Of a stretch of DNA of 64,000 bases, positions 1 through 64,000 are shown one piece after another (the first letter of the stretch is position 1; every line of letters starts with the position of its first letter). The notes below the pieces were generated by a model, which saw nothing but the letters and a program-made list of their open reading frames with translations, was not told the DNA's origin and made no database searches. This stretch comes from Halorubrum sp. 48-1-W (lineage in GTDB: Archaea > Halobacteriota > Halobacteria > Halobacteriales > Haloferacaceae): contig NZ_QMIM01000022.1 of assembly GCF_003287355.1 (NCBI RefSeq), forward strand, positions 1-64,000, given 5' to 3'. The translations under genes and the position numbers were made by a program.

Positions 1-196
1 CTCGGCCGACCGCGACCCGGATCGTCGCGAGCGCGACCGCCCCGCCGAGCGCGACGCCGCCGAGCGCGACGACCGGTGCCCCGACGGCGAGCAGTCCCGC
101 CGTGCCGAGCCCGGTTGGAACCGCCCACAGCGCAGTGAGGGGGAGCCAGCCGCCGCGTGCCGGGAGCCGGCGAGCGACGCGGTCCGTCGGAGCCAT
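1..196 (-). CDS. Partial N-terminus of a small-residue-rich membrane protein
   Basis: The ATG is at 196 on the minus strand and the gene runs off the left edge after 65 residues. A short basic N-terminus (several Arg before residue 14) precedes a hydrophobic stretch rich in Leu, Ala, Gly and Val from about residue 17 to the cut. That is at least one, probably two, membrane segments with the basic end in the cytoplasm. No family motif is visible in this fragment, so no function is given. Confidence 0.55.
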   Translation of the reverse strand, partial: MAPTDRVARRLPARGGWLPLTALWAVPTGLGTAGLLAVGAPVVALGGVALGGAVALATIRVAVGR

Positions 197-292
197 CGAT
201 CCCACGAGGGGGCCGGCGCAAAAACCGCTTTCGACGGGCGACCCGGGTAGCACGGAACGGTCACAGCGCGGGAAATCGACGTCGAGGCGCGC

Positions 293-1399
293 CTACGCGA
301 ACCGGCTCGGGGCCAGGTACGCCGCGACCTCCGGGTCGACGGCCTCGCCGGCGATCCGCTTCGCGAGGAAGTCGGCGATCGCGGGCGCGACCGTGACCCC
401 GAGGCCGTTCATGCCGGCAGCGACGTAGAAGTCGTCGACTGCGGTCTCGCCGACGGCCGGGACGCCGTCGGGCGTGAGCGTCCGGACGCCGACCCAGTCG
501 GAGACGACCTCGGCCCCCTCGAGCCGTGGGATCGCCTCCTCGATCCGGTCGCCGACCTCGAGGTAGAAGTCGTGGTCGACCGACCGGGAGTCGGTCGGAT
601 CGAGCCGATCCGCCTCGTCGTAGCTCGCCCCGAAGCTCCCGGCGAACGCCTGGCTCCGCCCCTCGCCGCGGACGTAGAGCCCGTCGCCGAACTGGACGAA
701 GGGGAACGAGAAGGGCTCGTCCTTCCCGAGCACGACGACCGGCCCGAGGTTGTGCCGGAACGGAAGGGGGACGCCGGCCATGTCGTTCACGGTCGGGGCC
801 CACGGCCCCGCCGCGTTCACCACGGCGGCCGCCGGCTGTGTCCCGTCCGCCGTCTCCACGCCGACGACGGACCCGTCCTCGACGCGGACGTCCGTCACCG
901 CGGTCCCCGTCTCGACGGCCACGCCGGACTCGGCTGCCTCGCGGGCGTAGTGCTGGACGATCTCCGCGGGATCGAGGTAGCCGTCGTTCGGCGTCCACAT
1001 CGCGCCGGCGACCGCGTCGGGGTCGAGCCCGTGGTCGGCGAGCGCGGCCGGCTCGAGCAGCGACGCCTCGACGCCGAACCCCGAGAGGGCCGCGGTCGCC
1101 TCGCGGCGGTCGGCCAGCTCCGCGTCGGTTCGGGCGACGTCGAGCGTCCCGATCCGCTCGAACGAGAAGGTTCCGTCCTCGACGAGGGGCTCGTAGGCTT
1201 CCCACGCGCGCTCGCGGAGCGCCTGGCTCGGCCGGTCCGGGCTCGACTGGTGTCTGACGAATATCGCGACGGAGTCGCCGGTGGTCCCGGAGCCGAGCGC
1301 GTCGCGCTCGTAGAGCACGACCGGTCGGGAGCGATCGCGCAGTCGATGCGCGAGAGCCGTGCCGACGATGCCGCCGCCGACGATCACGATTGGGTCCAT
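293..1399 (-). CDS. FAD-dependent oxidoreductase of the glycine/D-amino acid oxidase (DAO) family
   Basis: The 368-aa product opens with a Rossmann dinucleotide motif (VIVGGGIVG, residues 4-12), as in DadA/sarcosine oxidase-like flavoenzymes, and ends with the family's second FAD-contact block (GMNGLGVTVAP near residue 340). A Pro-Asp-Gly motif in a 'TPDGVPAVGE' context also fits the family. The ATG at 1399 is chosen because the FAD motif begins four residues in; an upstream in-frame extension lacks family sequence. The family oxidises secondary or primary amines of amino acids with FAD. The substrate cannot be read from the sequence. It is divergent from the PTPS-family gene. Confidence 0.85.
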   Translation of the reverse strand: MDPIVIVGGGIVGTALAHRLRDRSRPVVLYERDALGSGTTGDSVAIFVRHQSSPDRPSQALRERAWEAYEPLVEDGTFSFERIGTLDVARTDAELADRREATAALSGFGVEASLLEPAALADHGLDPDAVAGAMWTPNDGYLDPAEIVQHYAREAAESGVAVETGTAVTDVRVEDGSVVGVETADGTQPAAAVVNAAGPWAPTVNDMAGVPLPFRHNLGPVVVLGKDEPFSFPFVQFGDGLYVRGEGRSQAFAGSFGASYDEADRLDPTDSRSVDHDFYLEVGDRIEEAIPRLEGAEVVSDWVGVRTLTPDGVPAVGETAVDDFYVAAGMNGLGVTVAPAIADFLAKRIAGEAVDPEVAAYLAPSRFA

Positions 1400-1473
1400 C
1401 ACCGTTCCGGTCCCCGCGGTCCGATAAAAACTCTCGCGATCGCGAGAGCACGCGACGTCTTCCCGCCGGGGAT

Positions 1474-1483
1474 ACGCTTTTGA
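1474..1483 (+). promoter_or_regulatory. TATA-like box for the PTPS-family gene
   Basis: An A/T-rich patch (acgcttttga) is centred about 27 nt before the GTG at 1506. This suggests a leaderless transcript and supports that GTG as the start. Confidence 0.5.
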
Positions 1484-1505
1484 TCGCTCGGTTCGAGGTG
1501 ATCCC

Positions 1506-1895
1506 GTGTACACGGTTCGCGTCTCGCGACGGTTCATCGCCCAGCACTTCCTGACCGTCCCCGACGCCGGCCCGGAGAACGAGCTCCACTCTCATCGCTT
1601 CGAGGTCGACGTCGAGGTGGCCGGTCCGGAGTTGAACGAGCACGACTACCTCGTCGACATCGACGAGCTCGCCGGCCGGATCGATGAACTCGTCGACGAG
1701 TACGCCGACACGACGCTCAACGACCGGCCCCGGTTCGAGGGATACAACCCCAGCGTCGAGCGGTTCGCCCGGGTGTTCTGCGACCGCCTGCTCGGCGAGG
1801 ACGGGATCGACACCGACGGCATCGAGTCGGCGACCGTCACGATGTGGGAGGACGAGACCGCCTCGGCGAGCTACGGGACGACCCTCGAGGGGTGA
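1506..1895 (+). CDS. 6-pyruvoyl-tetrahydropterin synthase / QueD family protein, Cys replaced by Glu
   Basis: The 129-aa protein has the usual length and fold signature of the PTPS/QueD family: zinc ligands His14, His28 and His30 (HSH) and the downstream N-P-S-x-E block in 'GYNPSVERF'. PTPS and QueD act on 7,8-dihydroneopterin triphosphate. The catalytic Cys of the C-x3-H-x-H motif is absent and Glu24 stands there. This is the replacement described for PTPS-III enzymes that make 6-hydroxymethyl-dihydropterin, so a folate/pterin role is as likely as a queuosine/archaeosine role. GTG start with a box at -27. It converges on the dehydrogenase at 1963. Confidence 0.85.
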   Translation: MYTVRVSRRFIAQHFLTVPDAGPENELHSHRFEVDVEVAGPELNEHDYLVDIDELAGRIDELVDEYADTTLNDRPRFEGYNPSVERFARVFCDRLLGEDGIDTDGIESATVTMWEDETASASYGTTLEG

Positions 1896-1914
1896 GCGTT
1901 CCGCCGGCGTTCCC

Positions 1915-1965
1915 GTCGATCCTCGCTCAGTCGTCGATCCTCGCTCAGTCGTCGATCCTCGCTCA
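1915..1965. repeat. 18-bp tandem repeat, almost three units
   Basis: The unit gtcgatcctcgctcagtc is repeated three times head to tail (the last unit ends in 'ac' instead of 'tc'). It lies between two convergent genes, and the last unit supplies the stop codon of the minus-strand dehydrogenase. Confidence 0.85.
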
Positions 1966-2970
1966 GTACGTCAACAGGACGCCCACCGCCTCCTCCGGCT
2001 GTTCCTCGAGCAGTTCGTAGGCGTCCCCGGCCTCCGCGAGCGGGATCCGGTGGGTGAGTATCGGGTCGAGGTCGATCCGTGCGAGCCGATCCCAGGCGAC
2101 CTCCCGGCGGCGCTCGAGCGACCACCGACCCCGAAGCGCCGGCTCGATCGTCGACACCTGGCTGCTCTCGACGGCGATCCGCCCGCGGTGGAAGTTCCCC
2201 CCGAGGGCGAGTTCCGCGGGCTTCGTCCCGTACCACGAGCCGACGACGACCCGCCCGTCGTAGCCGGCGGCCGCGATCGCGTCGTCGAGGGCTGCCGGCG
2301 CGCCGCTCAGCTCGTAGACGAGGTCCCGCCCCGGCGGGTCGCCCTCGCGGAGCCGGTCGACCGCGTCCGCCCCCGGCGGGAGGCTCCGGTCCGCGCCCAG
2401 ACGCTCGGAGCGCTCCCGCCGCGCGTCGCACGCGTCGACGGTCACGAGCTCCGAGGCGGACGAGTCGGCGAGCAACGCCGTCGTCGCGAGCCCGACCATC
2501 CCCTGGCCGAACACGCCGACGCGCTCGCCGATCCGGGGGTTCCCGTCCATGAGGAAGTTGACCGCGGTCTCCACGGTCGGAAACAGCGCGGCCTGCGCGT
2601 CGGTGATCCCCTCGGGAACGGGCTGGAGCCGTTCCGGGGACGCCGTGAACGCGCTCGCGTGCGGCTCGAACGCGAAGACCCGCCGTCCGTGCCAGCCGGG
2701 GTCGACCGCGTCGCCGGCCGCGTCGACCTCGCCGACGGCCGCGTAGCCGTACGACAGCGGGAACGAGAGGTCGCCGTCGAACGACTCCAACGCCGGGTCC
2801 GCGGGGAGGTCCGTCGGGGCCTCGCCGCGGTAGACGAGCCGCTCCGTGCCGGAACTGATCGCCGAGACCGTCGTCCGGACGCGGACCTCGTCGGCCGCGG
2901 GCGTCGGCGCCTGAAACGACTCGACCTCGACCGTCCGCGGTCCGGTGAACCGGAGCCGACGCGCGGTCAT
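1963..2970 (-). CDS. Zinc-type medium-chain dehydrogenase/reductase (MDR)
   Basis: The 335-aa product has MDR architecture: an N-terminal GroES-like domain, then a nucleotide-binding domain with a G-x-G-x2-G-type motif (GVFGQGMVG, about residue 152). Homologues are annotated as zinc-binding alcohol dehydrogenases. The canonical structural-zinc Cys cluster is not visible, so metal dependence is uncertain. It sits tail to tail with the PTPS-family gene, which does not establish a shared pathway. The substrate is unknown. Confidence 0.8.
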   Translation of the reverse strand: MTARRLRFTGPRTVEVESFQAPTPAADEVRVRTTVSAISSGTERLVYRGEAPTDLPADPALESFDGDLSFPLSYGYAAVGEVDAAGDAVDPGWHGRRVFAFEPHASAFTASPERLQPVPEGITDAQAALFPTVETAVNFLMDGNPRIGERVGVFGQGMVGLATTALLADSSASELVTVDACDARRERSERLGADRSLPPGADAVDRLREGDPPGRDLVYELSGAPAALDDAIAAAGYDGRVVVGSWYGTKPAELALGGNFHRGRIAVESSQVSTIEPALRGRWSLERRREVAWDRLARIDLDPILTHRIPLAEAGDAYELLEEQPEEAVGVLLTY

Positions 2971-3159
2971 CGCCGGGATCGACCCCGCTTGTCGGGGTCG
3001 GTCAGATCGACCGCCCGGCTCCGTGGTCGATCCGTCCGTCCGTCGGGACGACGTGGTGAACGCATACGTCGAGTGAGGGCGAGACGTACCTAAACGTTGG
3101 CCGCGGCGACCGGGGAGCGAGAACGGTCGATACCCCCTCCGGCCGTCGACCGCGACGGA

Positions 3160-4575
3160 TCACGACCGTCCGGCCGGTTCCGAGTCGTCCTCCAACGTCC
3201 CGGTCTCTTCGTCGAACCCGTCGTCGTACCGCAGACACGCGATCCCGTGGTCCGGACCGACCGCGTACTCCGGCGGACGGTGGCGCTCGCACGGCGAGAC
3301 GAACGCCGAACCGAGCAGTTCCCCGGCCGCCCCTATCCGATCGTCGTAGAGCGCGTCGATCGCCTCGGCGAGCACCTCCTCCGCGTCGGCGTCCGGGAGC
3401 GTCCCCGGGAGGCCGAACTCCTCGCGGACCAGCCCGTCGAACGTCTCCCGTGACGCCTCCGTGGGGTCAGGCCGGGCCGCCGACTCGGCTCGGGTCGGAT
3501 CGTCCGCCCTCCCCGTCGGGTCGTCCGCCCTCCCCGTCGGGTCATGCGCCCGCACCGCCCCCCTCGTCGCCGTCAGGGACGTCACGTCGTCGGCGTTCGC
3601 CGCCCGCCGTGCCAGGGCTGTCACGGACCGCCAGAGGTCCGCCGGGAGGTCTGAGTCCGCGTCGGGGACGAGCCGCGGACACCGGGTGTGGAACCGACAG
3701 CCGGAGGGCGGGTCGATCGGGGACGGGACCGTCCCCGCGAGGCGGATCCCGTCGCCGTCCCACAGCGGGTCGGGTTCGGGGATCGCCGAGAGCAACGCCT
3801 CGGTGTACGGGTGGTGCGGCGGCCGGAACACCGCGTCGGTCGGCCCGCGTTCGACGAACTCGCCGAGGTACATCACGGCGACGCGGTCGGAGACGTGTTC
3901 GACCACGCGCAGGTCGTGGGCGATGAACACGTACGAGATGCCGAACCGCTCCTGGAGGTCCGAGAGCAGGTTGAGGACCTGCGACTGGACGCTCGCGTCG
4001 AGCGCGCTCACGGGCTCGTCACAGACGATCACCTCGGGCTCGACCGCGATTGCGCGGGCGATCCCGAGGCGCTGACGCTGTCCGCCGGAGAACTCGTGGG
4101 GGTAGCGGCCGGCGTGGCTCGCGTTCAAGCCCACGGTCTCCAACAGCTCTCGGACCCGCCCGGCGCGGTCCGCCCCCCCTGCGAGCCCGTGGACGTCGAG
4201 CGGCTCGCCGACGATCTCGCCGGCGGTGAGCCGGGGGTTCAGACTCGAGAGCGGGTCTTGAAAGACGTACTGGAGGTCCCTCCGGCGGTCGCGGAGCTCG
4301 GCGTTCGACAGCGTCGTCAGGTCCTCACCTCGGTAGTACACGGAGCCCGCCGTCGGCTCGATCAGCCGGAGCAGGCTTCGGGCGAGCGTCGTCTTCCCAC
4401 AGCCGGACTCGCCGACGACGCCGAGCGTCTCGCCCTCCCGAAGCTCGAAGCTCACGCCGTCGAGCGCCCGCACCCGCCGAGACCGCCCGAGCAGCCGGTC
4501 GAGGAAGCCGTCGGTCGAGTCGTAGTGCGTCTTCAGCCCCTCGACGCGGAGGAGCGGCTCGACGGGATCACTCAT
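3160..4575 (-). CDS. Dipeptide/oligopeptide ABC importer ATPase, DppF type
   Basis: The 471-aa cytoplasmic ATPase is the last gene of a five-gene importer operon. Motifs in order: Walker [11 protein letters not shown]-loop region 'QYVFQDP', signature [10 protein letters not shown], Walker B VIVCDEP. The oligopeptide-type C-terminal domain starts normally (CRFHTRCP), but its second half (CERHRPP...H..IACLRY) lies about 110 residues later. The intervening low-complexity insert includes a twofold 21-bp duplication (3500-3541). ATG 4575 overlaps the upstream stop by 8 bp; a GTG at 4584 is less likely. Confidence 0.93.
3500..3541. repeat. 21-bp in-frame tandem duplication in the DppF-type gene
   Basis: Two perfect copies of a 21-nt unit (starting tcgtccgccctccccgt) encode a repeated seven-residue D-D-P-T-G-R-A unit in the insert of the ATPase's C-terminal domain. 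Confidence 0.85.
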
Positions 4576-5635
4576 CGGGGCCACCCCCGTCGCGCCCGTC
4601 GGTCTCGTCCACGACCTCGACCGAGTACTCCAGCCCGCCGGAGAGGCCCTGCGTATACTCGAGACAGGCGGCCGCCCGGTCGCCGTCGAGCGTCGCCGGT
4701 TCGCCGGTCTCGGGGTCGACGAGGGCGGGAGCGGTCCGGGTACACGCCTCCTCGGCGAAGGGACACCGGGGATGGAACCGACAGCCGGGGGGCGGATCGG
4801 TCGGGTCCGGGGGCGTCCCCGGGATCGTGGAGAGCCGATCGGCGTCGTCGCCGAGACGCGGGATCGAACCCAGCAGCCCCGCCGTGTACGGGTGTTTGGG
4901 GTCGTAGTACAGCTCCTCGGTCGGCGCGGTCTCGACGGCCTCGCCCGCGTACATCACCATCGCCCGGTCACAGGTCCCGGCGATCACCCCGAGGTCGTGG
5001 GTGACGAGCTGGACCGCGACGTCGAACTCGTCGGCCAACTCGGCGAGCAGATCGAGGACCCGCGCCTGGACGGTGACGTCGAGGGCGGTCGTCGGCTCGT
5101 CGGCGACGACCAGGTCCGGGTCACACGACAGCGCCATCGCGATACCCGCCCGCTGGCACATCCCGCCGGAGAACTCGTGCGGGTGATCCGAGTACCGCGT
5201 CTCGGCCTCGGCGATCCCGACGCGGTCGAGCAGGCGGATCGCCCGGTCGCGGGCCGCGGAGGGGTCGTATCCCAGGTGGTGTTCGATCGTCTCGGCGATC
5301 TGCTCGCCGACGGTGTAGGCGGGGTTCAACGCGGCGCGGGCGTCCTGAAAGACCAGCCCGATCTGATCGCCCCGGACCGACCGGCGTTCGGACTCGTCCA
5401 TCGAGAGGAGGTCCTCGCCTTTGAACCGGACCTCGCCGCCCTCGATCCGCCCGGGGTCGTCGATCAGCCCGAGCACCGACAGCGCAGTAACGCTCTTTCC
5501 CGCGCCGCTCTCGCCGACGACGCCGAACGTCTCGCCGGCCTCGACCCGGTAGGAGAGCCCGTCGACGGCGGTCACGACCCCCGCCTCCGTGTGAAACCGG
5601 ACCGTCAGGTCCTCGACCTCGAGGAGGGCCGTCAC
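4568..5635 (-). CDS. Dipeptide/oligopeptide ABC importer ATPase, DppD type
   Basis: 355 aa. Walker [10 protein letters not shown], signature [10 protein letters not shown] and Walker [13 protein letters not shown] are intact. The C-terminal oligopeptide-type domain is canonical (GCRFHPRCP ... C ... AAACLEY), unlike its partner. GTG start overlapping the permease stop in a GTGA arrangement, which implies translational coupling. It would pair with the DppF-type ATPase under the two permeases. Confidence 0.94.
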
Positions 5636-6867
5636 GGGTCGTTACCCCCCCGATCCCCACGGTCTCCGCCGGCTTCCCGCCTCCCGGTTCCGCCTCGCCC
5701 GTCGCGGCCAACGCCGGCCGATCTCGCGTCCAGCGCGTCGTTGATCCCGTCGCCGATCACGTTCATCGACAGCACGAAGACGAAGATCGCCGCGCCGGGA
5801 TACACCGTCGCCCACCACGGGATCCGTCCGCCCGGGCCCTGTATCAGCGTCTCGCGCGTCGCGTCGAGCATCGTTCCCCACTCGGCGGTGCTCGGGTCCA
5901 TCCCGAGCCCGAGGAACCCGAGCGCGGCGACCCCGATCACGACGCTCCCGACGTTGAGCGACGCCAACACGACGAGCGACGACAGCGCGTTCGGCGCGAC
6001 GTGCCGCCCGATCACGGTACGGTCGCGCGCGCCGATCGCCTTCGCTGCCAGCACGTACTCACGTTCCGCGATCGACAACACCTCCCCGCGGACGATCCGG
6101 GCGTACCCGGCCCAGCCGAAGAGGGTGAACGCGACCACCAGTTGCCAGTAGCCGCCGCCGAGGGTGGCGACGACGACGAGCGCCAACACGAGCCCGGGGA
6201 ACGCGAATATCACGTCGACGATCCGCATCATGACCTCGTCGACGACGCCGCCGTAGTACCCCGAGACGGCCCCGTACGCCAGCCCGAACGACGCGGTCAG
6301 CCCGACGACGACGAAGCCGATAGAGATGCTGTACCGTCCGCCGACGAGGACCCGGGAGAACAGGTCGCGTCCCGAGCCGTCGACGCCCATCGGGAACCGC
6401 CACGACGGCGGGTCGTACGGGCTCACGCTCGGGTCGACTGAGAGGTAGAGGATCGTCGTCGGGTCGTAGGGCGCGAGCGCGAACGGCTGGACGACCACGC
6501 CGAAGACCTCGACGGGACGCGCGAGGACCGAGACGGTCGTCATCGCCACCACGACCGCGAGCGCGACCGTCGCCGAGCGGTTCCGTCGGAACCGGCGGAG
6601 CCCGCGTCGCCACCGGCCGGCGGTCGCGCCGCCGGTTCCGCCTGCCGTCCCATCGGTCCCGTCGTCCGTCCCATCGGTCCCGTCGTCAGCCCCGCCGTCC
6701 GGTCCGTCCGCCTCGCCGTCCGGTCCGTCGCCTCGCTCCGAGAGCGGGTCGCGGTCGCGGACGCGGTCAGCGTCGAACCCGGTGACTCGGAGCCGTCCCC
6801 GTCGATCGGTCCGACGGCGCGCCCGACTCTCCCCCGAGTCAGTCGCCCGATCGTCACCGTCAGTCAT
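5632..6867 (-). CDS. Dpp/Opp-type ABC permease, DppC type
   Basis: The 411-aa inner subunit carries the binding-protein-dependent transport domain with the EAA-like loop (around 'YVLAAKAIGARDRTVIGRH'). It is about 90 residues longer than usual because of an acidic cytoplasmic N-terminus of repeated Asp-Gly-Thr units, partly a 21-bp tandem duplication at 6646-6687. Start and stop overlap the neighbours by a few bases, so it belongs to the operon SBP-B-C-D-F. Confidence 0.92.
   Translation of the reverse strand: MTDGDDRATDSGESRARRRTDRRGRLRVTGFDADRVRDRDPLSERGDGPDGEADGPDGGADDGTDGTDDGTDGTAGGTGGATAGRWRRGLRRFRRNRSATVALAVVVAMTTVSVLARPVEVFGVVVQPFALAPYDPTTILYLSVDPSVSPYDPPSWRFPMGVDGSGRDLFSRVLVGGRYSISIGFVVVGLTASFGLAYGAVSGYYGGVVDEVMMRIVDVIFAFPGLVLALVVVATLGGGYWQLVVAFTLFGWAGYARIVRGEVLSIAEREYVLAAKAIGARDRTVIGRHVAPNALSSLVVLASLNVGSVVIGVAALGFLGLGMDPSTAEWGTMLDATRETLIQGPGGRIPWWATVYPGAAIFVFVLSMNVIGDGINDALDARSAGVGRDGRGGTGRREAGGDRGDRGGNDP
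6646..6687. repeat. 21-bp in-frame tandem duplication in the DppC-type gene
   Basis: Two copies of a 21-nt unit starting cgtcccatcggtcccgt encode repeated D-G-T-D-D-G-T residues in the acidic N-terminal tail. Confidence 0.8.
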
Positions 6868-7816
6868 AGCCGATCCTCGGGTCGAGTGCCGCGTACAGGA
6901 CGTCCGCGAGGAAGTTCGCGATGACGACGGCGACGGCGGTCACGAGCGTGATCGCCATCACGACGTTGACCTCCCGTCGATCGATCGCCTGGACGAACTC
7001 CGAACCGAGCCCGGGCCAGTTGAACACGCTCTCGACGACGACCGAGCCGGCGACGATGCCGGCGGTCAGCGTGGCAGCGAGCGTGACCACGGAGACGAGC
7101 GAGTTCCGCAGAGCGTGTTTGAACACGACCGTGCGCTCGGGTAGCCCCCTCGCTCGCGCGGCGGTGACGTACTCCTCGTTCAGCTCCTCGACCATCGCCG
7201 TCCGCAGGACGCGGGTGACGCTCGCGGCCGCCGCGGTCCCGATAGTCACCCCCGGCAGGAGGAGGTACCGAAGCGTCTCCGGGTGGTACAGCGGTAGCCG
7301 CGACGGGGGCAACACCGGGAACACCCCGAGGTACAGCGAGAAGACCAGGATCAAAACCAGACCGAGCCAGAAGTTCGGGACCGACACGCCCGACAGCGCC
7401 AGCACCCGGCTCGCGACGTCGCCGAGTCGTCCCTCGTGTACCGCCGCGTAGATCCCCGCCGGGATGGCGATCGCGATCGCGAACGTCCACCCGAAGAGCC
7501 CCAAGACGACCGTCTCGGGAAGCCGCCGCCACACGATCGCCGAGACCGCCCGCCCGGTCCGGAGCTCCCGCCCGAAGTCGCCGACGAGCACGTTCGAGAG
7601 CCACGCGAGGTACTGCCGCCACACCGGCCCCGAGAGCCCCCAGCGCTCGCGGAGCCGCGCCTCTTCGGCGGCGCTCACGTCCGGGTTCAACGCCACCAGC
7701 TGTGAGACGGGGTCGCCGGGGGTCAGATGGAACAGCCCGAAGGTGATCGCCGACACGCCGAACAGGACCGGAACCACGGAGAGCGCGCGCCGGAGGACGA
7801 ACCGTCTGAGACTCAT
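6860..7816 (-). CDS. Dpp/Opp-type ABC permease, DppB type
   Basis: The 318-aa permease has the family N-terminus (a first membrane segment followed by 'FHLTPGDPV'), five to six further hydrophobic segments, and the EAA loop 'YVTAARARGLPERTV' before the last segments. It begins 16 bp after the receptor gene and overlaps the next permease by 8 bp. It forms the translocation path with the DppC-type subunit. Confidence 0.94.
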   Translation of the reverse strand: MSLRRFVLRRALSVVPVLFGVSAITFGLFHLTPGDPVSQLVALNPDVSAAEEARLRERWGLSGPVWRQYLAWLSNVLVGDFGRELRTGRAVSAIVWRRLPETVVLGLFGWTFAIAIAIPAGIYAAVHEGRLGDVASRVLALSGVSVPNFWLGLVLILVFSLYLGVFPVLPPSRLPLYHPETLRYLLLPGVTIGTAAAASVTRVLRTAMVEELNEEYVTAARARGLPERTVVFKHALRNSLVSVVTLAATLTAGIVAGSVVVESVFNWPGLGSEFVQAIDRREVNVVMAITLVTAVAVVIANFLADVLYAALDPRIGYD

Positions 7817-7832
7817 CGGACGGGCTCCGTGT

Positions 7833-9815
7833 TCACGAGGACTCGTCGTACTCGCCAGCCATCTCCTCGAGCAACTCCTCCGCGCGCTCGACGTCGTACT
7901 CGTTCAGCGGCCTCACGGCCGTCTCGAGCGCCTCGTAGTCGGCCGTCCCCGCCCCCCGGGCGATCCGCGGGATGGGCGTCCAGGCCGGCTCCGCCCAGCC
8001 GTTCAACACGTTGTCGACGATCCGCTGTCGGGGGATCAGGTGGTTGACCGCCTCCCGGAGCCGCGGGTCGTCCCACGGCTCGACGTTCACCGGGTACTGG
8101 AGGTAGTCGTAGCCGCCGGACGCGACGGCGTGGACGAGGAAGCCGTCGTCGTCGGCGAACTCGTCGAGCGTCGCGCTCGCGACGTCGTAGGTGAGGTCGA
8201 CCTCGCCGCTCCGGAGCGCGCCCGCCCGCGTCGCGTCGTCGGGAACGACCTCCACCTCGACGGCGTCGACGAGGGGACCGTCCGGGAACGCGTCGGGGCC
8301 GTCGAACCACTCGAACGCCTCGGCGACGCCTCGCTTCCCGACCCAGTAGTCGTCGAACCGCGAGACCTCGAGGTACTCCTCGTCGGCGAACTCGACGAAC
8401 TCGAACGGGCCGGTCCCGACCGGCGTGACCCCCTCGCGGGGGTCGATGCTCCCCTTCTCCACGTCGGCTATCTGGTCCGCGCTGAGGACGTAGACGCCCG
8501 GTAGCTCGCGCTCCGCCTCCGCGTCGGGGACCTGCGCGTACACGTCGACGACGTACTCGTCGACGGCGACGACGGCGAGCACGGAGTCGAACGTCTGCGG
8601 GGCGGTCGTCGAGTTCTCGTAGTACCCGTAGCTCGCGACGACGTCCTCGGCGGTCAGCTCGCTCCCGTCGTGGAACTCGACACCCTCCCGGAGCTCGTAT
8701 CGGAACCACATCCCGTAGGTTCCGTCCGCGGCCGCCTCGCGGGCGTCGTCGGGCAACAGCACGCGGACCTCGTCGTCGGCTGTGGGGTCGTCCTCGGGGT
8801 GGCGGACGATCACCTGTTCGTCGACGTCGACCGCGCCCTCCGCCGTGGTTCCCACGGAACGCATGTACCCCTCATAGGCCGTGCGGTCGACGTCCCGAAC
8901 GTCGCGAAGCTCGTAGCGCTCGGCGAGCCACGGGTAGACGTTCCCCTCGACGTCGTTCGCGACGAGCCCCTCGAAGAGGAGGTTCTGGACGACCGTCGAC
9001 GTCGTGTCGCTACTGTGTGGCGGATCGAAGGAGTCGGGGTTCGTCGAGACCGCGGCCGTCAGCGTCCCGCCCGACGTGAGGTCCGCGAGGTCGGAGTCGC
9101 CCGCCGGGCGTTCCCTGTCGATCCAGGCGACCTGTTCGTCCTGTGGGGAGAACAGGCCGTAGCCGAGGACGCCCTCCGGGAACGGCCACACCGCGAACCC
9201 GTGGACGTCCGCGGTGGTCACGGCGGTCTCCACGCCGAAGTGGGTGAAGGAGGTGTACCGCTCCTCGGCGAGCGTCCGCCATATCTCGTCGTACGTCTCC
9301 GCGCGGAGCCGTGAGTCCTCGACGACCTCGATCCCGTACCGGGCGGAGTCGAGCAGTTCGTCGAGTTCGGGGTCGGCGATCCCGCCCAGGTTACAGCACG
9401 CGCCGATATTCGCCGAGTTGTGGATCGCGTTACAGAAGCTGTGGGGGTTGAACGTCCCGGAGAGCCCGATCGAGGGGAGGTAGCCGTTGTCCTGGTACGC
9501 GGGGTTGATCACCCGGTCGAGGTACGCGCTCCACTCGTAGGTCTCGACCTCCGTCTCGAAGTACCCAGTCTGTTGAAGCGACTCCGCGATGAGTTCGACC
9601 ATCCGGATGCGCTCGTCCGTCCCGCCGGTCTCGAGACGAACCGAGAGGGGGAAGAGATCGCCGTCGTCATCGGACTCCGCGGACTCCGAGGGTTCGGTGG
9701 CCCCCTGCCCACCACACCCGGCGAACCCGGCGGACCCCGCAGCCCCGATCGTCGCGAGGAGGTTCCGCCGGTCGAGTCGCCGACTGCAGTCGGCGACTCT
9801 GTGTCGGTCTGCCAT
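7833..9815 (-). CDS. Dpp/Opp-family substrate-binding lipoprotein with permuted domain order
   Basis: The 660-aa receptor has a twin-arginine-like signal (RR at 16-17) and lipobox FAGC (Cys34), so it is predicted to be membrane-anchored outside the cell. Residues about 57-220 resemble the C-terminal third of E. coli DppA (LSVRLETGG, then VETYEWSAYLDR, then LDELLDSAR). The block normally found at the mature N-terminus (TLTAAVSTNPDSFDP) starts only at about 251, and the protein ends at the helix 'AEELLEEMAG' that normally precedes the C-terminal third. This order is a circular permutation. ATG 9815 fits a TATA box at -27; ATG 9827 is an alternative. First gene of the operon. Confidence 0.9.
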   Translation of the reverse strand: MADRHRVADCSRRLDRRNLLATIGAAGSAGFAGCGGQGATEPSESAESDDDGDLFPLSVRLETGGTDERIRMVELIAESLQQTGYFETEVETYEWSAYLDRVINPAYQDNGYLPSIGLSGTFNPHSFCNAIHNSANIGACCNLGGIADPELDELLDSARYGIEVVEDSRLRAETYDEIWRTLAEERYTSFTHFGVETAVTTADVHGFAVWPFPEGVLGYGLFSPQDEQVAWIDRERPAGDSDLADLTSGGTLTAAVSTNPDSFDPPHSSDTTSTVVQNLLFEGLVANDVEGNVYPWLAERYELRDVRDVDRTAYEGYMRSVGTTAEGAVDVDEQVIVRHPEDDPTADDEVRVLLPDDAREAAADGTYGMWFRYELREGVEFHDGSELTAEDVVASYGYYENSTTAPQTFDSVLAVVAVDEYVVDVYAQVPDAEAERELPGVYVLSADQIADVEKGSIDPREGVTPVGTGPFEFVEFADEEYLEVSRFDDYWVGKRGVAEAFEWFDGPDAFPDGPLVDAVEVEVVPDDATRAGALRSGEVDLTYDVASATLDEFADDDGFLVHAVASGGYDYLQYPVNVEPWDDPRLREAVNHLIPRQRIVDNVLNGWAEPAWTPIPRIARGAGTADYEALETAVRPLNEYDVERAEELLEEMAGEYDESS

Positions 9816-9838
9816 GCGGTGAAACATCCCCCCGCCGG

Positions 9839-9846
9839 TATAATAT
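9839..9846 (-). promoter_or_regulatory. TATA box of the first Dpp operon
   Basis: An ATATTATA box is centred about 27 nt before the ATG at 9815. This spacing predicts a leaderless mRNA starting at that ATG and argues against the ATG at 9827, which would lie too close to the box. Confidence 0.75.
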
Positions 9847-9953
9847 GTTACGGAGGAGTACCCGACCGCCGGCCGTCCCCGACGAAGCGACACGTCCGCG
9901 TCGTGGCCCCGTCCGCGTCGTGGTCCCGCCGTTCAGCATAATTCGAGGTGGAG

Positions 9954-9996
9954 CCTCCGACCTCAAGGAGCGAGTGTAGCGAGCGAGTAGGTCGGA
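9954..9996 (+). repeat. Structured sequence resembling a TnpB-element right end (solo copy)
   Basis: A perfect 9-bp stem (ctccgacct / aggtcggag) encloses CAAGGA at its left foot and GAGT at its right foot. The same CAAGGA...GAGT arrangement closes the 3' end of the tnpB element at 11464-11506 with a different outer stem. It is interpreted as the remnant end of an older IS1341-type element next to the present one. The rest of 9997-10084 holds nothing recognisable beyond a TATA-like ttataag near 10055. Confidence 0.55.
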
Positions 9997-10084
9997 GAGG
10001 AAACCGACAAAGGACGACGCAACCGCACGACGGTAGCTACCCGACTCCCAAGGTTATAAGAACCGTCAAGTAGTAATCTGAGAT

Positions 10085-11385
10085 ATGGAGGTGCGTCGAA
10101 CTGCGCCGGTCAAACTCGTCGTTCCCGATGAGCGGCGCGACGACCTCCACGAATCCGCGCAACAGTTCCTCTACTGCGCGAATCGCGCTGCCGAGTTCTG
10201 TTGGGACGATGACTCCTACACGAACTGCGTTACGGCGAACTCGACCGCACGGGACGCGCTCTACGAACAACTGCGAGAGGAAACCGATCTCACCGCGAAC
10301 CTTGTTCAAGAGGCCATCCGACGTGCCGTCCAAGCGACGAAAGGATGCGTCGAACGGTGGAAACAGGGCAAGCGTGTGAGCCAACCGGAGTTCACCTCGT
10401 GGAGCATGGTCTATGACAAGCGAAGCGCGACGTTCTATCGAAACAAAGTCTCGCTTTCAACCGTCAACGGGCGTGTTGAGTGCGACTTTGAACTCCCGGC
10501 GGACAGCCCAACGCCCTACGAACAGTACGTTCTTTCGGAGGGGTACGAGTTCCGGGCGAGTACACTCCAATACGACAAGGCGACTGACGAGTTTTACTTC
10601 CACATCACGACCCGGAAGTACAATAACGACGAGTCCGAGGTTTCGGCAGATACCGGGCACCAAACAGTCCTCGGTATCGATCTCGGCGTTCACGAGAACG
10701 GAGTTCTCGTGCAGCCCATCAGAAATCGAAGATTTCTGAGGACGTCAACAGCCTCGCAGTAGCTTCGACCGGCACGTTCTGGCAGGGAGACGACTACGAC
10801 CATTGGTGCCGCGAGTTCGAGAAGCGGCGTGGGGAGATACAACAGCGCGGCACGCAAGCCGCACACAACGCCCTGCTTCGCCTCGGCAAGCGTGAAGAAG
10901 CGTGGCGGAAGCAGTACATCCACACAGTCGCCAATGAGATCGTTACGGAAGCCGTCGAACACGACTGCGACGTGATCGCGTTCGAGGATTTAACGGACAT
11001 CCGCGAGCGTCTCCCACAGGCGAAATGGCACCACGTTTGGGCGTTCCGACGCCTCGCCGAGTACGTCTCCTACAAGGCACCAGAACAAGGTGTCTCCGTG
11101 GAGCAAGTCGAGTCGAACCACACGTCGCAACGCTGTTCTCGGACGGACTGTGGCTTTACGCATGAGAACAACCGCCACGGAGAACACTTCGAGTGCCAGA
11201 AGTGTGGGTATGAAGTGAACGCGGATTATAACGCTGCAAAGAATATTGCCGTGCGGTACGCTCGGAAGCGGAAACACAGACTCCGCTCCTCGCCCAAGTC
11301 GGGGAGCGGAGACGCACCAGTAGACGTGCGTTTGAATGGTGGGATGTTGACCGGCGAGAGTTACCAGCCTATTGCTGGGGACTGA
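10085..11385 (+). pseudogene. tnpB: TnpB RNA-guided nuclease, frameshifted by a 56-bp insertion
   Basis: The first part (10085-10690) reads from the ATG to the RuvC-I motif LGIDLGV (Asp199). A 56-bp segment then shifts the frame and a stop follows at 10760-10762. From 10746 the other frame continues without a stop as [12 protein letters not shown] and carries RuvC-II (IAFEDL), a four-Cys zinc finger (CSRTDC ... CQKC) and RuvC-III (NADYNAAKN), ending at 11385. Without the insert the protein would be near 415 aa, normal for haloarchaeal TnpB. The family makes RNA-guided cuts at transposon donor sites. As it stands the nuclease is probably inactive unless the shift is bypassed. Confidence 0.9.
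10690..10745. repeat. 56-bp twin-hairpin insertion inside tnpB
   Basis: Two perfect 9-bp stems with 3-nt loops lie back to back: cacgagaac-gga-gttctcgtg (10691-10711) and tcagaaatc-gaa-gatttctga (10719-10739), followed by ggacg. Removing 56 bp restores the expected LGVNSLAV reading. The 'cccatca' before hairpin 2 also occurs just before the right-end hairpins of the element (11409-11415), so the insert looks like a small copy of an IS end. Confidence 0.75.
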
Positions 11386-11510
11386 TTGCCGGGAGTCCAC
11401 ATCAAAGCCCCATCACCAGAACCTTCGGTTCTGGTTAGCAGTCAGAAGCTTCGCTTCTGACGATACCCTCAAGGACCGAGGCGCAGAGCGCCGAGGGAGT
11501 AGGGTAGGGT
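11386..11510 (+). ncRNA. Candidate omegaRNA / sotRNA region at the 3' end of the tnpB element
   Basis: TnpB guide RNAs lie at the 3' end of the gene, and sense-overlapping transcripts (sotRNAs) of this kind have been reported in Halobacterium salinarum. Here two 9-bp hairpins with TTC loops (11415-11435 and 11441-11461) are followed by outer stem taccct/agggta (11464-11469 with 11501-11506) around CAAGGA, an inner ggcgc-aga-gcgcc hairpin and GAGT. The guide would be read from bases just beyond about 11510. Expression is not known. Confidence 0.5.
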
Positions 11511-11513
11511 AGT

Positions 11514-12359
11514 TTACACGTGTTCGGCGATGTAGCGGTCGATCCGCTCTACGAGTTCCGGGCGGAACGTCCAGAACCCGTCCCAGACGTTGGGCTCGTC
11601 CTCGATCGCGACCAGCGCGGCGTGATCTCCGCTCCCGGAACGCTCTCCGGTCCCGGAGTACGCTCCCGTCTCGGAGTACGCTCCCGTCTCGGAGCGCTCT
11701 CCACCCCCGGCGTCGCTCCCGTCCGGCGGCGTGAAGACGACGAACCACGACCGACGGTAGGGATGCGAGGATCCCGTGTGGACCGTCACCGGCGGGGTCG
11801 CCGACGGATCGATGTCGCCCACGCCGTAGACGTGGACGTCGACGCCGGTCCGCGCGATCGCCTCGTACACGTCGTAGGTCCCGCGCTCGTCCCTGAGCCT
11901 CGAGAGCTGCTGGAACGACGACCGGAGCGTCCCACTGCCCGTCTCGCTCGCGACCCGCTCTATCACCCGCGAGATGACGATCAGAAGCAGTTTCTCCTTG
12001 TGGGAGACGGGATACCCCCGCACCCTGAACGGCACCTCGTCGAGCCCGCAGAGCACGGCGGGTAATTCGACATCGCGGAGGTCGATCGTGCCCGTCTTGT
12101 ACAGGTCCGAGTTGATGAGGAGCACCGATTCTAACAGCTTGTCGAGCGTCGACTGTGCGATCACCTCGCCGTCCTCGACTAACGCGACCACGTCCGCGTC
12201 GCCGTCGGGGACCTCCTCGTCGCGTATCGACACGGATCCCCCCTCGAGCAACGCGTCGAGCAGGTTCCGGACCGGGTCCGGCGACGACCGGTTGAGCACG
12301 ACGAGGGACCGATCGGGGGCCCCGATCTCCCCGAAGAACGCGCGCAACGAGTCCGCCAT
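11514..12359 (-). CDS. DICT sensory-domain protein
   Basis: The 281-aa soluble protein resembles haloarchaeal DICT-domain proteins. DICT domains occur with diguanylate cyclases and two-component regulators and are thought to sense light or nucleotide-linked signals; this copy has no attached output domain. The recognisable core runs from about residue 1 to 200, followed by a low-complexity segment of repeated S-E-T-G-A-Y (18-bp duplication at 11655-11690) and a short conserved tail (VWDGFWTFRPELVERI). The IS element ends right at its stop codon, so the last residues could be altered. ATG 12359 fits the domain start; the longer reading frame is a shadow of the deacetylase. Confidence 0.7.
   Translation of the reverse strand: MADSLRAFFGEIGAPDRSLVVLNRSSPDPVRNLLDALLEGGSVSIRDEEVPDGDADVVALVEDGEVIAQSTLDKLLESVLLINSDLYKTGTIDLRDVELPAVLCGLDEVPFRVRGYPVSHKEKLLLIVISRVIERVASETGSGTLRSSFQQLSRLRDERGTYDVYEAIARTGVDVHVYGVGDIDPSATPPVTVHTGSSHPYRRSWFVVFTPPDGSDAGGGERSETGAYSETGAYSGTGERSGSGDHAALVAIEDEPNVWDGFWTFRPELVERIDRYIAEHV
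11655..11690. repeat. 18-bp in-frame tandem duplication in the DICT gene
   Basis: Two perfect copies of ggagtacgctcccgtctc encode the repeated S-E-T-G-A-Y unit. Confidence 0.85.
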
Positions 12360-12433
12360 TGTCGTCCGATCGTACGTCCGCGACCGTCTTGAGTGTGGCT
12401 CATCTCGGCCGATAGCGACCGTGTAGGGTCCGC

Positions 12434-13276
12434 TCAGAACGAACCGGCCGAGAACCGTCGAGCGACCGAATCGATCGTCGCGAACTCGACGCCCGGTTTC
12501 TCCTGTATCCATCGGATGAGCGATTCGAGATAGCGAAGGCGCGGGGCCTGGCCGACCACCTGCGGGTGGAACGTCAGCGGAAAGACGCCGTTCTCGACGT
12601 GCTCGTACGTCCAATCGAACTGTTCTTTCCACATATCGAATACCTGCTTCTCGTCGGGTGCTCCCCCTTGGGAATCCGCCCCCGAGACGTACTGGAACGG
12701 CGGCCAGTCGTCGCGCTTCCAGGAGACGGGGATCTCGACGATGTCCGTCGGTTCTCCCCGCTCGTACGGTTCGTCGGGGGCGGACGACCCGCCTTCGCGG
12801 ACGTAGTACGGGCGGAAGTCGTGGCCCATCTGACTGGAGTCCCAATCGAAGTCGAACTCCCGGAGGATCTCCAGCGTGTTCGTCGAGAAATCCCAGGCGG
12901 GCGAACGATAGCCGGACGGTTTCTCGCCCGTCAGGTCGCGAATGCTCTCGATGCCGCGCTCGATGTCGGCTCTCTCCGCCGCCTTGGAGTCGAAGCTCCC
13001 GGGGTGGTTGTGGCTCCACCCGTGGTGTTGAACGTCGTGGCCCCGGTCGTGGACGTCGCCCGCTCGCTCCGGGAAACTGTCGATCGTGTGCCCAGGCGTG
13101 AAGAACGTCGCCTCGACGTCGAGTTTATCGAGGAGGTCGAGTATGCGTGGAACCGCGACGGTCGCGCCGTACTCGCCTCTGGACAGTTTGGTCGGACTGT
13201 TCTCCGCACCGTATCCGTGGATCCACACCGACACCGCGTCGAAGTCGAACCCGAGACAGACCGTCACGTCTCCCAT
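12434..13276 (-). CDS. Polysaccharide deacetylase family protein (NodB homology)
   Basis: 280 aa. Family motifs are present: the DFD metal/catalytic segment near the start (LGFDFDAV), the conserved 'ATFFTPGH' strand, the H-x3-H metal site (HGWSHNHPG) and 'GYRSPAWDFS'. It resembles the PuuE/PgdA-like branch that deacetylates N-acetyl sugars or opens cyclic amides. No signal peptide is visible, so it probably acts in the cytoplasm. It is divergent from the SDR gene at 13368. Confidence 0.85.
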   Translation of the reverse strand: MGDVTVCLGFDFDAVSVWIHGYGAENSPTKLSRGEYGATVAVPRILDLLDKLDVEATFFTPGHTIDSFPERAGDVHDRGHDVQHHGWSHNHPGSFDSKAAERADIERGIESIRDLTGEKPSGYRSPAWDFSTNTLEILREFDFDWDSSQMGHDFRPYYVREGGSSAPDEPYERGEPTDIVEIPVSWKRDDWPPFQYVSGADSQGGAPDEKQVFDMWKEQFDWTYEHVENGVFPLTFHPQVVGQAPRLRYLESLIRWIQEKPGVEFATIDSVARRFSAGSF

Positions 13277-13335
13277 CGATGGACGGAGTACTCACCGAGC
13301 CATCATATAACGTTGCGGGTTCGGGGGTGAGGTAA

Positions 13336-13344
13336 CACTAAATC
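13336..13344 (+). promoter_or_regulatory. TATA-like box of the SDR gene
   Basis: cactaaatc is centred 27-28 nt before the ATG at 13368, consistent with a leaderless transcript. Confidence 0.5.
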
Positions 13345-13367
13345 GCCGGTACACCAAAAGCGGCGGC

Positions 13368-14222
13368 ATGGACGTGCTCATTACCGGTGCGGGTGGGAGG
13401 GTCGGGACGGCGATCACGGACCACCTCTCGGACGACGAATACGACTTCACGCTCCTCGACGTCACCGAGGTCGACGGTCCCGGGGAGACGGTCGTCGCGG
13501 ACGTCCGCGAGTACGAGGCCATCCGCCCGAGTTTCGAGGGACAGGACGCGGTCGTTCACCTCGCGTTGATCCGGGAGGGCGACGAGTTCGGCGCCGACTC
13601 CAGAGGGGTGGGGTGGTCGGCCGATCTCCAGTCCAATCTCGAAGGGATCAACAACGTCTACGAGGCCGCGATCGACGCGGGCGTCGAGTCGCTCGTCTTC
13701 GCCTCCTCGAACCACGCCGTCGGAATGGTCGAAGTACGGAACAGCCCGGCGGTCTACCACGACGAAGGGATCGTCGCCGGGCACGACGAGCCGCATCGGC
13801 CGGACTCCCGCTACGGGCTCTCGAAGAGCTACGGCGAGGACCTCGGGCGCCTCGCCGCCGAAGCACACGGGGTCCGGTTTTACGGGCTCAGGATCGGCGC
13901 CGTTCGTGATCCCCAGTACGACCACCCGTACGGCGACGCCGAACGCGGCGTGGACGCGGGACGCTGGGAACGCGGCAGCGACGCCTACGAGGAACAGGTC
14001 GCACGCATGAAAGGCCTCTGGCAGTCCCGACGCGACCTGGCCCACCTCGTCGAGTGCTGTCTGCGGGACGATACCGTCGAGTGGGACCACTTCTACGGCG
14101 TGAGCGCCAACGACCGGCGCTGGCTCGACGACCTGCGGTACGCCCGCGACACGATCGGGTACGAACCCGAGGACAACGGCGAGGAGTGGAACGCACCGCC
14201 AGAGTCCTCGGAGAGGGAGTGA
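13368..14222 (+). CDS. NAD-dependent sugar dehydrogenase/epimerase-like extended SDR
   Basis: 284 aa. The Rossmann motif GAGGRVG is at residues 7-13, and the Y-x3-K catalytic pair is in 'RYGLSK' near residue 150, with an upstream Ser in 'VFASSNHAVG'. The length and the SSNHAVG segment resemble uronate dehydrogenase and the haloarchaeal NAD-dependent glucose-6-phosphate dehydrogenase (Azf) group. The exact substrate cannot be assigned. It stands alone ahead of tRNA-Thr. Confidence 0.8.
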   Translation: MDVLITGAGGRVGTAITDHLSDDEYDFTLLDVTEVDGPGETVVADVREYEAIRPSFEGQDAVVHLALIREGDEFGADSRGVGWSADLQSNLEGINNVYEAAIDAGVESLVFASSNHAVGMVEVRNSPAVYHDEGIVAGHDEPHRPDSRYGLSKSYGEDLGRLAAEAHGVRFYGLRIGAVRDPQYDHPYGDAERGVDAGRWERGSDAYEEQVARMKGLWQSRRDLAHLVECCLRDDTVEWDHFYGVSANDRRWLDDLRYARDTIGYEPEDNGEEWNAPPESSERE

Positions 14223-14260
14223 GCTCTAGACTCGAGCGAGGAAATCGACGAAACGGAGGA

Positions 14261-14332
14261 AGCCTAGGCCGGGATTTGAACCCGGGCTCTCGTCCTTACC
14301 AAGGACGCGCTTTACCGCTAAGCTACCCAGGC
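14261..14332 (-). tRNA. tRNA-Thr (GGU)
   Basis: 72 nt on the minus strand. Acceptor gcctggg pairs with cctaggc (one G-U) and the discriminator is T. The anticodon stem cgtcc/ggacg encloses loop TTGGTAA, giving anticodon GGT. The T-arm gcccgggttcaaatcccggc is intact. There is no intron and no encoded CCA. Confidence 0.95.
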
Positions 14333-14410
14333 GCGCAATACGGGATTGACCGGAGCCGACTTTAGGGGTTTCGATCCGGGCCGTCCGTCGTCGGTCGGTT
14401 CCCGGCTTCC

Positions 14411-15076
14411 TTACCGGTCCGCCGCGCTCACGGCCCGGTCGGAGATGTCGGCGATCCGGTCGGCAGTCGCCTCAGGGAGGGCGCGTCCCGGCGGCGGGAA
14501 CTCCCGGTCGCAGTCGGCAGCGAGCTCGCGGGCGTACTCGAGTAGCTCCGCCGGCGGGTCCCCGCCGACCGCGGTCGTCCCCGCGACGACGGCGAGTTCG
14601 AGGGCGTCCACCTCCAGGTTCCGGTCGAGCGCCGTCGCCTCGTCGGAGTCGAGGCCCGGCGCGTCGCGTCGCGTCTGGTCGCGGCCGAACGCCCGCACGA
14701 CCTCGACGGCGGCACCCGCCGCGCCGGTGTGCGCGAGAAGGGAGAAGCCGCGGGAGACGAGCACGTCCGCTGCGAGGACGTCCATGTCCGCCTCGATGTC
14801 GGACTCGTGGGTGGCGGCGGTCGCCCACGGCTCCTCGTGGGCGAGCCGGCGAGTGAGCCGGAGCCCCTCGTAGATGAGTTGAACGCCGGCGGCCCGGTCG
14901 ACGACCTGCTCGAGGTCGACTTCGGGGTCGAGCGCGCGGGCGGTGACGAGCGAGAGGACGCCGGGGGTTACCGCGGCGTCGGCGAGCCGGTCGTCGAGGG
15001 TCTCTCGGAGGCGTTCGGGCTCGACGTTCGCGAGCGCCTCGCGTGCGGCGTCACGCGCCCGCGCGACATCGTCCAT
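14411..15076 (-). CDS. Conserved haloarchaeal protein of unknown function
   Basis: The 221-aa protein is predicted to be almost wholly alpha-helical, acidic and soluble. It begins MDDVARARDAAREALANVEP and has no membrane segment or catalytic motif I can name. Some haloarchaeal homologues have been loosely compared to polyprenyl synthetases, but no DDxxD pair is present. ATG 15076 is preferred over an upstream GTG that overlaps non-coding sequence. It stands alone between tRNA-Thr and tRNA-Gly. Confidence 0.75.
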   Translation of the reverse strand: MDDVARARDAAREALANVEPERLRETLDDRLADAAVTPGVLSLVTARALDPEVDLEQVVDRAAGVQLIYEGLRLTRRLAHEEPWATAATHESDIEADMDVLAADVLVSRGFSLLAHTGAAGAAVEVVRAFGRDQTRRDAPGLDSDEATALDRNLEVDALELAVVAGTTAVGGDPPAELLEYARELAADCDREFPPPGRALPEATADRIADISDRAVSAADR

Positions 15077-15240
15077 TACCGAACTGTTCGGCAGGGAAGG
15101 GCAAAGACCTTTGGAAACCACCCACGCGACAGCGACGATCCGGACAGCGGTCCGTCCATCGACCGACCACGTCTCACGGACGACCCGCCCGGTCGTTCCG
15201 AGTCGGATCGACCGCTCGGCCGCCGACGCGATGTGACAGA

Positions 15241-15248
15241 TTTAAATA
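15241..15248 (+). promoter_or_regulatory. TATA box of tRNA-Gly
   Basis: tttaaata lies about 35 nt before the first base of the mature tRNA, so transcription would start a few bases upstream of it. Confidence 0.65.
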
Positions 15249-15279
15249 TCCGACCCGACCACCTCCGAACGCGAAGCAC

Positions 15280-15350
15280 GCACCGGTAGTGTAGTGGTAT
15301 CACGCAACCTTGCCATGGTTGCAACCCGAGTTCAAATCTCGGCCGGTGCA
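15280..15350 (+). tRNA. tRNA-Gly (GCC)
   Basis: 71 nt. Acceptor gcaccgg pairs with ccggtgc and the discriminator is A. The anticodon stem caacc/ggttg has loop TTGCCAT, anticodon GCC. The T-arm cgagttcaaatctcg is intact. There is no intron and no encoded CCA. Partial copies of its 3' end follow downstream. Confidence 0.95.
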
Positions 15351-15373
15351 TCTTCTCGCTCCGCTCGAAGATC

Positions 15374-15427
15374 CACCGGCCTGACTCCCGCTCGCTACGC
15401 TCGCGGGAGTCTCGGCCGGTGCTTTTT
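15374..15427 (+). terminator. GC-rich nested hairpin with T tract after tRNA-Gly
   Basis: Outer stem caccggcc/ggccggtg (15374-15381 with 15414-15421) encloses an inner actcccgc/gcgggagt stem and is followed directly by ctttttg. This is a plausible stop for the tRNA-Gly transcript. Confidence 0.5.
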
Positions 15428-15527
15428 GTGAACGTAGTGATCGAAATGTACCGAGAGTTTGAACGCTATCAGTCGCGCGTAGCGAACGGACGAGCGAAGC
15501 GAGCCGTGAGCGAGCACGTCTGATTCT

Positions 15528-15551
15528 GAGTTCAAACTCTCGGCCGGTGGA
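15528..15551 (+). repeat. Partial copy of the tRNA-Gly 3' end (att-like)
   Basis: gagttcaaactctcggccgg plus tgga differs at only two or three positions from the tRNA's T-arm and 3' acceptor (15328-15350). A shorter copy, ctcggccggtgc, is at 15411-15422. Confidence 0.75.
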
Positions 15552-15713
15552 CTTTCGAGCGTAACGAGAAAATCCACCGGCTCCCGCTCACTGCTCGCGG
15601 TTCCGCCGGTCGCCATCGAGGACCTCTCGATCGCTCGTTTCCTCCCGTTTCAGGCGGCGTATCTTTCCGGAAAACGGACGCCTTAACCGTGACAGTGTGC
15701 TTCGTTGGACTAT

Positions 15714-16892
15714 ATGGTCGAGCTGCTTCTCATCGTCGGTCTCGCCGTCACGGTTTTCGTCGGATACAACGTCGGCGGCTCGACGACGGGACCGGCGTTC
15801 GGGCCCGCGGTCGGTTCCGGCGTGCTCTCGAAGGTCGGGGCCGCCGCCCTGATGTCGGTGTTCTTCTTCATCGGCGCGGGAACGCTGGGACGGCGGGTGG
15901 TCGACACGCTCGGTCGGGACCTCGTTACGCGTGGCGGCGTCTTCACGCTCGAGACGAGCATCGTCGTGCTGTTCTTCATCGGCGGGGCGCTCTTCATCGG
16001 AAACTACTACGGCGTCCCGGCGTCGACGTCGATGACGGCGGTCGGCGCGATAGCGGGCCTCGGCGTCGCGACCGGGAGCCTCGACTGGAGCGTGATGGGC
16101 GAGATCGCGGTCTGGTGGATCGTGGCACCGATCATCGGCTTCTGGGTCTCCGGCGTCATCGGCCGGTACTTCTATCCGCGGATCAACCAGTGGGTCGCGG
16201 TCGAGACCAGCGACGGGGCCCTCATCGAACTCGACCGGTCGGGGGTCGTCCCACAGCCGACGCTGGGGCCGAACACGACGCGTCGGGAGGTCGGCGGGGC
16301 GGTCACCGTCGTCGCCATCGGCTGTCTGATGGCCTTCTCGTCGGGAACTTCGAACATCGCGAACGCCGTCGCGCCGCTCGTCGGTGCCGGCGTCGTCGAC
16401 ATGAACCCCATGATCGTGCTCGGGAGCGCCGCGGTCGCGGTCGGCGCGTTCACCATCGCGCGTCGCACCCTCGACACGCTCGGCAACGATATCACCGACC
16501 TCCCGCTCACGGCGGCGATCGTCGTCGCCGTCGTCTCCTCGGGGATCGTCGTCGGCCTCTCGGCCATCGGGATCCCCGCCTCCTTTGTGATCATCGCGAC
16601 GATGTCGATCGTCGGGCTGGGCTGGGGTCGCGCGACGCGCACGGTCACCGTCGGGGAGGGGATCCGCGGCGGCGCGGAGACGAACGTCTCCGTCGGCGCG
16701 TTGAAGGCGGACGAACCCGGCGACGAGCCGGAGGACATCGGCGAGGAGGACCCCGCGGACATCCCGGCAGCGGCGGACCTGTTCAACCCGTCGACGACCG
16801 CCCGGATCGTGGTGTTACAGAACGTCGTCCCGCTGTTGTCGACGCTCGGCGCCCTCGGCACGTTCGGACTCCTCTTCCGGTACGTCTGGTGA
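15714..16892 (+). CDS. PiT-family inorganic phosphate transporter-like permease
   Basis: 392 aa with about ten hydrophobic segments. The family's two inverted signature blocks are recognisable: the first as GYNVGGSTTGPAFGPAVGSG near residue 16, the second as SSGTSNIANAVAPLVGAG near residue 205. The first lacks the usual G-A-N-D, so ion specificity could differ from classical Pi/cation symport. A charged cytoplasmic loop precedes the last segment. ATG 15714 has a TTAA box (15682-15688) at about -29. A paralogue of the same length lies at 22423. Confidence 0.85.
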   Translation: MVELLLIVGLAVTVFVGYNVGGSTTGPAFGPAVGSGVLSKVGAAALMSVFFFIGAGTLGRRVVDTLGRDLVTRGGVFTLETSIVVLFFIGGALFIGNYYGVPASTSMTAVGAIAGLGVATGSLDWSVMGEIAVWWIVAPIIGFWVSGVIGRYFYPRINQWVAVETSDGALIELDRSGVVPQPTLGPNTTRREVGGAVTVVAIGCLMAFSSGTSNIANAVAPLVGAGVVDMNPMIVLGSAAVAVGAFTIARRTLDTLGNDITDLPLTAAIVVAVVSSGIVVGLSAIGIPASFVIIATMSIVGLGWGRATRTVTVGEGIRGGAETNVSVGALKADEPGDEPEDIGEEDPADIPAAADLFNPSTTARIVVLQNVVPLLSTLGALGTFGLLFRYVW

Positions 16893-16953
16893 GACGGGTT
16901 CCAGCCCGGTCGACGAGACGGGAGCCGGTTCGTCGGATTGGACGGATATCGAG

Positions 16954-17562
16954 CTACCGCCCGAACCGTCGCTGTCTGTCCTGGAAATCGAGGACGGCCC
17001 GCAGGTAGTCCCGGCGTCGGAACTCCCGCCAGTTCACGTCGGTGAAGTAGAGCTCGGCGTACACCGACTGCCAGATGGCGAAGTCGGAGAGCCGCTCCGC
17101 GCCGGTCTTGATCACGAGATCGGGCTCGGTCGGGAACACCAGTCGGTCCGTGACGGCCGTCTCGTCGATCTCCTCGGGGCGTAGCTCGCCGGCGTCGACG
17201 TCGGCAGCGAGGTCGCGGACGGCGGCGGCGAACTCGGCTTTCCCGCCGAGGCCGACGTTCACCCGGATCGGGGCGTCCGCCGACTCGGTGCCGTCCGGGC
17301 CGCGGATCGACATCGGACGCGGCGCGTCCAGGTCATGGAACTCCCGCGCGAGCGAGGGGACGACCGCCTCGTCGAGCACCGAGACGGAGACGGTCACGCG
17401 CTCGGCGCCGTACTGGAACGCCCAGCCGAGCGCCGCAGTGAGGGTGTCGAACGCGCCGTCCGCGAGCAGGTCGCGCTCGGTGATGACGATCGCGACGTGC
17501 TCGGGCGGGTCACCCTCGTGGAGTCGGTGGCGAACGGCGAGGTACGCGTCGTAGAGGCCCAC
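16954..17562 (-). CDS. Degenerate cis-prenyltransferase (UppS-like) protein
   Basis: The 202-aa protein starts with GTG. Its C-terminal half matches the UppS family: TEPDLVIKTGAERLSDFAIWQSVYAELYFTDVNW corresponds in parts to the usual 'PDLLIRTGGE...SNFLLWQ..Y.E.YF....W' region. The catalytic N-terminal motif (MDGNxR) is replaced by 'VITERDLLADG', and the IPP-binding Arg-Thr-Gly is Lys-Thr-Gly. It is also about 40 residues shorter than active enzymes. It is therefore likely a non-catalytic partner or a repurposed protein. The C-terminus RRFGR resembles the RxG tail of NgBR-type subunits. Confidence 0.75.
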   Translation of the reverse strand: MGLYDAYLAVRHRLHEGDPPEHVAIVITERDLLADGAFDTLTAALGWAFQYGAERVTVSVSVLDEAVVPSLAREFHDLDAPRPMSIRGPDGTESADAPIRVNVGLGGKAEFAAAVRDLAADVDAGELRPEEIDETAVTDRLVFPTEPDLVIKTGAERLSDFAIWQSVYAELYFTDVNWREFRRRDYLRAVLDFQDRQRRFGR

Positions 17563-17606
17563 GATCGTCGATCGCTTTCCGGGGTGTAAAACCCCGCGGA
17601 CGAGGG

Positions 17607-17614
17607 GTTTAATC
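17607..17614 (+). promoter_or_regulatory. TTAA-type box before the membrane protein at 17638
   Basis: gtttaatc is centred about 28 nt before the ATG at 17638, and a leaderless transcript is expected. Confidence 0.5.
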
Positions 17615-17637
17615 GACCGTCGGTCCAAGGGGGGTTG

Positions 17638-18183
17638 ATGACCGACAGCTACCGGGGCGTGTTCGGCGCGATCCCGTACGCGATCCGCACCACCGACTCC
17701 TGGACGATGCGCGTCTACGGGGTGGTCGGCGCGCTGGCGGCCGCGGCCATCGCGCTCGTCGTCTCGCTCGCGCTCGTCGTCTGGATGGCCGAGACCGCCG
17801 GCGTCCCGAGCGGGACGTACCTGTTCACGCGGTCGCTGTACGTGATCCTCGGGTTCGCCGCGGTCGCCCCGCTTCTGGCACCGCTCCTCTTCGTCGCGCG
17901 ACGGCACCGACGGAACCTCCCCGTCGCAGCGGGGTACGACCGGAAACTGGCGTACGCGGGGTTCCTGTTCCTCTCCTCGTTGTACCTCGGCCTGATCGTC
18001 ACCGCTCCCGCGGACCTGCGCGATCCGACCGAGTCCGTGCTGCTCTCGGCGCTGTACGCGCTCCCCCGCCCCGCCGGGGCGCTGTTTCCCGTCGTCACTG
18101 CGGCGGTCGTGTTCTGGACCCACTACCGTCTCCGGAGCGGCGGCGAGGACGGCTCGAAACCCGGAAATGGCTCGACGACCTAG
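17638..18183 (+). CDS. Four-segment membrane protein of unknown function
   Basis: 181 aa with four strong hydrophobic segments (about 25-50, 65-90, 105-125 and 140-160), short loops and hydrophilic ends. No known motif. It is divergent from the UppS-like gene and ends 8 bp before the DUF5812-like gene, so the two are probably co-transcribed. Confidence 0.75.
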   Translation: MTDSYRGVFGAIPYAIRTTDSWTMRVYGVVGALAAAAIALVVSLALVVWMAETAGVPSGTYLFTRSLYVILGFAAVAPLLAPLLFVARRHRRNLPVAAGYDRKLAYAGFLFLSSLYLGLIVTAPADLRDPTESVLLSALYALPRPAGALFPVVTAAVVFWTHYRLRSGGEDGSKPGNGSTT

Positions 18184-18191
18184 CGGCGATA

Positions 18192-18662
18192 ATGACCGAC
18201 GAAAAGGAGGGGACGTTCCTCGTCACCCACGTCGAGGCGGACACCGCGGTGCTCAAGGACGCCCACGACGGCCAGGTCCACACCCTGAGCTCGAACCCCG
18301 GGTTGGCGCTCTTCGACGCCGTCGAGGCGACGGTCGCGCCGGAGCCGCCGATGGAGGTCACCTACCGGGTTGTCGAGGTCGAAGACCGGCGGCCGCTCTC
18401 GCTCGAGCGGAGCGAGGAACCCCCGACGGTCCACGAACGCGAACTCGCCGCCGACCTCCCGACCGGCGAGTTGACCCGGGAACCGCGGGCCGGGATCGGC
18501 GAGATCCACGTGTTGTCCCCGCCGGAGGACGCGACCGAGGAGGCGGCAGTGGACGTGCTCGAGGACCGCGAGGGCACCCTCTCGCGGGCCGCCAAGCTCG
18601 GGGTGAACCGCGTCGAGGTCCGGGCGGAACCGGGCGTGCTCAGCGTGCGGTATCTGCCCTGA
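18192..18662 (+). CDS. DUF5812-like haloarchaeal protein
   Basis: 156 aa, soluble and acidic. The N-terminal 'GTFLVTHVEADTAVLKDAHDG' segment followed by beta-rich sequence and 'APEPPMEVTY' matches my recollection of the DUF5812 family, which has no assigned function. The C-terminal half (ATEEAAVDVLEDREGTLSRAAKLG) could pack as a small alpha/beta domain. It follows the membrane protein by 8 bp and is upstream of secF. Confidence 0.7.
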   Translation: MTDEKEGTFLVTHVEADTAVLKDAHDGQVHTLSSNPGLALFDAVEATVAPEPPMEVTYRVVEVEDRRPLSLERSEEPPTVHERELAADLPTGELTREPRAGIGEIHVLSPPEDATEEAAVDVLEDREGTLSRAAKLGVNRVEVRAEPGVLSVRYLP

Positions 18663-18712
18663 ACTCGGGATCGAGCCGGAGCGTCGTTTTCGAGCGATCC
18701 CGGAGATAAGAA

Positions 18713-18721
18713 GGCTTATTC
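18713..18721 (+). promoter_or_regulatory. TATA-like box of secF-secD
   Basis: ggcttattc is centred 27-28 nt before the ATG at 18745. Confidence 0.55.
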
Positions 18722-18744
18722 GGGCTCACGGACGAACCCGTTCC

Positions 18745-19629
18745 ATGACAGCGATCGAGGTACCGGAGGTCGACTACACCGAGTACTCGAACCGCCAGCT
18801 CGTGCTCGTGCCGCTCGCGGTGCTCGTGCTGGCGATCGTCGTGATCGGCGGGTGGTACGCCGTCACGGGCGCGCCGGCGACGCTCGGGCTTGAGTTCACC
18901 GGCGGCGTCGAGCTCCGGATCGCCGACGACGGTAGCGGGGACGTCGAGGAGCGGATCGAGACGACGTTCGACCGCGAACCCGACTCGATCCGCGCGATCC
19001 CCGCGGACGACGTGTACGTCGTGACCTTCCGGGCGGGCGACGACGACCCGGACGGGCTCGCGAGCGACCTGGAAGAACAGGCGGACGCGGCGGACCTCGA
19101 GACGGAGGCGATAGACCAGGTGTCGGCGAGTTTCGCCACCGACACCGCGCGGACGGCGGTCTTCGGGATCGGGCTCGCGTTCCTCGGGATGAGCGTGCTC
19201 GTGTTCGCGCTGTTCCGGACGTTCGTCCCCTCCATCGCGGTCGTCGCGTCCGCGTTCTCCGACCTGGTCATCCCCGTCGCCGCGATGAACCTGCTCGGCA
19301 TCGAGATGACGCTGGGTATCGTCGCGGCCCTCCTCATGATCATCGGGTACAGCGTCGACTCGGACATCCTGTTGAACAACTCCGTGTTGCGCCGAACGGG
19401 CGAGTTCTACGAGTCCGTGAACCGCGCGATGCGGACCGGGGTGACGATGACGGTGACCTCTATCGCCGCGATGGTCGTCATGGCGATCGTCGCGACGGTC
19501 TTCGGGATCGGCCTTCTGCGTGACATCGGGATCATCCTCACGATCGGGCTCTGTGCGGACCTGATGAACACGTACCTGTTGAACGTGGCATTGCTGCGGT
19601 GGTACAAGTTCGAGGGGGTGAAACGCTGA
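18745..19629 (+). CDS. secF: Protein-export membrane protein SecF
   Basis: 294 aa. One N-terminal membrane segment, an extracellular domain with the family's 'GLEFTGGVELRI' block, then five clustered membrane segments with SecF-type motifs (MTLGIVAALLMIIGYSVDSDILL and the conserved region around RRTGEFYESVNRAMRTG). SecF and SecD assist Sec-dependent export using the ion gradient. The stop overlaps the secD ATG (TGATG). The F-then-D order is usual in haloarchaea. Confidence 0.96.
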   Translation: MTAIEVPEVDYTEYSNRQLVLVPLAVLVLAIVVIGGWYAVTGAPATLGLEFTGGVELRIADDGSGDVEERIETTFDREPDSIRAIPADDVYVVTFRAGDDDPDGLASDLEEQADAADLETEAIDQVSASFATDTARTAVFGIGLAFLGMSVLVFALFRTFVPSIAVVASAFSDLVIPVAAMNLLGIEMTLGIVAALLMIIGYSVDSDILLNNSVLRRTGEFYESVNRAMRTGVTMTVTSIAAMVVMAIVATVFGIGLLRDIGIILTIGLCADLMNTYLLNVALLRWYKFEGVKR

Positions 19630-21239
19630 TGTTCGAACCGATAAAGGAGAACTGGCGGGTGCTGCTCCTCGTCGTGGTCGTGCTCGGTGCGACGGTCGCG
19701 CTCTTCGCCCCGCAGTTCGCCCCCCAGACCGCGCCCGGCGAGTCACAGGGCGACGCGACACAGGGCGTCACGAACCTCCAGTACGGGCTCGACCTGGCCG
19801 GCGGGACGCGGGTCCGAGCGCCGCTTCTCGGCTACACCGCGACGAACGTGGAGTTCGACGGCGAGAACCCGTCGCAGGTCGCGAGCGACGTCGCCGCCGA
19901 GTTGGACGAGACCTCCGCGCGTGACGTCAGCGCGGTCCAAACCACCGAGGAGGGCGGCGAGGTGGAGGTCACGGACTCCTCGGTCAGCGAGGAGGAGTTC
20001 CGCGCTGCGATGGACGCCTCGGGGTACGCCTACGACGGGATCAGAAGCGGCGTGACACAGGAGAGCCGCGACGCGGCCGAGCAGGTCATCCAGGACAAGA
20101 TCAACGAGGCGGGGCTCTCCGGCGGGAGCGTCCAGCAGGTCCAGTCGGTCACCGGCGAGTACTTCCTCCTGATCGAGGTGCCCGGACAGGGCCGCCAGGA
20201 CGTGATCGACCTCCTCGAGGAGCGCGGGACCGTCCAGATCGCCATCGCGTACCCCGACTCGTCGGCCGAGGACGGGACCGCTGTCGAAGAGAACGTCCTG
20301 ATCCAGGACGACTTCGAGGACATCGGCACCGCGAGCAGGCAAGAGGGCGGTCCGGGGGCGTACGTCCCCGTCTCCGTCGTCAACGAGGCCCCCGAGGGCG
20401 AACAGTCGCCCGCCCACCGCTTCCAGGACGCGGCCGTCGAGTACGAGGTCGCGAGCGCCTCGGGCGGGGCGCGCTGTGACTACGACATGGACGCCGACGC
20501 GCTCGGCGAGGGCAGCGACTCCTGTCTCCTGCTCGTCGTCGACGGCGAGGTCGTCAACGCGTTCGGGATGGAGGACGGGCTCGCACGCAGCATGGCGGAG
20601 GGGAGCTGGGCCGACAGCGGCAACTTCCGGCTGACGACCACCTCCTTCTCCGACGCGCAGACCATCTCGATCAACCTGCGTGCGGGCGCGCTCCCGGCCG
20701 AACTCGACATCAGCGGGCAGGGGACGTCGTCGACCATCTCGGCCTCGCAGGGGGAGAACTTCCGGCTCTACTCGGCCATAACCGGCGTCTTCGCCGTGTT
20801 CGCGGTCGCCGGCATGGTGTTCCTCCGCTACCGCGAGCCGAAGGTGGCGCTCCCGATGATCGTCACTGCGCTCGCGGAGGTGTACGCGCTCCTCGGCTTC
20901 GCGGCGCTCGTGGGCTACCCGCTCGAGCTCGCGGTCATCGCCGGCTTCATCGCCGTGGTCGGGACGGGCGTCGACGACCTCGTGATCATCGCCGACGAGG
21001 TGATGAGCGAGGGCGAGGTCAACTCCCGGACGGTGTTCGACTCGCGGTTCCGCCGGGCGTTCTGGGTGATCGGCGCGGCCGCGGCGACGACTATCGTCGC
21101 CATGTCGCCGCTGATGGTGTTGAGCCTCGGCGACCTCTCCGGGTTCGCCATCTTCACCATCCTCGGCGTGCTCATCGGCGTGCTGGTCACGCGTCCCGCG
21201 TACGGCGACATCCTCCGCCGGCTGTTGACGATCCGGTGA
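19629..21239 (+). CDS. secD: Protein-export membrane protein SecD
   Basis: 536 aa. One N-terminal segment, then the 'GLDLAGGTRV' motif near residue 50, a large extracellular P1 domain with an acidic haloarchaeal insertion, and a C-terminal block of five to six membrane segments including 'GFIAVVGTGVDDLVIIADE'. The ATG overlaps the secF stop. An upstream in-frame start lies within secF and is rejected. Confidence 0.96.
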   Translation: MFEPIKENWRVLLLVVVVLGATVALFAPQFAPQTAPGESQGDATQGVTNLQYGLDLAGGTRVRAPLLGYTATNVEFDGENPSQVASDVAAELDETSARDVSAVQTTEEGGEVEVTDSSVSEEEFRAAMDASGYAYDGIRSGVTQESRDAAEQVIQDKINEAGLSGGSVQQVQSVTGEYFLLIEVPGQGRQDVIDLLEERGTVQIAIAYPDSSAEDGTAVEENVLIQDDFEDIGTASRQEGGPGAYVPVSVVNEAPEGEQSPAHRFQDAAVEYEVASASGGARCDYDMDADALGEGSDSCLLLVVDGEVVNAFGMEDGLARSMAEGSWADSGNFRLTTTSFSDAQTISINLRAGALPAELDISGQGTSSTISASQGENFRLYSAITGVFAVFAVAGMVFLRYREPKVALPMIVTALAEVYALLGFAALVGYPLELAVIAGFIAVVGTGVDDLVIIADEVMSEGEVNSRTVFDSRFRRAFWVIGAAAATTIVAMSPLMVLSLGDLSGFAIFTILGVLIGVLVTRPAYGDILRRLLTIR

Positions 21240-21293
21240 GGAGGGTCCCCGCTCCCGGCACTCGACGGTCCGATCGCTCGGCCCGCCCGCGAC

Positions 21294-21300
21294 GCTTAAC
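21294..21300 (+). promoter_or_regulatory. TTAA-type box of the phosphoesterase gene
   Basis: gcttaac is centred about 28 nt before the ATG at 21325, consistent with leaderless transcription. Confidence 0.45.
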
Positions 21301-21324
21301 CGCCGTGCGCCGGAAACGGACGCC

Positions 21325-21834
21325 ATGCTCGTCGTCCTCTCCGACACCCACAGCACCGACGACACGAAGCTCCGCGAACGGACCCGCGAGGCGGTCGAGG
21401 GTGCCGACCTCGTCGTCCACGCGGGCGACTTCTATCGTGAACCCGTCCTCGACGAGTTCGAACGGACTGCGGACTCGCTCCGCGCCGTGTTCGGAAACAA
21501 CGACGGGGTGACGATCCGGGACCGACTGCCGGAGGTCCGGACCGTCGAGTTCGGCGGCGTCCGGTTCGCGGTGACACACAAACACCGGAGCGGCGACACC
21601 GGGCTCGTCATGCTCGCTCGCGGCCGCGACGCCGACGCCGTGATCTGCGGACACACCCACCGACCGCGCTTCGACGACTCGACCGCGGTCCCGATCCTGA
21701 ACCCGGGAAGCCACGCCCAGCCGCGGGGGAACCGGCCGGCCCACGCGGAACTCGAGTCGGCGGACGGCGGGCTCGACGGCCGACTCGTCACGCCCGACGG
21801 CGAGGTCTTCGAGCGGTTCCGGATCGAGCGCTAG
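21325..21834 (+). CDS. YfcE/MJ0936-family metallophosphoesterase
   Basis: The 169-aa protein has all family metal motifs in order: SDTHS (residues 6-10), HAGDF (about 32-36), GNND (about 57-60) and GHTHRP (about 107-112), with an NPGS block afterwards. The family hydrolyses phosphodiesters with two metal ions, often Mn or Ni. The cellular substrate is not known. Cytoplasmic, single gene downstream of secD. Confidence 0.92.
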   Translation: MLVVLSDTHSTDDTKLRERTREAVEGADLVVHAGDFYREPVLDEFERTADSLRAVFGNNDGVTIRDRLPEVRTVEFGGVRFAVTHKHRSGDTGLVMLARGRDADAVICGHTHRPRFDDSTAVPILNPGSHAQPRGNRPAHAELESADGGLDGRLVTPDGEVFERFRIER

Positions 21835-22291
21835 CGACGGAGTCGAGTCCGTATCGGGACGACGTAATCGAGTCCGTATCGGGAGGAAGCGCACACGCGT
21901 CCGTCCCGCGTCTCGACGGAGGGGGGGATCGGTCGGACGGGTGGGGACGGACGGCCGCGACTCCCCGCTTCGGCCCGGTCGGACGGTCGTCGGGGGAACG
22001 ACCGTCGTCTCGGGGGCGTCGACCGCCCGGAAGACGGGGGGTCGTCCGAACGGACGGAGGGCGGGGTGGGTCTCGCTTGCGGGGACCGGGTACCGATCGC
22101 GATCGGTACTCGGCGGAGGGCCGAAGCGGGGGTCGCATCCGTGTATCGGAGCGGTCTCGTATTATAGGTGTCCGAGACACAAAAACGCGTTTTAGTGACC
22201 GACGGGATCTCCGAGTTCCCTCCCGTTCCGTCCCGTTCCGGACCGGCCGGCGGGTCGAAACGCCTAACTCGGTTCCGACGGATGTCCGTGT
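21835..22291. promoter_or_regulatory. Intergenic region with tandem segment, TATA box and two palindromes
   Basis: 457 bp without a supported gene. Right after the phosphoesterase stop, 'atcgagtccgtatcggga' recurs twice (about 21840-21885). A tattata box at 22160-22166 is followed by the palindromes gtgtc-cga-gacac (22168-22180) and aaaacgcgtttt (22182-22193). These could be a promoter and operators for the small membrane gene and PiT gene downstream, with a leader of about 100 nt. The remainder is GC-rich sequence with no pattern I recognise. Confidence 0.45.
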
Positions 22292-22420
22292 ATGATATCG
22301 GTCGAGCCGCTGTTCGTGCTCGTTTTAGTCGGCCTCCTCGGGCTGTTCTTCTTCGGCTTCCTCCTCGTCCGGCGCACCCTGATGGGACTGCGTGAAGGGT
22401 ACGAGGACGGGCGGCGATAG
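22292..22420 (+). CDS. 42-aa single-span membrane microprotein before the second PiT gene
   Basis: ATG to TAG with one very hydrophobic segment (VLVLVGLLGLFFFGFLLV) flanked by MISVEPLF and a basic tail beginning RRTLMGLREG. The stop is 2 bp before the ATG of the transporter. Tight coupling, a clean membrane topology (basic end inside) and the lack of any longer overlapping gene support a real protein, perhaps a transporter subunit or modulator. No family recognised. Confidence 0.65.
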   Translation: MISVEPLFVLVLVGLLGLFFFGFLLVRRTLMGLREGYEDGRR

Positions 22421-22422
22421 CG

Positions 22423-23601
22423 ATGGTCGTCACCACGACGCTCACACTCCTCGTCGCCGGCGCCGCCAGCCTCTTCATGGCGTGGTCCATCGGCGCCGGC
22501 TCCTCGGGATCGACGCCGTTCGCCCCGGCCGTCGGAGCCAACGCCATCTCGGTGATGCGCGCCGGCCTCGTCGTCGGCGTTCTCGGGCTCCTCGGGGCGG
22601 TCCTCCAGGGAGCGAACGTCACAGAGGCGGTCGGCACCGAACTGATCGGCGGGGTCACGCTCACCGCCAGCGCCGCCATCGTCGCGCTCGTCACCGCCGC
22701 GGTGCTCGTCGCCATCGGCGTCTTCGCCGGTTACCCGATCGCGACCGCGTTCACCGTCACGGGCGCGGTCGTCGGCGTCGGCCTCGCGATGGGCGGGGAC
22801 CCCGCGTGGCCGAAGTACACCGAGATACTCACGCTGTGGGTGCTCACCCCGTTCGTCGGCGGCGGGATCGCCTACGGCGTCGCCCGGACGCTGATCGGCG
22901 ACCGCCTCCCGGAGCGCGCGCTCACGGCCGCGCTGGCCGGCGTGGTGGGCGTGATCGTCGCCAACGTCGGGTTCGCGTTGCTCGCCCCCGACGGCGAGCA
23001 GGCGTCGATCGCCGAGGCAGTGGGGACCGCGCTCGGCGTTTCCGGCTCCGTCGGCGTCGTCGCCGTGACCGCCGTCGTGGCAGGTATCGTCGCCACCGTG
23101 GTCTACGTGGACGTCGGACGCGACCGTGCGGGCGCACAACGCCGGTTCCTGCTCGCGATGGGTGGGCTCGTGGCGTTCTCGGCCGGCGGCTCGCAGGTCG
23201 GCCTCGCGATCGGGCCGCTCGTGCCGATCTTCTCCGACGTGGGCGTGCCGCTCTGGGCGCTACTGGTCGGCGGGGGCGTCGGCCTGCTCGCCGGGTCGTG
23301 GACCGGGGCGCCGCGGATGATCAAGGCGATCGCACAGGACTACGCCTCGATGGGGCCGAGACGGTCGATCGCGGCGCTCATCCCGTCGTTCGCCATCGCC
23401 CAGGCCGCGGTCGCGTTCGGGATCCCCGTCTCGTTCAACGAGATCATCGTCTCGGCGATCGTCGGCGCGGGGTACGCCGCCGGCGACGCCGGCGTGAGCC
23501 GCTCGAAGATGGGCTACACCGTGCTCGCGTGGGTCGCGTCGCTCGTCGGGTCGCTGGTGCTCGGGTTCGGCGTCTACTCCGCGGTACGGCTCGTGTTGTG
23601 A
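22423..23601 (+). CDS. PiT-family transporter-like permease (second copy)
   Basis: 392 aa with about ten membrane segments. The two inverted signature regions are more diverged than in the copy at 15714: MAWSIGAGSSGSTPFAPAVGAN near residue 20 and FSAGGSQVGLAIGPLVPIF near residue 252. The conserved Asp of GAND is missing in both halves, so phosphate may not be its substrate. It follows the 42-aa membrane microprotein by 2 bp. Confidence 0.8.
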   Translation: MVVTTTLTLLVAGAASLFMAWSIGAGSSGSTPFAPAVGANAISVMRAGLVVGVLGLLGAVLQGANVTEAVGTELIGGVTLTASAAIVALVTAAVLVAIGVFAGYPIATAFTVTGAVVGVGLAMGGDPAWPKYTEILTLWVLTPFVGGGIAYGVARTLIGDRLPERALTAALAGVVGVIVANVGFALLAPDGEQASIAEAVGTALGVSGSVGVVAVTAVVAGIVATVVYVDVGRDRAGAQRRFLLAMGGLVAFSAGGSQVGLAIGPLVPIFSDVGVPLWALLVGGGVGLLAGSWTGAPRMIKAIAQDYASMGPRRSIAALIPSFAIAQAAVAFGIPVSFNEIIVSAIVGAGYAAGDAGVSRSKMGYTVLAWVASLVGSLVLGFGVYSAVRLVL

Positions 23602-23835
23602 GCACGACGCACTTCGACCGTCTCCCGAACTCCCGAGTCGTCACGCCGCGTCGAACCGTCGACGTGCGCGCCGATCGGAACGTGGCCGAAGTCTCATCGA
23701 TCGTACGGCACCGCACCTCACGCCTCCCCAGCCTCGTCGGTGGTCCTCCGCTTCGCGTCGGACCACCGACTCCCTCGCGGGCTCCGAGCGCCCGGCAGGG
23801 CGCTCGGAGGCGCGCCGACCGCCCCGGATCGACGC

Positions 23836-24987
23836 TCACTCGTCCGGGTACGTCGGCAACCGTCCGGATCGAGCGCTCCCCTCCACGAACGGGAGGTCGA
23901 CCCGGGTCGCGTCCACCTCCGCGCCGTCGACGCGCACGGTGGCCGCCTCCGCGACGGCGTCGAAGTCGACGAGCGCGAACGCGATCGGCTCCTCGAGCGC
24001 GGGGCCGACCGCCGCGCGGGTCACTTCCCCGACCGCTGAGTCGCCCTCGAAGACGGCCGCGCCGGGGCTCGGGAGGCGGTCCGTGACGCCGTCGGGGTCC
24101 GCGTCGCCGTCGACGTCGGCGAGGGCGTCGACGAGGCCGTCGAGGGCGAGCCCGACGAGCCGCCGGCTGGGCCGACCCTGGTTCTCGACGCGGGAGACGA
24201 CCTCCTGACCGACGTAACACCCCTTCTCGAAGTCGAGGGCGTTCCGGATCCCGAGGACGTTCGGGATCGTTCCCTCCAGTTCGTGCTCGAAGAGCGGCGT
24301 GCCCGCCTCGAGGCTGAGCGCGTCCCACGTCCGGTAGCCGAACGGGGCGGCGTTGAGCCCGCGGTTGACGAGCGTGTCGAACACGTCGGGGGCGTCGGCA
24401 GCCGTACAGACCACCTCGTACCCCTCCTCGCCGAGCGGCGAGTCGGACGCGATCACGGTGACGCCGGCGTCGACCATCGACCCCCGAACGAACGTCAGCG
24501 GCTCCTCGGGCGCGCCCGGCCCGCCGAGCACCGAGGCGACTTTCTCGGTCGATTTGGGACCGTGGACGCCGAACACCCCGAACTCCTCGGAGACGTCCGC
24601 GATCGCCACGTCCTGGATGAAGACCTTCCCCGACCAGTCCTCGAGGACGGGAGCCGCGCGCTCGGGGGGAACGAAGACGAGCAGGCGCTCGTCGGCGTTG
24701 TAGACGTACATGTCCGTCTCGATGCCACCCTGCGGGTCACACAACAGCGCGTACACCCCGTGGCCGTCCGTCCCGGGGACGCGGTTGCTGACGGCGTTGT
24801 CGACGAACTCCACCCGGTCGTCGCCCGTGACCGAGAGCACCCCGTAACCCATCTCTATCGTACCGACGACGTTTCTGACGGCCTTCCCGACGCGGGCGGG
24901 CTTGCCGTAGTGGTCGACGACCTGTCTGCCCCCGCGATCGCGGTAGACCGCACCGTGACCGGCGTGGGCGTCGGAGACGAGCGTCAT
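23836..24987 (-). CDS. GcvT/YgfZ-type folate-binding protein
   Basis: 383 aa. The tripartite aminomethyltransferase fold is suggested by its length, by 'NRVPGTDGHGVYALLCDPQGGIETD' and by the diagnostic KGCYVGQEV motif of YgfZ-like proteins near residue 250. YgfZ binds tetrahydrofolate and helps iron-sulfur enzymes; GcvT is the glycine-cleavage T protein. The K-G-C-Y-x-G-Q-E motif favours the YgfZ type. ATG 24987 is taken because homology begins there. Confidence 0.85.
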   Translation of the reverse strand: MTLVSDAHAGHGAVYRDRGGRQVVDHYGKPARVGKAVRNVVGTIEMGYGVLSVTGDDRVEFVDNAVSNRVPGTDGHGVYALLCDPQGGIETDMYVYNADERLLVFVPPERAAPVLEDWSGKVFIQDVAIADVSEEFGVFGVHGPKSTEKVASVLGGPGAPEEPLTFVRGSMVDAGVTVIASDSPLGEEGYEVVCTAADAPDVFDTLVNRGLNAAPFGYRTWDALSLEAGTPLFEHELEGTIPNVLGIRNALDFEKGCYVGQEVVSRVENQGRPSRRLVGLALDGLVDALADVDGDADPDGVTDRLPSPGAAVFEGDSAVGEVTRAAVGPALEEPIAFALVDFDAVAEAATVRVDGAEVDATRVDLPFVEGSARSGRLPTYPDE

Positions 24988-25055
24988 GGCCGTACCGAGT
25001 CGCGGCACGGTCAAAAGGCCGCGGTTCGTGGGTTCGGGGAAGAGCCGTCGAGCGG

Positions 25056-25355
25056 CTACAGTCCCAGGCGGTTTCGGATGGTCTCGAGGAGCCCACCGGT
25101 CGGTCGCTCCGTGTCGGGATCGGGGTCCGGAACGACCCGGTCGTGCGGATAGACGCGGACGCGGTCGCCGCTCTCGACGGTGATGAGCGAGTCCTCCTTC
25201 AGCGCGGAGAGCGCGTCCTCGACCGCGTCGATGTCGGCGTCGACGGCTGCCCGGAGCTCCAACACCGTCATTCCCTCGTCGCCGCGGTCGACCAGCGCGT
25301 CGAGCAGCGCGACCTGGACGTCGGGTCGGTCGCGGTACTCCGGCTTTGCGGCCAT
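25056..25355 (-). CDS. Small winged-helix-like protein
   Basis: The 99-aa protein (MAAKPEYRDRPDVQVALLDA...) looks like a winged helix-turn-helix: three helices, then 'LKEDSLITVESGDRVRVYP' as the wing, followed by an acidic tail. It resembles a haloarchaeal family (I recall DUF6432), without certainty. Possibly a DNA-binding regulator. It lies 70 bp from the start of the YgfZ-like gene on the same strand. Confidence 0.7.
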   Translation of the reverse strand: MAAKPEYRDRPDVQVALLDALVDRGDEGMTVLELRAAVDADIDAVEDALSALKEDSLITVESGDRVRVYPHDRVVPDPDPDTERPTGGLLETIRNRLGL

Positions 25356-25450
25356 ACTCCGGATATGGATCGGACGGGGTTTACCTCTACCGGCGGTACG
25401 GGTCGAGACGACTCACTGACTGCCGGGATTGCGACCGCCTGGCGGCCGAC

Positions 25451-25972
25451 TCAGCGAACGAACCGCGAGCAGGTCCCACAGAGGTTCTCCTCTTTCACGT
25501 CGACCTCGCGGACCGTGGGCGAAAACGACATCACGCACTTGCTGTTGTCGCAGTGTTCCAGACCGAGGGTGTGGCCGACCTCGTGGACGACCTCCTTGCG
25601 GACGCGGTCGGCGAACACGTCGATCGCGGGTTTCGTCGACACGCCGCCGTCCGAGGAGGTTCGGAGGCGGTGCGTCGAGATCACCGAGCCGCTACCGTTG
25701 AGGTACGCCAGCCCGAACACGTAGTTCCGTCGCCGGTAGTAGAGGTCGCGCGGCGTGATCCCGATGTTCTTCTCGCCGCCGCCGACCCTGCTGACGACCT
25801 CGATGAGCTCCTCCGCGCGGTACTGTCCCCGTCCGGCGTCGTAGGCGGTCTCCGGGACGTCCTGGTCGTCGTGGACCGTTACGTCACAGTCGTAGACCGA
25901 CCGTAACACACCGGAGGCCTCCCGCTTCACTCGCGGGGAAACCTCCCCGACGGGCACGATGTCCACGAGCAT
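25451..25972 (-). CDS. amzA: Archaemetzincin family zinc metalloprotease
   Basis: 173 aa. The extended zinc site HEVGHTLGLEHC and the downstream C...CVM and C-G-T-C (the CxxC ends near the C-terminus) form the archaemetzincin signature with a structural four-Cys zinc site. The family comprises metzincin-like proteases of unclear physiological substrate. ATG 25972 begins a normal-length protein; longer upstream readings run through the divergent UPF0146 gene. Confidence 0.95.
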   Translation of the reverse strand: MLVDIVPVGEVSPRVKREASGVLRSVYDCDVTVHDDQDVPETAYDAGRGQYRAEELIEVVSRVGGGEKNIGITPRDLYYRRRNYVFGLAYLNGSGSVISTHRLRTSSDGGVSTKPAIDVFADRVRKEVVHEVGHTLGLEHCDNSKCVMSFSPTVREVDVKEENLCGTCSRFVR

Positions 25973-26011
25973 GGAACGGCTTTTGACCGCCGCGGTCATA
26001 AACCCCCCGCC

Positions 26012-26467
26012 GTGGAATCCCCTTCGCGTCGTGCGCTCGTGGCCGAACTCGACCGGTTCGATCGACTCCTCGAGGTCGGCAGCGGCGACCGTCTCGGCGT
26101 CGCCGAAGCCCTCGCTGACCGCGGTCGTGACGTGATCGCCATCGACGTCGCGGTCGACGACGGCGACGACGGAGGTACCGGGGGGTCCGCCGGATCGCTC
26201 CGCGCCCGCCACGGCGACGTGATCGCGCTCGCGGACGCACACGACCCGTCGGACGCGATCGGCGCGGACGGCGGGATCGACGCGGTGTACGCCCGCCGCC
26301 TCCCGGCGGAGCTTCAACGGCCGACCGTCGAGCTGGCGCGCCGGCTCGACGCAGCCTGTCTGTTCACCACGCTGGGGTTCGAGGAGCCGGTCGTCCCCGT
26401 CGAGCGCCGGTCGCTCCCCGACTCGACGCTCTACGTCGCACGCACGAGTACGCCCCCATCCCCGTGA
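26012..26467 (+). CDS. UPF0146 family protein
   Basis: 151 aa, GTG start. The N-terminal half resembles the SAM-binding strand of methyltransferases ([20 protein letters not shown], then VIAIDVAV). The protein is far shorter than a full methyltransferase and lacks a catalytic domain. '[22 protein letters not shown]' is typical of UPF0146. Function unknown. The 39-bp gap to amzA probably holds both promoters. Confidence 0.85.
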
Positions 26468-26567
26468 TCCGCTTCCGTGGGTCGGAGCGCTCCCTGGCAG
26501 GCTCGCCGGTCGCGGGGCGGACCGCGGGAACCCGAACGTTCATTTCTCCCCCTGCCGGCCTACGGGT

Positions 26568-27431
26568 ATGCAGGTCGACGCTGTCGTGCTCGATATCGAC
26601 GGGGTGTTGGTCGACGTCGCGGACTCCTACCGCCGGGCGATCGTCGAGTCGGTCGACCGCGTGTGTGGCAAGACGATCGACCACGAGGCGATCCAGTCGT
26701 TCAAGAACGCCGGCGGGTTCAACAACGACTGGGAGCTGACGTACGCGGCCGCGCTGTTCGTGGTGGCCCGCAGAGAGGGGCTCCGGATGGACGTCGGGGC
26801 GTTCACCGACCGGATCGCCGCGGGCGGCGGCGGCCTCGAGGCGGCCAAACGCGTCGTCGCCGACCTCCCCAACGTCGCGCAGGCGCGGGTCCGCGACCAG
26901 TGGGACACCGACCGCCTCCACGCCGTCTTCCAAGCGCTGTATCTCGGCGAGGAGCTGTACCGCGAGCTCGAGGGCAGTGACCCGCCGGTGACGACGACGG
27001 GCTACATCCACGACGAACCCACGCTCGTCGAGCCGGCGACGCTCGCGGATCTGACCGACCGGTTCGACGTGGGCGTGTTGACGGGACGGCCCGCCGCGGA
27101 GGCCGAGATCGCGCTCGACCGCGTCGGCCTCGACGTCCCCGACCGCCACCGGTTCACCATGGACGACTGGGAGGAGGGGAAACCGCACCCGCGGGCGCTC
27201 GTCGAACTCGCCGAGGGGTTCGACGCCGAACGGGTCGCGTTCGCGGGCGACACCCTCGACGACGTGCGGACCGCCCGCAACGCGGACCGCGAGGACGACG
27301 CCCGGGTCTACTACGCGATCGGCGTCCTGACGGGCGGACTGACCGGCGAAGACGGGACCCGAGCGTTCACCGAGGCGGGGGCCGACGCGGTCCTCGAGGA
27401 CGTGAACGGACTGGTGACACTCCTCGAATAG
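26568..27431 (+). CDS. HAD-superfamily hydrolase of the haloarchaeal TIGR01548 type
   Basis: 287 aa. HAD motif [10 protein letters not shown] (residues 9-17), motif II in '[12 protein letters not shown]', the motif III Lys in 'EGKPHP', and motif IV GDTLDD are all intact. The extended cap and '[17 protein letters not shown]' match the TIGR01548 group that I associate with haloarchaea. A role near histidine biosynthesis has been suggested from annotation only; the substrate is unknown. Confidence 0.88.
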
Positions 27432-27571
27432 CGCCGCGAGAAGTGGGCCTTGCCGGATTTGAACCGCAGTCGTTCCGCTTCGCTCCACTCCCTGCTTCAA
27501 ATCCGCCACTCCGCATTCGCGGCTCGCGAAACCGCTCGCCGCGAGAAGTGGGCCTTGCCGGATTTGAACCG
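27432..27571. repeat. 35-bp perfect direct repeat of the CAU-tRNA 3' end
   Basis: cgccgcgagaagtgggcctt followed by gccggatttgaaccg occurs at 27432-27466 and again at 27537-27571, offset 105 bp. The second copy is the 3' end of the tRNA plus 12 bp beyond it. The first is a solo copy just after the HAD stop. Between them, ggatttgaa and ttcaaatcc form an inverted pair. Confidence 0.9.
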
Positions 27572-27624
27572 GCGATCAATTCGTTATGAGCGAATCGCTT
27601 TGAGCCGGACTAAGCTAAAGGCCC
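27549..27624 (-). tRNA. tRNA with anticodon CAU (elongator Met or Ile2)
   Basis: 76 nt, minus strand. Acceptor gggcctt/aaggccc, discriminator A. Anticodon stem attcg/cgaat encloses loop CTCATAA; T-arm gccggttcaaatccggc. It lacks the three-G:C anticodon stem of initiator tRNA. Whether it is Met or Ile (agmatidine-modified C34) cannot be decided from what I see. The elongator tRNA-Met of several haloarchaea has an intron; this one does not. Confidence 0.9.
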
Positions 27625-27652
27625 TGCTCGACGGGTAACCCCTGTTTGCCCT

Positions 27653-28126
27653 TTAGCCTACCGGGTTCCAACCGAGCGACGGAAGCACTTCGTCGAGCAG
27701 ATACTCTTCATACCAGTTGACGCGTTTCGTGTTCCCGTTTCCGGCCGCCGCGTACCGGATCGTCATCTGGGTCTCACCGACGTCCTCGATCGGGATCAGG
27801 TAGATCTCCTCACGGATCGGCGCAAACACCGCGAAGAGATCGATCTTCCCCTCGTACCCCTCTCGTTCGTATCCGGAACTCTTCGTTCGGACGCTTCGGG
27901 TCCGAAACCGTACCGCGCCGCTCGTGGTCGCTTCGAACGCCGTCTTCGACTGTACACGATGAAACCAGCCGTCGATCTCCATCACGAAGTCGTACGGTTC
28001 GTTGTCGTATTCGAGCACGAGAACCGGCACCCCGCGAGTCACCAACTCCGCTTTCACGATCGCTTCCGTGGCCTGCCCCCGCTTCTGTGGTTCTTCGAGT
28101 CGATCGTACTGCTCGAAACGCGACAT
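27653..28126 (-). CDS. PD-(D/E)XK-type nuclease, group I intron endonuclease-like
   Basis: 157 aa. Order of motifs: Glu in 'KRGQATEAIVKAELVTRG', Asp in 'YDNEPYDFVMEIDG', then Q-S-K in 'FHRVQSKTAFEA' (the Q-x-K variant of E-x-K). This pattern resembles the family of I-Ssp6803I-like group I intron PD-(D/E)XK endonucleases. No intron ribozyme is seen nearby. The gene lies alone between two tRNA genes, has lower GC than its neighbours, and its start fits an A/T box about 27 nt upstream. Probably acquired. Confidence 0.75.
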   Translation of the reverse strand: MSRFEQYDRLEEPQKRGQATEAIVKAELVTRGVPVLVLEYDNEPYDFVMEIDGWFHRVQSKTAFEATTSGAVRFRTRSVRTKSSGYEREGYEGKIDLFAVFAPIREEIYLIPIEDVGETQMTIRYAAAGNGNTKRVNWYEEYLLDEVLPSLGWNPVG

Positions 28127-28187
28127 ACTACGGGCTGAGTCGTCATCGTACAAAACGCATGGTCGAGTTCGGAAACGCGGAAGAAGG

Positions 28188-28297
28188 CGCCGAAGCCAGG
28201 ACTCGAACCTGGGACCGCCTCGTGACTGTGACGTTCGGGGGGACCGTCCGCCGACCGTCGTAACAGCGAGGCGCTCTACCAACTGAGCTACTTCGGC
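28188..28297 (-). tRNA. tRNA-Asn (GUU) with a 37-nt intron
   Basis: The 110-nt gene has an intron at 28224-28260 between positions 37 and 38, leaving a 73-nt mature tRNA. Acceptor gccgaag/cttcggc, discriminator G; anticodon stem cctcg/cgagg; loop CTGTTA plus A. The junctions form a complete bulge-helix-bulge: bulge TA^C, 4-bp helix CTGT/ACAG, bulge TC^A and outer helix GACG/CGTC. This fits cleavage by the archaeal splicing endonuclease. Confidence 0.93.
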
Positions 28298-28417
28298 TCG
28301 GTTCGAGGTACTCGACTGGATTTGATAGGGCTTTCGTTTCCGCCCGCCCCGTCCGGGAACGCCGATACCCCACCCGCCGACCGACACGCTTTCGGCCGGA
28401 CCGCGAGAAGCCGGCGT

Positions 28418-29782
28418 ATGGCCGACCTCGACGCGGTGTTGTCGCGCGTCCGCGAGCGCGTCCTCCCGGACGCGGCGGAACGCGAACGGTTGCGAGCGAC
28501 GGCCGCCGAGCTGACCGAGCGCACGCGGACAGCGATCGACGACCTCCCCGTCACGGCCGACGTGGTCCAGGTGGGCTCGACCGCGCGCGGGACGTGGGTC
28601 TCCGGCGACCGCGACATCGACCTCTTCGTACGGTTCCCGGCCGATCTCGACCGCGAGCAACTCGAGGAGTACGGGCTCGCGGTGGGCCACGCCGTCCTTC
28701 CCGACGGCCACGAGGAGTACGCCGAACACCCCTACGTGAAGGGGACCTACGACGGCTTCGACGTCGATCTGGTCCCCTGTCACGACGTCGCGGAGGCGGG
28801 TGAGTTGATCTCCGCCGTCGACCGCACCCCCTTCCACGACGCGTACCTCTCGGCGCGGCTCGACGACGACCTCGCCGACGACGTGGTCGTCGCGAAGGCG
28901 TTTCTGAAGGGGATCGGCGCGTACGGCAGCGACCTCCGGACCGAGGGCTTCTCGGGATACCTCACCGAGCTACTCGTCGCCGAACTCGGCGGGTTCCGTC
29001 CGCTCGTCGAGTCCGCCCGGAGCTGGCACCCGCCGATGGAGTTCGACCCCGAGGGGCACGCCGAACGGACGTTCGAGGACCCGCTCGTCGTCGTCGACCC
29101 GACGGACCCGACGCGCAACGTCGCGGCGGTGTTGTCGACGGCGAACCTGGCGCGGTTTCAACACTACGCCCGCGACCTGCTCGCGACCCCCCGCGAGGAG
29201 CTGTTCGAACCGGGGACGACCGAGCCGCTCGATGCGGGAGCCGTTCGCGACCACCTCGACAGACGTGAGACGACGCCGGTCGCCGTCGTCTTCGACGCCC
29301 CGGACGTCGTCGACGACCAGCTGTGGCCACAGCTCCGCCGGTCGCTCGACGGGACCGTTCGCGGGCTGGACGACCGCGGGTTCGAGACGCTTCGTGCGCG
29401 GGCGATGGTCGGCACCGACCGGGAACGGGCTGTCCTGTACGTCGAGGTCGAGACGCCGAGACGGCCAGCGGTCGAGCGCCACGAGGGGCCGCCGGTCGCC
29501 GTACGGAAACACGCCGACCGCTTCTACGAGTCGTACGCCGACGACGTCGACCCCGACACGTACGGGCCGTTCATCGACGGCAACCGCTACGTCGTCGAGC
29601 GCGAACGGGAGTTCACGACGGTCCGCGAGTACCTCGAGAGCGACGCCGCCGGCGACATCGCGCTCGGCGCCCGGATCGAGCCGGCGTTCGCGGACCGCGA
29701 CGTCCTCGTCGGCGACGCCGTGGCGACGCTCGCCGACCGGTTCGGGAGGGACCTCCGGGAGTTCTACGAACCGCACCCCTGA
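28418..29782 (+). CDS. cca: CCA tRNA nucleotidyltransferase, class I
   Basis: 454 aa, the usual length for the archaeal enzyme. The nucleotidyltransferase motif GSTARGTWVSGDRDIDLFV (residues about 52-70) gives the G-S and D-x-D metal residues, with the third carboxylate in 'DGFDVDLVPC'. It adds or repairs CCA on tRNA 3' ends, which none of the four tRNA genes here encodes. ATG 28418 is chosen because the domain starts at once; an earlier start overlaps tRNA-proximal sequence. Confidence 0.95.
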   Translation: MADLDAVLSRVRERVLPDAAERERLRATAAELTERTRTAIDDLPVTADVVQVGSTARGTWVSGDRDIDLFVRFPADLDREQLEEYGLAVGHAVLPDGHEEYAEHPYVKGTYDGFDVDLVPCHDVAEAGELISAVDRTPFHDAYLSARLDDDLADDVVVAKAFLKGIGAYGSDLRTEGFSGYLTELLVAELGGFRPLVESARSWHPPMEFDPEGHAERTFEDPLVVVDPTDPTRNVAAVLSTANLARFQHYARDLLATPREELFEPGTTEPLDAGAVRDHLDRRETTPVAVVFDAPDVVDDQLWPQLRRSLDGTVRGLDDRGFETLRARAMVGTDRERAVLYVEVETPRRPAVERHEGPPVAVRKHADRFYESYADDVDPDTYGPFIDGNRYVVEREREFTTVREYLESDAAGDIALGARIEPAFADRDVLVGDAVATLADRFGRDLREFYEPHP

Positions 29783-29822
29783 GATCGCGGACGGGACCTC
29801 GATCGACTACGGACGCCCCGGA

Positions 29823-30149
29823 TCAATCGAGGAGGCGAGCCAGCAGGTAATAGAGCCCGAGCAGGACGAGGACGACGACGACGCCGACGGCCGAAAACAG
29901 CGCACTGACTCGAGGGAACGCCATCCAGAGCGCGACGTAAAAGGAGAACCCGAACGCGAACAGCACCGCGATCACGATACCCCGCGTCGGGTTCTGGACG
30001 GCCGCGACGAACAGCCGCTGTGGTAGCGACAGGTCCGCGAAGTCGACATCGGCGGCGTCCCTCGGTGCGTCCGTCTCTGCCGGATCGGCGACGTCGGACC
30101 CGCCGTCCTCCCTCGGCGGTCCCGTCGATGCGGCTGCGTCGTCGTTCAC
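29823..30149 (-). CDS. Two-span membrane protein of unknown function
   Basis: 108 aa, GTG start. About 40 acidic N-terminal residues, then 'LSLPQRLFVAAVQNPTRGIVIAVLFAFGF' in part, with two hydrophobic segments (about 57-78 and 83-105). No motif. It is convergent with cca, and the crcB pair lies beyond its start on the same strand. Confidence 0.65.
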   Translation of the reverse strand: MNDDAAASTGPPREDGGSDVADPAETDAPRDAADVDFADLSLPQRLFVAAVQNPTRGIVIAVLFAFGFSFYVALWMAFPRVSALFSAVGVVVVLVLLGLYYLLARLLD

Positions 30150-30225
30150 GCCGTGCCGTACGGTCCCGGCCGTCCTGTAACTGTCGCTCCGTCCGGGTCG
30201 TGGCCGGTAGTCCCGTGTCTCGCTC

Positions 30226-30588
30226 CTACGTCCACGCGGTCACGAGCGTCGACCCGACGAGGATGGCGCCGATCGACGCGAGGAGGACGCCGAGGGCGAA
30301 CGTGGCGGCGACGTCCGACTCCCCACTCTCCGCAGTGGTGACCGTCTCGACCGCGAACGACGAGAACGTCGTGAACGCGCCACAGAACCCGACGCCGAGC
30401 GCCAGGGCGGTCGCGGAGCCGACCGGTGCTGCGAGCACGCCGCCGAGCGCGAGGCTCCCGAGGACGTTGACGGCGACGAGCGAGCGACGGCCGGAAACCG
30501 CGAGCCCGACCAGGTGGCGGCACGTCGCGCCCGCCGCGCCGCCGAGGCCGACCGCGAGCGCTCCGACGAGCGGGTTCGTCGGCGTCAC
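30226..30588 (-). CDS. crcB: CrcB/Fluc fluoride channel subunit (second of a pair)
   Basis: 120 aa with four membrane segments. Fluc motifs are present: 'GGAAGATCRHLVG' (Arg in TM1), 'VNVLGSLALG' (the N-x2-G-x2 motif of TM2) and 'GFCGAFTTFSSFAVE' (TTFSS break with Phe residues in TM3). GTG start overlapping the upstream stop (GTGA). Paired crcB genes usually encode the two opposite orientations of a dimeric fluoride-export channel. Confidence 0.92.
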   Translation of the reverse strand: MTPTNPLVGALAVGLGGAAGATCRHLVGLAVSGRRSLVAVNVLGSLALGGVLAAPVGSATALALGVGFCGAFTTFSSFAVETVTTAESGESDVAATFALGVLLASIGAILVGSTLVTAWT

Positions 30589-30932
30589 GATCGCCTCCCG
30601 GCGGCGAGCCCGGACAGCGCGGCCGCGAACCCGAGCCCGTAAGTGACGGCGACGTAGGTCGTCCCGCCGAGCGTGCCGAGCGCGACCGCGTCGGCCGTGA
30701 ACGTGCTGTACGTGGTGAACGAGGAGATCGCGCCGGTCCCGACGAGGAGTCGCGTCCGCGCGCCGACCGACCGCGTGATCAGGAATCCGAGGGCGAACGA
30801 CCCGGCGACGTTCACGGCGAGCGTGCCGAGCCCGGTCACGTCGCCGGCGAGCACGTCGACGCCGTGCCGCGCCAGCGCGCCGACGAACCCACCGAGCGCG
30901 ACGAGGCCGACGCCGAGGGCCGTTCGCTCCAT
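30585..30932 (-). CDS. crcB: CrcB/Fluc fluoride channel subunit (first of a pair)
   Basis: 115 aa, four membrane segments. 'GGFVGALARHGVD', 'VNVAGSFALG' and 'GAISSFTTYSTFTAD' are the three Fluc motifs. It partners the subunit at 30226, and the two frames overlap by 4 bp. Resistance to fluoride is the family's established role. Confidence 0.92.
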   Translation of the reverse strand: MERTALGVGLVALGGFVGALARHGVDVLAGDVTGLGTLAVNVAGSFALGFLITRSVGARTRLLVGTGAISSFTTYSTFTADAVALGTLGGTTYVAVTYGLGFAAALSGLAAGRRS

Positions 30933-30979
30933 GACCGTGTCTCCGGACGGATCGAGTTGGGTGTTGTGATGTCCGTCGG

Positions 30980-32095
30980 TCACGGACCCGGTCGGTCGGC
31001 CCGTGCCGTCCGCTCGTTCCGGGCGGCTTCCGTGTCGCCCGCGCGCGGGTTCCCCCCGCCGTGTGGCGTCCGTCGTTCCCGGACACGGACCGTGTGGGCC
31101 GTCTCGCTCGCGTCGTCGACGACGAGCGCCTCGCCGGTTCCGGTCGGCAGGCGATCGGTGAGGTCGCCGGCGAGATACGTCGCCTCCGCCGTCGCCAGCG
31201 CGTCGACGTCCGGACCGGCCGTGAGCCGGTGTGCCACGACGAGGTCGGACTGCGAGACGGCGACGTCCGGGAGCGCGCTCGGTCGTTGGGTCGCACAGAC
31301 GAGCGACACTCCCGGCGCCCGTCCTCGCGTCAGCAACGTCCGCAGCGCCGGGTCGGCGACGCCGTCGAAGAACGCGTGGGCCTCGTCGACGAGTAGCCAG
31401 GGAAGCCGGTCGACGGTTCCCGCCACTCTCGCGTCGTACAGCCCGCGGGCGACCGCCCGGACGACCGCCCCGGCGGCGACGTCGGGAACGCCGGACAGGT
31501 CGAGCACCGTCGGGGCGCCGCTCGCGACGAGGGACGCGACCGGGGGGGCCGCGGCGTCGAAGACGCCCCACGACTCGGCCAACCGGAGGTGGTTCCGGAC
31601 CGCTCGGCGCGTTCGATCGGGTGCGTCGGCCTCGGCGACGGCCCACCGGAGCGATTCGATCGACGGAGAGCCGTCGTCGCTTCCCGCCGTCCCCACCGCG
31701 TCGGCGACGACCCGCCACAGCAGGCTTCCGGGCCCGCCCGCGGGATCGAGGCCGAGGAGGTCGGGCCAGACCACGGCCGGGATCGCGGTCGGCCGGATGA
31801 CCGGCTCGAGGACCCGCCCGCCGGCCTCGGTCAGCCCGCCGAACACGCCCATCCGATCGACCACGACCGGAGCCACCCCGGTCGCGTCCGCAAGCCCCTC
31901 CGCGAGGACGCCGAGCGTGTACGACTTTCCGGTGCCGCGCTTCCCGAGGACGACGGCCGCGTGCGGCTCGTCCGCGTCGATCCCGACGGTCGCCCCGTCG
32001 CTCCCGTCCCGCGCCAGGAACGAGCCGAGGTGGACGGTCGCCGGCGATCGAGTCTCCGATCCGCCCTCCCCGTCGACACGGCCGAGAACGTTCAT
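30980..32095 (-). CDS. HerA/VirB4-like ATP-binding protein
   Basis: 371 aa. RecA-type ATPase with Walker A GKRGTGKSYT near residue 52 and Walker B 'WLLVDEAHAFF' near residue 225, then a 'CATQRPSALPDVAVSQSDLVVAHRL' region typical of HerA-type proteins (Arg finger nearby). Real HerA works with NurA in DNA end resection, but no nurA is present and the N-terminal HAS barrel is not obvious. It may be a separate haloarchaeal HerA-like group. ATG 32095 gives a normal start. Confidence 0.8.
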   Translation of the reverse strand: MNVLGRVDGEGGSETRSPATVHLGSFLARDGSDGATVGIDADEPHAAVVLGKRGTGKSYTLGVLAEGLADATGVAPVVVDRMGVFGGLTEAGGRVLEPVIRPTAIPAVVWPDLLGLDPAGGPGSLLWRVVADAVGTAGSDDGSPSIESLRWAVAEADAPDRTRRAVRNHLRLAESWGVFDAAAPPVASLVASGAPTVLDLSGVPDVAAGAVVRAVARGLYDARVAGTVDRLPWLLVDEAHAFFDGVADPALRTLLTRGRAPGVSLVCATQRPSALPDVAVSQSDLVVAHRLTAGPDVDALATAEATYLAGDLTDRLPTGTGEALVVDDASETAHTVRVRERRTPHGGGNPRAGDTEAARNERTARADRPGP

Positions 32096-32212
32096 ACGCG
32101 GGATGGCGCGATATCCGATAAAAGGTGTCGGAGGGCGGGTCGACCGCACACGGTGCGGCGTGAGGACGCGACGTGTGGATGTGACGAGGTGGCCCCCATG
32201 CCGTCCGACTCC

Positions 32213-32219
32213 TTATATA
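32213..32219 (+). promoter_or_regulatory. TATA box before the gene at 32242
   Basis: ttatata is centred 26 nt before the ATG at 32242 and predicts a leaderless mRNA. Confidence 0.75.
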
Positions 32220-32241
32220 CGAATCCGCGGCCACCGGTCGT

Positions 32242-32709
32242 ATGCTCGACTCGAAGTCGGACACGAGTATCGGCGCGTTTCTCGCGGACAGCCGTGCGAT
32301 CGAAGGGTTGCCGATCAGATTGGTGATCGCCCTCGTCGTCGGCGTCGCGAGCCTCAGCGTGATGATGGGAATGATCGGCGACATCGACGGCCTCTCGTCG
32401 ACGGAGGTGGACGCACGGCCCGAACCGGAGGTGACGACCACGGGGTCACAGACGCTGGAGATCGCGGTCGTCGACCCCGACGGGAACCGCGTCTCCGACG
32501 CGACCGTGATCGTCCGTAGCGGATCCGCGCAGATCGACGGGCTCGCGACCGCGAAATCCGGGTCTGACGGGGTCGCGAACGTCGACGTATCCCCGGAGCT
32601 CGGGCCGAACCAGCTCGACGGGACGCTCACCGTCGACATCAAACCGCCCGCCGGGAGCGACTTCGTCGACGAGCGCGAAAACACCGAGGTGCTCGTCGTC
32701 GCGGAGTGA
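32242..32709 (+). CDS. Single-span protein with an extracellular Ig-like/carboxypeptidase-regulatory-like domain
   Basis: 155 aa. A hydrophilic N-terminus (about 25 aa) precedes one hydrophobic segment (LVIALVVGVASLSVMMGMI). After it, about 100 residues have the 'LEIAVVDPDGNRVSDATVIVRSG' pattern of beta-sandwich CarboxypepD_reg-like domains. The N-terminus resembles archaeal pilin-like or membrane-anchored proteins; a prepilin cleavage site is not clear. Function unknown. Confidence 0.7.
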   Translation: MLDSKSDTSIGAFLADSRAIEGLPIRLVIALVVGVASLSVMMGMIGDIDGLSSTEVDARPEPEVTTTGSQTLEIAVVDPDGNRVSDATVIVRSGSAQIDGLATAKSGSDGVANVDVSPELGPNQLDGTLTVDIKPPAGSDFVDERENTEVLVVAE

Positions 32710-32746
32710 CGCTGGACGTCCGGCGATTCCGGCCGACCGCCGCGGG

Positions 32747-33577
32747 CTAGAGCCGGTCGTCCCAGTCGATCCAGTCCTGTTCCCACCCCGACGTCGCGAA
32801 GTACCCCCGGTCCGCGAACTCGGCGTCCTCCCGACGCGTCCGGTTCCGCTCCCTCCAACCCTGCTCGCCGTCGACGAGCATCGGCCGGAGCCGAGCGGGG
32901 CCGAGCTCCTCGACCGTGCGGAAACCGTCGGGGGCGGGGTCGCTGTCGGGGGCGGGGTCGCTGTCGAGGGCGGGGTCGCTGTCGGGGGCGGGGTTGTCAT
33001 GGGGCGTTGGGTCACCGTCGCCGACGGGCTCGACGGCGACGACCGTCTGGACCGCCGTGCCGCGGGGATACACTATCCGGCCGCCGTCGGCGAGCTGGTC
33101 ACACAGCGCCCGCGGCGGCGTGACGACCGCCGCCTCGATCAGGACCCGGTCGTACGGGGCGTACTCGGGGAGCCCGCGCGCCCCGTCACGGCGGTCGACG
33201 AGGACGGCGTCGTAGCCCGCGTCCCCGAGGTTCGACCGCGCGAGCTGGACGGCACGCCGGTCGATGTCGACCGCGTGGACGTGACGCGCCCCGACGATCT
33301 CCGCGAGCGCCGCGCTGGTGTAGCCGATCCCCGCGCCGACGACGAGCACGTCGTCCCCCTCGTCGGCGTCGAGCGCCGTGAGCATCCGCGCGACCGTGGC
33401 GGGAGCGAGCGCACGCGTCTCCGCGCCCTCGCGCGTGTCGTTCGCGTACGGCGCGTCGTCGACGAACGCACTGCGGGGAACCGCCTGGAGGGACGCGAGC
33501 ACCGACGCACCGAGGGGCTCGCCCAGCTGGTGTTCGAGCCCCTCGATCATGTCCGCCCGGAGCGCCGCTTCGTCCAT
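32747..33577 (-). CDS. Protein-L-isoaspartate O-methyltransferase homologue, non-canonical copy
   Basis: 276 aa. The N-terminal 'VPRSAFV' region and the SAM site 'VLVVGAGIGYTSAALAEIVG' match the PIMT family, but the catalytic surroundings 'SAPHM' of the second copy are replaced by 'RALAPATVARML'. An acidic linker made of four 18-bp tandem units (32927-32998) precedes a C-terminal extension with many Trp and Arg residues. Haloarchaea commonly carry two such genes side by side. Activity on isoaspartate is uncertain. Confidence 0.8.
   Translation of the reverse strand: MDEAALRADMIEGLEHQLGEPLGASVLASLQAVPRSAFVDDAPYANDTREGAETRALAPATVARMLTALDADEGDDVLVVGAGIGYTSAALAEIVGARHVHAVDIDRRAVQLARSNLGDAGYDAVLVDRRDGARGLPEYAPYDRVLIEAAVVTPPRALCDQLADGGRIVYPRGTAVQTVVAVEPVGDGDPTPHDNPAPDSDPALDSDPAPDSDPAPDGFRTVEELGPARLRPMLVDGEQGWRERNRTRREDAEFADRGYFATSGWEQDWIDWDDRL
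32927..32998. repeat. Four 18-bp in-frame tandem units in the PIMT-like gene
   Basis: gtcgggggcggggtcgct recurs four times with one or a few changes in the last two copies, encoding a repeated P-A-P-D-S-D-like linker. Confidence 0.88.
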
Positions 33578-33631
33578 GACCGTCCTCGGCGGTCGGTGGT
33601 CTAAAACCGCACGCTCCGTGCGGGCCCGTCG

Positions 33632-34300
33632 TCACCTCATCGGGACGAACCTGACCCCGCCGTGGTCCTCGCGGTCGACGCCGTCCGCGCGGACCGTCAG
33701 CCGGACGAGCCGCTGTCCGCCGCCGATCCGGCCACCGAGGAGCCCACCCCCGCCACCTCCGGCCTCGACGGGGGCGACGACACGGCCGCCCTCGCGCACC
33801 CGCCCGACGATCTCGTCGGGGACTCCCCCGGGAGCGGCACAGGTCAGGTACGCCGCGTCGAACGGTGCCCGGTCAGCGAACGCGGTCCGGCCGTCGCCGG
33901 CCCGAACGGTCACGTCGTACCCCAGACGGTCCAGCCGTTCCCGGGCAGCCTCGGCGAGTTCCGGAACGTACTCGACGCTGTAGACGTTCCCGTCGCCGAC
34001 GACCTCGGCGACGACCGCAGCGTGGTACCCGCAACCGGTCCCGACCTCGAACACCCGGTCGCCGGCCGAGACCTCGAGGAGGTCGGTCATGACGGCCACC
34101 ATGTGCGGTGCGCTGATCGTCTGGCCGTGACCGATCGGGAGCGGGCGGTCCTCGTACGCGTGGTCGCGCTCGGCCTCGGGGACGAACTCGTGGCGAGGGA
34201 CGGCCGCGATCGCCGACAACGTCCCCTCCGACACGTCGAGCCGCCGTCGGAGCTGTCCGACGAGCAGATCGCGATCCGGCGCGTGTTCGTCGTCATCCAT
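33632..34300 (-). CDS. pcm: Protein-L-isoaspartate O-methyltransferase
   Basis: 222 aa. Canonical PIMT order: 'VPRHEFVP', 'PLPIGHGQTISAPHMVAVM' (catalytic Ser in ISAP), then SAM motif 'VFEVGTGCGYHAAVVAEVV'. It repairs isoaspartyl residues in damaged proteins. A glycine-rich stretch (GGGGGG) lies near residue 185. ATG 34300 preferred; ATG 34315 also possible. The paralogue at 32747 lies 54 bp downstream on the same strand. Confidence 0.93.
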   Translation of the reverse strand: MDDDEHAPDRDLLVGQLRRRLDVSEGTLSAIAAVPRHEFVPEAERDHAYEDRPLPIGHGQTISAPHMVAVMTDLLEVSAGDRVFEVGTGCGYHAAVVAEVVGDGNVYSVEYVPELAEAARERLDRLGYDVTVRAGDGRTAFADRAPFDAAYLTCAAPGGVPDEIVGRVREGGRVVAPVEAGGGGGGLLGGRIGGGQRLVRLTVRADGVDREDHGGVRFVPMR

Positions 34301-34397
34301 GACATCCCATAACATGACGAGCGACGAGAAGCTGTCGGCGGGAAGCCGCACGCCTCGTGGACCGCGATACCCCCGGGAGAGGACACAGCCTCGCAAA

Positions 34398-34405
34398 CGT
34401 TAATC
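34398..34405 (+). promoter_or_regulatory. TTAA-type box of hisA
   Basis: cgttaatc is centred 27 nt before the ATG at 34429; a leaderless mRNA is likely. Confidence 0.6.
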
Positions 34406-34428
34406 GGTGGCCGCGACTGGGTTCCCGT

Positions 34429-35175
34429 ATGGATCGAGCCCACTTTTCCGAGTTCGAGGTGATCCCGGCAGTCGACGTCCAGGACGGCGAGGTCGTCCAG
34501 CTCGTCGCGGGCGAGCGTGGCACGGGCAAACGCTACGGCGATCCGGTCGAGGCGGCGGCGCGGTGGACCGACGCGGGCGCACGGACGCTCCACCTGGTCG
34601 ACCTCGACGGCGCGTTCGAGGGCGAACGAGCGAACGCGGACGCGATCGGGGCGGTGATCGACGCCGTCGGCGACGGGATCGGGCTCCAGCTCGGCGGCGG
34701 GATCCGAACCGCCGACGACGCCCACAGCCTCCTCGATACGGGCATCGACCGCGTGATCCTCGGGACTGCGGCGGTCGAGAACCCGGAGATCGTCGCAACG
34801 ATCGACGACACGCATCCGGGCAGCGTCGTCGTCAGCCTCGACGCGAAGGAGGGCGAGGTCGTCGTGAGCGGCTGGACCGAGGGAACCGGCCTCGACCCCG
34901 CCGAGGCCGCCGCGCGCTACGAGGGGCTGGGCGCGGGCGCGATCCTCTTCACGAACGTCGACGTCGAAGGCCAGCTCGAGGGGATCGACCGCGAGGCGGT
35001 CGAGAGCGTGGTCGAGGCGGTAGACGTCCCCGTGATCGCCTCGGGCGGCGTCGCGAGCGTCGACGACGTAGTCGCGCTGAAGGAGGCGGGCGCGGCGGCG
35101 GTCGTGGTGGGGACTGCGCTGTACGAGGGGGAGTTCACGCTGCGGGAGGCGCAGGCTGCCGCCGACGAGGCCTGA
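34429..35175 (+). CDS. hisA: HisA, ProFAR isomerase of histidine biosynthesis
   Basis: The 248-aa TIM barrel has the two catalytic Asp regions 'VIPAVDVQDGEVV' (about residue 15) and 'LFTNVDVEGQLEG' (about 180), with phosphate-binding 'LGGGIRT' and 'IASGGVAS'. It converts ProFAR to PRFAR in the cytoplasm. hisB is 2.4 kb away on the same strand but separated by the Usp and APC genes, so the his genes are dispersed. Confidence 0.96.
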   Translation: MDRAHFSEFEVIPAVDVQDGEVVQLVAGERGTGKRYGDPVEAAARWTDAGARTLHLVDLDGAFEGERANADAIGAVIDAVGDGIGLQLGGGIRTADDAHSLLDTGIDRVILGTAAVENPEIVATIDDTHPGSVVVSLDAKEGEVVVSGWTEGTGLDPAEAAARYEGLGAGAILFTNVDVEGQLEGIDREAVESVVEAVDVPVIASGGVASVDDVVALKEAGAAAVVVGTALYEGEFTLREAQAAADEA

Positions 35176-35253
35176 GCGTCGGGTGCGAGGTCGACCGGGA
35201 CCCGTGGAAGCCGACGGCGATCCGTGGGCGACGACGGCGATCCGGTCGGCCCG

Positions 35254-36027
35254 TCACTCGCCGGCGGCGTCCGCTGGTCGCTCGCGTTGAACGACCAGCA
35301 CCGGGCCGAGGAACCGCTCCGCCACCTGTTCGGAGGGCATCCCGAAGACGAACGTCGTGACCGACGGGTCAGTCTCGCCCATGACCACCGCGTCGTGGGC
35401 CTCGCCGTGGCGGGCGATCGCGTCGACCGGTACCTCGGCGTCCTCGACGAGGGTCCCGATCCCGTCGGGGTCCATGCCGCGCTCGACGAGTTCCGTCTTC
35501 ACCCCGTTCAACAGGGTCTCGGCGTCGTCCACGGTCTCGTCGTCGGCGAGGACGTGGTAGAGCGTCACCGCGACGTCGGTGCCGGCGAACAGGCCGGCGA
35601 CGAGCCGCGCGTTTCGGTCGATCCCGACGGTCCCGCGCACGGCGACGAGGACGGACTCGACGCGCTCGGTGCCGTTCGGAACGAGCACGGCGAGGCAGCC
35701 GTGTTCGTAGATGAGCCGATCGATCGTCGTCCGCTCGTCGTGAGTGAACACGAGGCGCGTCTCGACGGTGGCGCCGGCGTCCGCCAGCGCGCCGGCGAAC
35801 TCCTCGAGTTTCGACATCGCGGTCCCGCCGAACTGCTCTCTCGCCTGCTCCGTGGCCGTCTGTTCGGGGAGCACGTGGTACCCCAACAGGACGACGTGGG
35901 CGTTCGCGAGTAGCTCGGCAGTGCCGGTCGGGAGCGACTCGCCCTCCAGCACTTCCAGCGGGACGAGCACCGCGGGGCGGTCGGTCTCGGTTCCTGTCGG
36001 GTCGTCCGGTCGTGTCGTGTCAGTCAT
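35254..36027 (-). CDS. Universal stress protein, tandem UspA domains
   Basis: 257 aa, two Usp-like halves. The second half shows '[35 protein letters not shown]', a variant of the G-x2-G-x9-G-S ATP-binding region. It overlaps the stop of the APC permease by 8 bp; permease-Usp pairs are common in haloarchaea, and the Usp may tune transport. The ATP site appears weakened. Confidence 0.87.
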
Positions 36028-37471
36028 GTTCGAATCTCCCCTCGAGTTCGACGTCCGTCGCGTAGTACCGGTACCAGCCGTAGGCTGTAACCATGACGGC
36101 GACTCCGACGCCGATCGAGGCCGGACGCATGAACGCGATGAGCGCGAAGCTCGCGAGCGCCCCGACGCCGGCGACCGCGAGGCCGGCCGGACAGCGGAAC
36201 GACGGCGTGTACCAGTCGGGCCGTTCGCGACGGAGCCGGACCAGCGTGACGCAGATCAGTCCGTACATCACGAGGTGGAGGAAGGAGGCGACCTCCGCGA
36301 GCAGCTCCACCTGCCCGGTCGCCGTGAGGACGACGATCGGCCCGCCGGCCAGCCCCAAGGCGACGTGCGGCGTCCCGTACTGGAGGTTGATCCGGCTCGC
36401 GGTCGCGGGGATGAGGTCGTCCCGGCTCACGGCGTACACCGCGCGCGAGGCGCTGAGTATCGACGCGTTCGCGCTCGAGAACGTCGCCAACAGGCCGGCG
36501 ATGACGATGGCGATCGCCCCCGGCAACCCGACGAACTCGCGGGCGACCTCGACCATGGCTGTCTCGCCGAACTCGCCGAGACGGGCGCTACCGAACGCGC
36601 TCGTCGCGACGAAGACCGTGACGACGTAGAAGACGCCGACGACGAGGACGGACGCGACCATCGCCAGCGGGAGGTTCCGCGAGGGGTTCTCGATGTCGCC
36701 CGCGACGGTCGCCACCTGTGCGAAGCCGAGGTACGAGGTGAACACGAGCGCCGCCGTCTGGAGCACCGGTAGCAGTCCGCCGGGCGGGAAGAACCGCTCC
36801 GGAGTGCTCTCCGTTCCGAACACGCCGAGCGCGTCGAGGCTCCCGTAGCTCAAGAACAGCGTGAGGATGACGAGCAGGACAGCCACGATCCCGTTCTGGA
36901 GCGACGCGGTGTTCTCGGTCCCGAAGAGGCTGAGCGCCGTGAGGCCGGCTCCGAACGCGACCCCGAGAGGCACCGCGGGGTCGACGGGCAGGTCGATCCC
37001 CGCCTCCAGGAACACCTGTCCGGCGTAGCTCCCGAGGCCGACGAGGTAGAACGCCGACGCGAACACGAGCCCGAGCCAGAGCCCGATCCCGACGATCGCG
37101 CCCGGCGCGGTTCCGAGCCCCCGCGAGATGAAGAAGTAGCCGCCGCCGCTGCGCGGCATCGCCGTCGCGAGCTCGGAGGTCGGCAGGGCCACGAGCAGTG
37201 CGACGACCGCGCCGATGGCGAACGACAGCGACGCGGCCGGTCCGGCGTTCCCTGCCGCGATCCCGGGAAACACGAAGATCCCCGCGCCGATCATCGTCCC
37301 GATCCCGATCGCGAGCCCGCCTGAGAGCCCGATCGTCCGTTCGAGCTCCCCCTCGCCGGTGTCGGCGTCGACGATCTCGGCGATCGCGTCCGGGCCGGCG
37401 GGGTCGGTCGGCGGGCCCCCCACCTCTGCTGAGGAGCCGTCGCGGGCCTCGGAACCGTCTGGAGCAACCAT
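36020..37471 (-). CDS. APC-family amino acid permease
   Basis: 483 aa with about 12 membrane segments. The TM1 motif '[19 protein letters not shown]' and a 'SRSGGGYFF'-type motif ('[16 protein letters not shown]') in TM3 identify the family. An acidic N-terminal tail of about 40 residues precedes TM1. The substrate is not determined. Co-transcribed with the Usp gene downstream. Confidence 0.92.
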
Positions 37472-37529
37472 CCCGCGAACACCCACTCCCGCGCGGGCCA
37501 AATAGCCATCGTCGTCCCACCCGCAACCG

Positions 37530-37536
37530 CCTTAAG
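37530..37536 (+). promoter_or_regulatory. TTAA-type box of hisB
   Basis: ccttaag lies 22-28 nt before the ATG at 37558. Confidence 0.55.
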
Positions 37537-37557
37537 AGCCGCCGCCGACGGGCCGGT

Positions 37558-38154
37558 ATGGGCGAGCACGACCGGACCGCGGCCGTCTCCCGGGAGACCG
37601 CGGAGACGACGATCGACCTGACACTCGTACTCGACGGCGACGGGGAGAGCGAGGTGGACACCGGGATCGGCTTTTACGACCACATGCTCGAGGCGTTCGC
37701 GAAACACGGCCTCTTCGACCTCACCGTCCGCTGTGACGGCGACACCCACATCGACGACCACCACACCGTCGAGGACGTGGCGATCTGCCTCGGCGAGGCG
37801 TTCGAGGAGGCGCTCGGCGACAAACGCGGCATCCGGCGGTACGCCGACCGGCGGGTCCCGCTCGACGAGGCGGTCGCGAGCGTCGTCGTCGACGTCTCGG
37901 GACGGCCATACTACGACTTCTCCGGCGAGTTCTCCCAGGAGTCGATCGGCGGGTTCACGAGCGTCATGGCCGACCACTTCGCGCTCTCGCTCGCGCACAA
38001 CGCCGGACTCACGCTCCACACTGCGGTCGAGACGGGCGACAACGCCCACCACGAGGTCGAGGCGCTGTTCAAGGCGCTCGCGCGCGCCCTCGACGACGCG
38101 ACGCGGATCGACGGGCGACGGAGCGACACGCCGAGCACGAAGGGCGCACTCTAG
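37558..38154 (+). CDS. hisB: Imidazoleglycerol-phosphate dehydratase HisB
   Basis: 198 aa, a single-domain dehydratase as in archaea. The two metal-binding His regions are present: '[14 protein letters not shown]' with '[11 protein letters not shown]', and '[13 protein letters not shown]' with '[14 protein letters not shown]'. It dehydrates imidazoleglycerol phosphate, using Mn. Confidence 0.96.
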
Positions 38155-38253
38155 CGCGCCACGGGGACGCGGGTCGCCGTTTGTCACCGGCTCTCACAAA
38201 CGCGCGTTTCAGCCTCCGGGACACCCATGTCCCCTCCCGCCGAACGATCGCGT

Positions 38254-38613
38254 ATGGTCAGACTGTCCCCGTCCGGCCTCCTCCGGACGTCCGCGACGAC
38301 CGACGCCACCACCCGCTGGCGGCTGGAGAGCGAGGACCTCCACGTCCGCAACCACGACCCCGAAACGGCACACGACGTCCGGCTGACGATCCGCCGTGAC
38401 GGCGAGCGTTGCCACCGTGCGGAGTACCGGCTGCTCCCCGACCAGTCCGGCAGCTCGGTGAACCTCCTCCAGCCCGGCGAGTACGCCGTCACGGCCGCCG
38501 TCGACGATGCGGAGCCGGAAACGGCGACGGTTCGCGTCTCCGACGACCCGGACCGGACGATCGTCGTCGAGATCATCAACGGCTCGGTACGGATCTCCGA
38601 AGGGATCCACTAG
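38254..38613 (+). CDS. Uncharacterised small beta-rich protein
   Basis: 119 aa (128 aa from an alternative ATG at 38227). Beta-strand-like pattern 'HDVRLTIRRDGERCHRAEYRLLPDQSG', then 'PGEYAVTAAVDDAEPETATVRVSDD' resembles a small Ig-like or fibronectin-like fold. No signal peptide or membrane segment. Found between hisB and a tandem-repeat spacer. No known function. Confidence 0.6.
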   Translation: MVRLSPSGLLRTSATTDATTRWRLESEDLHVRNHDPETAHDVRLTIRRDGERCHRAEYRLLPDQSGSSVNLLQPGEYAVTAAVDDAEPETATVRVSDDPDRTIVVEIINGSVRISEGIH

Positions 38614-38658
38614 GCTCGTCGACCGATCCGTCTCCGTCCCAGCTCCCGGCCGACCCGC

Positions 38659-38702
38659 CTCCGTCCCCCGGCGGATCCGTCTCCGTCCCCCGGCGGATCC
38701 GT
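38659..38702. repeat. 22-bp tandem duplication in a spacer
   Basis: ctccgtcccccggcggatcc plus gt is repeated twice, with looser copies of ccgtctccgtccc on both sides (about 38624-38715). It lies in the 160-bp gap after the gene ending at 38613. Confidence 0.8.
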
Positions 38703-38776
38703 CTCCGTCCCAGCCCCGCGGGCCCACCCCTCGCCCGATCCCTTTTAGCCGTGCGAACCGTCCACACACGTGACCC

Positions 38777-39673
38777 ATGGAGCTCCGCTGTGAGGGGTGT
38801 GCCGGCTGCTGTGTCGACTGGCGGCCGCTCGCTCCGGAGGCCGCCGGCTCCGGCCGAGGCGGCCGGCGGCCGCCGCTCGACGACGTCTACGGCCTCGCGC
38901 CGCTCACCCGCGACGAGGTGGTGTCCTTCCTCGACCGCGGACTGGGCGACGTGATGACTCCCCGGCTCTTCGAACCCGCCGAGGGGGACGACCGCGTCCG
39001 GATCGACGGGATCGACCTCGCGGCTGTCGGGGGCCGGCCGGTCTTCGTCGTCGGCCTCCGCAAGCCGCCGAAGCCCGTCGCGCCGATCGGTACCGGGACC
39101 GTCCGCTGGCTCGACGCCTGCGTCTTCCTCGACCCGACCACCCTACAGTGTCGGATCCACGGCGACGACGTCTATCCCCGGACGTGCTCGTCGTATCCCG
39201 GTCACAACCTCGCGCTCGACGCGAAGACCGAGTGCGAACGCGTCGAGGCTGGCGGCGGCGGCGAGCGCCTCCTCGACGACACCCCGCCCGCGGACCTGCC
39301 CGCGCCGGCGTTCGGCCCGCAGGCGCTCGGATCGACCGTCTTCGCGTACCCCGACCCGGCCGACCTCGAGGGCGTGGTAGCACTGCTCCGCGACGAGGAG
39401 GCGACCGACGACGACCGTGCCCGGTTCGTCGGGGCCGCCGCCGGCTCGCGTCCGGGCTCGCTCTCCGTCGACCCCGATCGGATGGCCGACGCGCGGTCGC
39501 GGGCCGGAGACGCCGACTCGTGGGCCGGGGACGCGATCCGCGACTGGCACGAGCGGGCGGGAGCCGACGGGGAGGTCGTCGACTTCGACGACGACGCCCG
39601 CGAACGGCTGGTTCGCGGGGTGGAGGACGACGTCGGCGCGCCGGGGACGCCGGGGTGGGACGACCTCGCGTGA
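38777..39673 (+). CDS. YkgJ-family cysteine cluster protein
   Basis: 298 aa. Cys-rich N-terminus (C-x2-C-x2-C-C in residues 5-12) and a later 'CRIHGDDVYPRTCSSYPGH' block give the metal- or Fe-S-chelating signature of YkgJ. The C-terminal third (low-complexity helices) is probably a haloarchaeal addition. Biological role unknown. Standalone gene. Confidence 0.88.
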   Translation: MELRCEGCAGCCVDWRPLAPEAAGSGRGGRRPPLDDVYGLAPLTRDEVVSFLDRGLGDVMTPRLFEPAEGDDRVRIDGIDLAAVGGRPVFVVGLRKPPKPVAPIGTGTVRWLDACVFLDPTTLQCRIHGDDVYPRTCSSYPGHNLALDAKTECERVEAGGGGERLLDDTPPADLPAPAFGPQALGSTVFAYPDPADLEGVVALLRDEEATDDDRARFVGAAAGSRPGSLSVDPDRMADARSRAGDADSWAGDAIRDWHERAGADGEVVDFDDDARERLVRGVEDDVGAPGTPGWDDLA

Positions 39674-39689
39674 GCCCGCGCCGGGCATG

Positions 39690-40736
39690 TCAGCGGGACC
39701 CGTCCGGCCGCCACACCCCCTGTCTCCCGTCGAGCCACGCGACGACGACGACGTGCGGGAGCGTCAGGGCCGCGATGGCGACGAGCGAGACGGCGAGGAC
39801 GTCGCCGGGAGCCGCGACGCCGGACGGGACCGCCAGCCCCACGCCCCCCACGACGAGGAACCCGCCGAGCGTGAGCGGCGCGGCGTCGCGAGCGAACCGC
39901 GAGAGCGCGCCGCGGACGTCCCCCTCGGCGAGCCGTTCCGCGGCGGCCGCGTCGACGAGCGTCAGCCGCCCGACGTGCCGGAGCGAGTGCCAGGCAGCGA
40001 AGTAGACGCCGATCGCGAGGACGGGCGCAGTGAGCAGGAACCACGCCCACAGCACGGCGGTCTCGCCCGCGTCCCGGAGCCACCCCCGCCGGTCCGCGCC
40101 GGCCCGGACGCGACCGTAGCCGAGCCCCGCCGACAGCAACGTCGCCCCCGCCATCGACGCGCCGACCGCCAGCCGCGTCGACGGGGTGAAGACCGGGGCG
40201 ACGGCGGCGGCCGCGTCGGCGACGAACAGGCCGACCACCCACTCGGCCACCAGCCGGTACTCATCGGGACGACTCAGGAGCGGGACGCCCATCGGCAGCC
40301 CGCCGCGGACGAAAAGCGTCAGCGCCCGCTCGCCGGGGGTCGGGAGGTGGTCGACGCCGGCGAGGACGAGCACAGCCACGTCGCCCTGTCCCCAGTGGAG
40401 CCACGTGAGACAGACGAACCCGACGAACGCGGCTGTGGGCGCGGCGAAGAACGCGACGACGACCGCACTGCCGAGAACCGCGTACGTGACCGAGACGGCC
40501 GCGACCGACCGCCGGAGCGACACCCCGTCCCCTCCGGCTGTGCGCAACGGAACCAAGTGATCGACCGCGCCGTGGGCCATCCCGACGACCAGCGTGCCGA
40601 GCACGAACGTCGCGACGCCGAACTCGACCGGAAGCAAGGGGGTGATGGCCCCGAACGGCACCAACGCCGCCATCGCGACCGCGGGGTACCGTGTGAACCA
40701 CCTGTCGGCGAGCCGGAGCGCCTCCGCGTCAGTCAT
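39690..40736 (-). CDS. brp: Brp/Blh-family beta-carotene 15,15'-dioxygenase
   Basis: 348 aa. Nine or so hydrophobic segments. Conserved iron-binding His motifs: 'HGAVDHLVP', 'WLHWGQGD' and 'AAWHSLRHVGRL'. The family cleaves beta-carotene to two retinal molecules. ATG 40736 overlaps the crtY stop; ATG 40751 is also possible. Together with the lycopene cyclase it makes retinal for rhodopsins; no opsin is in the window. Confidence 0.92.
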   Translation of the reverse strand: MTDAEALRLADRWFTRYPAVAMAALVPFGAITPLLPVEFGVATFVLGTLVVGMAHGAVDHLVPLRTAGGDGVSLRRSVAAVSVTYAVLGSAVVVAFFAAPTAAFVGFVCLTWLHWGQGDVAVLVLAGVDHLPTPGERALTLFVRGGLPMGVPLLSRPDEYRLVAEWVVGLFVADAAAAVAPVFTPSTRLAVGASMAGATLLSAGLGYGRVRAGADRRGWLRDAGETAVLWAWFLLTAPVLAIGVYFAAWHSLRHVGRLTLVDAAAAERLAEGDVRGALSRFARDAAPLTLGGFLVVGGVGLAVPSGVAAPGDVLAVSLVAIAALTLPHVVVVAWLDGRQGVWRPDGSR

Positions 40737-41532
40737 TGCCGGGACCGACATCGTCGGGGACCGTCGCGATCGACCCCTCGACAGCTGTCCGGCGGTCGTT
40801 CCAGTCGAGTACCCACTCGAACAACACGAGCCCGTTCACGGTCATCAGGTTGGCCGACGCGAAGAACAGCATCTCCTCTATCGGCAGGCCGAGGACGGCG
40901 ACGCCCGTCGTCAACTCCGTCGAGAGGACCCACGTCCCCATCCCGATCGCGATCCGGTCGACGATCCAGAAGTACACGGCCGGGACGAGCGTCACCGTCA
41001 GCCAGACCCGCGGCGTCCGGGCGAGGTACCCCCCGCCGACGGACCACTGGAGAGCGAGCACGGGACCCACCCACGCGATCAGGCCGCCGAGATAGAGGAA
41101 CGCGTCGTCGAGCGAGACGAGCCAGAGGCCGCCCGCCACCATCGAGAGTCCGACGAGCACCCCGGCGACTCGCGGTCGGCGGTCGAAGTCGCCCTCCCGG
41201 AACGCCGGATCGAACCCGATCCGGTGGAGGACGAACCCGGCGATCACGGTCTGGATCCCGAAAAAGAGGTACTCGCCGAGCGGGATCGAGAGCGCGCGGA
41301 CGAACACGGCACCCTCGCCGTAGCTCCACGCGCCCCGCCGGATCATGTAGCTGATCCACGGCGTCGTGTACGCGTAGGCGATGGCGACGAGTACGGTGAT
41401 GCCGACGGTCGCGCGTCGCCGACGGACGCGATCGTACTCCGGCGTGAGGTACCACAGGGCCGCGACCAGCGGAAGGGTGAAAACGAGATGGAACTGCAAG
41501 TACGTCAGCGTGGGGATCACCGTTGCCTCCAC
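40729..41532 (-). CDS. crtY: Lycopene beta-cyclase, CrtY (archaeal fused CrtYcd type)
   Basis: 267 aa with six to seven membrane segments. Two similar cyclase modules: the first begins at about residue 8 (LTYLQFHLVFTLP, later 'PLGEYLFFGIQT'), the second near 135 (LGGLIAWVGPVLA, later 'PIEEMLFF'). The two P-x-E-E/E-Y motifs are typical. The GTG start is chosen with short leader; a second GTG four codons later is possible. It overlaps brp. Confidence 0.92.
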   Translation of the reverse strand: MEATVIPTLTYLQFHLVFTLPLVAALWYLTPEYDRVRRRRATVGITVLVAIAYAYTTPWISYMIRRGAWSYGEGAVFVRALSIPLGEYLFFGIQTVIAGFVLHRIGFDPAFREGDFDRRPRVAGVLVGLSMVAGGLWLVSLDDAFLYLGGLIAWVGPVLALQWSVGGGYLARTPRVWLTVTLVPAVYFWIVDRIAIGMGTWVLSTELTTGVAVLGLPIEEMLFFASANLMTVNGLVLFEWVLDWNDRRTAVEGSIATVPDDVGPGND

Positions 41533-41577
41533 GAAACGACGACCATGTCAACCCCTTCGGCCCCACAGCGATTAAGC

Positions 41578-42225
41578 TTAGGCGTTTTCCGAGAGCACGC
41601 CGTGCGCCTCCAACACTTTCCCGAGGCGGTACATCGAGGCGACCACCGCGTCACAGACCGGTCTGACGGCCGGTTTCGGGACGAACCCGACCGAGAGGCC
41701 CGCGACCTCGAGCATCGGGAGGTCGTTCGCGCCGTCGCCGACCGCGACCGTCGACGCCATGGGGACGCCGAGCTCCGCAGCGAGGTCCTCCAGCGCGTGG
41801 TCCTTGGTGCCCTCGATCAGGGGTCCCTCCGCTTCGCCGGTGAGCGTCCCGTTCGCGACCGGGAGCCGGTTGGCGACTATCGTGTCGGCCTCGACGCCCT
41901 CGCGTTCGAGCGCGCGCTCGACCCCGTGATCGAAGCCGCCGGTGAGCACCGCGACGTGATGGCCGTCGGCCCGGAGCCGCTCGATCAGCCGCGCCGCGCC
42001 CGGTCGGAGCCGGACCGCGTCGAACGCGGCGTCCACCTCCGTCTCGGGGAGTCCGCCGAGTAGCTCCGCGCGGCTGTAGAGGCTCTCGGCGTAGCTGATC
42101 TCGTCGTTCATCGCCCGTTCCGTGATCTCGGCCACCTCGTCGGCGACTCCCGCCCGCTCCGCGAGCAACACCGTCATCTCGGAGTCGGAGAGCGTGCCGT
42201 CGAAGTCGAACGCGATCAGGCTCAT
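41578..42225 (-). CDS. serB: Phosphoserine phosphatase SerB
   Basis: 215 aa, HAD family. DFDGTLSDSE (residues 6-15) with the nucleophile Asp, 'VAVLTGGFDHGV' (motif II), 'VAVGDGANDLPML' (motif IV) and a small helical cap match SerB. It removes the phosphate from phosphoserine. TTAA box about 24 nt upstream (near 42250). Confidence 0.92.
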   Translation of the reverse strand: MSLIAFDFDGTLSDSEMTVLLAERAGVADEVAEITERAMNDEISYAESLYSRAELLGGLPETEVDAAFDAVRLRPGAARLIERLRADGHHVAVLTGGFDHGVERALEREGVEADTIVANRLPVANGTLTGEAEGPLIEGTKDHALEDLAAELGVPMASTVAVGDGANDLPMLEVAGLSVGFVPKPAVRPVCDAVVASMYRLGKVLEAHGVLSENA

Positions 42226-42360
42226 GCCCGTCGTTGGTCCGGCAGGGGTCTTTAACCGCCTGATCGGTCCCCGTCGCCCGAGCCGCGTCGCCGGCCCCTT
42301 CGGTCGACGGCCGCCACCCGCTCCGGTGGGCTTTTGCCCGGTCCGACCGTCCCCGTCGGC

Positions 42361-42549
42361 ATGGACCGTGCTGCGCTCGACGTCGACGACCTCCTGAAGG
42401 TCCTCCTCGGGCTCGCGATCGTGTGGCTTCTCCTGGAGATCCTCGGGACCGTGTTGGACCTGACCTTCGCACTGCTCGACGCGCTACCGACGCTCATCGT
42501 CCTCGTCATCGTCGTCCTGATCGCCTTACGGCTCGCCGATCGGATCTGA
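42361..42549 (+). CDS. 62-aa double-span membrane microprotein
   Basis: 'LLKVLLGLAIVWLLLEILG' and 'LPTLIVLVIVVLIALRLAD' make two membrane spans in a hairpin with a short loop; a 10-residue acidic N-terminus precedes. No family recognised. Its stop lies 12 bp before the start of the 2H phosphoesterase gene, so the two are likely co-transcribed. Confidence 0.68.
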   Translation: MDRAALDVDDLLKVLLGLAIVWLLLEILGTVLDLTFALLDALPTLIVLVIVVLIALRLADRI

Positions 42550-42561
42550 TCGCGTCCGACC

Positions 42562-43101
42562 GTGTTCAGCCTCAACGTCCCGCTCCCGCCCGCCGTGGGG
42601 CGTCTCGCGGACGATCTCCAGCCGAAACTCTCGGGATTCGATCGGGTCCGCGACCGGCACACCCTGGTCTGTAAGCGGTTCGGCGTCGCGGACGTGACCG
42701 CGGACGCGGGCGACCCGCCGCCGCGGCCGGCCGCCCACGACCGCCTCCGCGACCGACTCCGACCGCTCCTCGCGTCGGTCGATCCCTTCGCGGTCGCGGT
42801 CGTCGGGATCGACGCGTTCGAGGCCCCGGCGTCCGGGTCCGGCCCCGTCGTCTACCTCGACGTCGAGAGCGACGCGCTCGTCCGGCTCCACCGTCGGCTG
42901 TGTGCGGACTACGGCACGATCGAGGGGGTCGAGGGTCCGGCGTACGTCCCCCACGTCACGCTGGCGCGCGGCGGCGACCCGGCGGCTGTGAGCCGCCTCG
43001 TCGACGCCGGAGACGAGTTCGGTCCGGTCCGCTGGCGGGTCCACGCGCTGGACCTGTACGACGCCGAGTTCCGCGAGGTCGCGGCGACGCTGGAGCTGTG
43101 A
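42562..43101 (+). CDS. 2'-5' RNA ligase family (2H phosphoesterase) protein
   Basis: 179 aa, GTG start. The two catalytic H-x-T/S motifs are 'RHTLVCKRF' (residues about 32-40) and 'PHVTLARG' (about 132-139), which gives the 2H phosphoesterase fold. Members act on 2'-phosphodiester RNA ends or cyclic phosphates; the substrate here is unknown. Confidence 0.9.
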   Translation: MFSLNVPLPPAVGRLADDLQPKLSGFDRVRDRHTLVCKRFGVADVTADAGDPPPRPAAHDRLRDRLRPLLASVDPFAVAVVGIDAFEAPASGSGPVVYLDVESDALVRLHRRLCADYGTIEGVEGPAYVPHVTLARGGDPAAVSRLVDAGDEFGPVRWRVHALDLYDAEFREVAATLEL

Positions 43102-43116
43102 CGCGGGCCGCCGCGT

Positions 43117-43193
43117 CGGACGCCGACGACGCCTACCGAGCGACGCCCGGACGCCGACGACGCCTACCGAGCGACGCCCGGACGCCGACGACC
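43117..43193. repeat. 31-bp tandem repeat, two and a half units
   Basis: The unit begins cggacgccgacgacgcctac and ends gagcgacgcc. Two complete copies (43117-43147, 43148-43178) and a partial third lie immediately upstream of the helicase promoter box. Confidence 0.88.
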
Positions 43194-43199
43194 TTAATC
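43192..43199 (+). promoter_or_regulatory. TTAA-type box of the Lhr-type helicase
   Basis: ccttaatc is centred 27-28 nt before the ATG at 43223; the last partial 31-bp repeat runs directly into it. Confidence 0.55.
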
Positions 43200-43222
43200 G
43201 GCCGAGCGCCCAACGTTCGGTG

Positions 43223-46129
43223 ATGTCGGAACCGTCGGGGATGGAGGCGTTCACGCACCTCGGAGGCGACGTCCGGGAGGCGCTCTCCGAGCGGGGCTTC
43301 TCGACGCCGACGGAGCCACAGCGGAAGGCGATCCCGCCGCTCTCGGCGGGGAGAAACGCGCTCGTGTTGGCCCCCACGGGCACGGGGAAGACGGAGACGG
43401 CGATGTTGCCCGTCCTCGATTCGATCCACCGTGCGCGCGACGCGCCCGGCGAGGAGCAGTGCGAGGGGATCTCGGCGCTGTACGTGACCCCGCTGCGCGC
43501 GCTCAACCGCGACATGATGGACCGGCTGGAGTGGTGGGGCGACCGGCTGGACGTCGCGGTCGCGGTGCGCCACGGCGACACCACCCGGTACGAGCGGTCG
43601 AAGCAGGCCGACGACCCGCCGGACGTGCTGATCACGACGCCCGAGACGCTCCAGGCGATCCTGACCGGGTCGAAGATGCGGACGGCCCTGGAGGACGTGG
43701 AACACGTCGTGGTCGACGAGGTCCACGAGCTGGCGTCGGCCAAACGCGGCGCCCAGCTCACCGTCGGGCTCGAACGGCTCCGGCGCGTGGCCGGCCCGTT
43801 CCAGCGGATCGGGCTCTCCGCGACCGTGGGCTCGCCCGAGGAGGTCGGGCGGTTCCTCGTCGGGTGCGGGCGGCGCGACCCGGACCGGCCGGGCGACCGC
43901 GAGTTCGAGACGGTCGAGGTCACAGCCGGGACGCGGACCGACGTGCGGGTGCTCGACCCCGAGATCACCGACCGCGACTCACAGCTCGCGGGCGAGCTCG
44001 CGACCGACGAGACGACGGCGAGCCACGTCAGGACGATCCGCGAGGTCGTCGCCGACCACGAGTCGACGCTGATCTTCGTCAACACGAGACAGACCGCGGA
44101 GGCGCTCGGCTCGCGGTTCAAGACGCTCGCCGGGAGGGACCCCGCCTGCGAGGCGGTGACGATCGAGGTCCACCACGGCTCGCTCTCGAAGGAGGTCCGC
44201 GTCGACGTCGAGGACCGCTTCAAGAGCGGCGCGGTCGACGGGCTCGTCTGTACGTCCTCGATGGAGCTCGGCATCGACGTGGGCCGCGTCGACCACGTGG
44301 TCCAGTACGGGAGCCCCCGCGAGGTCGCCCGGCTGCTCCAGCGGGTCGGGCGGGCGGGCCACCGGCGGGACCGAGTCTCCGAGGGGACCGTGGTGACGCG
44401 GGGAGGCGACGACACGCTGGAGGCGATGGCGATCGCCCGGCGGGCCGGCGAGGGGCTCGTCGAGCCCGCGAGCATCCATCACGGCAGCCTCGACACGGTC
44501 GCGAACCAGGTCGTCGGCGTGGTGATGGACGAGGGCGAGGTCCACGCCCGGCGGGTCTACGAGACGATCACGAACGCGTACCCCTTCCGGGACCTCTCGG
44601 AGCCGACGTTTCAGGAGGTCGTCCGCGAGCTCGACGGGAACCGGCTGTTGTGGCTCGACGAGGGGACGGACACCCTCGAGAAGTCCGGCGGCACCTGGCA
44701 GTACTTCTACGCGAACCTCTCGATGATCCCCGACGAGTCGACCTACGAGGTGTACGACATGTCGTCGCGACGCGGCATCGGGACGCTCGACGAGCGGTTC
44801 GTGGTGAACTTCGCCGGGCCGGGCGAGACGTTCGTCCAGCGCGGCGAGATGTGGCGGATCACGGCGGTCGACGACGAGGAGGAGCGCGTCGAGGTCGCGC
44901 CGATCGCCGATCCCGCCGGGGAGGTGCCCTCGTGGGTCGGCCGGGAGATCCCCGTGCCGAAGCCGGTCGCCGAGGAGGTCGGGCGGATGCGCGGCGAGGT
45001 CGCGAGCGCGCTCGAGGCCGGGGCGACGCCGGCGGCGGTCGCGGGCGAGCTGGCCGGGCGATACCCGGCCGACGAGCGGACGATCGCTGCCGCGCTGAAA
45101 CCGGTCGTCGACCACGTCGACGCGGGCCACCCCGTGCCGACCGACGAGCGGGTCGTGATCGAGGGAAGTGCGCGAACCGTCGCCGTGAACGCGGCGTTCG
45201 GTCACGAGGTCAACGAGACGCTCGCGCGCCTGCTCGCCGCGCTCGTCGGCCAGCGCGCGGGGTCGTCGGTGGGGATCGACGTCGACCCCTACCGCGTCGA
45301 GTTCGAGGTGCCGAGCGGGGTCGGTCCCGGGACGTTCCGGGAGGTCCTCGAGACGACCGACCCGGCGGGTCTGGAGGCGTACCTCGAGATCGCCGTGAAG
45401 AACTCCGACGCGCTGAAGTTCACGCTCGCGCAGGTCGCCGCGAAGTTCGGCTCGGTCAAGCGCTACCGGGAGGGACGCGGGAAGTTCGGCGGCGACCGCC
45501 TGCTCGCCGCGTTGGAGGGGACGCCCGTCTACGACGAGGCGCTCCGGGAGGTGTTCCACGCCGACCTCGCGGTCGCGGAGACGGCCGACGTCCTCGCGGG
45601 GATCCGGTCCGGACGGGTCGCCCTCGAGACCGCCCGCGAACGGACGCCGATCGGCACCGCCGGCCGGTCGGCCGGGACGGAGTTCCTCGTACCCGAGAAC
45701 GCCGACGCCGACGTGATCGAGACGGTCCGTGAACGGATCCGGAACGACCGGGTCCGCCTCCTCTGTCTCCACTGTACGGACTGGGAGCGGACCACGAAGG
45801 TCCGTCGGGTCGGGGACCGGCCGGAGTGTCCCGAGTGCGGCTCCACACGGGTCGCGGCGTTGAACCCGTGGGACGAGGAGACCGTCGCCGCCGTCCGTGC
45901 GACGGACAAGGACGACGAGGAGGTGCGTCGCACCGAGCGAGCACATCGGGCAGCGAGTCTGGTCCAGTCACACGGGAAACGGGCGGTGATCGCGATGGCC
46001 GCCCGCGGCGTCGGCCCCCACAACGCCGCCCGGATCATCAACCGACTGCGCGAGGACGAAGACGAGTTCTACCGGGACGTGTTACGGCAGGAGCGCGAGT
46101 ACGCGCGAACGCAGTCGTTCTGGGATTGA
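43223..46129 (+). CDS. lhr: Lhr-type superfamily 2 DNA/RNA helicase
   Basis: 968 aa. Motif I PTGTGKT (51-57), motif II DEVH (165-168), motif III 'GLSAT', motif V/VI in 'GIDVGRVDHVVQYGSPREVARLLQRVGRAGHR'. After the two RecA domains come the Lhr-core winged helix and domain 4, then a C-terminal C-x2-C...C-x2-C zinc finger ('LCLHC' and 'CPECG'). Archaeal Lhr-type enzymes unwind DNA:RNA hybrids and forked DNA for repair. The ATG at 43223 is preferred to the GTG at 43220. Confidence 0.94.
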   Translation: MSEPSGMEAFTHLGGDVREALSERGFSTPTEPQRKAIPPLSAGRNALVLAPTGTGKTETAMLPVLDSIHRARDAPGEEQCEGISALYVTPLRALNRDMMDRLEWWGDRLDVAVAVRHGDTTRYERSKQADDPPDVLITTPETLQAILTGSKMRTALEDVEHVVVDEVHELASAKRGAQLTVGLERLRRVAGPFQRIGLSATVGSPEEVGRFLVGCGRRDPDRPGDREFETVEVTAGTRTDVRVLDPEITDRDSQLAGELATDETTASHVRTIREVVADHESTLIFVNTRQTAEALGSRFKTLAGRDPACEAVTIEVHHGSLSKEVRVDVEDRFKSGAVDGLVCTSSMELGIDVGRVDHVVQYGSPREVARLLQRVGRAGHRRDRVSEGTVVTRGGDDTLEAMAIARRAGEGLVEPASIHHGSLDTVANQVVGVVMDEGEVHARRVYETITNAYPFRDLSEPTFQEVVRELDGNRLLWLDEGTDTLEKSGGTWQYFYANLSMIPDESTYEVYDMSSRRGIGTLDERFVVNFAGPGETFVQRGEMWRITAVDDEEERVEVAPIADPAGEVPSWVGREIPVPKPVAEEVGRMRGEVASALEAGATPAAVAGELAGRYPADERTIAAALKPVVDHVDAGHPVPTDERVVIEGSARTVAVNAAFGHEVNETLARLLAALVGQRAGSSVGIDVDPYRVEFEVPSGVGPGTFREVLETTDPAGLEAYLEIAVKNSDALKFTLAQVAAKFGSVKRYREGRGKFGGDRLLAALEGTPVYDEALREVFHADLAVAETADVLAGIRSGRVALETARERTPIGTAGRSAGTEFLVPENADADVIETVRERIRNDRVRLLCLHCTDWERTTKVRRVGDRPECPECGSTRVAALNPWDEETVAAVRATDKDDEEVRRTERAHRAASLVQSHGKRAVIAMAARGVGPHNAARIINRLREDEDEFYRDVLRQEREYARTQSFWD

Positions 46130-46332
46130 ACCGGTGGGATCGAACGCGGGCTTCAGATCGCGATCATTCATCAGTAACGACCATGATGGAAAGAAAATCA
46201 GTAGTAATAGCCATGAGAGGAGGATATACGCACAGATCATTACCCTCCACGTTCATGATCTGGTAATAGACAACTGACGGAGTGGATGAACCACATATTT
46301 ATATACTTCCTAGCGAAACGGAGCATTGATCC
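46130..46332 (+). promoter_or_regulatory. AT-rich promoter region of the second Dpp operon
   Basis: 203 bp, clearly lower GC than the genes. TATA box tttatata (46298-46305) lies about 31 nt before the ATG at 46333, which predicts a leader of a few nucleotides. Upstream, attacc/ggtaat (46239-46244 with 46262-46267) forms an imperfect palindrome and 'gatcat' recurs nearby (about 46162 and 46235), which may bind a regulator. Confidence 0.6.
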
Positions 46333-48051
46333 ATGGTTAGGTCAGACGCGGACATGAGACGACGCGACTTCCTGAAAGCGACTACCGCCGGCGGAACGGT
46401 CGGCATCACGGCCCTCGCCGGCTGTTCCGGCGGCGGCGGTGGCGGCGACGACGGCTCCGGCGACGACGGCTCCGGCGACGACGGCTCCGGCGACGACGGC
46501 TCCGGCGATGACGACGGGTCCAGCGGCGAGAGCAACCTCCCGACGTACACCTACACCAACAACGCACAGAGCTACAACCCGCCGCGACACGACGCGATCA
46601 ACCTCATCGCGAGCCAGTTCGACGAGGAGATGGGCCTCGACATCGAGGTCGACGTGCTCGAGTGGGGGACGCTGTTCAGCCGCGTCTCCGAGGAGTACGA
46701 CTACAGCTTCGCGACGTGGCACACGTTCTTCGTCACGGAGCCGGTGACCGAGCTGGACAACCTGCTCAACTCCGGCAACACCGGATCGGGCGACGGCAAC
46801 TACTCCGGCTACGAGAACGAGGAGCTCGACGAGCTGATGGGCAACTACCTGGCCGAGCCGGACGCGGACACCCGGATCGAGCAGTGCCACGAGATCCAGC
46901 GGAGCATCGTGGACGACGCGCCGATGATGCCGATCACGCACATGCCGATGCTCGGCGTCTACAACAACGAGCAGAGCAGCAACTGGGAGCCGGACCTCGC
47001 GACCGGGTTCAACTCCTACTGGACGATGATCAACCTGGAGATGGAGGGCGGCGAGGATACCCTGAAGGGGTACTGGCCGGAGACCCTCTCCACGATGAAC
47101 GTGCTCGGCCACAACGGCGAGAACAAGCACGTCTACCAGTTCAACATGATGTACGACTACCTGGTCCAGCTCAACGCCGACGCCGAGCCGGCCCTGGACG
47201 TCAGTCTCGCGACGGAGATCGACCGCGTCGACGAGACCACGGTCGAGTACACCATCCGGACGGACCACTCGTGGCACGACGGCGAGGACCTCACCGCCGA
47301 GGACGTCGCGTTCTCGTACAACTACATCGTCGAGAACGAGGTTCCGTACTACTCCACGCAGACGCAGTACCTCGAGGGCGCAGAGGTCGTCGACGAGGAG
47401 ACGGTCCGGATCAACATGTCCGAGCCCTTCGGACCGTTCCAGCTCGGCATCGCGAACCTCATCCCGATCATCCCCGAGCACAAGTGGGCCGACCGCGACA
47501 ACCCGAGCCAGCAGGACATCGAGGAGCCGGTCGGCAGCGGTCCGATGATGTTCGACTACTGGGAGGAGGGCAGTGAGTTCGGCATGACGAAGTTCGAGGA
47601 CCACTTCGCGCCCGTCGACTTCGATCGACGCTTCTGGCGCGTCATCCCCGAGGCGTCGACCGTCTGGGACAACCTCCTCGAGGGCGAACTCAACTACGAG
47701 CCGTTCGGCCGGCTCGACCGCCAGCTCAACGAGAACCAGGACGAGGACGTCATAACCGTCGAGTCCGAGCTCGCCCCGACCTTCTGGCACTTCACCGCGA
47801 ACGAGCGCGAGGAGGGACTCGACGACCCCGTGCTCCGCAGGGCGCTGTACGAGGCCATCCCGCGGACGCCCATCGTCGACCAGATCCTCTTCGGCTTCCC
47901 GGAGCCCGGCTTCAACATCGTGTCGCCGGCGTTCGGTCCGCTCCACACCGAAGACGTAACGGAGTACGAGGAGAGCGTCGAAGCCGGGCGTAGCCGCCTC
48001 GAGGAGGCCGGCTACAGCTACGAGGACGGCGCGCTCCAGGCACCCGAATAG
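46333..48051 (+). CDS. Dpp/Opp-family substrate-binding lipoprotein with permuted domain order
   Basis: 572 aa. Tat signal MRRRDFL (8-14) and lipobox LAGC (Cys31), followed by a Gly/Asp/Ser linker made of four 15-bp repeats. Residues about 69-205 match the usual C-terminal third of SBP_bac_5 (DIEVDVLEWGTLFSR, NYSGYENEELDELM, DDAPMMPITH). The segment normally near the N-terminus, WHDGEDLTAEDVAFSYNY, sits at 314-331, and the protein stops at 'SRLEEAGYSYEDGALQAPE', the place where normal proteins enter the C-terminal third. This is the same permutation as in the receptor at 7833. Confidence 0.92.
   Translation: MVRSDADMRRRDFLKATTAGGTVGITALAGCSGGGGGGDDGSGDDGSGDDGSGDDGSGDDDGSSGESNLPTYTYTNNAQSYNPPRHDAINLIASQFDEEMGLDIEVDVLEWGTLFSRVSEEYDYSFATWHTFFVTEPVTELDNLLNSGNTGSGDGNYSGYENEELDELMGNYLAEPDADTRIEQCHEIQRSIVDDAPMMPITHMPMLGVYNNEQSSNWEPDLATGFNSYWTMINLEMEGGEDTLKGYWPETLSTMNVLGHNGENKHVYQFNMMYDYLVQLNADAEPALDVSLATEIDRVDETTVEYTIRTDHSWHDGEDLTAEDVAFSYNYIVENEVPYYSTQTQYLEGAEVVDEETVRINMSEPFGPFQLGIANLIPIIPEHKWADRDNPSQQDIEEPVGSGPMMFDYWEEGSEFGMTKFEDHFAPVDFDRRFWRVIPEASTVWDNLLEGELNYEPFGRLDRQLNENQDEDVITVESELAPTFWHFTANEREEGLDDPVLRRALYEAIPRTPIVDQILFGFPEPGFNIVSPAFGPLHTEDVTEYEESVEAGRSRLEEAGYSYEDGALQAPE
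46444..46503. repeat. 15-bp tandem repeat, four units, in the lipoprotein linker
   Basis: ggcgacgacggctcc is repeated four times without change and encodes a G-D-D-G-S linker after the lipobox. Confidence 0.92.
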
Positions 48052-48123
48052 GACGAACCACCGTTTTGGACCCTCACGGCGCAATCTTTAAACGAATCAC
48101 AAGGATACCAGTGACTAAGTAAC

Positions 48124-49107
48124 ATGGGAAAAGCTAGCTTCGTTGTCAGACGCACGCTCCAACTCGTCGTGACGTTGTGGGCGGTCGGAACCGTACTGTT
48201 CGGGCTGTTCAGGCTCATGCCTGGCGATCCGACGTCGTACGTCATTTCCTCGGGGATGACCCAGGAGGCCCGGAACAAGCTCATCGAGAGCTACGGGCTC
48301 AACGACCCGCTGTACGTCCAGTACTTCAGGTTCCTCGAGAACCTCGTCGTGTTGAACTTCGGCCAGTCGTTCCACTCGAACCAGCCCGTCACCGACATCA
48401 TCGCGACGTACATGCCGAACACGCTCGTGTTGATGCTGACGGCGTTCGTCATCGCGTACATCCTCGGCATCACGCTCGGCGTGTTCTCGGGGTGGTACCG
48501 CGGCTCCCGGTTCGAGCGGAGCACGGTCATCACCGCGCTGACCGCCCGGAGCGTGCCGACCTTCTACGTCGGGCTCATCGTTCTGTGGATCTTCGGCGCC
48601 GAACTGGGGGTCATCCCGATGAGCGGCATGACCAGCCTGGGGACGGGCGGACAGAGCACCGGGTTCTTCGATATGGTCTTCACGGTCGACTTCCTCAAAC
48701 ACCTCATGGCGCCGGCGGCCGTGCTGGCGTTCTACTACATGGGATACCCGCTCTTGATCATGCGGACCAGCATGCTCGAGGTGCTCTCCGAGGACTTCAT
48801 CGACGTCTGCCGGGCCAAGGGGCTCACGGAGCGGACGATCATGTTCAAACACGCCGCTCGCAACGCGCTCTTGCCGATCATCACGGCGGCCGCGATCGCC
48901 CTGGGATACGCCGTGGGTGGGAGCGTCCTCATCGAGACCGTGTTCGCGTGGCCGGGAATCGGTCGGGAGATGGTCCGTGCGGTCCTTCGGCGCGACTTCC
49001 CCGTCGCACAGGGGACGTTCATCGTGCTCGCGTCGACCATCATCTTCCTGAACTTCATCGCCGACCTCGCGTACGGCTACCTCGACCCACGCGTGACTTA
49101 CGACTAG
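48124..49107 (+). CDS. Dpp/Opp-type ABC permease, DppB type (second system)
   Basis: 327 aa, six predicted membrane segments. N-terminal 'LFRLMPGDPTSYVIS' and EAA loop 'FIDVCRAKGLTERTIMFKHAARNALLP' are typical. It starts 72 bp after the receptor; downstream gaps are 4 bp or less, so the permease-ATPase genes are one unit. Confidence 0.95.
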   Translation: MGKASFVVRRTLQLVVTLWAVGTVLFGLFRLMPGDPTSYVISSGMTQEARNKLIESYGLNDPLYVQYFRFLENLVVLNFGQSFHSNQPVTDIIATYMPNTLVLMLTAFVIAYILGITLGVFSGWYRGSRFERSTVITALTARSVPTFYVGLIVLWIFGAELGVIPMSGMTSLGTGGQSTGFFDMVFTVDFLKHLMAPAAVLAFYYMGYPLLIMRTSMLEVLSEDFIDVCRAKGLTERTIMFKHAARNALLPIITAAAIALGYAVGGSVLIETVFAWPGIGREMVRAVLRRDFPVAQGTFIVLASTIIFLNFIADLAYGYLDPRVTYD

Positions 49108-49111
49108 ACCA

Positions 49112-50092
49112 ATGGCCCAAGAAGAACAATCGACCGGGTCGATATACACCGACCTCGACGACAGCGGCTCCGACGAAGAGATCAACAAGTGGGAGCGGAC
49201 GGCCCGCCTCTGGCGGGAGACCCTGAAGGAACACTGGGCGAAGCTGACCGACGAGCTGTCGGTCAAGCTCTCGATGCTCACCGTGGCAGCGTTCATGGTC
49301 ATCGCGGTCTTCGCGCCGTTCATCGCGACCCACAGGCCGCTCGAGCGCCAGTACCAGGGTGACGCCGGCATCATCCAGGCGAAGTGGGCCGAACCCTCGC
49401 TGCTCGGCGGGGACACCGAGTACCTCCTCGGAACGACCGCCGAGGGGTTCGACATCTTCAGCCAGCTCGTGTACGGCACGCGCGCCGCGCTGTTGGTCGG
49501 GCTCATCGCCGCGATCTTCACCGCCGGCATCGGCACGCTCGTCGGGCTCGTCGCGGGCTACTACGGTGGGAAGGTCGACGACGCGCTGATGCGGATCGTC
49601 GACTTCCTGTACGGGATGCCGCTTCTGCCGACGGTCATCGTCCTCGTCGCGGTGCTCGGCCCCGACCTCTGGAACATCATCCTCGCGCTGATCATCCTCC
49701 AGTGGCGCTCGACCGCCCGCGTCATCCGTTCGCAGTCGCTGTCGTTACGTGAGCGGCCGTTCGTGAAGGCCGCGGAGGTCGCCGGCGCCGGCGACTGGCA
49801 CATAATCAGCAGACACCTCGCGCCCAACGTGCTCCCGATGACGTTCCTCTACGGATCGTTCGGGATCGCGTGGGCGATCCTCGCCGAGGCGGGCATCTCG
49901 TTTATCGGCCTCGGCGACCCCAACACGGTCTCGTGGGGAACGATGCTACAGGCCTCCCGGGCCTACTCGGCGCTCTCGTTCGGCGCCTGGTGGTGGTTCG
50001 TGCCGCCGGGGATCTGTATCGGCCTGCTCGTCATCAGCGGCTTCCTCATCGGCCGTGGCTACGAAGAGATCACTAACCCCAAGATACAATGA
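49112..50092 (+). CDS. Dpp/Opp-type ABC permease, DppC type (second system)
   Basis: 326 aa. An N-terminal cytoplasmic region of about 50 residues precedes TM1; the EAA-like loop 'FVKAAEVAGAGDWHIISRHLAPNVLP' is clear. The stop overlaps the next gene's ATG (ATGA). Less extended at the N-terminus than the first system's DppC. Confidence 0.94.
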   Translation: MAQEEQSTGSIYTDLDDSGSDEEINKWERTARLWRETLKEHWAKLTDELSVKLSMLTVAAFMVIAVFAPFIATHRPLERQYQGDAGIIQAKWAEPSLLGGDTEYLLGTTAEGFDIFSQLVYGTRAALLVGLIAAIFTAGIGTLVGLVAGYYGGKVDDALMRIVDFLYGMPLLPTVIVLVAVLGPDLWNIILALIILQWRSTARVIRSQSLSLRERPFVKAAEVAGAGDWHIISRHLAPNVLPMTFLYGSFGIAWAILAEAGISFIGLGDPNTVSWGTMLQASRAYSALSFGAWWWFVPPGICIGLLVISGFLIGRGYEEITNPKIQ

Positions 50093-51129
50093 GTCAACTG
50101 GAAGTCGAAGACCTCGAAGTCTACTACGAAACCGAGGAGGGGCCGGCACAGGCGGTCGACGGCGTCTCCTTCGAACTCGAAGAGGGCGAGAACCTCGGCG
50201 TCGTCGGAGAGTCGGGCTGTGGAAAGACCACGCTCGCGAAGGCGATCATCGGGATCCTCCCCGACGCCGGCTACATCAACGGCGGGAGCATCAACTTCAA
50301 GGGTGAGGACCTGACGGAGATGACCACCGCCCAGCGGCGTCGCCTCAAGTGGGAGGAGATCTCCATGATCGCCCAGTCGGCGATGAACTCGCTGGACCCG
50401 GTGTACACCATCCGCGAACAGATCGTGGAGGCCATCGAGACGCACCGCCCCGGAACCGGTCGCGTCGAGTCCGACGAGATCGTGACCGAGATGTTCGAAC
50501 TCGTCGGCCTCGACCCGGACCGCGCCGACGACTACCCCCACCAGTTCTCCGGTGGGATGCGGCAGCGGGCCATGATCGCCATGGCGCTCGCGCTCGAGCC
50601 GTCGTTGATGTTGGCGGACGAGCCGACCACGGCGCTCGACGTGATCATGCAGGACCAGATCCTCAAGCGGATGAGCTCGATCCAGGAGGAGATCAACTCC
50701 TCCATGCTCGTGATCACCCACGACGTGAGCGTCGTGGCCGAGACCTGCGACCGCGTCCTCGTGATGTACGCGGGGAAGGTCGCGGAGGAGGGCCCCGTCG
50801 AGGAGATATTCGGCCAGCCGTATCACCCGTACACGATCGGGTTGAAGCGTGCGTTCCCGAACATCATGAAGACCGACCAGGACCTGCTTTCGATCGCGGG
50901 CTACCCGCCCGAGCTGATCGACCCGCCGCAGGGGTGCCGGTTCGCCGAACGGTGTCCGATGGCGACCGACAGGTGCCGCGAGGAGGAGCCGGAGGCACAC
51001 TACAACAACGAGCTCCGCTCGTACTGCCACTACGCTGACGAGATAGACACCGAGCTCCGGCCGTACGCGGACGACCCGGGGACGTGGAGACAGACCGCCG
51101 CCGCCACCGACGGGGGTCTCGAGGAATGA
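50089..51129 (+). CDS. Dipeptide/oligopeptide ABC importer ATPase, DppD type (second system)
   Basis: 346 aa. Walker [10 protein letters not shown], signature FSGGMRQRAM, Walker [14 protein letters not shown] normal oligopeptide C-terminal domain ('GCRFAERCPMATDRC...ELRSYCHY') is present. The stop overlaps the partner ATPase ATG. Confidence 0.95.
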   Translation: MSQLEVEDLEVYYETEEGPAQAVDGVSFELEEGENLGVVGESGCGKTTLAKAIIGILPDAGYINGGSINFKGEDLTEMTTAQRRRLKWEEISMIAQSAMNSLDPVYTIREQIVEAIETHRPGTGRVESDEIVTEMFELVGLDPDRADDYPHQFSGGMRQRAMIAMALALEPSLMLADEPTTALDVIMQDQILKRMSSIQEEINSSMLVITHDVSVVAETCDRVLVMYAGKVAEEGPVEEIFGQPYHPYTIGLKRAFPNIMKTDQDLLSIAGYPPELIDPPQGCRFAERCPMATDRCREEEPEAHYNNELRSYCHYADEIDTELRPYADDPGTWRQTAAATDGGLEE

Positions 51130-52220
51130 GCCGAAACGAAGTCCTGCTCGAGGTCGACGACCTGAAGAAACACTTCAAGGTCAACCAGGGCTGGATCGCC
51201 AGCCTGGTCGAGAGCTTCGGCAGGGGATCGCCCGACTACGTTCACGCGGTCGACGGCGTCAGCTTCGAGCTCCGTGCGGGGGAGACCCTCGGGCTCGCCG
51301 GCGAGTCCGGCTGTGGGAAGACGACCACCGGCATGTCGCTGGTGAAGCTCCACGACCCGACCGCCGGCGACATCGTCTACGACGGCACGCGCCTCTCGGA
51401 GGCGAGCGACGAGGAGGTCAAGCAGTTCCGTCAGAACGCGCAGATGATCTTCCAGGACCCCTTCGAGAGCCTGAACCCGCGGATGACGGTGTACGACACC
51501 GTCGCCGAGCCGCTGCGGATCCACAACATCCGCAACGAGACGGCGCGGGTCCAGCGCGCGCTGGAGTTCGCGGAGCTGCTCCCGCCCGAGCAGTACTTCA
51601 ATCAGTACCCCCACGAGCTGTCCGGCGGGCAGCGCCAGCGGGTCGCCATCGCGCGCGCGCTCGTGCTCGACCCGGACTTCATCGTCGCCGACGAGCCGGT
51701 GTCGATGCTGGACGTGAGCCTCCGTGCCGGGGTGTTATCGCTCCTCGACCGGATGACCGACGAGTTCGGCCTCTCGGTCGTCTACATCAGCCACGACCTC
51801 TCGCTACTCCGGCACATGTGTGACCGGCTGGCGATCATGTACATGGGCAAGATCGTCGAGAAGGGGCCGACCGATCAGGTCATCGAGAACCCACAGCACC
51901 CGTACACGCAGTCGCTCATCAACGCGGTGCCAGTTCCCGATCCCTCGGTCGGCCGCGAGCGGGTCGAGCTTCAGGGCGAGGTCGGCGACGTCATCGACAT
52001 CCCGACCGGGTGTCGGTTCAAGGCCCGGTGTTCGGAGTACATCGGCGACGTGTGTGACCAGGTCATCCCGCCGCTGGAGGCGAAGACTGACTTCGAACAG
52101 GACGTCGCCTGTCACCTCTACGACAGCGCGGAGGGATACGACCCCTACGAGGAGATGACCGGAACCCCGAGCGCGGCGGAGACGGGCGAGGAGCCCGAAT
52201 CCACGCCCGCGGACGACTAG
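51126..52220 (+). CDS. Dipeptide/oligopeptide ABC importer ATPase, DppF type (second system)
   Basis: 364 aa. Walker [10 protein letters not shown], signature [10 protein letters not shown], Walker [13 protein letters not shown]. The C-terminal domain '[16 protein letters not shown]...DVACHLY' is compact, without the about 110-residue insert seen in the first system. ATG 51126 within an ATGA overlap is chosen. Confidence 0.95.
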
Positions 52221-52322
52221 TTTCTCCCGTCGACCGTCCGGGTCGTTCCCGGTCGACAACACGATACGGCTTCGCCGACGAGGGGTAGGTTCACCGACGA
52301 CGACTAGTTTCGTCGACGAGGG

Positions 52323-53783
52323 CTAGTTTCGCTCCGTGAGAGGCGCTTCCATTCGAACGCCGGGAGCGGTCACCGCGAACGGGAGCCGGGACTTGTGTTT
52401 GTCACAGACGCCGGTCACCGTCCGCCGAACGTCGCCGATCCGGGAGACGGTCCGGAGCGCGTCCGGGGTGTATTCGAGCGACATGCCGTCGACTCGGCCG
52501 GCACGCTCGCCGTCTTCGAGCCGGTACGCCTCGGCGATCGGGAACTCGGCGGAGCCGCGGTCGGGACTGTCGATGCTCTTCCGGTCGATGTCCTTCGCGT
52601 AGAGGGCGCTCGCCGGGAAGACGCCGGAGCGCTGGACGCGCTCGAACTCGTCGCGGAACCACGGCCGCTTGAACCGTTCGACGTACACGTCGGCGTTCGC
52701 GCGGAGCGCAGTGGCGTCCGCGTCGCCGGCGGCGACCTCCAGGTGGCGGGCGTGGATCCGCGGCGGTTCGGAGAACCCGAGGCTCGGCACGCTGTTGCCC
52801 GTCGGATACGTGTCTTCCTCCCCAGCGGTGGTCGTGTTGTGGAGTAGTCGCTCGATCCGCCCGTTCGAGACCAGGCGCGTCGGCGTGGTCGGTTTGACCT
52901 CGGCGTCGTAGGCGCGGGCCGTCCAGGAGCCGGCGTGGACCGTGTCCTCGATCGCGAGCTCTGCCGGACCGATCCGGTCGCCGACGGCGTAGGGGCTCAG
53001 TCCCATATAGCAGGTGTCGCATTCGAGATAGTGGGAGACGAAGTGGAACAGCTGGCCGGCCGCCTCCGGACTCAACGCGACGGTCGTCTCGCCGGGCGAC
53101 GTATCGACCGGGTCGGCGCTCGCGAGCGCCCGCGCGTCGGCGGCGGCAACCTCGAAGGCGTCCGTGACTTCCTCGAGGAAGGCGGCCCCCTCGGTGGAGC
53201 CGGCGTATCGGCTCACCTTCGGCCCGTCGGCGAGGGTGAGGCTGAAGTTCACCCGCGCCCGGTCGAGCGTCGTTCGGACGACGCTACCGGTCGTGGTTCC
53301 GACCGCCTCCTCGATGTGGGCGTCGTTGTAGTTGGCCCATCGTCGGTCGAGGTCGAGGTCGTCGGCTGCCGCGAGCCCCGCCTCGATCACGGAGACCTTC
53401 TCGTCGAGGTCGCGTTCGTGTATCCCCTCGCTCGCCCAGCCGCCGTGGGTCCCCCGGTGGGTGGTGTAGGCGTCGAAGCGTCCCGGCTCATCCTGGGCGA
53501 GCACCTGGCCGCTTCGGATCGCGCGGTCGGCCTCGTCGCGGAGCGCCTCCTCGTCGAGCGAGTTCGTGTAGCGGTAGTCGGCCGCACCGTCCGCGAAGAC
53601 ACGGAGCCACACGCCCGTCTCGGTGAACGCCGTCCGGTTTCGGGGACCGTCGTCGGTGACGACGATATCGGTCTTCTCCTGGTAGACGCCGCCCACTTCC
53701 GCGTACGACACCGCGTCGTCGGACTCGAGGCTGTCGAGCAACCAGTCCATCGCATCCAACACGTCCTCGCGTTCATCACTCAT
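52323..53783 (-). CDS. TldD/PmbA-family protein with a degenerate metal site
   Basis: 486 aa; length and the block order (N-terminal alpha/beta domain, central 'SPGETTVALSPEAAGQLFH', C-terminal 'NGRIERLLHNTTTAGEE...PTGNS') match TldD/PmbA. The usual H-E-x3-H zinc motif of TldD reads F-H-F-V-S-H (246-251), so the first His and the catalytic Glu are lost. TldD needs PmbA as a partner; no second gene is next to it. Probably not a classical peptidase. Confidence 0.83.
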   Translation of the reverse strand: MSDEREDVLDAMDWLLDSLESDDAVSYAEVGGVYQEKTDIVVTDDGPRNRTAFTETGVWLRVFADGAADYRYTNSLDEEALRDEADRAIRSGQVLAQDEPGRFDAYTTHRGTHGGWASEGIHERDLDEKVSVIEAGLAAADDLDLDRRWANYNDAHIEEAVGTTTGSVVRTTLDRARVNFSLTLADGPKVSRYAGSTEGAAFLEEVTDAFEVAAADARALASADPVDTSPGETTVALSPEAAGQLFHFVSHYLECDTCYMGLSPYAVGDRIGPAELAIEDTVHAGSWTARAYDAEVKPTTPTRLVSNGRIERLLHNTTTAGEEDTYPTGNSVPSLGFSEPPRIHARHLEVAAGDADATALRANADVYVERFKRPWFRDEFERVQRSGVFPASALYAKDIDRKSIDSPDRGSAEFPIAEAYRLEDGERAGRVDGMSLEYTPDALRTVSRIGDVRRTVTGVCDKHKSRLPFAVTAPGVRMEAPLTERN

Positions 53784-53898
53784 GAACGAGTGATCGCCGC
53801 TCTCACACATGAAACCCGTGACTTCCGGGAGCGGAGTCGAAACGGCGGGCGACCGGAGGGAAACCGAAACGGCTGCCGGCTGGAGGACGTCGCACGGC

Positions 53899-54141
53899 TC
53901 AGCGACCGTTCTCGCGGCGTTGCTCCTCGGCTTCGGCCTCGTACTGTCTCGCCACCCGCTTCTCGTGGAGCTTCTTTTTGTACTCCCAGTAGCCGGCGCC
54001 GAGAATCAGCACGCCGAGCGCGACGCCCTGAAAGGGTGCGCCGATCGTCGTGAAATAACCGACCGAACCGATCGCGAAGAGTAGCGAGAGCCCGAGCGTC
54101 GCCCTCGCCCATCGCTGTCTCGGGAGGCGAGGGAAGTCCAT
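53899..54141 (-). CDS. Small two-span membrane protein
   Basis: 80 aa. Two hydrophobic segments (about 14-30 and 36-50) precede a highly charged C-terminal helix ('YWEYKKKLHEKRVARQYEAEAEEQRREN') that is probably cytoplasmic. No family recognised. It lies between the TldD-like and glutaredoxin-like genes. Confidence 0.68.
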   Translation of the reverse strand: MDFPRLPRQRWARATLGLSLLFAIGSVGYFTTIGAPFQGVALGVLILGAGYWEYKKKLHEKRVARQYEAEAEEQRRENGR

Positions 54142-54202
54142 ACGCGTAGATTCGCCTCGGGGCGTATCAACGTTGGCCTTCGGAACCTCCCCCTCGACGC
54201 GT

Positions 54203-54457
54203 CTAGCTCGCGCTCCCGTACGTCTCCTGGAGGTACTCGACGATGTCGTCGCTCTCGGGCATCCCGTCGATCCCGTTCGCCTCGTCGACGAGGACGGGAA
54301 CGCCCGTCTGGCCGCTCACCTCCTCGACTTCGGTCCGGTCCCCGTGTGCGCGCGGGACCACGACCGACTCGTACTCGAGGCCGAGTTCGGCGAGCGTCTC
54401 CCTGACTTTCGCACAGTACGGGCAACTCTCCAGTTCGTAGAGTTTCAGGTCCGTCAT
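54203..54457 (-). CDS. Glutaredoxin / GST N-terminal-domain protein
   Basis: 84 aa thioredoxin-fold domain with active-site C-P-Y-C (residues 12-15), cis-Pro in 'GQTGVPVLVDE', and a final helix 'SDDIVEYLQETYG'. Glutaredoxin-like or glutathione S-transferase N-terminal; haloarchaea use gamma-glutamylcysteine rather than glutathione, so the true thiol partner may be that. Confidence 0.9.
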   Translation of the reverse strand: MTDLKLYELESCPYCAKVRETLAELGLEYESVVVPRAHGDRTEVEEVSGQTGVPVLVDEANGIDGMPESDDIVEYLQETYGSAS

Positions 54458-54562
54458 CGCTCGTGGATACGGGCCGGGGAGATAAAGAACCTCGGCGGTC
54501 GGTGTACCCAGCGCGCACGGACGTACCGCGACGGTTCACCCCCGACGATACCGACGGCCGCG

Positions 54563-55942
54563 CTACAGGATCACGTCGCGCGTCTGGAGCACGTAGTAGA
54601 CGGCGAGCAGGGCCGCGATGACGTACTGGCCGAGGTCGACGTCGTCGTACTCGCCGGTCGCGACCTTGATGATCGGGTAGGCGACGATGCCCGCAGCGAG
54701 CCCGTCGGCGATGGAGTAGGCGAACGGCATCACGGTGACGGTGAGGCCGGCGGAGACGGCCCACGCGGGGTCGTTCCAGTCGACCTCGACGAGTCCCTGG
54801 AGCATCATCACGCCGACGACGATCAGCGCGATGAAGGAGGCGTACGAGGGGATGGCGGCCACGACCGGGATCACGGCGAGCGAGGCGAGGAACAGGAGCG
54901 CGACGACCAGCGCGGTGAGGCCGGTCCGACCGCCCTCCTCGACGCCGGTCGACGACTCGATGAACGTCGTCACGGTGGAGGTGCCGAGCACCGCGCCGGC
55001 GGTGGTGCCGACCGCGTCGGCCATCAGCGGCTTGTCCATCTCCGGCAGGTCACCCTCGTCGTCGAGGAAGTCGCCGAACTGCGAGACGCCGATGAGGGTC
55101 CCGGCGGTGTCGAAGAAGTCGACGAAGAAGAACGTGAACACGACCAGCGCGAACGTGAGTGGGTCGACGCCGGCGAGCCCGTCGACGAACGCGCCCGCGA
55201 GCGGCGTGATGTCGTACTGGGCGGACGGCAGCGTCTCGGGAGTGACCGTCCCGCGGTCGAAGAGCCCGCCGAGGGTGAGCGCCCACCCCGCAGCCGACGT
55301 GACCAGGATGCCGATCACGATGCTCCCGGTGACGTTCCGCGCCCACAACGCGAACGTCAACACGAGTCCGGCGAGGCCGAGGATCGCCCACGGGTTCCCG
55401 AAGATCCCGCCGAGCGTGACGAGCGTCGCGTCGTCGGGGACGACGATCTGGAGCTCTTGGAAGCCGATGAAAAGCAGGAACAGCCCGATCCCGGCGCCGA
55501 CCGACCGCTTCACGGGTTCGGGGAACAGCCGAATGACGTACTCGCGGGCGCCGATAGCGGTCAGGGCCATGAACAGCACGCCCTCGACGAAGACGGCCGC
55601 CAGCGCCGTCTGCCACGGGATCCCGAGGCCCAACACGACCGTGAACGCGAAGAAGGCGTTGAGCCCGAGCCCGGGGGCGAGCCCGAACGGCCGGTTGGCG
55701 TACAGCGCCATCACGAGCGTCGCGAGCGCCGAGGAGAGGATCGTCGCGATCGCGATCATCTGGACCACCTCGAAGAACTCGTAGCCCGGGATCTGGATCG
55801 CCTCGGCGAGGATGAACGGGTTCACCACGATGATGTACGACATCGCGAGGAACGTCGTGAGCCCCGCCACCAACTCGGTCCGGAAGTCCGACCCGTGCCC
55901 TTCGACGTCGAACCGCGTCGCCAACGTGTCTGCGATCCCCAT
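54563..55942 (-). CDS. NCS2-family purine permease, AzgA-like
   Basis: 459 aa with about 12-14 membrane segments. AzgA/NCS2 signatures are present: 'GLTTFLAMSYIIVVNP' (TM1), 'NRPFGLAPGLGLNAFFAF' (TM3) and the acidic substrate motif region 'FFFVDFFDTAGTLIG' (TM8). AzgA-like carriers import hypoxanthine, guanine or adenine with protons. It is downstream of the phosphoribosyltransferase gene on the same strand. Confidence 0.92.
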   Translation of the reverse strand: MGIADTLATRFDVEGHGSDFRTELVAGLTTFLAMSYIIVVNPFILAEAIQIPGYEFFEVVQMIAIATILSSALATLVMALYANRPFGLAPGLGLNAFFAFTVVLGLGIPWQTALAAVFVEGVLFMALTAIGAREYVIRLFPEPVKRSVGAGIGLFLLFIGFQELQIVVPDDATLVTLGGIFGNPWAILGLAGLVLTFALWARNVTGSIVIGILVTSAAGWALTLGGLFDRGTVTPETLPSAQYDITPLAGAFVDGLAGVDPLTFALVVFTFFFVDFFDTAGTLIGVSQFGDFLDDEGDLPEMDKPLMADAVGTTAGAVLGTSTVTTFIESSTGVEEGGRTGLTALVVALLFLASLAVIPVVAAIPSYASFIALIVVGVMMLQGLVEVDWNDPAWAVSAGLTVTVMPFAYSIADGLAAGIVAYPIIKVATGEYDDVDLGQYVIAALLAVYYVLQTRDVIL

Positions 55943-56099
55943 TGGTTACTCGTGGATACTCCCGGTGTCAAACATAAACATTGCTACCTGAAATGCGCAG
56001 ATATACACAAGTATGGGTAGTGCCCCGCGCGATCCGTCCTCTCGACGGCAAGAATTGGCCGAACGTGCGTGCGAGACGACACAGAGACGGGTTCGATCC

Positions 56100-56813
56100 C
56101 TACTCGAAGGTGGTCAGCGCACCCACCGGCGCGTCGGTGATCTCGCGGGCCCGACGCATCCCCTCGTCGCCGACGGCGATGAGCGTGAACACGCCGACGA
56201 CGTCGGCGTCGGCCTGAAGCGCGATGTCGAGGAGGAGCTCCTGGGTCTCGCCCGACCGGATCAGGTCGTCGACGACGAGGACGGTGTCGCCCGCCTCGAT
56301 GGCGCGTTTCGGCAGGTAGTAGGTGAGCTCGATGCCGGAGGCGAGCCGCTGGCGCGACTCGATGAACTCCTCGACCGCGGTCTCCTTCGACTTCTTGGCG
56401 TACGCCAGCCGGGCGTCGAAGAAGGAGGCCATCGCCGCGCCCAGGGTGATCCCGTCGGTCGCTGCGGTGAGCACCACGTCGGGCGAGGCGAACTCGAAGG
56501 TCTCGGCGGCGACGGGCGCGACCAGATCGAGGAAGGACTGATCGAAGACGACGCCGCTATTGTCGACGTATCCCTCGTCGTCGAAGGCGACGCGGGCGAC
56601 GAGTTCGTCGGCGAGTGCGTCGCGGCCGACCTCGGAGACGACCTCGCGCGCCCGGTCGGCACCGGGGAGCACGTGGCCGTTCACGTACCGGTTGAGGTCG
56701 CCCGCCGGCAACCCCGTGAGCGTCGACAGCTCCTCGTACGTCCGCGTCTCCTTCAGCGTCCGCAACACGGCGACCGCCTGTAGCTGGAGGGCCGCCTTCT
56801 CTGCGCGGTTCAT
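56100..56813 (-). CDS. HTH-type I phosphoribosyltransferase fusion (purine salvage or regulator)
   Basis: 237 aa. Residues 1-60 look like a helix-turn-helix (TYEELSTLTGLPAGDLNRYVNGHVLPG); residues 90-237 are a type I PRTase with the PRPP loop 'VLVVDDLIRSGET' at about 184-196. Such fusions in haloarchaea can be purine or pyrimidine regulators (as with GfcR, PurR types) or salvage enzymes. The PRPP loop is intact in its acidic pair, so catalysis is possible. The ATG fits a TATA box at -27. The NCS2 purine permease is next. Confidence 0.82.
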   Translation of the reverse strand: MNRAEKAALQLQAVAVLRTLKETRTYEELSTLTGLPAGDLNRYVNGHVLPGADRAREVVSEVGRDALADELVARVAFDDEGYVDNSGVVFDQSFLDLVAPVAAETFEFASPDVVLTAATDGITLGAAMASFFDARLAYAKKSKETAVEEFIESRQRLASGIELTYYLPKRAIEAGDTVLVVDDLIRSGETQELLLDIALQADADVVGVFTLIAVGDEGMRRAREITDAPVGALTTFE

Positions 56814-56836
56814 GCCAATGATCGCGATCGCACAAG

Positions 56837-56844
56837 TATGAATA
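56837..56844 (-). promoter_or_regulatory. TATA-like box of the phosphoribosyltransferase gene
   Basis: TATTCATA on the minus strand, centred 27-28 nt before the ATG at 56813. It overlaps a cacaagtatg motif (56831-56840) that also occurs upstream of the permease gene (56006-56015). Confidence 0.6.
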
Positions 56845-56896
56845 CATCGAAGTTCAGCCGGGCGAGGGTATCCACGAACGGGCCACTCCGCGTCGG

Positions 56897-57739
56897 CTAC
56901 CGCTCGCGGACGACGACGAACTCCGCCAGATCGCGGAGGTACTCGAGCGCTTCCGTCTCGGGCGGGTCCGCTTCCTCGAGCGCGGCGAGCGCGAGCTCGG
57001 ACTGTCTGCGCGCCCGCTCGTCGACCTCCGCCGGCGAGAGCGAGGTCACCTGGACGACGCTCGGCCGGTCCATCTCGGCGTCCTGACCGGTCGGCTTCCC
57101 GAGGTCGTCGGCGTCGGCGGTGGCGTCGAGCACGTCGTCGCGCATCTGGAAGGCGACGCCGACGCGCTCGGCGTACTCGCCGAAGGACTCGATCGCGGAC
57201 GGCTCCGCGCCGCCCGCGACCGCGCCGAGCTCCGCGGCAGCACGGAACAGCGCGCCGGTCTTCCGGCGGGCGAGCTCCATGTACTCGGCCTCCGTGGTCG
57301 GGCGGGCAGCGAGCTCCGTCGCTTCCCCCTCGCCGAGTTCGACCATCGCCTCGGCGACGGTCCGCATCGCCCGCTCGTCGGCCGAGAAGAGCGCGAACGC
57401 CTCGCCGAGGAGCCCGTCGCTCGTGATCATCGCCGGACCGTAGCCGAACTCGGCCCACGCGGAGGGCGTCCCGCGGCGGACGTCCGAGCGGTCGATGATG
57501 TCGTCGATCACGAGCGAGGCGTTGTGGACGAACTCGATGCCAGCCGCGAAGTCGACCGCGTCGTCGGCGTCGCCGTCGAACGCCTCGCAGGCGAGGATCG
57601 TCACCGCCGGGCGCACGCGCTTGCCGCCCGCGAGCACGACGTGTGCGAGCTCGTCGGACAGCTCGGCGGGCTCGACGCGGTCGATGACCGCCTCGATCCG
57701 TTCTTCGACCAGCGCGACCCGGCGCTCCAGGTACTCCAT
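56897..57739 (-). CDS. Polyprenyl (geranylgeranyl-type) diphosphate synthase family protein
   Basis: 280 aa, shorter than the usual 320-350. First Asp-rich motif 'VIDDIIDRS' (D-D-x2-D) near residue 78 and second 'QMRDDVLDATAD' near 201 are both intact, with 'GGKRVRPA' for IPP binding near 38. It lengthens allylic diphosphates for archaeal lipids or quinones; chain length cannot be read. Confidence 0.88.
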   Translation of the reverse strand: MEYLERRVALVEERIEAVIDRVEPAELSDELAHVVLAGGKRVRPAVTILACEAFDGDADDAVDFAAGIEFVHNASLVIDDIIDRSDVRRGTPSAWAEFGYGPAMITSDGLLGEAFALFSADERAMRTVAEAMVELGEGEATELAARPTTEAEYMELARRKTGALFRAAAELGAVAGGAEPSAIESFGEYAERVGVAFQMRDDVLDATADADDLGKPTGQDAEMDRPSVVQVTSLSPAEVDERARRQSELALAALEEADPPETEALEYLRDLAEFVVVRER

Positions 57740-57852
57740 CTACCGAAGGGAGGGGACGGCCGCGCAAAGGCCTAACGGAACGGCCGGACGGGAAGCGGAT
57801 CGGATCTCGAGCTGAGGCCACGCCGGCGTCACGGCGTCCTCGAGTCGCCGAC

Positions 57853-58521
57853 CTACCGGAACCGGATCCCGAGGTCGTGGAACCCCGCGTTGTTGCTCGC
57901 GACGTTGATGAGGAGCGGCGTGAGCCCCTCGATCTCGGGAGCGTTCGCGAGCCCGCCGGCGTCGAGCGCGCGGAGCCCCTCGATCCCTTCGGCGATATCC
58001 GTCACGATCCCCTTCGCGTCCCCGTCGTCGCCGATCACGAGCGTGTCGATCCCGAGCTCCGCGTCGAGGTTCGCGAGGCGGCCAGCTGCGAGGTTGTGGA
58101 ACGCGCCGACGACGGCGACGCCCTCGGGGGCCGCGTCGGCCACGATCCGCGTCACCGAGCCCGCGCCGGGTTTGTGGTAGTGGAAGCCGTCCTCGTCGCG
58201 TTTCATCCCGGTCGCCGGCGAGACGAGGATGTCGCCGTCGTCGAGCGCGTCCGCGACCTCCTCGACCGTGTCGCCGACGTGGTACGGCGGGACCGCGAGT
58301 ACGACCACGTCGGCCCGCTCCACGGCCGCGACGTTCTCGTGGCCCGTCACCTCGCGGTCGAGCCCGCGGCTGTCGAGCTCCGTGGTGTACTCCCCGGCTT
58401 TCGTCTCGGCCTTCTCGGCGTCGCGCGACCCGATCAGGACCTCGTGGGACGTGTCGGCTGTAAGGCGGAGCGCGAGCCCCTCCCCGATGTCGCCGGTGCC
58501 GCCGAGTATCGCGATGTCCAT
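57853..58521 (-). CDS. npdG: F420H2:NADP oxidoreductase
   Basis: 222 aa, the normal length. Rossmann motif 'ILGGTGDIGEGLALRL' (4-19), NADP-phosphate site 'GSRDAEKA', and the F420-contact region 'SPATGMKRDEDGFHYHKP' with 'GAFHNLAAG' identify the family. It transfers hydride between NADPH and coenzyme F420 in the cytoplasm. Confidence 0.94.
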   Translation of the reverse strand: MDIAILGGTGDIGEGLALRLTADTSHEVLIGSRDAEKAETKAGEYTTELDSRGLDREVTGHENVAAVERADVVVLAVPPYHVGDTVEEVADALDDGDILVSPATGMKRDEDGFHYHKPGAGSVTRIVADAAPEGVAVVGAFHNLAAGRLANLDAELGIDTLVIGDDGDAKGIVTDIAEGIEGLRALDAGGLANAPEIEGLTPLLINVASNNAGFHDLGIRFR

Positions 58522-58693
58522 GGGATCCGTGGGCGCGTTACGACCTTAGGGGTTGCGTGACCGGCCGTCCTCGCCAGCGGGGGACCTCTCCCCACGGCCG
58601 CCGGGCACGTTCGGTGCGTCTATGCCACACCCGGTCCACCCGACCGACTACGGGTCCCGGCCCGACGCCGACGAGGCGCTCGACGTCGCCCGC

Positions 58694-59740
58694 TCACGCG
58701 CGTATCTCGATCAGCAGGTCCGACTCCGGCGAGTCGCCCATGACCGACCGGACGCGGTCCCACGAGAGGTCCGCGCGGGCGGTGACGGTCCCGGCCGCGA
58801 TCGCGCCGCAGGCGTTGGCGACGAGGAGCGGCACCTGGTACTCCCGCGGGTCGTGGGTGAACCCGCCGCCCGCTATCTCGGGCTCCCTGAGCGCTGTACC
58901 GAGGAACCCCGCCGCGAACGCGTCGCCCGCGCCGGCCGTGTCGACCGCGTCGACGTTGAACCCCGGATGCGAGACGTCCCCCTGGGGAGTGTGGACCGTC
59001 GCGCCGTCCCCGCCGTGTTTGACCGCCACCACGCGGTCCTCGGGCGTGCGAGGGTCGATGTCGGTCGCGTCCGCCAGCGCGTCCGCCTCCCGGTCGTTCA
59101 CGAAGATCAGGTCCGCGGCGTGGAGCACCGCGTCGTACCCGCGGTCGGTCACCCGGCGGCCGGGGTCGAAGCTCCGCGTCGGGCCGAGTTCGGCGGCGGT
59201 CGTCGCCAGCGCAGCCGCGGTCTCGGGTCGCTGGCCCGTCAGGTGGAGGTGGTCGGCGGACGCGAGCGTCTCGCGGTCGAGGTCGCCCGCCGAGAACGTC
59301 TCGTTCGCGCCGTCGTTGGCGAGCATCAACAGCTCGCCGTTCCCGTCGACGATCACGTAGGTGACCGAGGTGGGCTCGGCGGCGGCGACGAGCACGTGGC
59401 CGGGGTCGACGCCCGCGCTCGCGAGCTCGCGGAGCGCGAGCGCGCCGGACTCGTCGCCGCCGACGCTCCCGAAGACGACCGACCGTCCGCCGAGGCCGAC
59501 GACGCCGACCGCGACGTTGGCGGCGCTGCCGCCGCCCGACTGTTCGAGCCGTTCGATCCGGGTCTCCCCGTCGCGTTCGGGCAACTCGTCGACGTGGATC
59601 GTCACGTCCCAGTTGATGTGGCCCGCGGAGATCACCGCCGGCGGTCCGCCCGACGACGCCGGTTCGAGGTCCGGGTCGTCCGTGGGTTCGACCTCGCCCG
59701 CGTCGGGGATGGCACGCTCCTCGGAGGCGTCACCGCTCAC
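58694..59740 (-). CDS. PfkB-family sugar kinase, probable ribose-1-phosphate kinase
   Basis: 348 aa, GTG start. PfkB signatures: 'HINWDVTIHVDELPERDGET' and 'GGGSAANVAVGVVGLGG' near the start, and the catalytic 'DTAGAGDAFAAGFL' near residue 280. Its start overlaps the R15P isomerase stop (GTGA), and it sits downstream of the other three genes of the non-carboxylating pentose bisphosphate pathway. The reaction would be ribose-1-phosphate plus ATP to ribose-1,5-bisphosphate. The family assignment is clear; the substrate is inferred from context. Confidence 0.86.
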   Translation of the reverse strand: MSGDASEERAIPDAGEVEPTDDPDLEPASSGGPPAVISAGHINWDVTIHVDELPERDGETRIERLEQSGGGSAANVAVGVVGLGGRSVVFGSVGGDESGALALRELASAGVDPGHVLVAAAEPTSVTYVIVDGNGELLMLANDGANETFSAGDLDRETLASADHLHLTGQRPETAAALATTAAELGPTRSFDPGRRVTDRGYDAVLHAADLIFVNDREADALADATDIDPRTPEDRVVAVKHGGDGATVHTPQGDVSHPGFNVDAVDTAGAGDAFAAGFLGTALREPEIAGGGFTHDPREYQVPLLVANACGAIAAGTVTARADLSWDRVRSVMGDSPESDLLIEIRA

Positions 59741-60693
59741 GGCTCTGCCCACGGCTCGGCGGCCCCCTCGCCGAACAGCTCCCGCATCAGCGTCACGATG
59801 CTCTCCGGGGGGAACTGCCCGTGTTCGGTCACGATGGCGTCCATGTACCGCGGCGGCGTCACGTCGAAGGCGGGGTTCTCGACCGCGATGTCGCCGATCC
59901 CCTCGCGCGTCTCCGGGGCGATCACCTCCGCTTCGTCGCGCATCTCTATCTCCACGGTGTGGCCCGTCAGCGTCTCCGGGTGGAGCTTGATCGTCTGTGC
60001 GGCGGTCATGACCGGGACGCCGCGCTCGCGGGCGTTGACCGCCAACCCGGAGGTGCCGATCTTGTTGATGACGCCGCCGTCGGCGGCGATCGAGTCGGCC
60101 CCGACGAGCACGTGGTCCACCTCGTTCAGGTAGCGCCGCGCCGCGGAGTCGACGATGAGCGTGACGGGGACGCCCACCTCCCGGAGCTGTTCGGCGGTGA
60201 TGTGCCCCTGATTTCGTGGCCGCGTCTCCTTGACTATCGCCTCGATCTCCTTGCCCCCCTCGACGGCCGCCTCGATACACGCGAGCGCGTCCGTCGAGTG
60301 ACAGTGGGTCATCACCGTGTCGCCGTCGGCGAGGCGGTTCGCGCCCACCTTCCCGAGGTCCTCCTGGGCGCGGTCGAGCTGTTCGACGAACTCCGCGACC
60401 GCGTCGGTCACGCTCTCTCTGAGGGCGTCGACGGTCCGACCCTCCATCCGTCGCAGGACGTACCGGAGCGCGTTCGGCAACGAGACGGCCGTCGGGCGCG
60501 TCTCACGGAGCCGTCTGGCGGCTGTACGCATCGACGCACGGAACGCCGCGGGCGAGTCGGCCTCGACCTCCCGCGCCTGCGTGCCGAGCGCCTCCGCGGC
60601 GCCGGCCGCGATCGTCGCCGCGCCGCGGATCTCCATCGACGCGATCGCCGCGGACGTCTCCTCGACGTCGGTGGCGAGTCGGTGGTCGGTCAT
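59737..60693 (-). CDS. Ribose-1,5-bisphosphate isomerase (eIF2B-like)
   Basis: 318 aa, eIF2B alpha/MtnA fold. Diagnostic blocks: 'TVMTHCHSTDALACIEAA' (contains the catalytic Cys), 'VDHVLVGADSIAADGGVINKIGTSGLAVNARERGVPV' in overlapping segments (catalytic Asp), and 'TPPRYMDAIVTE'. R15P isomerase converts ribose-1,5-bisphosphate to ribulose-1,5-bisphosphate. No RuBisCO gene is nearby, as in the haloarchaeal pathway. A TATA box (60719-60724) lies about 28 nt upstream. Confidence 0.93.
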   Translation of the reverse strand: MTDHRLATDVEETSAAIASMEIRGAATIAAGAAEALGTQAREVEADSPAAFRASMRTAARRLRETRPTAVSLPNALRYVLRRMEGRTVDALRESVTDAVAEFVEQLDRAQEDLGKVGANRLADGDTVMTHCHSTDALACIEAAVEGGKEIEAIVKETRPRNQGHITAEQLREVGVPVTLIVDSAARRYLNEVDHVLVGADSIAADGGVINKIGTSGLAVNARERGVPVMTAAQTIKLHPETLTGHTVEIEMRDEAEVIAPETREGIGDIAVENPAFDVTPPRYMDAIVTEHGQFPPESIVTLMRELFGEGAAEPWAEP

Positions 60694-60718
60694 GTCGATA
60701 CCGTTTCCCGCGGGACGG

Positions 60719-60724
60719 ATATAA
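60719..60724 (-). promoter_or_regulatory. TATA-like box of the R15P isomerase gene
   Basis: TTATAT on the minus strand, centred about 28 nt before the ATG at 60693; the upstream aldolase-phosphatase pair appears to use another promoter. Confidence 0.6.
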
Positions 60725-60747
60725 CCCCGCTCGGCCCGCTCCCGGTC

Positions 60748-61392
60748 TCAGGCGTCGTCCGGCTGCTGACCGTAACTCTCGAAGCGCTCCTCGACGGCTG
60801 TGAGCTGTTCGTCCGTGAGGAGGTTCGGCTCGCCGATCGCGGAGGACCGAACGTAGAGCCGACAGAGGTCCTCGACGTGGTGTGTGTTCTCGATCGCCGT
60901 CTCGAGGTCGGGACCGGTCACCACGAGCCCGTGGTTCGCGAGGATCGCGGCGTCCGAGCCGGCGTCGGCCATCGCTGTGACGACGTTGACAGCGAGTTCC
61001 TCCGTCCCGTACGGCGCGTAGTCGGCCAGCGGCACCTCCCGACCCACCGCGACGATCATGTAGTGGACCGGCGGGAGCGACAGCCCGAGCGTCGCCAGCG
61101 TCGTCGCCCAGGGCGAGTGGGTGTGGACGATCGCGCCGGGTCGCGCGTGCTCGTAGATCCCCGTGTGCATCGGTACCTCGCTCGAGGGGGCCATCCGCCC
61201 CGCCCGGCGCTCGCCGTCGAGGCCGACGACCGGCACGTCCGCCGCGTCGAAGGCGTCGTACGCCACGCCGGTTGGCGTGACGGCGAAGGCGTCGCCGTTT
61301 CGAACGCTCAGGTTTCCCGTCCGCCCCGGCGTCAGCTCCGCGAGCGCGGGCGCGTACGCCACGACCGCCTCGCGCTCGGGACGGAAGCTCAC
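60748..61392 (-). CDS. Class II aldolase (FucA/AraD type), probable ribulose-1-phosphate aldolase
   Basis: 214 aa, GTG start overlapping the HAD stop (GTGA). Zinc motif '[12 protein letters not shown]' (H-x-H near residue 90) plus a distant His in 'HHVEDLC', with Glu in '[11 protein letters not shown]' as catalytic acid. FucA-type enzymes cleave ketose-1-phosphates to DHAP and an aldehyde. Ribulose-1-phosphate to DHAP plus glycolaldehyde is inferred from the neighbours. Confidence 0.9.
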
Positions 61393-62105
61393 GCGAGCAC
61401 CTCCGGCAGCGTCGCCAACTCGTCGATCCGGTGGTCGGGTCGCCGGGGACCGGCCAGGTCGTCCGCCGTCGGGTCCTCGCCCGTCCCGCCCGTGAAGAGG
61501 ACCGTCTCCATGCCGACGGCGTTTCCCCCCTCCACGTCCGCGACGACGTTATCACCGACCATGACAGCCTCGCTCGGCCGGACGTCGAGCGCGGAGAGCG
61601 CCGCTGTGAACGGGAGGGCGCTCGGCTTCTCCCGGCCGACCTCCTCCGAGGTGACGAGCCGGTCGACGCGGTCGTCGACCCCGAGCCGGGCCAGCTTGCG
61701 TAGCTGAACCCGCGTCGTGAGGTTCGTCACGACGACGATCGCGAGGCCGCTCTCACGGAGCGCGTCGAGCGTCGCCTCGACGCCATCGAAGAGTTCCATC
61801 TCCGCCACGTATCCGTCCCAGTACGCCTCGCCGAGCGCGAACGCGTCCGCGGCGTCGTGGACGTCGGCGTGAATCCGGAGCGCCCGCTTGAAGTAGACGA
61901 ACCGGTCGTGGGAGGCGGCCGTCCCGCGGAGTTCGCGTTTGGCGTCCGCGCGTGCCCTCGCGTACAGCTCGTCGAACCGTCCGCGGTCGAAGTCGTAGCC
62001 GCGTTCGCGGAACGCCGACAGCGCCGCCCGCTTGCCCGCCTCGTTACAGGGGCCGTACGGGTAGAGGGTGTTATCGAGGTCGAAACAAACCGCTTCGTAC
62101 TCCAT
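61389..62105 (-). CDS. HAD-family phosphatase, probable RuBP 1/5-phosphatase
   Basis: 238 aa. Motif I '[12 protein letters not shown]' (8-19; nucleophile Asp), motif II 'VVTNLTTR', Lys in '[11 protein letters not shown]', motif IV '[12 protein letters not shown]'. The gene lies first in the cluster, so it is the best candidate for the step ribulose-1,5-bisphosphate to ribulose-1-phosphate. The HAD family itself is certain, while the substrate is inferred. Confidence 0.88.
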
Positions 62106-62162
62106 GTCCGACCCTCGCGGGGCCGCGACTTAAGCGTGGTTCGGGGAGGACGGTCGGCGGGC

Positions 62163-62612
62163 CTACTCCCCGGCGTCGAGGTCGTACGTGAACGAGTAGC
62201 AGTACTTCTCGTAGCCGACGTCCTCGTAGAACTCGTGGGCGTCCTCCCGCCAGAGCCCCGACTCGAGCTCGACCGTCTCACAGCCGCGGTCGTCCGCCCA
62301 CCCGTGAAGGAACGAGAGCAGCGCTGACCCGTGTCCCTCCGACCGTCTGGATTCGGTCGTCACCAGGTCGTGGACGAAGACGTGTTTTCCCAGATAGAAG
62401 TTCGTACCGACGGTGACCCCGGCGACCGCCACGAGCTCCGACCCGTCGTACCGGCCGAAGAGGCGGTACCCCTCCTCGCGCATTCGTTCGTGGACCGTCT
62501 CCATCTCGGCGCGGTCGAGGTGATCCCGGAGCTCACGAAGTATCGGGTACGCCGCGTCGAACTCGGCGTCGGTCGTGAGCTCTCGGACGTCGGTCGCGGT
62601 GGGGCTGGTCAT
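62163..62612 (-). CDS. GNAT-family N-acetyltransferase
   Basis: 149 aa. GNAT core: 'HDLVTTESRRSEGHGSALLSFLHGWADDRG' gives the acetyl-CoA loop R/Q-x2-G-x-G-like sequence (SEGHGSALL), and 'ESGLWREDAHEFYEDVGYEKY' is the usual final strand. The acceptor is unknown. It follows the HAD gene's start by 57 bp on the same strand. Confidence 0.88.
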   Translation of the reverse strand: MTSPTATDVRELTTDAEFDAAYPILRELRDHLDRAEMETVHERMREEGYRLFGRYDGSELVAVAGVTVGTNFYLGKHVFVHDLVTTESRRSEGHGSALLSFLHGWADDRGCETVELESGLWREDAHEFYEDVGYEKYCYSFTYDLDAGE

Positions 62613-62892
62613 GTCGACCGAAACGCGTCTCGCCCACAACAAGTAACTGCCGGGCCGCGGAACGGCGGGGACGGATCCGATCTCGGAGCCGACGTCTCCG
62701 CACGTTTAAGGCCGAAAACGCGGCCAACCGACCCGTGCGTTGACCACGGACCCGGATCGGGCGAGGCGGGCGTCCGGCGACCCGACCGGGAAACGTCCCA
62801 GCCGGCTGTTCGCCACCACGCCTCCCGTCCACCGACGGGACAACGGTAGTGCCGTCGACGGGGGCGACCGTACTACCGCAGACGCCCCGACC

Positions 62893-63765
62893 TCACTGCT
62901 CGTTCATCGCCTCGCTGGCGATGTTTCGGCCGCGTGAGTTGAGCGCCACCTCGCGGCGAACCCGCACCTCCTCGACGACCTCCAGTTCGATCAGCCGCTC
63001 GAACGTCTCCTCGACCTCGTCGACGTCGCTGCCCAGGAACGCGGGGATCTCGAACGGCGAGACGCCCGAGTACAGCGCCATCAACACCTCCCGGTCCCGA
63101 CTCGAGAGGTCGACGTTCGTCGAGCTTCGCTCCTCGCCCTTCCGGAGCCACGACTCGACGAACCGCATCCGCCGCGGCGTCCCGGCGAGGTGCGTCTCGA
63201 TGCTCGTCTCCTCGTCGTCGGTGTGTGACACCTCGATCACGGGTTTCTTTTCCCCGTCGACGGTTCGTTTCGCGGCGTCGAGCCCGCTGATGTCGTCGAG
63301 GTCGAACTCCACGAACGCGCCGCCCTCGAGCGCGGCACCGAGACCGTTCTCGTCGATCTTCACCCGGGCCTGCTCCCAGCCGGTGTCCTGGACGACGCCG
63401 CCTTCGACTGCCGGGTGTTTCGCCAGTAGCATCCGCTGATCGAGCAGTGCGCGATACACGTCGCGTTCGAACGACTCGTGGTCGGCGGCGGCGACGAGCA
63501 ACACCTGCTCGCCGAGGTCGAAACTCACGTAGTTCGAGACCCGAGCGATCGACTGATTGGCGTCGTGACGGCCACCCAATCCCTCGAGTCTCGAGAGCGG
63601 GACCGTCCGTTTTCCGTCGTTGCCCGCGAGTATCAGTCGCCGGTTCGACAACAAGACCCGGCCGGGCGTCCAGGAGACGTCGTTGATGGCTCTCCCCTCG
63701 CGGACGGCGACCGCGAACCGCGCCTGGGTGTCCGTGACCTTGTACTCGCCGTCGCCGGTCGGCAT
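62893..63765 (-). CDS. cheF: CheF family chemotaxis adaptor protein
   Basis: 290 aa, matches the DUF439/CheF family: N-terminal half beta-rich ('TPGRVLLSNRRLILAGNDGKRTVPLSRL'), C-terminal half helical with 'LSSRDREVLMALYSGVSPFEIPAFLG' and a winged-helix-like end. CheF links CheY and CheD/CheC2 to the archaellum motor in Halobacterium. The HEAT-repeat gene beyond it is the usual neighbour, so the chemotaxis locus probably continues past the right edge. Confidence 0.9.
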   Translation of the reverse strand: MPTGDGEYKVTDTQARFAVAVREGRAINDVSWTPGRVLLSNRRLILAGNDGKRTVPLSRLEGLGGRHDANQSIARVSNYVSFDLGEQVLLVAAADHESFERDVYRALLDQRMLLAKHPAVEGGVVQDTGWEQARVKIDENGLGAALEGGAFVEFDLDDISGLDAAKRTVDGEKKPVIEVSHTDDEETSIETHLAGTPRRMRFVESWLRKGEERSSTNVDLSSRDREVLMALYSGVSPFEIPAFLGSDVDEVEETFERLIELEVVEEVRVRREVALNSRGRNIASEAMNEQ

Positions 63766-64000
63766 CTAGACACCACCCGCCCGGAGCTTCGAGACCGCCG
63801 AAAACACCCGCTTGCGGACCGCGGAGCTCTCGTCGTCGGTCAGGTCTTCCAAGCGATCCAGCGTCTCCTGTCCGCCGATCTGACCGAGCACGAACACCGC
63901 CTTCGCACGAACCTCGTCGGGACGCTCTGTGCCGAGCCGATCGAGCAACCGGTCCTCGACGATCGGGCCGCCGAGGTTCGTGAGGCTCGTCGCCGCGAAC
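63766..64000 (-). CDS. HEAT-repeat protein, C-terminal part
   Basis: Only the last 78 residues are in the window; the frame continues beyond the right edge. HEAT-like helices 'PDEVRAKAVFVLGQIGGQETLDRLEDL' and 'DESSAVRKRVFSAVSKLR' are clear. The stop lies directly next to the cheF start, as with the HEAT protein near cheF in Halobacterium (OE2401F-type). Role inferred: chemotaxis-archaellum interface. Confidence 0.8.
   Translation of the reverse strand, partial: FAATSLTNLGGPIVEDRLLDRLGTERPDEVRAKAVFVLGQIGGQETLDRLEDLTDDESSAVRKRVFSAVSKLRAGGV

Follow-up and report, generated by a model that had tools for sequence, protein, structure and literature searches.

The window analyzed in this study, a stretch of 64,000 nucleotides from the genome of Halorubrum sp. 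48-1-W, contains at positions 46333–48051 of the forward strand a gene for a permuted family 5 substrate-binding lipoprotein. The encoded polypeptide has 572 amino acid residues and starts at either M1 or M8, the latter at position 46354. Its signal peptide (46354–46425) possesses a twin-arginine motif, RRDFLK, and a lipobox, LAGC, with Cys31; it was assigned from a weak TAT_signal match and from the positions of the motifs, of which the lipobox was read from the sequence. The signal peptide is followed by a Gly/Asp/Ser linker (residues 32–68, 46426–46536), which consists largely of 15-base tandem repeats coding for GSGDD. From 46426 to 46513 these repeats are nearly perfect, giving (GSGDD)n. 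In the homolog of Halorubrum cibi the linker is (GSSGDD)n, and both the unit and the length of the linker thus seem to change fast.

The remainder of the polypeptide comprises two large segments. Residues 69–237 (46537–47043) correspond to the old C-terminal third of the family, approximately residues 344–507 of DppA, and residues 245–566 (47065–48030) correspond to the old N-terminal two thirds, DppA 1 to approximately 343. The old C- and N-termini are joined by a new internal linker, EGGEDTL (residues 238–244, 47044–47064), and the new C-terminal tail, ALQAPE (48031–48048), lies at the old loop between the helix LLxEAGY and the next strand. The motifs from which the preliminary description had read this order were all found in the open reading frame at the places given for them: DIEVDVLEWG at residues 103–112, YENEELDELM at 160–169, DDAPMMPITH at 194–203, WHDGEDLTAEDV at 314–325 and SRLEEAGYSYEDG at 554–566.

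The gene is the head of an intact dppBCDF operon of the Opp/Dpp type, which encodes two permeases and two ATPases on the forward strand: a DppB/OppB-type permease (48124–49107), a DppC/OppC-type permease (49112–50092), a DppD/OppD-type ATPase (50089–51129) and a DppF/OppF-type ATPase (51084–52220, as an open reading frame; translation may in fact begin at the ATG at 51126). The same gene order was found in H. cibi. The product of 46333–48051, hereafter the window substrate-binding protein (SBP), is very probably a circularly permuted surface lipoprotein that provides a Dpp/Opp-type ABC importer with its binding subunit. A second dpp-type operon of the window is on the reverse strand and is headed by another permuted SBP gene (7833–9893); its dppB-, dppC-, dppD- and dppF-type genes (3160–7816) were named by reading their translations.

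Chain order and predicted structure

PF00496 matched the window SBP in two stretches (whole-protein E value of 3.6e-52, 178.1 bits with a cut-off of 32.4), and its positions 6–283 of 368 aligned with residues 292–566. Similarly, phmmer searches against the PDB returned two swapped stretches for several solved proteins. Among them was AppA (1xoc), of which residues 49–348 aligned with residues 270–565 of the query and residues 359–484 with residues 71–199. No continuous PF00496 alignment in normal order covers the protein. Moreover, residues 69–237 match the canonical C-terminal third rather than an unrelated domain. Together, the two segments of the window SBP cover all of DppA, with residues 69–237 matching DppA 337–507 and residues 242–571 matching DppA 1–346. 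The cut is at approximately DppA 343/344, in a loop of lobe II that connects the helix EKAKALLKEAG to the strand FSIDLW. Given these swapped stretches, the window SBP is filed as a permuted variant of PF00496/cluster C: all parts of the two-lobed fold are present, but not in the order in which family 5 arranges them along the chain.

Residues 65–572 were also modeled with AlphaFold2 (AF2), using 56 permuted relatives as the input alignment. The model was one confident fold with a pLDDT of 93.4 and a pTM of 0.91. In model numbering, residues 170–508 superimposed on AppA 18–357 with a Z score of 23.9 and residues 178–507 on DppA 1–346 with a Z score of 21.7. None of the PDB chains among the top matches listed, which VIA-align compared on Foldseek's candidates only, was colinear with the whole model. 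The best TM-score among the matches listed, normalized by model length, was approximately 0.54, as expected if one third of the chain cannot be aligned in order. When folded alone, the old C-terminal piece (model residues 1–174) had a pLDDT of 85.7, and it matched DppA 337–507 (Z score of 11.0) and residues 356–521 of 5u4o (Z score of 11.3). The fold predicted for the window SBP is that of cluster C and is intact. Its swapped order is far beyond chance. The circular permutation put forward in the preliminary description, in which the old ends are joined and new ends are made, is upheld by PF00496, by phmmer and by the predicted structure.

It is scarcely credible that an ordinary colinear SBP was misread or that the order is an assembly artefact. 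The genome of the window is a draft of 69 contigs, which leaves room for the latter, but independent assemblies with the same order number in the hundreds and include complete replicons. A misreading of a colinear SBP is ruled out, as no colinear alignment was found with PF00496, with phmmer or among the PDB chains listed and the AF2 model is confident.

If the window SBP works like other SBPs, it would bind its solute in the usual cleft between the lobes, dock on its permeases in the same way and hand the solute to DppBC. The lipid tether would enter at lobe II rather than at lobe I. In canonical DppA and OppA both ends of the chain are in lobe I, so the old N- and C-termini could probably be joined easily and the permutation tolerated. 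In DppA structures, Asp408 is the residue that binds the peptide amino group. In the one alignment inspected, the residue aligned with Asp408 is not Asp in the window SBP or in its bacterial relatives. As the equivalent of Asp408 is not kept, ordinary dipeptide binding by the window SBP appears doubtful.

Distribution of the permuted order

The order of the segments in each relative was read with a pair of profile HMMs, which represent the old C-terminal part and the old N-terminal part, respectively. Among 216 family members, 101 were permuted and 115 were canonical; the controls OppA, DppA and NikA of E. coli were all canonical. In the genome of Halorubrum sp. 48-1-W, 6 of the 10 family 5 proteins were permuted. 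The survey of haloarchaeal SBPs showed that the swapped order is common in haloarchaea, as at least 149 of the 194 Halobacteria genomes had a permuted SBP, and these represent at least 54 of the 65 genera. The counts are lower bounds because the broad surveys scored only a few first-look candidates per genome. When the whole phylum was sampled, the 13 genomes with a permuted SBP all belonged to the window's own taxonomic order.

Permuted SBPs were also found outside the haloarchaea, where their occurrence is scattered. In the phylum of a Trueperaceae MAG, they were identified in 12 of 111 genomes. In the phylum of Aliihoeflea and in that of a Nitrososphaeria MAG, 1 of 299 genomes and 1 of 151 genomes, respectively, had one, and in both cases the sole match was the query's own genome. 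Others were identified by name in Halomonadaceae, Natronospirillum, rhizobial relatives, Roseomonas and Ketogulonicigenium as well as in a Spirochaetaceae MAG and a Symbiobacterium MAG. In database records, permuted SBPs are simply called 'ABC transporter substrate-binding protein'.

The mode of anchoring varied among the permuted SBPs. The bacterial proteins L064 and L070 have seemingly cleavable signal peptides without a lipobox. In L085 and L166 of the Nitrososphaeria MAG the chain ends with a stalk and a membrane helix, which places the anchor on the new C-terminus. Tethering was considered as a general cause of the permutation; it does not fit the first two proteins, which seem to be soluble, or the latter two with their C-terminal membrane helix.

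Number and route of the order changes

In the tree of the N segment, the main permuted clade, which includes the window SBP, held 54 of 63 rows with an SH-aLRT of 94, and the remaining permuted proteins nested elsewhere. Forcing all permuted proteins into one clade cost 257 log-likelihood units (p-AU of 1e-35). A clade uniting the main clade and the second window SBP's group was also rejected (p-AU of 1.2e-5), as was one made up of those permuted groups of haloarchaea that lie outside the main clade (p-AU of 9e-5); the groups for these AU tests were picked after the first tree, so the p values should be read with caution and the size of the difference is the stronger point. A more careful tree with more canonical relatives required 7 order changes, and a single origin was recovered in 0% of its 200 bootstrap trees. 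Moreover, the proteins of a Natrialbaceae group (L116 and L203) as well as L216 and L218 were cut one helix earlier than the rest. Thus, the order has changed several times independently in the cluster C family. Some of the changes on the trees could be reversions.

That one clade takes in most permuted proteins and that most of them use the same loop might also suggest one ancient permutation, with the canonical proteins nested among the permuted ones as reversions. Such a history is highly improbable. It would need equally many rearrangements, and it is at odds with the rejection of a single clade in the AU tests, with the earlier cut of the Natrialbaceae group and with the group of L220 and L013, in which the basal branches are canonical and the tips are permuted.

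An independent permutation event is evident for the second SBP of the window (7833–9893, reverse strand). Its canonical counterpart, L220, is a haloarchaeal protein from the same taxonomic order of archaea as the window. Residues 272–691 of the second SBP, the old N-terminal part (7860–9119), were 60% identical to residues 104–517 of L220, and residues 88–274, the old C-terminal part (9111–9671), were 61% identical to residues 519–706. The signal regions of the two proteins were linked by a weaker match. By this comparison, the chain was cut between residues 517 and 519 of L220, and the old last residue, 706, was joined to approximately residue 104. L220 ends with WLDRE and its mature part starts with DREEVDFANLREGGTL; the join in the second SBP reads WIDRERPAGDSDLADLTSGGTL, as would be left if the mature part had been duplicated and then trimmed. 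A bacterial pair of this kind is formed by permuted L118 and canonical L230, with identities of 58% and 50% over the two segments. In addition, the old N-terminal part of L013 is interrupted between its first strands (approximately residues 345–405) by an insertion of roughly 60–70 residues. An insertion at the same place was found in L049, L052, L220, L222 and L227, in canonical and permuted members alike, and further ties this haloarchaeal subfamily together.

A general mechanism of natural circular permutation is tandem duplication followed by trimming. Each event in this family probably began when the mature part was duplicated in tandem and in frame downstream of a single signal peptide, after which the first N-terminal part and the last C-terminal part would have been lost. 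The exact joins and cuts, the one retained signal peptide and the congruent trees fit this route. Different from the general case, the change recurs here within one family, and canonical and permuted members are approximately 60% identical. Adjacent canonical SBP genes that are 67–74% identical were found in Halorussus and in a Chloroflexota genome. The adjacent canonical SBP genes at L191, L197 (2799–3997 adjoining 946–2859) and L246, which are 67–74% identical to each other, are recent tandem duplicates. The existence of such tandem genes means that the raw material for permutation is at hand. No double-length intermediate with two C segments in one open reading frame was found among the open reading frames of all loci analyzed, and no repeated C segment was found among the 216 proteins classified.

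Tandem SBP genes also bear on a different explanation, in which the permuted gene is a chimera of two SBP genes, one having supplied the leading C-terminal piece and the other the N-terminal part that follows it, for fusion of the end of one gene to the start of the next would produce the same order. We consider such a chimera improbable. The C segments, for which a separate tree was built, showed the same nesting as the N segments, which indicates that the two segments of any one protein have a common history. The segments were also about equally close to one canonical relative (60 and 61% for the second window SBP, and 58 and 50% for L118). A paralogue chimera was thus unsupported by the C-segment tree, to which the old clade of the window SBP itself may be an exception. 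No close canonical relative of that clade was found, so its event must be old and its route cannot be traced.

Relation to known binding proteins

AppA (1xoc), DppA (1dpp), OppA and NikA, which are cluster C proteins of PF00496, have the same fold as the window SBP and are homologous to it over nearly the whole chain. Canonical cluster C SBPs likewise share their operons with two permeases and two ATPases. Different from them, the window SBP has the part equivalent to DppA 344–507 before that equivalent to 1–343, and its tether would be at lobe II. All matches listed for the window SBP, by sequence as well as by structure, were proteins of cluster C, a fold class different from that of cluster B.

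A permuted cluster B SBP is known from Treponema pallidum, Tp0684/TpMglB-2, for which the name 'Type Ic/Cluster Bc' was proposed (PMC4990184). Glucose binding and a change of shape were shown for Tp0684, and its authors suggested tethering as the reason for the permutation (PMC4990184). Similar to the window SBP, Tp0684 is a naturally permuted, lipid-tethered ABC substrate-binding protein. It has, however, a cluster B (Type I) fold and another cut site, and is an independent case; its permutation was described for one family of sugar-binding proteins (PMC4990184). The preliminary description had named no earlier report of a permuted cluster C SBP, and our search of the open-access literature found none either, nor one for a haloarchaeal SBP.

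What had been described for a single protein proved to be common in haloarchaea, to reach bacteria, to be shared by the SBP of another operon in the window and to have more than one origin. Few nutrient receptors of prokaryotes are as widespread as cluster C binding proteins, whose permuted forms are read as ordinary or truncated proteins by profile-based annotation. Few natural circular permutations are known that have close canonical relatives, and the before-and-after pairs identified here are natural material for studying how proteins can be rewired. We suggest tentatively, as a possibility that we hold to be rather unlikely, that natural circular permutation has a hot spot in the cluster C fold, where one or two neighboring loops of lobe II were cut in several independent events in archaea and bacteria, and that the permuted form was kept because chain ends and a tether at lobe II usefully change folding, export or docking. 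The repeated origin in one family, and twice in one window of 64 kb, raises the question of why this fold and why this loop.
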